A stretch of 28,498 nucleotides of DNA. Origin: a virus. The notes beneath the pieces were generated by a model. That model did not search any database. It saw only the letters and a program-made list of their open reading frames with translations, and had not been told where the DNA came from. Below are positions 1 through 28,498 of this stretch, piece by piece. The stretch is from positions 1 to 28,498 of IMG/VR virus record IMGVR_UViG_3300018080_000483. One strand, given 5' to 3'. Position numbers and translations under genes: made by a program. How positions within the stretch are numbered: the first letter of the stretch is position 1; each line of letters starts with the position of its first letter.

Positions 1-420
1 CAGGACGTCTAGGATCGTCTGGCCGGCCGTGAAGGCTCCGCGGCGTCCCTCGAGCGTGACCTTCAGCGCCGGGGTCTTGGACTCCGTGAAGGTCTTGTTG
101 ACGATCAGTTTCCCGGCATCGGTTTGGTACTCGGCGACGATGATTCCCTTGTCGGCACCCTCGCGGAGGACCTTCTGGGGCATCTGGCCGCCAGCCATCA
201 GCATCGCCATCGACTCGATCACGGAGGACTTGCCCTGCTCGTTCTCGCCCTCCAGGACCAGTGTGTCCTTGTCCATCTTCAGCGCGACGGCCTTCAACCG
301 AAGGACATTCTCGGCCTTGAAGGTGAGCAGCTGTGCAGTCTTGACCTCGGCGAGTTCCTTCGGCAGATCGTTCCTGGTGGCCCGCTTCTTCTTCGTCTTC
401 TTCTTCTTGCCCTTGGGCAT
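1..420 (-). CDS. SbcC/RecF-like AAA ATPase, N-terminal part (cut by window edge)
   Basis: The first 140 residues of a protein that continues beyond the left edge; no stop is present inside the window. After a lysine-rich tail (residues 3-14) comes a beta-strand-rich segment leading to GENEQGKSS at residues 58-66. This is a P-loop (Walker A) of the type found at the N-terminus of SbcC, RecF and Rad50 family ATPases, which pair with nucleases in DNA end processing. The start ATG is preceded by GGGAG at good spacing. It is the last visible gene of the leftward operon, directly downstream of recT, so a recombination or end-processing role is likely. The C-terminal signature and Walker B that would separate SbcC from RecF or RecN lie outside the window, so the exact family is an inference. 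Confidence 0.8.
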   Translation of the reverse strand, partial: MPKGKKKKTKKKRATRNDLPKELAEVKTAQLLTFKAENVLRLKAVALKMDKDTLVLEGENEQGKSSVIESMAMLMAGGQMPQKVLREGADKGIIVAEYQTDAGKLIVNKTFTESKTPALKVTLEGRRGAFTAGQTILDVL

Positions 421-516
421 GTCGCTCCCTCTCTCTCTCTGGTGGTGGCGGAGGCTGGCGCTTCAGGCCAGGGGGGTTGGGCCATAGAAGGAGATAGGCC
501 AGCCTCCACCATCCCT

Positions 517-1623
517 CTATTGCTTCTGGCTTCGCATGAACTCGATGGCCTGGTGGAGCCAGTCGATGTCCTTCTTGGCGGCTCCCTTGATGGGCTTTTC
601 ACCTGTCATGTCGCAGAGCTCGTAGTAGTCGTCAACGAGCGCCATCCGCTCGGCCTCCATGCCCTGCGGGCTGTTTGCCGGCGTAGGGGCGGCTGCGGGC
701 TCTGGTATGAGGCTGCTCTGGCCATCTGCTTCGACGACAGGGCGAGACTCCTCCACAGGGGCCTTCGCGGGCTGCGTGGGGGCCTGTGCTGGCGCGTCGT
801 TCGCTGGCGGGGCCTCCGCGGGGGGCGGCAGCTGTTCAGCGCCGGAGGTGCCGAAGGAGGCGAACGAGTGTTCCCCGGGCCGCAATGGCTCGGACTTGAT
901 GGTTTCGATCTCGATGTGCTCCTCGCGGCTGGCGGCCGTCATCTGCTCGCGCGAGAGCGGCAATCCCTTGCAGAGCCGCCGGATGAGCGTCTTCTTGCGC
1001 ATCTCGGGCTTGTCTGTTACCCATGGACCGCGATCCTTCGCCTTGGATCGCTGCTCGATCGCCGTGATCTCGGCCGCAGACATGATGGCATAGGCGGGCC
1101 GATTCGGGGAGTCGACGAGGTGGCCTACTGCGTAGCCTCCGACGAACTCGCCGCGATCGGAGCTCCACGGATCCGGGGCGTGTTCGATGGTCGGGTTGAG
1201 GCCGGCCGTATACTTGAACGGATCCTTCGAGTAGACCAGGATGGCCTCGATGAAGCTGACCTTCCCGGACTGATAGGCGAGCTTCATGAGGCCCCTGTAT
1301 CCGGGGATGAACTGGCACTCGTAACACTTGCGGTTGGGCTTGTTGTTCCAGAAGGGCACCAGATAGCCCTCCCCGGTGATCCCGTCGAGCATCAGATTCA
1401 GCTGTGCTGCCTCCTTGATGCTCTTGTAGATCGTTGGCCGGTCACACTCGGCAAGCTTCGGCGTCTTCGTCACGGCCATGATGGCTACCTCGACGAAGCT
1501 GTCGAAGTCCATCCTGTCCGACATCGCTCGCTCGAGGCCCTCCCTCATATCGCCCTGGAGGGTGGCCTTGACTACCCGAATGACGGCGTTCGGGTCCTGC
1601 CTCGCCTGAATCTCATTTACCAT
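517..1623 (-). CDS. recT: RecT-family single-strand annealing protein
   Basis: A 368-residue protein matching RecT recombinases of phage. These bind single-stranded DNA and anneal it to complementary strands during recombination and repair. The recognisable core runs from about residue 15 to 240. It includes the family block around residues 101-120 (YECQFIPGYRGLMKLAYQSG) and a preceding segment with LNLMLDGITGEGYLVPF. The C-terminal third (about 250-325) is low-complexity, rich in proline and alanine, and probably a flexible linker; the last 40 residues look folded and may be a partner-binding tail. Its ATG overlaps the end of the upstream exonuclease gene by 11 bases, so the two are translationally coupled, as expected of an exonuclease-annealase pair. 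The RecT assignment is firm; partner binding by the tail is inference. Confidence 0.93.
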   Translation of the reverse strand: MVNEIQARQDPNAVIRVVKATLQGDMREGLERAMSDRMDFDSFVEVAIMAVTKTPKLAECDRPTIYKSIKEAAQLNLMLDGITGEGYLVPFWNNKPNRKCYECQFIPGYRGLMKLAYQSGKVSFIEAILVYSKDPFKYTAGLNPTIEHAPDPWSSDRGEFVGGYAVGHLVDSPNRPAYAIMSAAEITAIEQRSKAKDRGPWVTDKPEMRKKTLIRRLCKGLPLSREQMTAASREEHIEIETIKSEPLRPGEHSFASFGTSGAEQLPPPAEAPPANDAPAQAPTQPAKAPVEESRPVVEADGQSSLIPEPAAAPTPANSPQGMEAERMALVDDYYELCDMTGEKPIKGAAKKDIDWLHQAIEFMRSQKQ

Positions 1624-2674
1624 CGCTCCTACTCCTCTCTCTCAGACTGCTGGACTCGGCGTATCCGATCGCGCCGGCCTCATGCAGTTCCGACATTGTC
1701 GCTGCAATCACCTTCTTCTTGCTTCCACGCGGGGCTCCCTTCGGCACCCCGTCCTTGATGGCCTTCTCTACCTTCGTCAGGCTGATCGAAACACACCCGG
1801 ACAGCGTCTTGGGCCCCAGGCGCTGTGAGAGACTAGGCCAAGCCAGCAGCGGGTCAATTACACGTTTCTTGGTAGAGTGTAATGCGAGTTCGTGGCCGTT
1901 CTCGAGGGGCAGCGGGCCGTTCTCCTGGACGTCGTTACGAATGAAGTCCTTGGCGGCCTTGATCTTCGCTTCCATCTCCTTGAGGGCTGGGTAGAGGCGG
2001 CCGAGGTCCTCGCGCGAGAGCGCGCCAGCCTGGTCCTGCTGGACGAGTTCTGCGCAGCGCGACAGATGCTTTGCGTGGGCCGGGCAGGTGTCGCGCCGGC
2101 CGCACCACGCGCAGTGCTCGCCAGGGGAGTACTGCTTCCCGATGAGTCTGATCTGCTCGAGGAGCCTGTCCCGGAACTCATCCTCGGTCATCAGCATGAT
2201 CACCTGGAACTTCCGGTAGCGGAGCCAGACGATGACCCCCAGGGTTGCCCCGGTGAGGATCCCGTAGCCGTTCAGCTGCCAGCGTGGGTTATAGAGCCGC
2301 CAGCCCGACTTCCAGTCCAGCACTGCCTCGGTGGTGTTCAGGTCCGGATGTCCGGTGATCACGATCCCGGGGGCGATCTCGCGCTCGGCGTAGCCCTCGA
2401 CGTTCGGGCCCTCGAAGTGCTCGGAGATGTAGTCCCAAGCGTAGGTGCCGGCGCTGTAGAGGCGCGTGAGCTCCTGTTCGTCGCATCCATACTTGGAGGC
2501 GATCTGGGCGAACTCAATCTCCTGGTGCTCGAGCATCTGGGCGAGCGCCTCGTGGACGGCCTGCCCGAGCTCGCTGGCCTCCGAGGTGTCCTTGACTGGT
2601 GCCGAGCTGTCCTCGGCGGAACTCGGGCAAGCCATGAAGATCGGAAGCTCGGAACACCGCAGTCTGACCTGCAT
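1613..2674 (-). CDS. PD-(D/E)XK exonuclease, Cas4/RecB-like with four-cysteine cluster
   Basis: A 353-residue nuclease of the RecB/Cas4/DUF2800 type. Motifs in order: C16 near the N-terminus, GQAVHEA with H41, D111 in GHPDL, D120 and K122 in LDWKSG, Q133 and Y137 (the QxxxY motif), then C188-x2-C191-x5-C197. The nuclease residues form a complete PD-(D/E)XK active site. One N-terminal cysteine plus three C-terminal ones is the arrangement that holds an Fe-S cluster in Cas4 and AddB. It probably resects double-stranded ends to feed RecT, encoded immediately downstream and overlapping by 11 bases. The start is supported by GGAGG, which lies inside the last codons of the upstream gene and 5 bases before the ATG. 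The Fe-S cluster is inferred from cysteine spacing, not shown. Confidence 0.85.
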   Translation of the reverse strand: MQVRLRCSELPIFMACPSSAEDSSAPVKDTSEASELGQAVHEALAQMLEHQEIEFAQIASKYGCDEQELTRLYSAGTYAWDYISEHFEGPNVEGYAEREIAPGIVITGHPDLNTTEAVLDWKSGWRLYNPRWQLNGYGILTGATLGVIVWLRYRKFQVIMLMTEDEFRDRLLEQIRLIGKQYSPGEHCAWCGRRDTCPAHAKHLSRCAELVQQDQAGALSREDLGRLYPALKEMEAKIKAAKDFIRNDVQENGPLPLENGHELALHSTKKRVIDPLLAWPSLSQRLGPKTLSGCVSISLTKVEKAIKDGVPKGAPRGSKKKVIAATMSELHEAGAIGYAESSSLRERSRSDGK

Positions 2675-2675
2675 G

Positions 2676-2972
2676 CTAGCCTCCGTTCGTGATTAGGACG
2701 TCGTGCTTGCCCTTCAGCATTCCGAGGATTTGCGCCAGCGCCTGGCGAAGCAGCGGACACTCGGCATTGAGCGTCTCGTGCCGCCTCCCTACCTTCACAG
2801 TGATAGCGATGGCCCACCGCCCGCTCGTGAACTCCTTCTTGTCGAAGCCGTAGTAGCGGGAGGGGTTGTAGGGCGTGATCTCGAAGTTGTCGATCGGGAG
2901 CGCAAGCGTCCTGCATGTATGCCGCAGCTGGTCTGCCGCGATCGCCTTGGTGATGTCGGTGTTGTCAGGCAT
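2676..2972 (-). CDS. Hypothetical protein in recombination operon
   Basis: A 98-residue protein that I do not recognise. The sequence looks like a small soluble alpha/beta protein: an N-terminal helical segment, then IDNFEITPYNPSRYYGF, a beta pair (RWAIAITVKV), and a C-terminal helix (LLRQALAQILGMLKGK). No cysteine cluster or membrane segment is present. The chosen ATG overlaps the end of the upstream gene by 8 bases and has a GAGG about 7 bases before it. An upstream in-frame ATG exists but would overlap the neighbour by about 180 bases. Its stop codon is separated by a single base from the exonuclease ATG, so it sits tightly inside the operon and probably serves the same process. Confidence 0.75.
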   Translation of the reverse strand: MPDNTDITKAIAADQLRHTCRTLALPIDNFEITPYNPSRYYGFDKKEFTSGRWAIAITVKVGRRHETLNAECPLLRQALAQILGMLKGKHDVLITNGG

Positions 2973-3258
2973 GGCAGCCTCGCTGTTCTTCCGAGAGGTC
3001 CACCTCGTAGACTTCACCGAGGACGTAGGGCTCCAGTGCCTCTCTGAGAGATTCCGGCAACTCCACGCCGCCAATTGATATTTTGGTGATCTCGCGCTCA
3101 TCGATACTCTCCCCTGGCTCCGAGTCCTCTGGCAACGGAGCATAGTAGTCAGGAATGTTGTGGCCCGTGCTCGTGAACTCGACGGCCAAGTCAGGTTCGG
3201 CCATCCCTTCTACGTCTTTCCAGCTGTACCCGTCGCTCCGGCCCATTCTCCGTGGCAT
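2965..3258 (-). CDS. Hypothetical acidic protein, first gene after a leftward promoter
   Basis: A 97-residue, acidic protein of unknown function. A basic start (MPRRMGRSDG) is followed by an acidic middle (PEDSEPGESIDEREI) and a C-terminal stretch, EITKISIGGVELPESLREAL, that could form a beta strand and helix. No family was recognised. The start is chosen because AGGAGG lies 5 bases upstream; an in-frame ATG 18 bases further up lacks a comparable site. A good promoter lies just upstream (TATACT at 3285-3290, TTGCAC at 3307-3312), so transcription of the exonuclease, recT and ATPase genes can start here independently of the genes further right. Confidence 0.7.
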   Translation of the reverse strand: MPRRMGRSDGYSWKDVEGMAEPDLAVEFTSTGHNIPDYYAPLPEDSEPGESIDEREITKISIGGVELPESLREALEPYVLGEVYEVDLSEEQRGCHA

Positions 3259-3284
3259 AGGGCCTCCTCTCTTCATTGGACGGC

Positions 3285-3312
3285 AGTATAACTCTGTCGC
3301 TGTGTTGTGCAA
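3285..3312 (-). promoter_or_regulatory. Sigma70-like promoter of the exonuclease-recT operon
   Basis: On the minus strand, TTGCAC (3307-3312) and TATACT (3285-3290) are separated by 16 bases. The -10 matches the consensus in five of six positions. The predicted start, near 3278, leaves a leader of about 20 bases carrying the AGGAGG site of the gene that starts at 3258. It lies in the only sizeable gap of the leftward operon. Confidence 0.6.
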
Positions 3313-3337
3313 GAGTTAATCCGATCAATTCCTGAGC

Positions 3338-3595
3338 CTATCCCCTTACAATGTGGGTCCCGCGCGTCGACTTCGACTTGTCGAGTTCGTGGATGCGATC
3401 CCACGTCTTGGCCAGGTCCTGCCGGATCTCGCGCTTGAATGCACGGCGCTCCTCTCGGTCGACCTTCTCCAGTTCCTCCAGCTTCTGCTCGTTGCGGAGA
3501 ACCCTGGCCTTCAGCCACCAGACGAACACGACGTTGATTGCGAACTGGATGACGAACACCGCTAAAACCGCCACCATCCTGCTGTCAAGCTGCAT
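3338..3595 (-). CDS. Small membrane protein with cytoplasmic-type coiled coil
   Basis: An 85-residue protein. Residues 7-28 (MVAVLAVFVIQFAINVVFVWWL) form one clear transmembrane helix, followed by a charged heptad-like helix rich in E, K and R (about residues 30-75). The topology resembles small phage membrane proteins such as holin-like or spanin-like proteins and membrane anchors, but no lysis gene is nearby and it lies between nuclease genes, so a lysis role is not supported. The ATG is preceded by GGAGAG at good spacing. The upstream gene ends 13 bases before it. Function unknown. Confidence 0.72.
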   Translation of the reverse strand: MQLDSRMVAVLAVFVIQFAINVVFVWWLKARVLRNEQKLEELEKVDREERRAFKREIRQDLAKTWDRIHELDKSKSTRGTHIVRG

Positions 3596-3608
3596 GCGAC
3601 TCTCCTCT

Positions 3609-3956
3609 CTACTTGAGCCCCAAGATACCCATAGCGTCCTCCACCGATCGCGCAACGCCAGCGATGCAGCCGGCCTCCTGGGCTGCCTGCAGGAAGTCCA
3701 TCTGGTCGTCGGTCGGAACCTTACCGGGCTTCTTGACCTCGATGAAGACTATGATGCCGATTCGCGTGAAGCCGTCCTCGCCCAGCACCCTCCTGCTGTA
3801 GTAGCCGGTGATGTCGGGCCACCCGGTCGGGAGCCCACGCATCTTGTAGCTCCGGGAGCCAGCGTTGGTCCGCCAGAGCTTCAGCCAGGGCCGCTGGCAG
3901 TACTCGAGGATCGCCTCCTGTATCGTGGCCTCTTCGCTCTTCCCACGCCTAGGCAT
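3609..3956 (-). CDS. VRR-NUC domain nuclease
   Basis: A 115-residue protein covering little more than a VRR-NUC domain, a compact PD-(D/E)XK nuclease fold common in phages and in FAN1. Visible motifs: GLPTGWPDITGY, holding the first catalytic aspartate, then IIVFIEVKKPGK with the E-x-K pair, and a downstream DDQMDFLQAAQEAG helix ending in GVARSVEDA. Such phage proteins are thought to act on branched or flapped DNA. The start ATG lies in an 8-base overlap with the upstream stop, like the neighbouring junction at 2965-2972, and has GGA 6 bases before it. An alternative start five codons earlier (3971) is possible. This is a second nuclease in the operon besides the Cas4-like one. Confidence 0.85.
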   Translation of the reverse strand: MPRRGKSEEATIQEAILEYCQRPWLKLWRTNAGSRSYKMRGLPTGWPDITGYYSRRVLGEDGFTRIGIIVFIEVKKPGKVPTDDQMDFLQAAQEAGCIAGVARSVEDAMGILGLK

Positions 3957-4212
3957 TGTCTGTCCGATCATAGATAGAGATGGCCATGATGCAGTACCCT
4001 TCCGGAATGCCGAACGCCGGCCCCGACAGAGTATAGGTCACGACAGCACGAATGGTCCTGCAGGTGTAGATCTCCTCAACCTCGTTCCACTCCTGAAGCA
4101 GGAGCGTATCGCCAGTTGAGAAGTCCCTGTCGTTCCTACGGAACTCAAACGTCTTGAGCCCGACCCACATCGCGTCGAATATGGCCCTCCAAGTCTTCAG
4201 GCGGTGTTGCAT
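3949..4212 (-). CDS. DUF3850/ASCH-domain protein
   Basis: An 87-residue protein matching the DUF3850 family, small ASCH/PUA-like folds that probably bind RNA or modified nucleotides. The typical pattern is present: HRLKTW near the start, then GLKTFEFRRNDRDFSTGD, LLLQEWN, and a closing GIPEGYCIMAISI strand. DUF3850 proteins are usually encoded among phage early genes; their biochemical role is unknown. The start has GAGAGGA about 8 bases upstream, and the end overlaps the VRR-NUC gene by 8 bases. Family assignment is from motif memory; RNA binding is inference. Confidence 0.8.
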   Translation of the reverse strand: MQHRLKTWRAIFDAMWVGLKTFEFRRNDRDFSTGDTLLLQEWNEVEEIYTCRTIRAVVTYTLSGPAFGIPEGYCIMAISIYDRTDNA

Positions 4213-4224
4213 TACCAGTCCTCT

Positions 4225-4452
4225 CTAGCTACCGTTGAGCCTGGCCGTCTCTATCTGGATGGCCTCGATGCTTTCCGACACCCGCCATACCTCGCCATGG
4301 TTGGCTTGGATCCACGACCTCGCCGGGCAGCCGTCCTCCTTGTGCATGAGCTCGCCGTATGCGAAGCCATAGCACGGCCATTCTATACACAGCTGGTACT
4401 CCTTCCAGCCGGTTCCGTTGTCGTGGACTTGGTGCAGTATCAGAGTCGCCAT
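4225..4452 (-). CDS. Hypothetical protein, first gene of the leftward operon
   Basis: A 75-residue protein of unknown function with several aromatic residues and three cysteines (C22, C27 and C41). No recognised motif. The start is fixed by AGGAGGA four to five bases before the ATG. A longer in-frame reading begins at 4581 but would run across the promoter region and lacks such a site. It is followed after 12 bases by the DUF3850 gene. Its position next to the divergent control region makes it the first product of the leftward operon, so it may be an early regulator or host-takeover protein; the sequence itself gives no support for that. Confidence 0.65.
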   Translation of the reverse strand: MATLILHQVHDNGTGWKEYQLCIEWPCYGFAYGELMHKEDGCPARSWIQANHGEVWRVSESIEAIQIETARLNGS

Positions 4453-4565
4453 CTCGTCCTCCTGTGTGCGGAGAGTCAGTCCGCTTCGTCTTCGACCTAC
4501 CCACCTACTGCATCCCGCGTGCCAGTCGTAAGCCCTAGTGCCGCTATGCGAGAACCGGCGTCTAC

Positions 4566-4611
4566 TGTGACTCTGTCTCACATCGTATGCGAAATAGTCT
4601 CACACACGCAA
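4566..4611 (-). promoter_or_regulatory. Leftward promoter overlapped by GTCTCACA repeats
   Basis: On the minus strand, TTGCGT (4606-4611) and TACGAT (4582-4587) are 18 bases apart. The plus-strand octamer GTCTCACA occurs twice, at 4575-4582 and 4597-4604, exactly 22 bases apart, so both copies face the same side of the helix. The first copy is also half of an inverted repeat, TGTGA-N7-TCACA (4566-4582). The repeats cover the -10 and the spacer, as expected of a repressor or activator site. Confidence 0.42.
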
Positions 4612-4672
4612 CGCCAGGGTATTTATAGACTTAATAGCTGGGGCTGAGCGACCTATCAGCGACGTGTGAAAT

Positions 4673-4689
4673 ACTATCATATTGATAGT
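4673..4689. promoter_or_regulatory. Palindromic operator candidate
   Basis: ACTATCA and TGATAGT form perfect 7-base arms around a 3-base TAT spacer. It lies on the rightward side of the divergent control region, 76 bases before the first rightward gene. Size and symmetry fit a dimeric helix-turn-helix regulator. It is too short and AT-rich to be a terminator. Confidence 0.4.
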
Positions 4690-4764
4690 TGGGCCGCCTT
4701 TGCAAACAGCAGACTTACGTCTGGAACGGCGATTGCCACAAGGCCAGCAGGAACGGAGGCAACG

Positions 4765-4944
4765 ATGCCGAGCCCGGCGCGAGAGATGGTGGACAAGATC
4801 CTGGCCAACGTAGCCGCGTGGCTTGACAACCAGATCACCGACGAGGAGTTCGCTGCGATCTCAAAGCGGCTCTGGGATGAAGCCACCGAGGCCGGAATCG
4901 ACGAAGAGGTGCTGGAGATCGTTGTCCCTAAACGGAGGAGGTGA
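4765..4944 (+). CDS. Small hypothetical protein, first rightward gene
   Basis: A 59-residue, mostly helical, acidic protein ending in a basic KRRR. No family recognised. The start is chosen at the ATG preceded by GGAGG (spacing 5) rather than an in-frame ATG at 4666, which lies in the control region next to the operator-like palindrome. The final codons and stop (AGG AGG TGA) double as the Shine-Dalgarno site of the next gene, so the two are translationally coupled. Confidence 0.65.
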   Translation: MPSPAREMVDKILANVAAWLDNQITDEEFAAISKRLWDEATEAGIDEEVLEIVVPKRRR

Positions 4945-4948
4945 CGGG

Positions 4949-5242
4949 TTGACAGCTGAACAGAGAGAGTCGATCCAGGCGATCGAGATGAAGAAGCAGA
5001 AGGAGACGGATTGGAGCACGATCAGATACATAGACGCCATCACTGACTTCCGCGAGAAGAAGATCGTCATCAACGCAGATGCGGCTGTGGCGATCAGCCT
5101 CTACATGCGGAACTCCCTGCAGTGCGTGATCAGCGACGACAAGGACTTCAGGAACGCAGGGATTGAACGGCTCAAGAGCCTGGCGAACGCGATCGTGGAG
5201 GCATCCAAGGAGGACGTCCAGACGAATCTTCTCGAGAATTAG
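4949..5242 (+). CDS. Hypothetical protein with TTG start
   Basis: A 97-residue protein, LTAEQRESIQ at its start, with mixed helices and a C-terminal IVEASKEDVQTNLLEN. No family recognised. The only well-placed initiator is TTG at 4949: it has the near-perfect GGAGGAGGTGA site (4934-4944) five bases upstream. An in-frame ATG at 4823 would place the protein almost wholly over the preceding gene, and the next in-frame ATG (4988) lacks a good site. The stop is followed directly by a promoter-like sequence, so the gene may end the first early transcript. Confidence 0.65.
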   Translation: MTAEQRESIQAIEMKKQKETDWSTIRYIDAITDFREKKIVINADAAVAISLYMRNSLQCVISDDKDFRNAGIERLKSLANAIVEASKEDVQTNLLEN

Positions 5243-5244
5243 AC

Positions 5245-5274
5245 TTGACGGGGCTCCGCGGGGGAGGCTATGGT
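5245..5274 (+). promoter_or_regulatory. Sigma70-like promoter before replication genes
   Basis: TTGACG (5245-5250) and TATGGT (5269-5274) with an 18-base spacer, directly after the stop at 5242. It would drive the replication initiator gene. It overlaps the ATG of a possible 49-codon gene (5270-5419); both readings cannot be fully right with these exact coordinates. Confidence 0.45.
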
Positions 5275-5419
5275 GCAGGCGGTGATTCACAGATGGGAGC
5301 ATACACTCAGATGCCAGCAATCGCTGCCCGCTCGTGCCCTTCCTTGCGCCACGCGCGCTCTTCCGGAGTGGATCACCCACGGGCGGGTAGCGGTCGCTGG
5401 TAGGACAGACACGGAGTGA
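5270..5419 (+). CDS. Possible 49-residue gene coupled to the initiator gene
   Basis: An open frame from ATG 5270 whose TGA overlaps the GTG start of the replication initiator by four bases (GTGA), a junction typical of coupled phage genes. GGGGAGG precedes the ATG but is only two bases away, which is close; GTG codons at 5273 or 5282 are alternatives. The product is basic, rich in A and R, with no recognised motif. The same stretch may instead be only a leader region, since a promoter -10 overlaps the ATG. Weakly supported. Confidence 0.3.
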   Translation: MVQAVIHRWEHTLRCQQSLPARALPCATRALPEWITHGRVAVAGRTDTE

Positions 5420-6366
5420 GTAGACAACGGTTCATCTACCCGGAGATCTGGACCAGCGAGCAGTTCATGGCGCTCTCGCGCGATGCACGGCTTCTGTTCA
5501 TCGGGATCATATCGACAGCTGACGACCACGGTCGCAGAAAGGCCACGCCGGCCAGCTTCAAGGTCGAGCTCCTCCCAATGGACAACCTGCAGCTCGAGAC
5601 GATCCTGGCCTGGCGGGACGAGATCGCGGCCGGGGGCCTGATCCGGATCTACACGGACGATTCTGGCTGCGACATCCTTGATATTCCGACGTGGACGAAG
5701 TGGCAACGCCCTAAGTATGTGGCGGACTCGCGGTTACCAGCCTACCCGGGATCCGGGACAATCCAAGCCGAAGTGGCCCGGGACCTGGACCAGAGTGGCC
5801 CGGGACTGGCCCGGGTCCCGGGCCACAGTGGCCCTAGTAGTGTAGAGTGGTGTGGTGTAGAGAAGAGTGACGCCGCGCGCGCCCCTTCGGGCGCGGCGCG
5901 CGCGGCGGAACCAGTTGACGTGACAGCGCCGGCCGGATGCGGCAGCCCTGAAGGGCCGCCACCGGCCTCTCCGATGCAAAAGGCCCCACCGCCAACCCCC
6001 ATTCACCCGAAGGTCTTACATGAGTTTGAAACGCTCACCAAGGGCTGGTTTGAAAGCGAAGCCAAGGACGACGTACATCCGAAGGCCATGACTATCATGC
6101 GATCGAACCCGGCCCATGTGTTGGCCCACATCAACAGCATCAACAAGTCCAAGCTGAAGCGGCCATGGGATAAGCTGGCGAAGGTCTACGCCAAGGCCCC
6201 GGACGACAAGCTCTACGATATCGCCAAGACCAGGGTCAGGCTTCTGGTCGACGGCGACAACGGCGAAGCCAGGAAGTCCACGGCCGCCGTAGGAGATATG
6301 TTCAAGCCAGCTGCGCTCAAGAGAGGGAGCGGAGATGATCTGGGACAAGGTATGTCGGATAGTTGA
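5416..6366 (+). CDS. Phage replication initiator-like protein (lambda O / DnaD-like organisation)
   Basis: A 316-residue protein starting at GTG. Residues 1-115 match the winged-helix N-terminal domain common in phage replication proteins: RFIYPEIWTSEQF, then LSRDARLLFIGI, TPASFKVELLPMD, and IPTWTKWQRPKY. A proline/alanine/glycine-rich linker (about 116-195) separates it from a C-terminal helical domain (about 196-316) containing LAHINSINKSKLKRPWDKLAK. The layout resembles lambda O or DnaD/DnaT-type proteins: DNA binding at the N-terminus, helicase or loader contact at the C-terminus. The linker DNA carries repeats in differing reading frames, which suggests that the origin lies inside the gene. 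The start has AGGA about 10 bases upstream. Family-level function is well supported; origin binding is inference. Confidence 0.75.
   Translation: MSRQRFIYPEIWTSEQFMALSRDARLLFIGIISTADDHGRRKATPASFKVELLPMDNLQLETILAWRDEIAAGGLIRIYTDDSGCDILDIPTWTKWQRPKYVADSRLPAYPGSGTIQAEVARDLDQSGPGLARVPGHSGPSSVEWCGVEKSDAARAPSGAARAAEPVDVTAPAGCGSPEGPPPASPMQKAPPPTPIHPKVLHEFETLTKGWFESEAKDDVHPKAMTIMRSNPAHVLAHINSINKSKLKRPWDKLAKVYAKAPDDKLYDIAKTRVRLLVDGDNGEARKSTAAVGDMFKPAALKRGSGDDLGQGMSDS
5772..5907. other. Candidate replication origin: iteron-like repeats and a GC hairpin
   Basis: The 13-mer AGTGGCCCGGGAC occurs at 5772-5784 and again at 5794-5806, 22 bases apart. A third copy is inverted at 5815-5827 (12 of 13 match), and its eight-base head AGTGGCCC recurs at 5827-5834. 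The copies fall in different reading frames, so protein constraint does not explain them. Thirty-six bases further, a perfect 13-base inverted repeat (5871-5883 and 5895-5907, all G/C) flanks an 11-base loop. Repeats inside an initiator gene recall the lambda origin in gene O. No AT-rich unwinding element is adjacent, which weakens the case. Confidence 0.45.
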
Positions 6367-7240
6367 CCTGGCGCATTCGCGCAAGGAGCACGCGGTTGAG
6401 GATTTGGCCGCGATGCACTCGCTGATGCAGGAGGCGAAGCTGTTTGTGATCGACGCCAAGCCAGAGGAGTTCCTTCCAGAACGACACGACAAGGAGTACA
6501 AAGACTGGCTCAACGAGAACTTCTTCTTGCCGTTTCGTGTGACTGCGATCGAAGACGCATGCTCTCTGATCATTCTGTACGATACGAGGGCACATCAACG
6601 GGGCGGAGCCTGTGAGCGACAATGGATCGGAGTCTGTGACTGGCACAAACATCTGTGGGTGTCCGCCGGGGTGATTGATGAGATGATTTGGGAGCACGAC
6701 CACTGCCAGGTCGTAGGGCACCCAATGGACTGCTTCGTTGTCACATACGACGGAGAATGGATTTGCGGGGAAGAGGAAGTGGCGCAGTTTGGAGGGTTCA
6801 CGAATGCCGAGCTCGCTGAGAGGCTGACACAGAACGCCTGGAAGGCTGTCGAGGAGATTGCCTACTTCAACGACCCCAGGAACTTCATCCTCGAGGAGTC
6901 GCTCGCTCCGAAGCGCCAGAAGAAGACCAAGGCGGCGAAGAAGCTGAAACGCGTCCACCAGCGCCCGACCTACACCGTCCTCAAGCCGACCCAGATCCGC
7001 AGGAGAATGCGACTCCCCGAACCGGAGCAGGGAGGAGCGAAGCGCCGGCCACACGAGCGCCGGGCTCACCCACGAACCTTCAGCGATGATGAAAAGCGAT
7101 GGCCAAAGATGCACGGCAAGACGATCATCGTGAAGAGCTCCTGGATTGGCCCGAAGGAGTCGGTGGTTGGGAACCGCAGATACCGGGTCCTCGTGGACCT
7201 GTTGCCGCCGCAGTTGGAGAGAGGAGAGAGCGGACAATGA
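6335..7240 (+). CDS. Hypothetical phage protein with conserved HERR...WIGP C-terminus
   Basis: A 301-residue protein of unknown function. The N-terminal 200 residues are mixed alpha/beta with WIGVCDWHKHLW and a DGEWICGEEEVAQFGG segment. A basic linker (about 205-255, many K and R) leads to a C-terminal block: HERRAHPRTF, then MHGKTIIVKSSWIGPKE and a short final helix. From memory, this C-terminal pattern recurs in uncharacterised proteins of unrelated phages and plasmids. The start has GGGAGCGGAG upstream and overlaps the initiator gene by 32 bases, so it may assist replication; a helicase or loader motif (P-loop) is not visible. It overlaps the next gene by four bases (ATGA). Confidence 0.7.
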   Translation: MIWDKVCRIVDLAHSRKEHAVEDLAAMHSLMQEAKLFVIDAKPEEFLPERHDKEYKDWLNENFFLPFRVTAIEDACSLIILYDTRAHQRGGACERQWIGVCDWHKHLWVSAGVIDEMIWEHDHCQVVGHPMDCFVVTYDGEWICGEEEVAQFGGFTNAELAERLTQNAWKAVEEIAYFNDPRNFILEESLAPKRQKKTKAAKKLKRVHQRPTYTVLKPTQIRRRMRLPEPEQGGAKRRPHERRAHPRTFSDDEKRWPKMHGKTIIVKSSWIGPKESVVGNRRYRVLVDLLPPQLERGESGQ

Positions 7241-7545
7241 GACTGTTCTATGTGCAGGACGACGACTGCCCGATGTGGGTGGTAGCGAAAGACTGGTCTG
7301 AGGCCGTAAAACGGTGGCGGGTCGGGATTGTCGATCTCTACTGCGAACCAGGGTCCTCGGAGGAAGATGTCGAAGACTACGTGAACGCGGAGCCGCAGGA
7401 CGTCCAGTTCGTGTGCGATGACGAGGATCTGTTGCTGCCGAAACCGTCGGAAGAGTCCGATAGTTGCTCGAAGATCATAAGCGAGCAGGCCACGCTCATC
7501 GAGGAGCTCCGGGCCAGACTCAAGGAGTGCGAGGTGGGTGAATGA
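7237..7545 (+). CDS. Hypothetical acidic protein with C-terminal coiled coil
   Basis: A 102-residue protein. The first 70 residues (MRLFYVQDDDCPMWVVAKDWSEA region) look like a small beta/alpha domain that handles a W/Y-rich surface; residues 78-100 (IISEQATLIEELRARLKE) form a coiled coil. No family was recognised. The ATG overlaps the previous stop (ATGA) and has GAGGAGAG upstream. The end overlaps the following winged-helix gene by four bases, so these genes are co-translated. Confidence 0.68.
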   Translation: MRLFYVQDDDCPMWVVAKDWSEAVKRWRVGIVDLYCEPGSSEEDVEDYVNAEPQDVQFVCDDEDLLLPKPSEESDSCSKIISEQATLIEELRARLKECEVGE

Positions 7546-7865
7546 GGGCATCCGCCAGACGCACGGATCCTAGCACCTCCCATGAGGCAGCCAACCTGGC
7601 CGAGAAGACGACGGCCAAGAGCGATCGGGAGCGACTGCTCCGGTACGTCCTAGACAAGCCAGGGGAGACCCACGCCGAGATAGCCAACGTGCTAGGCATG
7701 AAGGCCTCCTCGGCCCACAAGAGGCTTCCCGAGCTCCGGGATCGCGGGCAGATAGGGCAGGGGCCCGCGCGGAAGTGCAGGATCAACGGAACGCGGATGA
7801 TGACGTGGGAGCGGCCGAAGCCAGCGGCGAAGGTCGATGAAGACGGCCAGGAGCGCCTGTTCTGA
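7542..7865 (+). CDS. Winged-helix DNA-binding protein
   Basis: A 107-residue protein that opens with RRTDPSTSHEAA, a phrase typical of small phage winged-helix proteins. It continues with a helix-turn-helix: SDRERLLRYVLDKPGETHAEIANVLG, then SSAHKRLPELRDRGQI as the recognition helix and wing. A basic C-terminal tail follows. It likely binds DNA as a transcription or replication accessory factor; its target is unknown, although the operator-like repeats at 4566-4689 are candidates. It overlaps its neighbours by four bases upstream and one base downstream (TGATG). Confidence 0.78.
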   Translation: MRASARRTDPSTSHEAANLAEKTTAKSDRERLLRYVLDKPGETHAEIANVLGMKASSAHKRLPELRDRGQIGQGPARKCRINGTRMMTWERPKPAAKVDEDGQERLF

Positions 7866-8503
7866 TGGCCGAGCGCTATGCCAACTACAACCGAGATTTC
7901 CCTCTGCGTCCGCTGGGCCGTGACGAGGACGGCCACAAGCGATACGGCTGCAGGAAGTGCGGAAAGATGGTTCCGAAGCGCTGCCGATCATTCTGCTCTG
8001 AGGAATGCCGACGTGATGTCCTAGTCAGGTGCGGGGTCGACGTCAGGTACTACGTCAAGGAGCGAGACGATACCTACTGCGCTCGATGCGGCGTTCATGT
8101 CAGCACGGTACGACAGAGAATCGATGACGTGAGAGAGAGACTTCGGGAGCGAGATAACGGCATGTATCCGAAGCTACCAACAAACCCAGATCACGACAGT
8201 CGGGAGTGTGCGGAATTCCGTGTGTTGACGGAGAAGTGGCACATGGCTCTTGATCGGCGCAGGATGCTATTCAGGAGGTTCCTCAGGCGTATCGGTCTTT
8301 CTGAGGGAGATCTCTACAAGTCTCTTTGGGAAGCACACCACAAAGAGGCCGTGAAGGACGGCGGCGGCGGGTGCGGCCTCGAGGGCCTTGAGACACTATG
8401 CCGATGGTGTCACAAGAGCGAATCTGCGGCACAGCAGAAGAATTGGGCCAAGCAACGCCGCGCCAAGAAGGAGCGCGAACAAGGGCAGATGTCGCTACTG
8501 TGA
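7865..8503 (+). CDS. HNH-endonuclease-like protein with zinc finger and an altered central residue
   Basis: A 212-residue protein. A cysteine-rich N-terminus (C29-x2-C32, C40, C44, C48, then C72-x2-C75) suggests two zinc-binding knots. The C-terminal region contains an HNH-like core: WEAHHKEAVKDGGGGCGL with H158 and H159, ETLCRWCH with C179, C182 and H183. In relatives the loop usually reads GLxNLxTLC; here the asparagine position is glycine (EGLETLC), so the central N of HNH is missing. HNH proteins near terminases often help cos cleavage, but this one lies 2 kb before the packaging genes. It could be an active variant, a nicking enzyme, or only a DNA-binding protein. The final QGQMSLL tail is unremarkable. 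Confidence 0.8.
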   Translation: MAERYANYNRDFPLRPLGRDEDGHKRYGCRKCGKMVPKRCRSFCSEECRRDVLVRCGVDVRYYVKERDDTYCARCGVHVSTVRQRIDDVRERLRERDNGMYPKLPTNPDHDSRECAEFRVLTEKWHMALDRRRMLFRRFLRRIGLSEGDLYKSLWEAHHKEAVKDGGGGCGLEGLETLCRWCHKSESAAQQKNWAKQRRAKKEREQGQMSLL

Positions 8504-8515
8504 GAGGACGGAGCG

Positions 8516-8761
8516 ATGCCATACGGACGAGAGCACATGAAGCTGCTGAGGCTGTTCGATGTCGCCAACATGTGTGCCGGCGAGGTCGATGCATGGATGG
8601 TGCTTCACTTCGGCATCAAGGAGATCGAAGGCCTGAACGGCAAGGACGCCGAGATCGCCTGCAACATCCTGCGGGGCCAGATCAACCGGGCGAAGAAGAA
8701 GGGCAGAGTCACTGGGCGAAAGCCGGGGCGGCCGAAGAAGAAGAAGGAGGTGGGGGCATGA
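8516..8761 (+). CDS. Small basic AT-hook protein
   Basis: An 81-residue protein. Residues 1-55 are helical (KLLRLFDVANMCAGEVDAW and so on); residues 65-78 (VTGRKPGRPKKKKE) are an AT-hook-like GRP core flanked by basic residues, which binds the minor groove of AT-rich DNA. The start has GAGAGGACGGAG upstream. The end overlaps the DUF1937 gene by four bases (ATGA). The helical part is unrecognised; a resolvase-like or sigma-like helix-turn-helix is possible but not shown. Confidence 0.65.
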   Translation: MPYGREHMKLLRLFDVANMCAGEVDAWMVLHFGIKEIEGLNGKDAEIACNILRGQINRAKKKGRVTGRKPGRPKKKKEVGA

Positions 8762-9126
8762 AGGGCCTTGTGTACCTGGCCACGCCATACAGCCACAAGG
8801 ATCCTGCGGTTCAGGAGAGGCGCTTCAGGGTCGTCAACGCTGTGGCGGCTGCGCTCATGAGGGAGGGATTCCCGGTCTTCTCCCCAATATCCCACACCCA
8901 CCCGATAGCGCAGGCTGGCGATCTCCCAGGGGACTGGGATTACTGGGAGGAGTACGATCGCGTAGTGCTTTCGGCCTGCTCCATGATGATCGTCGTGGCA
9001 CAACCTGGCTGGATAGAGTCCAAAGGCGTAACGGCCGAGATGGACATCGCCAGGGAGATGGGGATTCCGATCGAATTCGCCTCCCCGGAGTCCTATGGGA
9101 TTGACCTGTATGCGGGGCAGGTGTAG
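8758..9126 (+). CDS. DUF1937, nucleoside 2-deoxyribosyltransferase-like protein
   Basis: A 122-residue Rossmann-like protein fitting DUF1937, a family related to nucleoside 2-deoxyribosyltransferases. Visible: the opening VYLATPYSHKDP (first strand and substrate loop), PVFSPISHTHPIA, a conserved DWDYWEEYDRVVL segment, then WIESKGVTAEMDIAREMGIPI, in which the glutamate of the GVTAE motif corresponds to the catalytic residue of the superfamily. The expected reaction is transfer or hydrolysis at the glycosidic bond of deoxynucleosides or deoxynucleotides, which would help adjust phage nucleotide pools. Substrate unknown. It overlaps the AT-hook gene by four bases. Confidence 0.8.
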   Translation: MKGLVYLATPYSHKDPAVQERRFRVVNAVAAALMREGFPVFSPISHTHPIAQAGDLPGDWDYWEEYDRVVLSACSMMIVVAQPGWIESKGVTAEMDIAREMGIPIEFASPESYGIDLYAGQV

Positions 9127-9147
9127 CGTTGCCACCGGAGGTGGCGC

Positions 9148-9282
9148 ATGCGTGGAAACCAGAAGAAGCAAATGCTCACCGACATGCTCAAGGAATTGCG
9201 GATCGAGAAACTCAAGAATCGCATCGCTGCCATCGGCCTCGTCGTGGGTGTCGCGTTCATCATCTGGACGTTCCTGCTATGA
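9148..9282 (+). CDS. Tiny membrane protein, 44 residues
   Basis: A short gene with an excellent ribosome site (GGAGGT six bases before ATG). The first 28 residues form a basic amphipathic helix (MRGNQKKQMLTDMLKELRIE and onward), followed by one transmembrane segment (IAAIGLVVGVAFIIWTFLL) up to the end. Basic residues precede the membrane helix, so the N-terminus should face the cytoplasm. It overlaps the next tiny membrane gene by four bases. Function unknown; holin- or superinfection-exclusion-type roles are guesses. Confidence 0.6.
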   Translation: MRGNQKKQMLTDMLKELRIEKLKNRIAAIGLVVGVAFIIWTFLL

Positions 9283-9374
9283 AGTATCTGGTGATCGCCA
9301 TGTGGGCAATCACGCTCTTCGCAGCAAGCTTCATCGTGCCGCTCACAATAGCGTTGTTGACGGACTGTGGATAG
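9279..9374 (+). CDS. Tiny membrane protein, 31 residues
   Basis: A 31-residue, very hydrophobic peptide (MKYLVIAMWAITLFAASFIV and a short tail ending in DCG). It is either a transmembrane helix or a signal-peptide-like segment. Its ATG overlaps the stop of the previous tiny membrane gene (ATGA), which supports translation by coupling; it has no strong site of its own. The pair may form a two-component membrane complex. Too short for any family call. Confidence 0.42.
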   Translation: MKYLVIAMWAITLFAASFIVPLTIALLTDCG

Positions 9375-9391
9375 CTTGAGAGGAAGCTACC

Positions 9392-10027
9392 GTGAAGATC
9401 AGAGATCGCATTGTCGAACTGCGGCGCGTTCGCGCCGCTGAACTCATCCCAAACCCGGACAACTGGCGCACCCACCCGAAGAAGCAGAAGAAGGCGCTGG
9501 AGGGCCTACTCGAGGAGGTGGGGTACGCAGACGCGCTCCTTGCGCGCGAGCTCGAAGACGGGCAGCTGATGTTGATAGACGGGCACCTTCGCCGCGAAAC
9601 CACACCGAACGAAATCGTCCCGGTCCTTGTGCTGGATGTCGATGCCGACGAGGCCAAGAAGATGCTGGCAACGCTGGATCCGCTCGCCGGGCTCGCCGGC
9701 CACGACAAGGAGATCCTGAAAGACCTCATGGACGAGGTCCATACCGACTCCGAGGGTATCGCCGATCTCCTCGAGGGCCTCGCGAAGGACTGCGGGATCC
9801 TCGAGCAGGAGGAAGCCGAGGAGGGGCCAGATCCCTGTCTCGAGTACGTCCACCAGCTGATGGAGCAATGGGGAACACATGTCGGGCAAGTCTGGGCAGC
9901 GATATCCGAGGACGGCAGCCGTACCCACCGGATTAAGTGCGGGGACTCCACGGATTTGAACGACGTCCAGCAGGTGATGGATGGCACCAAGCCTACGCTC
10001 TCCAGCGATGCACTGACTTCGGAATGA
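9392..10027 (+). CDS. ParB/Srx-domain protein, remnant of a ParB-DNA methyltransferase fusion
   Basis: A 211-residue protein. Residues 12-110 are a ParB/sulfiredoxin-like domain of the type fused to phage DNA methyltransferases: ELIPNPDNWRTHP, ALEGLLEEVGYADALLA, LIDGHLRR and the LATLDPLAG segment. A helical linker follows. Residues 160-196 read like the opening of the methyltransferase domain (GTHVGQVW, then IKCGDSTD), where the family continues into the catalytic DPPY motif. Here translation stops 24 residues after GDSTD, with no DPPY, and the next gene begins 27 bases later. The methyltransferase half has thus been lost, and at best the ParB part works alone. Whether this is a decayed gene or a reused domain cannot be decided from the sequence. 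Confidence 0.82.
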   Translation: MKIRDRIVELRRVRAAELIPNPDNWRTHPKKQKKALEGLLEEVGYADALLARELEDGQLMLIDGHLRRETTPNEIVPVLVLDVDADEAKKMLATLDPLAGLAGHDKEILKDLMDEVHTDSEGIADLLEGLAKDCGILEQEEAEEGPDPCLEYVHQLMEQWGTHVGQVWAAISEDGSRTHRIKCGDSTDLNDVQQVMDGTKPTLSSDALTSE

Positions 10028-10054
10028 CCTGCCGGAAGATCGAGGACCCCGAGA

Positions 10055-10450
10055 ATGCCTAGCATCGAAATCCCGGAAGTCATCCTCTCCAACGACAAGG
10101 CACTCGCGGCATGGCACGACATGATCGGCCAGGTAGCGCCGGCCGGGTTCCTGCAGCCAACGCGTCGCAATGCCCTCATCCGCTACTGCCTCGTCTGGGC
10201 TCAGTACCAGGACTGCATGGCATCGATCGACCAGCACGGGCCGCGCATGCCAGTCAAGGATTCCGACGGCAACGTGGTCAGCTATCGTGATCGTCCAGAA
10301 GTAGGCCGGGCACTCAAGCTCTCGGCTGAATGCACTCGTCTCGAGGCCTCCCTCGGGACATTCGTGTCGCGCAAGGGAGCAGCGTCACGGCAGGCCGACC
10401 TCGAATCCTGGCGAAAGGACTTCCGCAAGAACAAGGCATCGGAGAAATGA
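10055..10450 (+). CDS. P27-like small terminase subunit or paralogue
   Basis: A 131-residue, helical protein resembling the P27 family of small terminase subunits: an N-terminal helix (ALAAWHDMIGQVAPAG), the LQPTRRNALIRYCLVWAQYQ segment with its conserved tyrosine, a short beta hairpin (DSDGNVVSY), then RPEVGRALKLSAECTRLEASLG and a basic tail. P27 proteins recognise the packaging site. A second small-terminase-like gene follows immediately (10533), so the two may divide the job, or one may have another role. The start has GAGG about 10 bases upstream. Confidence 0.6.
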   Translation: MPSIEIPEVILSNDKALAAWHDMIGQVAPAGFLQPTRRNALIRYCLVWAQYQDCMASIDQHGPRMPVKDSDGNVVSYRDRPEVGRALKLSAECTRLEASLGTFVSRKGAASRQADLESWRKDFRKNKASEK

Positions 10451-10458
10451 CGCTAGGG

Positions 10459-10497
10459 TATATTGTAACGGCGCAGTAACGCGCGGACAAGTGTCCG
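10459..10497 (+). promoter_or_regulatory. AT-rich -10-like box and CGGACA inverted repeat
   Basis: The gap before the terminase gene holds TATATT (10459-10464), a good -10 box but with no clear -35. It also holds a short inverted repeat, CGGACA-AG-TGTCCG (10484-10497). The repeat could be an operator or a packaging recognition sequence next to the small terminase gene; neither is shown. Confidence 0.3.
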
Positions 10498-10532
10498 GGC
10501 TATCGCACACTGTTTCTGGAAATCTGGACACT

Positions 10533-11123
10533 ATGGCGAAAAAAAAGACACCGAAGCGAAGGGCCAAGAAGGATCCCAACTCGGCCACGAACCAATACGG
10601 CCTGACCCCGCTGCAGTGGCGGCTGGTCCAGTGCTACCCCGCATGCGACTTCAATGGTCGGAGAGCCGCGGAGGCTGCCGGCTACAAGGGCCGGGATCCC
10701 GGGCACTACGCATCCCGAACCCTGGCGCTCCCGAAGGTCCATGAAGCCCTCCAGGACCTGCTCCGCCACGAGACCGAGTTCCTGTCGCTGTCCCGGGCCC
10801 GGGTGATCAAGGCCTGGATGGACATGGCGTTCTTCAACATCGCCGACATCGGCGACAACCCCGGGGAGGGATTCCAGTTCGAGCAGTTCTCGAAGCTGCC
10901 GAAGAGCATGGTGGCGGCGATCGAGGAGGTCGGCCATACGGTCGGCCGGGACGGCTCGGTCAAGATGAACATCAAGGTCTCGAAGACGAAGGCGCTGGAG
11001 ATGCTGACCAAGATCCTTCGGATCCTCGAGCCCGACAAGACCGAGGAGTCCAAGGGGGCTTTCCAGAAGTGGCTTGATGCGCAGCGCGATGGGCTCTCGA
11101 AGGACGACATGGCCGACGAGTAG
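10533..11123 (+). CDS. terS: Terminase small subunit (Terminase_2 type)
   Basis: A 196-residue protein with a basic N-terminus (MAKKKTPKRRAKK) and the helix-turn-helix region of Terminase_2 proteins: LTPLQWRLVQCYPACDFNGRRAAEAAGYK, then YASRTLALPKVHEALQDLL. The middle segment (SRARVIKAWMDMAFFNIADIGD) and the closing KTKALEMLTKILRIL helix are also typical. It binds the packaging site on concatemeric DNA and hands it to the large terminase. The ATG at 10533 is preferred over an upstream GTG (10491) lying inside an inverted repeat, although its ribosome site (GGA) is weak. The large subunit follows 2.6 kb later rather than directly, with a radical SAM gene in between. Confidence 0.82.
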   Translation: MAKKKTPKRRAKKDPNSATNQYGLTPLQWRLVQCYPACDFNGRRAAEAAGYKGRDPGHYASRTLALPKVHEALQDLLRHETEFLSLSRARVIKAWMDMAFFNIADIGDNPGEGFQFEQFSKLPKSMVAAIEEVGHTVGRDGSVKMNIKVSKTKALEMLTKILRILEPDKTEESKGAFQKWLDAQRDGLSKDDMADE

Positions 11124-11150
11124 GTGTTCCGATAACTTTCCGAATAGGTC

Positions 11151-11179
11151 TTGCGTGCATCACCGCCCAGAGCTAGTCT
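11151..11179 (+). promoter_or_regulatory. Possible promoter after small terminase
   Basis: TTGCGT (11151-11156) and TAGTCT (11174-11179), spacer 17, in the 196-base gap after the small terminase. The same -10, TAGTCT, appears at 13654-13659. It would serve the genes from 11320 onward. Confidence 0.35.
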
Positions 11180-11225
11180 TCAGCTGCAAGCTCAACGGAA
11201 GGCGTACCCATGAGAGATCAGTGTT

Positions 11226-11296
11226 GCCCCCGGCTCGGCTCCAGCAGAAGCGCGTCCGCGCGTGCCTTCTAGTTGGGCTTGCGGCCGGCCGGGGGC
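11226..11296 (+). repeat. Long-loop inverted repeat between packaging genes
   Basis: GCCCCCGGC (11226-11234) and GCCGGGGGC (11288-11296) are perfect 9-base complements around a 53-base loop. The arms resemble those of the terminator at 13059-13089, but no T-run follows, so a terminator is unlikely. The rest of the 11124-11319 gap shows no convincing gene; a 20-codon frame at 11210 is not supported. Confidence 0.4.
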
Positions 11297-11319
11297 TTCA
11301 CCATTGAAAGGGCCTGAAG

Positions 11320-11580
11320 ATGCCTGAACGAACAATCCCGACGAGCGACGCCGAGTCGCAGGACGACATTTCCAGGGCCCTTGACATGGTGAAAGCCAAG
11401 GCCGGCGAGCTCGACAGCCGCCTCACGATCGTCCTCGACGTCATGACCCAGATCACCCACAAGCTGCTCGGCAAGCCCATCGCGCCGGCCAGCGAGGTCA
11501 TGGCGGAAATCGAGTCGTTGCAGGCCGACCGGGAGAAGCTACGAGATGCGATTGGGGAGAGCATTGCGAACCAGGGCTGA
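11320..11580 (+). CDS. Hypothetical helical protein
   Basis: An 86-residue, acidic helical protein. A disordered start (MPERTIPTSDAESQDD) is followed by heptad-like helices (ISRALDMVKAKAGELDSRLTIVLDVM and EVMAEIESLQADREKLRDAIGE). It is probably an oligomeric coiled coil. No family recognised. An AAAGGG lies about 10 bases before the ATG. It overlaps the next gene by 35 bases in another frame. Confidence 0.6.
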   Translation: MPERTIPTSDAESQDDISRALDMVKAKAGELDSRLTIVLDVMTQITHKLLGKPIAPASEVMAEIESLQADREKLRDAIGESIANQG

Positions 11581-11761
11581 GGTCCTCGCGCAGCTGCGAT
11601 CCATCCGGAACGACATCGCGGCCTTCAACAAGCTGCCGAAGTCGGAGCGAAAGGCCGTCTTGCTTGCCTACATGCGGGGCGGAGAGAAGGCCCTCAAGTG
11701 GTGCCTCGAGGTGCCGCACTCGGCGTCGCGCCATGGGCCGAAGGAATCGAAAGGATCCTGA
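11546..11761 (+). CDS. Small basic hypothetical protein
   Basis: A 71-residue basic protein with a helical core (RAEVLAQLRSIRNDIAAFNKLPKSERKAVLLAYM) and a basic tail; the KLPKSERKAVLLAYMRGGEKAL part suggests nucleic-acid contact, but no family was recognised. It overlaps the previous gene by 35 bases; a later TTG start at 11567 would shorten the overlap. Its stop is one base away from the ATG of the radical SAM gene, so the two are likely co-translated. Confidence 0.5.
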   Translation: MRLGRALRTRAEVLAQLRSIRNDIAAFNKLPKSERKAVLLAYMRGGEKALKWCLEVPHSASRHGPKESKGS

Positions 11762-11762
11762 C

Positions 11763-12545
11763 ATGCCGAAGACCGGAACCCGAGAGTGGGCGACCACGAC
11801 GGTCAACTGCGTCCAGGGATGCAGCCACGGATGCATCTACTGCTACGCCCGCCACAACGCCGTGAATCGATTCCAGCAGGTCGCGCCCGGCGAGTGGTCC
11901 AACATGCGCGTTCGGAAGGACAGGGTTCGGAAGAGCCGGAAGAAGGAGAAGGGCGTTGTGATGTTCCCGTCGGCCCACGACATCACACCGGAGGTATTGG
12001 AGGACTGCCTCACCGTCTTGGTCAAGCTGCTGGCGGCCGGGAATGAAGTCCTGGTGGTCTCCAAGCCGCACCTCGAGTGCATCATCGAGATCTGCAAGCT
12101 CACTGACTTCCAAAATCAGATTACATTTCGGTTCTCGATCGGCGGCATGACGGACTTAGCTGTTTGGGAGCCGAGCGCACCGACCTACAACGAGCGCGTG
12201 ACGGCACTGGCGTTTGCCTTCAATGCTGGCTGGAAAACCAGCATCTCTGCGGAGCCCCTGCTTGAGCCCTGGAACGTGATGCAGCTGTACGAGAACCTCG
12301 AGCCATTTCTAACTGGCGAGTTCTGGATCGGGAAGCTCAACAATCCGTCCAGCCGAGTCAAGATATCCACGGAGGCTCAGCGGGCGCGCTTCAAGACGCT
12401 CATAGCATGGCAGACAGATGAGGCCGTCATGCGTATAGTCCACCAGATGGGCAGCAAGCGCGGCATCCGCTGGAAGGATTCCTACAAGGAAGTCATCGCT
12501 AGGCAGATCGGGCCAAACATGGGCAGCAGATACGTGAGGGCTTAG
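11763..12545 (+). CDS. Radical SAM enzyme (spore photoproduct lyase-like / DUF5131-like)
   Basis: A 260-residue protein with the radical SAM signature C20-x3-C24-x2-C27 (CSHGCIYCYA), preceded by another cysteine at C16. These residues bind a 4Fe-4S cluster that cleaves S-adenosylmethionine to a 5'-deoxyadenosyl radical. The remainder has the expected partial TIM-barrel features: VMFPSAHDITPE, EVLVVSKPH, ITFRFSIGG, then KTSISAEPLLEPW, and LTGEFWIGKLNN. The arrangement (TVNCVQGCSHGCIYCYARH) recalls SplB-like and phage Gp37/Gp68 (DUF5131) proteins, whose phage substrates are mostly unknown. DNA lesion repair or nucleotide modification are the leading ideas. It sits between the small and large terminase genes. 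Family firm, substrate unknown. Confidence 0.85.
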   Translation: MPKTGTREWATTTVNCVQGCSHGCIYCYARHNAVNRFQQVAPGEWSNMRVRKDRVRKSRKKEKGVVMFPSAHDITPEVLEDCLTVLVKLLAAGNEVLVVSKPHLECIIEICKLTDFQNQITFRFSIGGMTDLAVWEPSAPTYNERVTALAFAFNAGWKTSISAEPLLEPWNVMQLYENLEPFLTGEFWIGKLNNPSSRVKISTEAQRARFKTLIAWQTDEAVMRIVHQMGSKRGIRWKDSYKEVIARQIGPNMGSRYVRA

Positions 12546-12547
12546 CA

Positions 12548-12649
12548 ATGACCGAAGCAGAGAAGTCCAGGATGCAAGGCCACGGTTGGGCGCAAGCGGC
12601 ATTCATCGTGCTGGTGGTGATGCTGACGCTGGCCAATTCGTGCAGTTGA
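12548..12649 (+). CDS. Tiny membrane protein, 33 residues
   Basis: A 33-codon frame beginning two bases after the radical SAM stop: a polar start (MTEAEKSRMQGHGW), then one hydrophobic segment (AQAAFIVLVVMLTLANSCS) to the end. The C-terminal NSC is not a good lipobox. A purine-rich GTGAGGGC lies about 12 bases upstream. It resembles other single-pass mini-proteins of this phage (9148, 9279) only in layout. Function unknown. Confidence 0.42.
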   Translation: MTEAEKSRMQGHGWAQAAFIVLVVMLTLANSCS

Positions 12650-12652
12650 ATC

Positions 12653-12680
12653 TTGACCCATGGTCTCGCAGTGATACATT
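12653..12680 (+). promoter_or_regulatory. Promoter TTGACC-N16-TACATT
   Basis: TTGACC (12653-12658) and TACATT (12675-12680), spacer 16, directly after the tiny membrane gene. The promoter at 17296-17323 has the same -10 and the same spacer, and 13093-13120 shares the -35 and spacer. Confidence 0.5.
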
Positions 12681-12700
12681 GAGGCCGAAGGGGCCCAGCG

Positions 12701-12946
12701 ATGAACGAGCACGAAGCCAAGATTGATGAACTGCAGAAGCGAGTGAGGACGCTCGAGCTTGAGAAGCAGGAGTTGGTCACCGAGATCGATGACTGCCACT
12801 CCATACTGGACGGAGCCAGGATCGGAATGCCGGAGGACTTCGACACACTCACCGACAAGGAGAAGGTGCGATCGATGAAGCTCCCGGGTCGATTAGTGCA
12901 AGGACTGCTTGCCTGGAGCAATCCGGTGCTGGCCAATAGGGTCTAG
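12701..12946 (+). CDS. Small coiled-coil protein
   Basis: An 81-residue protein. Residues 1-32 form a long charged coiled coil (KIDELQKRVRTLELEKQELV); the rest is a short helical domain (MPEDFDTLTDKEKVRSMKLP, then LVQGLLAWSNPVL). No family recognised. It has its own promoter 20 bases upstream, but the ribosome site (GGGG) is poor. Transcription probably ends at the hairpin at 13059-13089. Confidence 0.55.
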   Translation: MNEHEAKIDELQKRVRTLELEKQELVTEIDDCHSILDGARIGMPEDFDTLTDKEKVRSMKLPGRLVQGLLAWSNPVLANRV

Positions 12947-13058
12947 ACTATCTGCCACCCGGAGCCAAACGTCGGGTCCCTGTGTTGGGGGCCTCGGTAG
13001 ATACCGTGGATTCGAACGTCTCGGAGGGCCAGTCACCAAGCGCGAAGAGTTTTGACCG

Positions 13059-13089
13059 CCCCCGGCTCCCTGGCCGGGGGTTGTCTTTT
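13059..13089 (+). terminator. Rho-independent terminator
   Basis: CCCCCGGC (13059-13066) and GCCGGGGG (13073-13080) pair perfectly over 8 bases around a 6-base loop, followed by TTGTCTTTT. It separates the 12701 gene from the next promoter (13093). The region 12947-13058 before it holds no convincing gene or tRNA. Confidence 0.75.
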
Positions 13090-13092
13090 CCA

Positions 13093-13120
13093 TTGACCGC
13101 TCATGCCTCGCTGGTAGGCT
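13093..13120 (+). promoter_or_regulatory. Promoter TTGACC-N16-TAGGCT
   Basis: TTGACC (13093-13098) and TAGGCT (13115-13120), spacer 16. It starts right after the terminator's T-run, so it opens a new transcription unit before the gene at 13142. Confidence 0.45.
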
Positions 13121-13141
13121 TCTATCAGAGAGGGGAGCGAC

Positions 13142-13627
13142 ATGACACGCCAGACGAAGAGACGGAAGCTTCCGATCGAGAAGCGGATCCCGACCAGCGC
13201 AGACGACCTCAAGCACACCGGCAGCCTTGCCAGCGTCGCGGTGCCGGAGAAGTCTCCGGAGGACATGAGCGAGGTGGCGAAGACCCACATGCTCGAGGTC
13301 TTTGGTGGGGAACTGCCGAAGCGTGCGTTCATCGCATACCATGGGGTGGACGCCTACCGACGAGACGAGCCAGCACTGATCCTCGACCACTCCGACTACA
13401 TCCCCAGCCAGACCAACAAGGACGGTCGGCAGGTGCAGTGCTACGTGGTCAAGTATCTGGACGGAGACATCAAGTGGTTTCCGATGTCGATCCCCAGTGT
13501 GGAGCTAGACCAGCCAGCGCCGACGATCGGGATCCTGGGTGCGTTCAAGAAGCCACGCCTGTGGGCCGAGATGATCCCGGACACAATCGTCCGGCCGCGC
13601 TACTGCGTCAAAGGCCGGCGCGATTAA
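13142..13627 (+). CDS. Hypothetical protein before large terminase
   Basis: A 161-residue protein with a basic start (MTRQTKRRKLPIEKR). The middle is alpha/beta (THMLEVFGGELPKRAFIAYHGVDAY), with a W/Y-rich beta stretch (CYVVKYLDGDIKWFPMS) and a basic C-terminus ending in KGRRD. No family recognised. GGGGAG lies five bases before the ATG. It has its own promoter and is separated from the large terminase by about 110 bases that carry another promoter-like pair. Confidence 0.68.
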   Translation: MTRQTKRRKLPIEKRIPTSADDLKHTGSLASVAVPEKSPEDMSEVAKTHMLEVFGGELPKRAFIAYHGVDAYRRDEPALILDHSDYIPSQTNKDGRQVQCYVVKYLDGDIKWFPMSIPSVELDQPAPTIGILGAFKKPRLWAEMIPDTIVRPRYCVKGRRD

Positions 13628-13629
13628 GA

Positions 13630-13659
13630 TTGACACCGCAGTGCCCCGGCTAGTAGTCT
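13630..13659 (+). promoter_or_regulatory. Promoter before large terminase
   Basis: TTGACA (13630-13635), a perfect -35, with TAGTCT at 13654-13659 (spacer 18) or TAGTAG at 13651-13656 (spacer 15). It begins two bases after the stop of the previous gene and lies 80 bases before the terminase start. Confidence 0.45.
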
Positions 13660-13739
13660 GCTGTTCACCTTCTCTTCATTGTCGCAGCCGGGGTGGCGGG
13701 AGTCAGGCCCAAAGCCCCGGTTCTCCATAGAGCGTGACA

Positions 13740-14981
13740 ATGGAACTATTCCACAAGCAGCTGCTCTCCGTAGTGAAGGCCAACAAGCGCCTGAACATCT
13801 GGGACGGCCCTGTCCGGTCTGGCAAGTCAGTCGCCAGCGTCGTGGCATTCCTGAAGTTCATCCTGGAGGACGCGCCCAGGACCGGCGAGTTCTTCATGAT
13901 CGGCAAGACCGTCACGGCCCTGAAGCGCAACATCATCACGCCCATGCAGGACATGGTCGGTCCGGAGTGTGTCTACCGGAGCGGCGACGGAATCATCAAG
14001 CTCTGGAACCGTACCATCAACGTGACCGGGGCCAACGACGAGCGATCCGAGCAGAAGATACGCGGCTCCACATCGGCCGGGACCTACGGCGACGAGATCG
14101 TCCTGTGGCCGGAGTCATTCTTCCGTATGGCCACCTCCCGCATGTCCCTGACGGGCTCGCGCTTCATGGGGACGACCAACCCGGACTCGCCGAACCACTG
14201 GCTGAAGACGGGCTACCTGGACAGGGCCGGCGAGGTCAACCTGCGGCGATTCCACTGGGGGCTGCGCGAGAATACCTTCCTGGACCAGGACTACATCGAC
14301 CAGATCGAGGCCGAGTACACTGGGCTCTGGAAGAAGCGGTTCATCGATGGCCTCTGGGTGCTGGCCGAAGGCGCGATCTACGATATGTTCCGGGACGAGC
14401 ACAACACCTACCTCGAGCACAAGCTGGTGCCGGACGAGTACATTGTGGGAGTCGACTACGGAACGAACAACCCCTGCGTGTTCATCCTCATAGGGATCAT
14501 CCACAACCACATGGGCAAGACTATCGCATGGGCCGAGCGGGAGTACTACTACGACAGCCGCGTGAAGTTCCGCCAGAAGACCGACTCCGAATACGCTCAG
14601 GACATGGTTCACTTCATCGCACAGCGCGACCACCGGAAGCATGTCGCAGCGATCTACATCGACCCCAGCGCGGCCAGCTTTAAGCTCGAATTGAAGCGCC
14701 GGAACCTGTGGAACGTGAAGGATGCCGACAACGATGTCTCCAACGGGATCCGGACTGTCTCGAGGCTGATTCACCAGGGGCGATACAAGCTCCACAGACA
14801 GCAGTGCCCCATGACCATCCGGGAATATCCCGGCTACGTCTGGGATCCGAAGAAGGCTGCTAAGGGCGTCGAGGAACCAATCAAGGAAAACGACCACGGC
14901 AAAGACGCGGAGCGTTATGCGTTGCATTCTCATCTGGGAACCGATAGCATCCTCTACACGCCTGAAGCACTGAAATGGTGA
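13740..14981 (+). CDS. terL: Terminase large subunit
   Basis: A 413-residue DNA-packaging motor and nuclease. The ATPase half carries Walker A GPVRSGKS (residues 23-30), a coupling segment, and a Walker B-like region GTYGDEIVLW around residue 115. The nuclease half has VGVDYGTNNPCVF with the first acidic residue, a middle IYIDPSAASF strand whose aspartate is likely the second, and NDHGKDAERYAL near the C-terminus, supplying the last. It translocates DNA through the portal and cuts the concatemer. The ATG (13740) is used; a GTG two codons earlier is also possible, and the ribosome site is weak. N-terminal length is a little short but includes the adenine-binding residues (FHKQLLSVVKANKRLN). 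Confidence 0.95.
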   Translation: MELFHKQLLSVVKANKRLNIWDGPVRSGKSVASVVAFLKFILEDAPRTGEFFMIGKTVTALKRNIITPMQDMVGPECVYRSGDGIIKLWNRTINVTGANDERSEQKIRGSTSAGTYGDEIVLWPESFFRMATSRMSLTGSRFMGTTNPDSPNHWLKTGYLDRAGEVNLRRFHWGLRENTFLDQDYIDQIEAEYTGLWKKRFIDGLWVLAEGAIYDMFRDEHNTYLEHKLVPDEYIVGVDYGTNNPCVFILIGIIHNHMGKTIAWAEREYYYDSRVKFRQKTDSEYAQDMVHFIAQRDHRKHVAAIYIDPSAASFKLELKRRNLWNVKDADNDVSNGIRTVSRLIHQGRYKLHRQQCPMTIREYPGYVWDPKKAAKGVEEPIKENDHGKDAERYALHSHLGTDSILYTPEALKW

Positions 14982-14988
14982 GGTCAAT

Positions 14989-16380
14989 ATGAGCGATCAG
15001 AAGCCAGCCGAGAAGCAGGGTCTCATCAAGCGGGTGTGGTCAGCCATCCGGGGGGATTCCTGGCAGAACGTGCTCACCGGAACCGGCACCTCCTACGACA
15101 AGCGGAAGGCCACGACCTTCGCAGCGAGCCGCAGGATACATCCACAGCAGCTGGCCAAGCTCTATGTTGACAATGGGATCACACGCAAGATCGTCGACCT
15201 GCCGGCCAACGACATGACCCGCAACTGGCTGAAGGTGAAGGGCGATGACGACGACAAGGTCCTCATGCGTATGGAGGAACTGAAGACCAAGCAGGAAGTG
15301 ACCAAGGGAATCAAGTGGGGACGTCTGTTTGGCTGCGGCATCGTGGTGATGGGGATCGATGATGGCGGAGAGCTCGAAGAGCCCGTGAACGAGGCCAACG
15401 TCCGTTCGGTCGACTCGCTCACCGTGTTCGATCGACGCGAGGTCGTGATCGAGGAGCAGGATCTGCAGTTCGACATGGGGCAGCCCGACTTCCTCGAGCC
15501 GCAGATGTACGAGATCACACCGGTCACAGGTCCGAGCGTTCAGGTGCGAGTCCATACCTCCAGGTGCATGCGATTCCGAGGCGTCGAGACTCCAAGGCAG
15601 GAACTGGTATCCAACTCCTACTTCGACTTGCCTGTCCTGCAGGCGATCTATGACAACCTCCGACAGTACGGCGGCGTCTTCGACTCCGCTGAGTTCATCG
15701 TCGAGGACTTCATCCAGACGCTGATCAAGATGGAGGGCGTCATGGCGATGATGCGGTCGAAGGAGGGCCAAGCCACAGTGAAGGCCCGCCTCAACCTCTT
15801 CGACCAGTCCCGCTCGAGCGCGAACACGCTGATCGTTGACACGAACGAGGACTATTCCAAGCACTCCTCCACTGTCACCGGGCTGCCAGATCTTCTCGAC
15901 CGGTTCATGATGACCCTCTCGGCCGTCACAGGGATTCCGGTCACCAAGCTCTTCGGGCGATCGCCGGCTGGCGAGAACGCAACAGGCGAAGCCGACACGC
16001 GGTTCTACTACGACGACATCAAGTCGAGCCAGGAGGATGAGGTATCGCCCGAACTGGAGAAGCTTGTCAGGCTCCTATTCATCGCCCAAGGTGGCGAGCC
16101 AGAGAAGTGGTCGATCCAGTGGAACCCGCTGATCACCCCGACGCCCAAGGAGAAGGCCGAGCTCTACAAGATCAACGCCGAGGGTGACGCGGGCGCAGTG
16201 AACTCCAACGTGGCGGATCCGGCCGAACTGGAGGAGTACAGGTACGGCGGGGCGACCTACAACAGCGAGCCGCCGACCTACGAAGTACCTAAAGAGCGCG
16301 ACGAACCGCCGCCTCCAGAGATGCCTCCGATACCTCCAATCCAGCCGCCGGTCATACCCCCGATCGACGGGAATGAGTAG
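14989..16380 (+). CDS. Portal protein (DUF1073 type)
   Basis: A 463-residue protein of the DUF1073 portal family, the dodecameric ring at the capsid vertex through which DNA is packaged. Visible: an N-terminal region with LAKLYVDNGITRKIVDLPANDMTRNWLKV, GIKWGRLFGCGIVVMGIDD, a wing with TVFDRREVV, the stem/crown helices, GIPVTKLFGRSPAGENATGEADTRFYYD as the strongest family block, and a proline-rich tail (PPPPEMPPIPPIQPP). It follows the terminase by 7 bases and overlaps the next gene by one base (TAGTGG). The proline tail is unusual and could interact with the head-morphogenesis protein. Confidence 0.92.
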   Translation: MSDQKPAEKQGLIKRVWSAIRGDSWQNVLTGTGTSYDKRKATTFAASRRIHPQQLAKLYVDNGITRKIVDLPANDMTRNWLKVKGDDDDKVLMRMEELKTKQEVTKGIKWGRLFGCGIVVMGIDDGGELEEPVNEANVRSVDSLTVFDRREVVIEEQDLQFDMGQPDFLEPQMYEITPVTGPSVQVRVHTSRCMRFRGVETPRQELVSNSYFDLPVLQAIYDNLRQYGGVFDSAEFIVEDFIQTLIKMEGVMAMMRSKEGQATVKARLNLFDQSRSSANTLIVDTNEDYSKHSSTVTGLPDLLDRFMMTLSAVTGIPVTKLFGRSPAGENATGEADTRFYYDDIKSSQEDEVSPELEKLVRLLFIAQGGEPEKWSIQWNPLITPTPKEKAELYKINAEGDAGAVNSNVADPAELEEYRYGGATYNSEPPTYEVPKERDEPPPPEMPPIPPIQPPVIPPIDGNE

Positions 16381-17288
16381 TGGCTCGGCTACGTCTCAGG
16401 AACAAGCGCCGTCTTGGCCGGCCGCCCACCTGGCTGGTGCCGCGATTCCTCGAGCGTCGATACAACGAGGTTCTGCAGCGCGAAGTAGTCCAGCGTCTAC
16501 GTGAGGCCGTTCGGTCGGAGGTCGTTCCACGGCTGAAGCTCCTGAAGTTCGAAGCCGACCAGGGCCGCCCGCGCGCGCCAGTCAGCAGGGCCGACGACCT
16601 AGCCACCGAGATCCTCGCATTGCAGGACGCGCTAACGCTGGCGCTCAACGGCAACGAGCGATCGGAGCGCGAGCAGCGCGACACCGTCCAGGACGTAGGA
16701 TCCGCAATATCCGATGCCAACCGAGCGCAGTGGTCGAAGATAATCCGCGCGTCCATCGGCGTCGACCTGTGGCAGCAGGAGCCGTTCCTCGCCAACCAGC
16801 AATCTCTATTCGTCTCGCAGAACGTCCAGCTGATCCAGAAGCTCAAGCAGGACTCGGTGTCGGACATTCAGGGCATCGTGCAGCGTGGGCTCCAGCAGGG
16901 CTTGCGCGTCGAAGAGATACAGGCGCAGGTGCAGCAACGCGTCAATGTCACCGAGGGACGCGCGAAGCTCATTGCCAGAGACCAGGTCGCCAAGGCCAAC
17001 GCCGAACTCACTCAGTTGCGGCAGGAGAACCTCGGAGTGTCGAAGTACATCTGGCGCACAGCCAAGGACGAGCGTGTCCGCGGCAAGGCATCCGGGATCT
17101 ATCCCGATGCTCGCCCCAAGCACTCGAACCTTGAGGGCAAGACGTGTGTTTGGTCAGACCCCACCGTCTGGATCGACCAAGACGGCAAGAGGCGCAAGCG
17201 TTCGAGCATCCAGGCCGTCGAGCTCCATCCCGGACAGGACTTCCAGTGCCGATGCACCGCAGAACCGGTGCTGTCGGATTTGCTGTAG
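16380..17288 (+). CDS. Head morphogenesis protein (Mu gpF-like)
   Basis: A 302-residue protein with GTG start. The N-terminal two thirds is helical (a region rich in Q, R and E), and the C-terminal third is the conserved Mu gpF/SPP1 gp7-like domain: RAKLIARDQVAKANAELTQ, then YIWRTAKDERVRGKASGIYPDARPKHSNLEGK and HPGQDFQCRCTAEP with paired cysteines. Such minor head proteins bind the portal and enter the head during assembly. The GTG overlaps the portal stop by one base. Followed by a gap with a promoter, so it closes the terminase-portal transcription block. Confidence 0.88.
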   Translation: MARLRLRNKRRLGRPPTWLVPRFLERRYNEVLQREVVQRLREAVRSEVVPRLKLLKFEADQGRPRAPVSRADDLATEILALQDALTLALNGNERSEREQRDTVQDVGSAISDANRAQWSKIIRASIGVDLWQQEPFLANQQSLFVSQNVQLIQKLKQDSVSDIQGIVQRGLQQGLRVEEIQAQVQQRVNVTEGRAKLIARDQVAKANAELTQLRQENLGVSKYIWRTAKDERVRGKASGIYPDARPKHSNLEGKTCVWSDPTVWIDQDGKRRKRSSIQAVELHPGQDFQCRCTAEPVLSDLL

Positions 17289-17295
17289 TTTTTCA

Positions 17296-17323
17296 TTGAC
17301 GCAGAGTCGTCGGGACTTACATT
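17296..17323 (+). promoter_or_regulatory. Promoter TTGACG-N16-TACATT for capsid genes
   Basis: TTGACG (17296-17301) and TACATT (17318-17323), spacer 16, in the gap before the protease/scaffold gene. The -10 box and spacer equal those at 12653-12680. It would boost expression of scaffold, cement and capsid proteins. Confidence 0.55.
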
Positions 17324-17367
17324 CAGCACTATCAGAGCCTTAGACGGTCCACCCTCCTGGAGGACAG

Positions 17368-18561
17368 ATGCCGGAATCAACCGAAGTTCGCAGGTTTGAC
17401 CGCATCCAACTCGGAACCATCAAGCGCCTCGACGATGGCACCATCACCAGCACCGCTGTTATCACCCGGGCCGGGATCTTCAAGTATCGCCGAGCCGACG
17501 GGTCCATCCAACTCGAACTGCGTCCGCCGGAAGAAGTCTTCCACGCCGACTCGATGGCAAGTGCGCGGATGCTCCCCATCACCAATGATCACCCGAAGTC
17601 GGTGTTCATTGAGCCTGCCACCGCGAAGGAACTGTCTATCGGCTTCACCGGAGAGAACGTCGCCAGGGAGGACAACAACCTGGCCGTCCCAGTGAAGATC
17701 AACACCGAAGAAGGAATCGGTGCGGTCGACGCCGGGCGACGCCAGTTCTCGTGCGGGTATTCCGCTGAGGTGTTCAAAGAGGATGGCCTCTGGGAGGGCG
17801 AGCGTTACGACGCCATCCAGAGGAACATCCGCTACAACCACCTGGCTCTCGTCGACCAAGGACGTGCCGGCGAGGTTGCCAGTTTAAGGCTTGACGGAGC
17901 GGACGCGTTTCAAGTAGAAGAAACATCTGCGCCGTCCAACGAAGCCGATCCGAAAGGTCCGAAAGGGAGGAACACGATGCCCGCCAAGGTCAAGCTCGAC
18001 AACGGTCTCTCATACGACTGCGCTGATGAGGTAGCGGTCGAGTTCCAGCAGAAGTGCGATGCGTTGGCCTCGGCGAACGCGAAACTCGAAGCAGCCGAGA
18101 AGGCCACTGTCGAGATGAAGTCCGACCGCGACAAGCTGCAGGGCAAGGTCGAAGAGCTCGAATCGCAGGTCAAGGACTTCGACAAGAAGCTCGACGAGGC
18201 GGTCAAGGCGGGCGTCGAAGCGCGCTCCAAGATCCTTGACCAGGCCAAGAAGATCATCACCAAGGACGACGAGCAGAAGAAGCTCGACGGCATGACCGTC
18301 GCCGAGATCCGCGAGGCCGCGATCCTGGCGGCCCGCCCGGACGCCAAGCTGGACGGCTACTCCGAGGACAGGCTCGACGGCATGTTCGAAGCGATCGTCG
18401 ACGCCGGGCCCACCAGCAAGCAGCAGCAGAACGGCCGGACGCTCGGTGGCGACGGAACGCGCCGAGAGGACGCCAAGGACAAGGATCCGGAAGAGGCGAG
18501 GCTCGACGGCATGAAGCGCCTCGAGGAGAGCAGCCGGGCTCCCATCGGGCAGACCGAGTAG
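17368..18561 (+). CDS. DUF2213 prohead protease with C-terminal scaffold region
   Basis: A 397-residue protein. Residues 1-175 are the DUF2213 protease domain: RAGIFKYRRADGSIQLELRP, ITNDHP (H75), FSCGYSAEV (S128) and RYNHLALV (H158), likely the catalytic histidine and serine of a herpesvirus-assemblin-like fold. A short linker (176-203) follows, then a helical, charged coiled coil (204-300) and a disordered KDKDPEEARLDG-rich tail, which is the scaffold. The protein shapes the prohead and digests the scaffold. GGAGG lies four bases before the ATG. An internal ATG at residue 204 with its own GGGAGG would give the scaffold alone. Confidence 0.88.
   Translation: MPESTEVRRFDRIQLGTIKRLDDGTITSTAVITRAGIFKYRRADGSIQLELRPPEEVFHADSMASARMLPITNDHPKSVFIEPATAKELSIGFTGENVAREDNNLAVPVKINTEEGIGAVDAGRRQFSCGYSAEVFKEDGLWEGERYDAIQRNIRYNHLALVDQGRAGEVASLRLDGADAFQVEETSAPSNEADPKGPKGRNTMPAKVKLDNGLSYDCADEVAVEFQQKCDALASANAKLEAAEKATVEMKSDRDKLQGKVEELESQVKDFDKKLDEAVKAGVEARSKILDQAKKIITKDDEQKKLDGMTVAEIREAAILAARPDAKLDGYSEDRLDGMFEAIVDAGPTSKQQQNGRTLGGDGTRREDAKDKDPEEARLDGMKRLEESSRAPIGQTE
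17977..18561 (+). CDS. Nested in-frame scaffold protein
   Basis: Inside the protease gene, ATG 17977 (residue 204 of the long protein) is preceded by GGGAGG at 17965-17970, six bases upstream: a stronger ribosome site than many gene starts here. The 194-residue product would begin MPAKVKLDNGLSYDCADEV and consist of the coiled coil and charged tail. This copies the lambda C/Nu3 and similar arrangements, in which the abundant scaffold comes from an internal start of the protease gene. Expression is inferred from the site and domain boundary. Confidence 0.6.
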   Translation: MPAKVKLDNGLSYDCADEVAVEFQQKCDALASANAKLEAAEKATVEMKSDRDKLQGKVEELESQVKDFDKKLDEAVKAGVEARSKILDQAKKIITKDDEQKKLDGMTVAEIREAAILAARPDAKLDGYSEDRLDGMFEAIVDAGPTSKQQQNGRTLGGDGTRREDAKDKDPEEARLDGMKRLEESSRAPIGQTE

Positions 18562-18611
18562 AGATCGCGCGGTTCAAGCCGCGGAAGTGATCGAACGGAA
18601 GGAACGCACAC

Positions 18612-19721
18612 ATGTCACCGCAGACGAATTATGAGCAGGACAGCCGCTTCGGAATGCCCGGTCTTTGCGTCGACACCAAGGTCGGATATGTCGAGAGCGC
18701 GGCCGCAGAAGAAGTGATCCCCTTCGGAGTCCTGGCGGTCGAGCATGCCACCGATCCGGAGATCGTCCGCCTTCCGGGCGCGAACACGCTCGTGGTCACG
18801 GATGACGGCGGGACGTACACCGCCGGCAACTACGTCGCCACGATCAACGGCGTCACGGTGACGGTCGCCTTCGACACCGACAAGGCCACGACCCTCGGGA
18901 ACGTAGCCACGGCGCTCGCCGCGCTCAACTTCGTCGCCTCGGCGACCTACGCAGCCGGCTCCGACACGATCACGGTCGTCGCGCAGGCCAACCGCCGCCT
19001 CACCATGACGGTAGACCTGTCCGGGATCACCGGAGACATGACGATCGACAGCATCGTGGGGTCGATCTCCGAGGCCATCAAGGGCCTCACGGTGCTCCGG
19101 ACGTCCGAGTACGGACAGACCCGGAACACCAACAACGACCAGGTCGTCATGACCCTGTCGGGTGACACGCTCACCACAGACGACACGGTCGACGGCGTCA
19201 TCAACGGCGTCGCAATCGATCAGGTCACCTACGCGACCTCGGAGGCCGCGACCCTGCAGCTGGTCGCCAACGCCATCCTCGAGGTCCCGGGGGTAGCGGC
19301 AGCAGTGGTGAACTCCACCGCCCGCACGATCACAATCAGCAACAACCCGACGTTGCTGATGGAAAACGCCAGCTTGACGGTGGACGACGATGCCCTCGCC
19401 GCCACCGCTCCGACCTTCGCCGCGACGTACTCCAAGCAGCCCGCCAGCGTGGCGGTCAACGAGACGGTGTATCTGGCCGGCGAGACGGTCGGCGCGCAGA
19501 GGCAGGGCAAGGTGTGGTGTCTGGTTGAGGAAGCCGTCGCCAAGGGCGACTCGGTCTTCGTCCGCATCAACACAGGGACAGGCACCCAGAGGGGCGCGTT
19601 CCGAAACGACGTTGACAGCGGATCCTGCGTCGCGGTGTCGACGCTCCGGTTCGCAGGACCGAGCCAGACATCCTCGGACGGCGTGAGCCTCATCGCGCCT
19701 GTGGAGATCAATCTTCCGTAG
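18612..19721 (+). CDS. Capsid structural cement protein (DUF2190/gp24-like) with two inserted modules
   Basis: A 369-residue protein. The outer parts resemble cement (decoration) proteins next to DUF2184 capsids: VIPFGVLAVEHATDPEIVRLP (residues 35-55), IKGLTVLRTSEYGQT (156-170), NETVYLAGETVGAQRQGKVW (283-302), VEEAVAKGDSVFVR and a final VSLIAPVEINLP. Two paralogous beta-rich modules, about 58-150 and 175-268, interrupt it. Both share V-x-T, INGV, ATTL..VA.A and TIT..L.M landmarks. Cement proteins bind capsid trimers and stabilise the shell; the extra modules probably project outward. The start has GGAAGGA before ATG. Confidence 0.72.
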   Translation: MSPQTNYEQDSRFGMPGLCVDTKVGYVESAAAEEVIPFGVLAVEHATDPEIVRLPGANTLVVTDDGGTYTAGNYVATINGVTVTVAFDTDKATTLGNVATALAALNFVASATYAAGSDTITVVAQANRRLTMTVDLSGITGDMTIDSIVGSISEAIKGLTVLRTSEYGQTRNTNNDQVVMTLSGDTLTTDDTVDGVINGVAIDQVTYATSEAATLQLVANAILEVPGVAAAVVNSTARTITISNNPTLLMENASLTVDDDALAATAPTFAATYSKQPASVAVNETVYLAGETVGAQRQGKVWCLVEEAVAKGDSVFVRINTGTGTQRGAFRNDVDSGSCVAVSTLRFAGPSQTSSDGVSLIAPVEINLP

Positions 19722-19762
19722 CGATTGACGCACGGAGCAGACAAGGAACGAAGGGACTCACC

Positions 19763-20716
19763 ATGCCCCCAGCCACCCGTAAACTTGACGCCGACGAATC
19801 GATGTTCTTCGAGAACGAACTCCGGTCCCTCGAGACCAAGCTCTGGGAGCGAAGGCGTCCGCCCTTCATGGCGTTCCAGCTGTTCCCGGTCTCCTTCGAG
19901 ATCGACGAGGGCGCGGACTTCTACGAGTGGCGGGAAGCAGACGTCGTGGGCATCGCCCGGATCGTCTCGAACGAAGCGGACGACATTCCCTACGTCGACG
20001 CCTTCGAGAAGAAGAACATCTCGCAGATCCGCTCGATCGCCTCGGCCTTCAAGTACTCCAACCAGGAGATCCGGGCTGCGCAGCTGGCGAACAAGCCGCT
20101 CGAGGCTCGCCGTCGCTTCGCCGCTTCCAGGGCCATCACCCTGAAGCAGAACCAGATCGCCTTCGCGGGCTCCAAGAAGGACGACATCAAGGGCGTGTTC
20201 GAGACCCCGAACGCCTCAATCGTCGCTGCGGCCGCCGCCGCCGCTGCGCCGAACGGCATCGGCTGGAACGCGACCTCGGGCAAGACGGCCGACGAGATCA
20301 TCACGGACATGTTCAGCCTGGTCGACACGCCGAACAACATCACGAACGGCGTCGAGATGGTGGACACGCTGGTGCTTCCGATCCCGGCGTACAACTACAT
20401 CTCCAGCCTCCAGAAGTCGACCGCGAGCGACCTAACGGTCCTCGAGTTCTTCAGGAGGGTCCGCCCGGAGATCACGGTCATGAAGGCGTCAGAGATGAAC
20501 TCGGTCGCCCACCCCCCGAGCGGCGCGGCGAGCGCGGCGTCTGTAGCGATGGCCTACACGCGCTCCGACGAGCACCTCCGGGTGCAGATCCCGATGCCGG
20601 AACGAGCCTTGGCCCCGCAGGCGGTCAACCTCGTCCAGAAGGTGATCGTCGAGTCGCGGTTCGGCGGCGTGACCGTCTATCTGCCGCTCTCGATTGCCTT
20701 CATGGAGGGCATCTAG
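19763..20716 (+). CDS. Major capsid protein (DUF2184 family)
   Basis: A 317-residue protein of the DUF2184 family, HK97-fold major capsid proteins. Landmarks: an N-terminal arm with MFFENELRSLETKLWERRRPPF, PVSFEIDEGADFYEWREADVVG (E-loop), YVDAFEKKNISQIRSIASAFKYSNQEIRAA, RAITLKQNQIAFAGSKKD, the DTLVLPIPAYNYISS strand and a C-terminal VIVESRFGGVTVYLPLSIAFM. Preceded by the cement gene and followed by a strong terminator, as expected for an abundant product. GGA and GGGAC lie before the ATG. Confidence 0.93.
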   Translation: MPPATRKLDADESMFFENELRSLETKLWERRRPPFMAFQLFPVSFEIDEGADFYEWREADVVGIARIVSNEADDIPYVDAFEKKNISQIRSIASAFKYSNQEIRAAQLANKPLEARRRFAASRAITLKQNQIAFAGSKKDDIKGVFETPNASIVAAAAAAAAPNGIGWNATSGKTADEIITDMFSLVDTPNNITNGVEMVDTLVLPIPAYNYISSLQKSTASDLTVLEFFRRVRPEITVMKASEMNSVAHPPSGAASAASVAMAYTRSDEHLRVQIPMPERALAPQAVNLVQKVIVESRFGGVTVYLPLSIAFMEGI

Positions 20717-20754
20717 CTTCCAAGACACAATCACGGTAAGTGAGACGTAGGATG

Positions 20755-20788
20755 CCGGGGGTTGCGGTTAACCGCGGCCCCCGGTTTT
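20755..20788 (+). terminator. Rho-independent terminator after the capsid gene
   Basis: CCGGGGG (20755-20761) pairs with CCCCCGG (20778-20784); inside it GCGG and CCGC (20764-20767, 20772-20775) pair around TTAA, with a two-base mismatch on each side. TTTT follows. The four-base T-run is short, so read-through into the connector genes is likely. Confidence 0.72.
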
Positions 20789-20818
20789 CGTAGGAGCGAC
20801 AAGAGAGAGGAGAGTCGC

Positions 20819-21190
20819 ATGGCGAAGAAGAAGTCGTCGGAGGAGTGTGTCGTCATCAACCCCAACGCACGGTTCGTCGTTCTGCCGAACGTGGAGCCGC
20901 TGATGCCGGGGAGGAACCGCAGGAACAAGGCCTCGGTCATGGCTGCCCTCAAGTGCAAGCAGACCAAGGCGCAGATGGACTCGCTGAAGGTCACTGTCGA
21001 GGACCTCGGCGACCCCGAGACAGAGTCCGAATCGCAGTCGATCTCGAACGTCCTGAATACCTACGACGTAGACGAGCTCAAGACCATGCTCGAGGGCGAA
21101 AACAGGCCGGCGGTCATATCTGCGATCGAGAAGCAGATCAAGAAGGTCACCACGGTTCCCAAGGACGAAGACCAGCCAGAGGAAGTGTAA
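20819..21190 (+). CDS. Hypothetical protein in head-tail connector cluster
   Basis: A 123-residue protein with a basic start (MAKKKSSEECVV) and LPNVEPLMPGRNRRNKASVMAALKCKQTKAQMD, followed by an acidic stretch and a final SAP-like helix-turn-helix (YDVDELKTMLEGENRPAVISAIEKQIKKVTT), a pattern typical of small phage proteins placed between the capsid and connector genes. The ATG is preceded by AGGAGAG; a longer in-frame reading from 20762 would start inside the terminator. Role unknown; possibly a Rho-like-N or SAP domain DNA binder. It comes four bases before the DUF4054 gene. Confidence 0.68.
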   Translation: MAKKKSSEECVVINPNARFVVLPNVEPLMPGRNRRNKASVMAALKCKQTKAQMDSLKVTVEDLGDPETESESQSISNVLNTYDVDELKTMLEGENRPAVISAIEKQIKKVTTVPKDEDQPEEV

Positions 21191-21193
21191 CCA

Positions 21194-21538
21194 ATGGCTC
21201 TGACAACGCTCCAGATCATCGAGGCCAGGAACGCTGCGCTGTACGCACTGACGGCGCAGCGTGACCTGCTCATCCTGGATGCTCAGGATCAGCTGGACGA
21301 GGACGTCTACGGGGACAAGTACGACCGGGCCGTCGCGCTGCTGGCCATGCACAATTACGCCAAGGATATGCAGGCCTCCTCGGGGGGATCGCTCACTGCG
21401 GAGAGCGAGGGGCAACTCTCCCGATCCTATGGCGCGGTCAGCGGCGGCGACGACTGGCTCTCCACCAAGTGGGGGAAGGAACTCTACGAACTGACGAAGG
21501 AGTGCCTCGGGGGTACGTACACCAACCGGATGATGTGA
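21194..21538 (+). CDS. Head-tail adaptor (DUF4054 family)
   Basis: A 114-residue helical protein fitting DUF4054, the first connector ring under the portal. Visible: ALTAQRDLLILDAQDQLDEDVYG, then a helix with AVALLAMHNYAKD, GGSLTAESEGQLSRSYG and DDWLSTKWGKELYELTKE. The last two blocks are the family core. Its TGA shares one base with the next ATG (TGATG). It would bind the portal from below and let the stopper dock. Confidence 0.82.
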   Translation: MALTTLQIIEARNAALYALTAQRDLLILDAQDQLDEDVYGDKYDRAVALLAMHNYAKDMQASSGGSLTAESEGQLSRSYGAVSGGDDWLSTKWGKELYELTKECLGGTYTNRMM

Positions 21539-22101
21539 TGGCCTTTAAGTCCAAGGTCATCGACAAGGATAAGGGATGGGAAGAGCTCAAACGGACTATC
21601 CCGGAACTCAAAGGCGCTCACGTCAAGGTAGGGCTTCCGGCGAAGGTCGGCCGGAAACGGAAGACGCTCCCGCCAGAGTTCAAGTCCAGGAAGAAGAAGC
21701 CCACGCTCGCAGAGGTAGGCTGGTGGAACGAGTTTGGCACGAAGAGCAAGCACGGGAAAGTTCACGTCCCCGAGCGCTCATTCATACGGTCAACGCACGA
21801 CGAGAATCGCCGGAAGCTGCTGCTCATCAAGGTGCGCCTGGCCGGCAAGCTCATCGACAGGGAGATGAAGCCGAAAGCCGCCCTGGACTTTCTCGGGCAA
21901 TGGATGCAGGCCAAGATACAGGCGAAGATCACCAACCTACGTCGGCCGCCCAACGCGCCCGCAACAATCAAGCGGAAACGCTCGTCGAACCCGCTGGTTG
22001 CCACGCGACAGATGGTGCAGAGCATCACATACGTGAAGTTCATGCCGAAGCGGTCGAAACTGCCGCTGGCAAGACGTGGTAGAAGGGCTCGGTTCGAATG
22101 A
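21538..22101 (+). CDS. Putative HK97 gp10-like / tail completion protein
   Basis: A 187-residue, very basic protein. A conserved-looking core lies in the middle: VKVGLP near residue 30, AEVGWWNEFGTKSKHGKVHVPERSFIRSTHDENR, then RLAGKLIDREMKPKAALDFLG and a final RPPNAPATIKRKRSSNPLVATRQMVQSITY. The NEFGT..VPERSF and PL..TGxM.QSI order resembles tail-completion or gp10-like proteins that cap the tail tube. Position after the DUF4054 gene supports this. Last 20 residues are basic and probably flexible. It overlaps its neighbours by one and four bases. Confidence 0.7.
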   Translation: MAFKSKVIDKDKGWEELKRTIPELKGAHVKVGLPAKVGRKRKTLPPEFKSRKKKPTLAEVGWWNEFGTKSKHGKVHVPERSFIRSTHDENRRKLLLIKVRLAGKLIDREMKPKAALDFLGQWMQAKIQAKITNLRRPPNAPATIKRKRSSNPLVATRQMVQSITYVKFMPKRSKLPLARRGRRARFE

Positions 22102-22451
22102 GTGGCTTTCGGAAGCCCTACACGGTAGTCAGGCGCAGCGGGATCCAGCACAACGCTGCCACCGGCTACTTCTCTGACGGCACTCCAGCCGACATCCCGA
22201 TCACAGCGAGCGTCCAGCCGGCCCCCGGGGATGTCCGGAAGAACGTCCCGGAGGGCTACGATACCGACAGCACCTTCGTTCTGTTCACCTCCACAGAATT
22301 GATCACCGCAACCGAGGGCGGAGATACACAGGACCAGATAACGCTTTTCGGGCAGGTGTATGATGTGATACAAGTGGACAAGTGGCAGAATGACGTGATC
22401 AGCCACTATCGTTGCGTGGTAGCCCGGCCGAAGCAGGCGACAGGAGCATAG
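22098..22451 (+). CDS. Putative head closure / stopper protein
   Basis: A 117-residue beta-rich protein. Core pattern: YTVVRRSG, SDGTPADIPITASVQPAPGDVRKNVPEGYD, then FVLFTSTELITA and TLFGQVYDVIQVDKWQNDVISHYRCVV. The ITASVQP..G...NVPEG phrase is typical of phage small proteins placed in the head closure / neck position, and the strand order fits a beta-barrel stopper. Family not certain. It overlaps the previous gene by four bases (ATGA) and ends one base before the fibre gene. Confidence 0.62.
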   Translation: MSGFRKPYTVVRRSGIQHNAATGYFSDGTPADIPITASVQPAPGDVRKNVPEGYDTDSTFVLFTSTELITATEGGDTQDQITLFGQVYDVIQVDKWQNDVISHYRCVVARPKQATGA

Positions 22452-22452
22452 C

Positions 22453-25400
22453 ATGTCACTAGCCACTGATCCGACACCGGTTCGGCCCCCGCACTTCAAG
22501 GCTGGCCCTCCAGACAACAACGACGACTTCCAGAATGGCTTCGTCAAGGGCGACACGCTCATCGACACCGTCAACAACAAGGCCTACACCTGCGTGGTCG
22601 ATACGAATGGCAACGCGCAGTGGGAAGGCGCTGCGGCGATCTCCGTCCACGACATAGCGGGTGCGTTCCACAACTCCAGCGGGGATGCAGGCGACCTCGT
22701 CTTCGATGACGGGGCCGGAGGGTTGACGTCGGCGCAACTGGCTGCTGAGCGCACGGCATACCTGGTGGGGACTGCTGGTGCTGCGAAGTACACCTCGGTG
22801 CAAGCCGCAATAAATGCTGCCTCGAGCGGGAATACCGTCTGGATAATGGGCGGCGTGTATTTCGAGAATGTGACCCTGAAGGACGGCGTAGATGTTCGTG
22901 CTATCCATTCATACAGGGACAACAAGAATTCGGTTCGCATACTTGGCAATATCAGCCTTCCGTCAGGTGGGACCGACTGCACCGTAACCGGAATATGGGT
23001 ATTCGACCTCGCCAGTGCATCGGCGCTTAATACGTCGGCGGCGACTGCGGCGTCAACGATCATCCTGCAAGACTGCCTCCTAGATTCTATCGACGCGCCA
23101 GCGATCACGATCACGAGTAGCAACGTCGCGGTACAAGCGCGGTCGTGCGTCTGCAATCGGCAGTACACCGCATCGACTGGACCGTGCGTGTCGATCGTAG
23201 GAGGCCTTGTTACCATGGATAACTCGCGCATTAGCGCGGGAGATCCGAATACGATAGGGACCGACATAAGCGGCGGAGGTGGTCTCTTCGTCCAGGGTAC
23301 AGACGATCTGAACGACGTGTTATTCGACAACGTCACCGTCTCCGGTGGTAGCAACAACCGACTCATTCTCAGCAATGTGCGGATGGACAAGAACGCCACA
23401 GACCACGTCACAATCATCGGGTCGATGGCGTCCTCGGACGTTTGGTATCACGACGCAGTAGACAGCAACACGGGCGAACCGATAAGCGTTGGCGGAGCAA
23501 ATGCCTCCCAGTTCAAGGAGACCCCCACAGCGACTGCCGGCGACCTGCGCCAAAATGACGGGGACAGGTGGGGCAATGTTGCCGCCTCGACGATCGTTGC
23601 CGGCAACCCCCCGCAGGCTCACTCGGCAAGCCACGAGAACGGCGGGTCGGACGAAGTCGATGTCGGGGGCTTGTCGGGGCTTCTCGCAGATCCCCAGACG
23701 CCAGCCACCCACGCCTCGAGCCACCAAGACGGCGGTGCAGATGAGGTCTCAACTGCAACGCCGTCGGCGAACCAAATCCCCAAGTCAGATGGAAGCAGTA
23801 CGCTGGACGGCTGGATCTCAGACGCCTCCACAATAGCCAAAGGCAAGGTGGAGCTCGCAACAGATGGCGAAAGCGCTGCCAGCCTAGCTGTCCAGGCAAA
23901 CGACTCTCGCCTCTCTGACGCAAGGACCCCAACACCCCACGCCAGTTCCCACAAGGATGGCGGCAGCGATGAGGTGGCCCAAGAGACCGCTGCGGCCGGC
24001 GCAATTCCGAAGGCCACAGCGGCCACTGGCAAGCTGGACATTTCGTTCATTCCTGACTCAGTCATCGGCGGGATGATCTACCAGGGCGTCTGGGACGCCA
24101 GCACGAACACCCCGACGCTTGCGGACGGCACTGGCACCAACGGACACTATTACAACGTCACACCCGGAGGCACGCAGGATCTGGGCTCCGGCCCGATCAC
24201 ATTCACTGCCGGCGATCGTGTCGTCCATAACGGCACAATCTGGCAGAAGTGGGACACCAAGGACCAGGTGACCTCCGTTCATGGCCGGATCGGAGATGTA
24301 GTCGGGGCCAGTGGCGACTACGACGCATCCCAGGTCGACAACGATAGTGTCGTCGGTGGGGCGTCGGTCAAGGATGCGCTAGATACACTTGATGCAGGAA
24401 AGGCAGACGCCTCACACGCTGCGCAGCATCAGAATGGCGGAGGCGATGAGGTAGCGACTGCTACTCCAGGCGCTAATGCTATCCCGAAGGCCGATATCGG
24501 AGGCAAGCTCGATTCATGGGTGAGCAATGCGACGACATCGATCAAGGGGAAGGTCGAATTGGCCACCGATGGCGAGTCGGCTGCCGGAGTCGTGGTTCAG
24601 GGGAATGATGCCAGGCTGTCTGATTCTCGTGATCCTAACGCTCATGCATCCAGCCACGAGAATGGCGGATCTGATGAGATCAGCGTAGCCGGCCTCTCTG
24701 GTGAACTGGCTGATGATCAGCCTCCAAAGGATCACGCATCCGACCATCAGAACGGCGGTAGTGACGAAATCTCCGTGGCAGGTCTCAGCGGGCTACTGGC
24801 GGATCCGCAGACACCGCTCGCGCACGCCTCATCACACTCGGACGGCGGAGCCGACGAGATCAACGTCAAGAATCTGGCTGCAGACTCGACCGCAGGACAG
24901 TTGCCGATCTCCAAGGCAAACGGCTCGATTCAGATGGTCGACTACTACATCGTCAAGACCACCGATGACCTTGAGGCGATCATCGCAGCGGGCGGGTCAG
25001 ACAAGCTCTACATCCTGGATGACGGAACCCATACGAAGACCGACAAGCTCAGCATTGCGGTGAGCGATATCACGGTCAGAGGCAGCAAGGAAGCCGTCCT
25101 CGACATCACAGTGAATGATGACGCCATCGATATCGGAGCCTCCGGAGTCGTCCTGGAGGGTTTCTCTATCGATGCTGATATTGCCGATGGCAGCGCAGTG
25201 GTCAAGTTCGCGGACGGCACCGATCGATCTGGGAGCGCACTGCGGAATCTGTCGGCCAATATCGAGAATGCATACGGACGCTTCGTCGAGAAGAGCGGGG
25301 CGAACCGGTTGGATGATGTGACAATCGAGGGCTGCCTTGTCACAGGGAATGTGCTGGACGGTATTCTGCTTGAGCCGTCGGTGGTGAGCTCCGGACTCGT

Positions 25401-28284
25401 GATCCGGGACAACACCATTGTCTCGGACTACGACTACGCAGTGAGCGCGATTAGGCTCGCCAACCTCGACAGCCTCATAGTTGAGGGCAACCGTGGGGCC
25501 AATGGGCTTGGCGATGGTATCGTGCTCGCAGGTGTCACCAACGCAGGTGTGTCGGACAACGTGATGTTCGGGTTCGGCGGTAACGTGGTGCGAATCAGCG
25601 CATCCGCACTCCGGGCTAGCGAGAAGATTCACCAGGGCGACAACGTTGGCGACACCAAGGACTGGACACCGGCGGAGATCGTCTCTGAACTGTGGCTGGA
25701 TGCTGCAGACGAGGAGACTGTCACCGCGGTCGAGGGCGAGCTTGGGGTTCTGGATGTCAGCGAGCTCAACCCAGTGACAGGGAAGCCGTGGCAGGTCGGC
25801 GATCAATATCGACTGATGTTCTCCTCGAGCACGCTGCGTGACGCGCAGTCCTCCGACATCGCAGACTACGATTCCCACGTGCAGTCGGCCGCAACGGCAG
25901 TCGGAGGTCTCGGGACAGGCTGGAAGGCGATTGGCTCGACGGGCTCCGTGGATGCCGACGAACACACCGAGACCGAGGTCGGCGTCGATGACGATGTGCC
26001 AGTTCTGATGATGGATGGCAAGTCGGTCATCGCGCACAACTACACGGAGTTCTGGAACGGCAAGCGCAGCACGACGGCCAGCAACATCGCAGACGAGAAT
26101 GGCCTGTTCAACCAGAACTATGTGACTACTGGATCATGGGCAACGTGGGAGCCAAACTGGACAGGCACGAGCGGATCCGGGCAAGCCAACAACCCGTTAG
26201 GCGGCGCGACTGTGAATCTCGGCCTGTGCTCGACCACCGCAAGCAATGCTCAATGGGTAGCGCGTGCCGGCGATACCAACGTCACCGAGACAAAGCGGAT
26301 CTATGGCATCTCCCCAGTGCTCACGGTCCAGGCAGTATCTGGCGACAAGGTCAGCAAGTGGTGGGACAAGTCTGGCAATGATCGCCATGTCGTCCAAGAC
26401 ACCGAGTCCGAGAAACCTGTCACTGGGGCCCTCACGCAGAACAGCCTGAACGTCATCGGGTTCGATCCTACGACCGATGACCAGTTCCTTGAGCACGATA
26501 ACCCGACAGGCTTGCCCACGGGTTCGTTCGATCTCTATATGGTCATGAAGCGTGATGTGACTTCAGTGGCCGCCTACGCCTTCACGATGGACGGCACGGG
26601 AAGCGCACAACTCCGAGGCAACAGATTTGCCGACTACTCGTTCGATGGGTCTAACGATGCCGCTGGCAGCTTCAACACAGGCGGGAACAGCGGCGACACC
26701 GACACCCACATCCTCAACTGGCGGATTGACGGCAGCGATGCCTTCCTGTTCCTCGATGGCGTCCAGATCGACACCGACAACATCACCACGCCCATCACCA
26801 TTGACGACTACATCCGGATCGGCGCTGATGCGTTCGGCAACAATGGCCATGATGGATTCATTGCAGAAGTCCTCTGGGTCACGTATCAGACCGATCTGCA
26901 GCGCCAGCTGATCGAGGGATATCTGGCCTGGAAGTGGGGCATTGCTGACGTCTTGCCTGCCGACCACCAATACAAGTTCGGGCGGCCTGTCATTGCACCA
27001 CGTCCGTGGACGCCAGAGGACTCGCAATCCACGTTGCAGCGCTGGTGGGACTTCTCAGATGAGTCGACCATCACTGACACTGGCGGGCTGGTCGACCAAG
27101 TAGACGATAAGTCCATTGCTGGCGATGACCTGACGGGCAGCGGAGGCAATCGCCCAACGACAGGGACAAGGACTATCGGTGGCCTGAATGCCATCGACTT
27201 TGACGATGCGAGCAGCGAACAGCTCGCCCTCGGGCCGACCCTGGATATCGTAGGGATGGAAGTCTGGTCTGTCTTCGAGTTGGACGACCTGTCTGGCACC
27301 CCGGCTTCGCAGCTGATCATGGGAGCAGGCGGCAACAGCCAGGTTGGTGTCAACCCAAGCACCACAAATCTGCGTCTGTGGCGAGGGATCAACCCGTGGA
27401 ATCCTGGCGACAACAGGAGCACCGAGCACGTTGCAGCAAACGTGCCGATCGTCGCAGCGTGGATTGCCGACAAGGACTTCAAGAAGTATTCGCTCAACGG
27501 CGAGCGCGAGACGACCGTCGATGCCTACAAGGGCCCGGGCTGGCCGTTCCCAGTGGACTACGTCGGCCGCGGCCAATTTGCATACATGGACGGCATCATC
27601 GGCGAGATAGTCGTCATCGATTCTCAGAGCGAGCAGGATAGGGATAGGATGGAGGGCTACCTCCATCACAAGTTCAACCAGACCGGCCTGCTGCCGGATG
27701 ACCACCCATACAAGGCGGCTCAACCGATGGTAGCTGGTGCGGTCGTGCCAAGAAGCCAGTCGCACACCTATGCGCAGCGTGAAGGAGGCCGATTCGGTCT
27801 CAGCCCGACTAATGCACGCTCCCCATTCACGGTAGAGGATATGTTCCGCATCGTCTACGATGCTCAGACCGGAGAGCGCGGAACGCAAATGCGCCTGGTG
27901 AACGATACAGGGGCGATCAGCAAGAAGGGCGATGTCATAGCGGCCTCGGCCTCAGTGGACTCAGCAGTTGATCAAGTAGTCGCCGACACACCGAACGCCA
28001 TTGGGGTCATCGCTGAGAATGACATCCCGGACGGCGAACTAGTCTGGGTCTGGATGCCAGGCTCCCTGTGCCAGGTCTTGCTCGAGGACGGCACAGCCGC
28101 CACAGTTGGATATTGGGTCAAGGTGTCGGACAACGATGATGGCCGGGCCGACGCTACTAATGCAACGCCTCCTGGCGGGACAATCAATGCGCTCGAGGAC
28201 CACCTCAGCGAGATTGGACATGCTGCAGAGAGCCAGTCGTCGGGCACAGATGTGCTCTGTCTGATTCATCTGCACTTCAACTAG
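22453..28284 (+). CDS. Giant tail fibre / tailspike with beta-helix, fibre repeats and two LamG-like domains
   Basis: A 1943-residue protein. In order: N-terminal cap (1-110, NDDFQNGFVKGDTLIDTVNN); right-handed beta-helix (112-350, YTSVQAAINAASSGNTVWI); HASSH repeats (390-810) with two KGKVELATDGESAA fibre units and a QGVWDASTNTPTLADGTG block; a second beta-helix (831-1069); LamG-like domain 1 (1070-1510), interrupted by a foreign domain; LamG-like domain 2 (1518-1759), RWWDFSDESTITDTGG to EGYLHHKFNQTGLLP; and a C-terminal decoration-like domain (1815-1943, LLEDGTAATVGYWVKV). The contents suit host-surface glycan binding or cleavage. AGGAG lies before the ATG. It follows the neck genes directly, an unusual position for a fibre, so a head or neck fibre is possible. 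No catalytic acid set was assigned. Confidence 0.85.
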   Translation: MSLATDPTPVRPPHFKAGPPDNNDDFQNGFVKGDTLIDTVNNKAYTCVVDTNGNAQWEGAAAISVHDIAGAFHNSSGDAGDLVFDDGAGGLTSAQLAAERTAYLVGTAGAAKYTSVQAAINAASSGNTVWIMGGVYFENVTLKDGVDVRAIHSYRDNKNSVRILGNISLPSGGTDCTVTGIWVFDLASASALNTSAATAASTIILQDCLLDSIDAPAITITSSNVAVQARSCVCNRQYTASTGPCVSIVGGLVTMDNSRISAGDPNTIGTDISGGGGLFVQGTDDLNDVLFDNVTVSGGSNNRLILSNVRMDKNATDHVTIIGSMASSDVWYHDAVDSNTGEPISVGGANASQFKETPTATAGDLRQNDGDRWGNVAASTIVAGNPPQAHSASHENGGSDEVDVGGLSGLLADPQTPATHASSHQDGGADEVSTATPSANQIPKSDGSSTLDGWISDASTIAKGKVELATDGESAASLAVQANDSRLSDARTPTPHASSHKDGGSDEVAQETAAAGAIPKATAATGKLDISFIPDSVIGGMIYQGVWDASTNTPTLADGTGTNGHYYNVTPGGTQDLGSGPITFTAGDRVVHNGTIWQKWDTKDQVTSVHGRIGDVVGASGDYDASQVDNDSVVGGASVKDALDTLDAGKADASHAAQHQNGGGDEVATATPGANAIPKADIGGKLDSWVSNATTSIKGKVELATDGESAAGVVVQGNDARLSDSRDPNAHASSHENGGSDEISVAGLSGELADDQPPKDHASDHQNGGSDEISVAGLSGLLADPQTPLAHASSHSDGGADEINVKNLAADSTAGQLPISKANGSIQMVDYYIVKTTDDLEAIIAAGGSDKLYILDDGTHTKTDKLSIAVSDITVRGSKEAVLDITVNDDAIDIGASGVVLEGFSIDADIADGSAVVKFADGTDRSGSALRNLSANIENAYGRFVEKSGANRLDDVTIEGCLVTGNVLDGILLEPSVVSSGLVIRDNTIVSDYDYAVSAIRLANLDSLIVEGNRGANGLGDGIVLAGVTNAGVSDNVMFGFGGNVVRISASALRASEKIHQGDNVGDTKDWTPAEIVSELWLDAADEETVTAVEGELGVLDVSELNPVTGKPWQVGDQYRLMFSSSTLRDAQSSDIADYDSHVQSAATAVGGLGTGWKAIGSTGSVDADEHTETEVGVDDDVPVLMMDGKSVIAHNYTEFWNGKRSTTASNIADENGLFNQNYVTTGSWATWEPNWTGTSGSGQANNPLGGATVNLGLCSTTASNAQWVARAGDTNVTETKRIYGISPVLTVQAVSGDKVSKWWDKSGNDRHVVQDTESEKPVTGALTQNSLNVIGFDPTTDDQFLEHDNPTGLPTGSFDLYMVMKRDVTSVAAYAFTMDGTGSAQLRGNRFADYSFDGSNDAAGSFNTGGNSGDTDTHILNWRIDGSDAFLFLDGVQIDTDNITTPITIDDYIRIGADAFGNNGHDGFIAEVLWVTYQTDLQRQLIEGYLAWKWGIADVLPADHQYKFGRPVIAPRPWTPEDSQSTLQRWWDFSDESTITDTGGLVDQVDDKSIAGDDLTGSGGNRPTTGTRTIGGLNAIDFDDASSEQLALGPTLDIVGMEVWSVFELDDLSGTPASQLIMGAGGNSQVGVNPSTTNLRLWRGINPWNPGDNRSTEHVAANVPIVAAWIADKDFKKYSLNGERETTVDAYKGPGWPFPVDYVGRGQFAYMDGIIGEIVVIDSQSEQDRDRMEGYLHHKFNQTGLLPDDHPYKAAQPMVAGAVVPRSQSHTYAQREGGRFGLSPTNARSPFTVEDMFRIVYDAQTGERGTQMRLVNDTGAISKKGDVIAASASVDSAVDQVVADTPNAIGVIAENDIPDGELVWVWMPGSLCQVLLEDGTAATVGYWVKVSDNDDGRADATNATPPGGTINALEDHLSEIGHAAESQSSGTDVLCLIHLHFN
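23620..24885 (+). repeat. HASSH-GGxDE protein repeats in the fibre gene
   Basis: Seven copies of H-x-x-x-H-x-x-G-G-x-D-E begin at 23620, 23710, 23938, 24415, 24643, 24733 and 24823. Spacing is 30 residues between tandem copies (1-2, 5-6, 6-7) and 76 residues across a fibre unit (2-3, 4-5). Copies 3-4 flank a 159-residue segment. Codons differ widely between copies although residues agree, so the duplication is old or selected at the protein level. Confidence 0.8.
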
Positions 28285-28292
28285 GGGACGGT

Positions 28293-28498
28293 ATGCTGAG
28301 TTCGACATCCTTCGAGAAGCTCAACAACCAAGCCGAGGTCTTCTTCTCGGTCATCAACGCCGGGGCGACAGTACCGAGCCTTCCAGACGGAGCCTTCACG
28401 AAACGGCTCTGGGATCCTAACGATGTCAACCGCGCGCTGGCTGGCCCGAGCCAGATCCCAGTCACGATCGCCGAGCTCGGTGGCGCTGGGGCCTCGGG
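28293..28498 (+). CDS. Hypothetical phage protein, N-terminal part (cut by window edge)
   Basis: An open frame running off the right edge: about 68 residues beginning MLSSTSFEKLNNQAEVFFSV, then a LPDGAFTKRLWDPNDVNRAL segment and PVTIAELGG. GGGGA lies just before the ATG, and it starts 8 bases after the fibre stop. No family was recognised. Its position suggests a tail or neck structural protein, which cannot be tested here. Confidence 0.65.
   Translation, partial: MLSSTSFEKLNNQAEVFFSVINAGATVPSLPDGAFTKRLWDPNDVNRALAGPSQIPVTIAELGGAGAS

Follow-up and report, generated by a model that had tools for sequence, protein, structure and literature searches.

A LamG-like domain of a probable phage attachment protein is interrupted in its first loop by a complete, separate domain of about 200 residues, which has a predicted endostatin fold and homologues in bacterial surface proteins. 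The protein is encoded in the window, the whole stretch of DNA analyzed here, a linear virus record of 28,498 bases. In our overall reading, which we consider well supported, the first LamG loop of an attachment protein docks a bacterial-type endostatin-fold domain that would provide a second binding face. A first-pass annotation of the same DNA had proposed the interruption and a resemblance of the insert to PEP-CTERM-type proteins; the endostatin fold, the same insertion in two more phages and a chromosomal sister of one of these modules go beyond it.

Genomic setting of the fibre-like gene

The gene (22453–28284, plus strand; open frame of 1943 aa) codes for a fibre- or adhesin-like virion protein that holds the split LamG domain and its insert. 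It follows, in order, genes for terminase (13734), portal, head morphogenesis, protease, major head protein and neck and further head genes. LamG copy 1 of the protein is covered by a match to phrog_10356 (virion structural protein, E = 8.7e-31), and residues 521–665 by one to phrog_13892 (minor tail protein, E = 2.1e-27). Directly ahead of LamG copy 1 lies a region with weak similarity to right-handed β-helices (24979–25608, plus strand; residues 843–1052), matched by PF13229 at E = 2e-4, under Pfam's own cut-off, and by the NosD-like TIGR04247 at E = 1.2e-5. Tail fibre family matches were also found among the genes adjoining a homologue on another viral contig, L003. On the gene order, these family matches and the tailspike-like jelly-roll described below, the product is probably a phage attachment protein. 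Capsid and portal genes related to those of the window at about 30% identity occur in named phages of many, unrelated hosts, and a search of 289 Verrucomicrobiota genomes, run without a positive control, found nothing related to the major capsid gene.

A LamG domain split at its first loop

LamG copy 1 opens with ELWLDAADEETVT (residues 1079–1091; 25687–25725) and resumes with VSKWWDKSGN (residues 1300–1309; 26350–26379), the two landmarks chosen in the first-pass annotation. The first strand of the domain, SELWLDAADEETVTA (25684–25728, plus strand; residues 1078–1092), is separated from the remainder by the inserted module (25732–26328, plus strand; residues 1094–1292, as delimited by homology and predicted fold) and by a seven-residue linker, QAVSGDK (26329–26349, plus strand), read from the sequence. 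The insert had earlier been placed at 25729–26325, which is off by no more than one residue at either end. The rest of LamG copy 1, from VSKWWDKSGN to KFGR (26350–26985, plus strand; residues 1300–1511), was assigned by a LamG profile, which it matches at E = 8.7e-42 from model position 16, and by its jelly-roll. LamG copy 2 of the same protein (27031–27726, plus strand; residues 1527–1758), which had been described as uninterrupted, serves as an internal control and matches model positions 3–236 (E = 1.4e-27).

To place the split in context, viral contigs were queried with the resumed part of LamG copy 1 together with LamG copy 2, which gave 415 relatives, of which 79 loci were retained. From 55 unsplit copies we built a LamG profile, which detected 163 copies at E < 1e-5 in the window and the related viral contigs. 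In 154 of the 163, the match starts at model position 1–5, and the first strand of the window domain corresponds to this start. A start at position 14–18 is confined to the window, L003 and a third contig, L020. In all three, model positions 1–13 are absent from the resumed part and an LWLDA-type strand lies 207–224 residues upstream of it. The stretches between the two parts are homologous (phmmer 1e-45 for L003 and 3e-23 for L020, each against the window), so that the same module of about 200 residues splits LamG in the window protein and in two other phage proteins, on contigs of 143 kb and 94 kb. Among LamG-like tailspikes and fibres and phrog_10356 proteins, the arrangement is rare: only 3 of the 163 related LamG copies are split by the module at this loop. 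The nearest unsplit homologue of the L020 LamG domain, a copy from contig L005 with 48% identity, passes uncut through the site as GWYDPSDISTITDTAGAVSQIDDKSG. None of the Pfam LamG models matched either window copy at E = 1, the phage copies being far from the Pfam seeds.

The insert contains no break in the reading frame, and its GC content (0.608) is close to that of the flanks (0.575–0.60). Given the open frame, the even GC content and the identical junction site on three independent contigs, an assembly error is practically excluded.

The predicted structure of residues 1072–1516 (mean pLDDT 76.6, pTM 0.60, with weak stretches) shows LamG copy 1 as a two-sheet jelly-roll, with the first strand at model residues 7–17 and the next LamG strand only at 230–234. 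Its best match among solved structures is the jelly-roll of the cyanopodophage Pan3 tailspike (PDB: 9vyh; Z = 18.0), followed by a sialidase lectin-like domain (Z = 17.5, predicted model against PDB). The Pan3 alignment covers 207 of the 445 model residues, spanning model 1–426, against a target stretch of 245 residues, so that about 200 model residues are skipped. Since the alignment spans both flanks, the jelly-roll is made up of segments before and after the insert, which is itself passed over. Binding domains of botulinum and tetanus toxins were further Foldseek matches of the LamG part; these matches reflect the common jelly-roll and have no bearing on toxicity. Structure prediction thus confirms that residues 1094–1292 are a domain of their own within a single loop of LamG copy 1; the single continuous fold named beforehand as the contrary outcome was not obtained.

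The insert has a predicted endostatin fold

Modeled alone from an 18-row alignment, the insert gave a structure with pLDDT 83 and pTM 0.84. In a Foldseek search of the PDB, endostatins took the first five places (E = 4.8e-8 to 3.5e-6, probability 1.00), after which E jumped to 1.4. In VIA-align, 169 of the 199 residues aligned with 1dy0 (Z = 16.8, rmsd 3.2) and the endostatin of collagen XV reached Z = 15.5, while the next fold, that of C-type-lectin-like snake proteins, scored Z = 4.1. Taken together, the endostatins of animal collagens XVIII and XV (1dy0, 1bnl, 1koe, 1dy1 and 1dy2) aligned over 157–169 residues with Z = 15.5–16.8 and rmsd 3.0–3.2. By its model, the insert has the endostatin fold, which belongs to the C-type-lectin-like superfamily.

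The insert itself is not an endostatin. Endostatins are basic, contain two disulfides and bind zinc through N-terminal histidines. In contrast, the insert is acidic (24 Asp/Glu against 10 Lys/Arg), has a single cysteine and no histidine near its N-terminus for a zinc site, shares 11–15% identity with the endostatins and does not lie within a collagen; 50 of 67 copies of the module are cysteine-free. The Pfam endostatin model matched none of the 18 module members, PDB sequences searched with a profile of the insert family yielded nothing up to E = 10, and the BFVD library of viral protein structures contained no match to the insert at E < 1. A C-type lectin with a calcium-dependent sugar site was considered and rejected, as the EPN/QPD and WND motifs are not conserved across the phage copies: EPN is present in the window (WATWEPNWTGT) and absent from L003 (SWCAVWTGT) and L020 (IYGPVWTGT). 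In the part of the literature covered by our search, we found no paper on endostatin-like domains in phages.

Relatives of the module in bacterial surface proteins

Neither the insert nor 17 relatives matched any Pfam or NCBIfam family above chance level, and a PHROG match of the insert to an 'endolysin' (E = 0.025) was likewise at chance level. Viral contigs scanned for exact 8-mers of the insert returned nothing, and an alignment-based scan was needed. One row of the search alignment was a hand-written consensus, used for picking patterns only, and confirmation came from the real L020 sequence. A scan of 84,980 bacterial and archaeal genomes with an alignment yielded 17 loci, from Akkermansiaceae, other Verrucomicrobiota, Planctomycetes, Kiritimatiellia, Alphaproteobacteria, Nitrospirales, one member of the Acidimicrobiaceae and others. 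The sole plasmid match (Sinorhizobium, E = 0.7) proved on inspection to be a MerR/cupin-like regulator and thus a false positive.

The window insert matches the module profile at E = 3.6e-56, a value to which the window's own row in the profile contributes, and the bacterial copy L088 at E = 1e-29. The best bacterial matches of the phage copies show 34–52% identity across the full module. An N-terminal extension, LGVLDxxxxxINPxTGxxW, is common to the phage copies and an Akkermansiaceae subtype, of which the form LGVLDLxxNGGINPATG is characteristic.

Many bacterial members are short and consist of a signal peptide, the module and a PEP-CTERM tail. Others are surface proteins of 1000–2300 aa with one or two modules amid Ig-like repeats. 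Among 66 distinct bacterial ORFs, 22 carry PEP-CTERM-like tails and 35 exceed 450 aa; our own LamG profile found phage-type LamG in none of them. The proposed likeness to PEP-CTERM surface proteins of Planctomycetes and Verrucomicrobia is therefore borne out by true homologues, and a search with the insert alone led to bacterial secreted and surface proteins, so that the family is not confined to phage LamG proteins. Whereas the bacterial module follows a signal peptide or stands amid Ig-like domains, the phage module interrupts LamG, and no signal peptide or PEP-CTERM signal surrounds it. Because it is internal to a virion-type protein, the phage module is a homologous domain and not a PEP-CTERM protein.

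The distribution of the module is sporadic. It occurs in 21 of 195 genomes in the family of an Akkermansiaceae MAG and 4 of 338 in its phylum, and in 4 of 199 genomes in the phylum of a Planctomycetaceae MAG. Among the groups sampled, bacterial copies are commonest in Akkermansiaceae (Verrucomicrobiota).

A possible role in host recognition

In the mechanism that we propose, the first LamG loop, from the LWLDAAD..TVT strand to VSxWxDKSGN, would serve to dock an entire additional domain. The loop could accommodate a domain with closely placed ends, the module may project sideways from the jelly-roll and so add a second binding face, and LamG and module might jointly recognize glycans or matrix of the host-cell surface. 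Recognition of a host surface polysaccharide or matrix is in our view the likeliest role, held with modest confidence, because each of the two folds is often found in binding proteins and the Pan3 tailspike shares the jelly-roll. The module itself may bind a receptor.

The main rival for the role of the module is that it acts as a spacer or as a stabilizing or shielding element, with the receptor recognized by LamG, the β-helix or other parts of the protein. The surplus of acidic residues suits this alternative, since the module is then unlikely to bind heparin through basic residues as endostatin does, and so does the bacterial setting, where the module is often one among several domains between Ig-like repeats. 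Its placement in the loop of a lectin-type fold points to binding instead, as does its membership of the C-type-lectin-like superfamily, which is a superfamily of binders. A bacterial parallel points the same way. DUF1554 (PF07588), which we take to be the Pfam family of the leptospiral Len outer membrane proteins, matched none of the 18 module members, even at E = 1. The Len proteins are endostatin-like by modeling and bind laminin, fibronectin and complement regulators (PMC2063517). Like the module, they combine a modeled endostatin-like fold with a bacterial surface location; with no PF07588 match, the likeness is structural. On balance, we regard a spacer or shield as a minority possibility and host recognition as the better account.

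A more far-reaching version of the recognition model is that phages of Verrucomicrobiota have repeatedly captured secreted surface or matrix domains of their hosts into the LamG loop, more than once at the same site, and reuse the binding partner of the host protein (exopolysaccharide or matrix) for adhesion. We put this forward as a speculation, doubtful at present.

Origin of the phage modules

In a midpoint-rooted tree of 67 module copies, all three phage copies fall in the Verrucomicrobiota part. The modules of the window and L003 group together (support 86/94), and the L020 module is joined with 97/90 support and 52% identity to a bacterial copy, L102. The L102 gene is chromosomal and not part of a prophage, being flanked by a YifB/ComM-like gene and a GntR-type regulator (names assigned by inspection). 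In the tree of LamG domains, copies 2 of the window and L003 are sisters (100/98), which indicates that these two phages inherited the tandem architecture together. Topology tests rejected neither a single clade of phage modules (p-AU = 0.166) nor a single clade of split LamG domains (p-AU = 0.285); thus we do not claim a double capture.

Based on these sequence comparisons, the module is likely of bacterial origin. With the root set at the midpoint, it is the wide spread of the bacterial family that speaks for this direction of transfer. An ancestral phage would have taken the module from a gene for a bacterial surface protein, after which it may have been passed on among phages or acquired again. 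The transfer seems not to be recent, since the insert does not differ in codon usage or GC content from the adjoining 3′ half of the gene. The donor may have been the phage's own host.

A different history, in which the fusion is an old heirloom passed from phage to phage and the nearest bacterial copies, such as L102, were captured from phages, would agree with the shared architecture of the window and L003, each with a split LamG copy 1 and a sister LamG copy 2, and with the single clades left standing by both tests. The diversity of the module is far larger in bacteria, however, where the copies span several phyla and include stand-alone secreted forms, whereas scans of 2.9 million viral contigs gave just two further phage cases. 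In addition, L102 is surrounded by ordinary genes of the chromosome, and no phage-type LamG was matched in its ORF. We therefore consider a purely phage-borne history improbable and an origin in bacteria the preferred reading.

Alternatives to an inserted domain

Two further explanations concern the split itself. If the module were a tandem domain ahead of an unsplit LamG, the upstream ELWLDAAD strand would be a chance look-alike; the first argument for the split was indeed based on motifs, and the arrangement is known from three proteins only. Yet all three lack the same initial LamG positions and carry a matching strand at a similar distance upstream, the predicted jelly-roll takes strands from both flanks, and the unsplit L005 homologue is continuous across the site, which makes a tandem arrangement very improbable. 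That the insert is an elaborated native LamG loop is scarcely credible: loop length at the site does vary, from 12 to 30 residues, but the module folds alone in prediction, with most of its length matched to endostatin, and in stand-alone bacterial proteins it is the only domain between signal peptide and PEP-CTERM tail.

Significance

That phage attachment proteins exchange modules is well established, mostly in the form of end-to-end swaps. The insertion of an endostatin-fold module into LamG belongs to this known modular evolution. Here, a complete bacterial-type domain sits inside another binding domain that is itself unbroken, which marks a precise, insertion-tolerant loop. The case also reveals an unnamed bacterial family of endostatin fold for which Pfam and NCBIfam have no model. 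With its chromosomal relatives in hand, the binding partner of a verrucomicrobial surface module becomes testable, and the insertion shows how phages can rebuild their attachment proteins from bacterial parts.

The endostatin-fold insert and LamG-like proteins

The insert that is predicted to adopt an endostatin fold within the first LamG copy of the fibre protein (25732-26328) contains an EPN tripeptide (WATWEPNWTGT), which resembles the calcium motif of C-type lectins. Alignment with the two sister phage copies, L003 and L020, showed that this tripeptide is conserved in neither of them. The bacterial family of endostatin-fold modules, represented by loci L084-L147, is without a Pfam or NCBIfam model, as judged from searches with 18 module members. 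The largest number of matches to this family per genome was nine, found in the single bacterial genome G368.

A LamG-like protein of Pseudanabaena phage Pam2 (ON014754.1, 57610-58344) is labelled 'botulinum neurotoxin type A'. This label is probably a fold-based misannotation because the binding domain of the toxin resembles the jelly-roll.

Gene context and composition of the fibre protein

Neck and head genes lie directly 5' of the fibre gene, and the record ends soon after it (22453-28498). Among the genes of the window, neither a tail tube gene nor one for a tape measure was noted.

Residues 390-802 of the fibre protein (23620-24858, plus strand) carry seven HASSHxxGGSDE-type repeats. Stretches resembling this region, with 46-55% identity, are present in Haloferax tailed virus 1 and Halorubrum phage Hardycor1, both of which are viruses of archaea. 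Residues 521-665 (24013-24447, plus strand) match a minor-tail-protein domain (phrog_13892, E 2e-27) that many Gordonia phages also have in their minor tail proteins, at no more than 53% identity. The fibre protein is therefore a mosaic, with pieces from phages of distant hosts.
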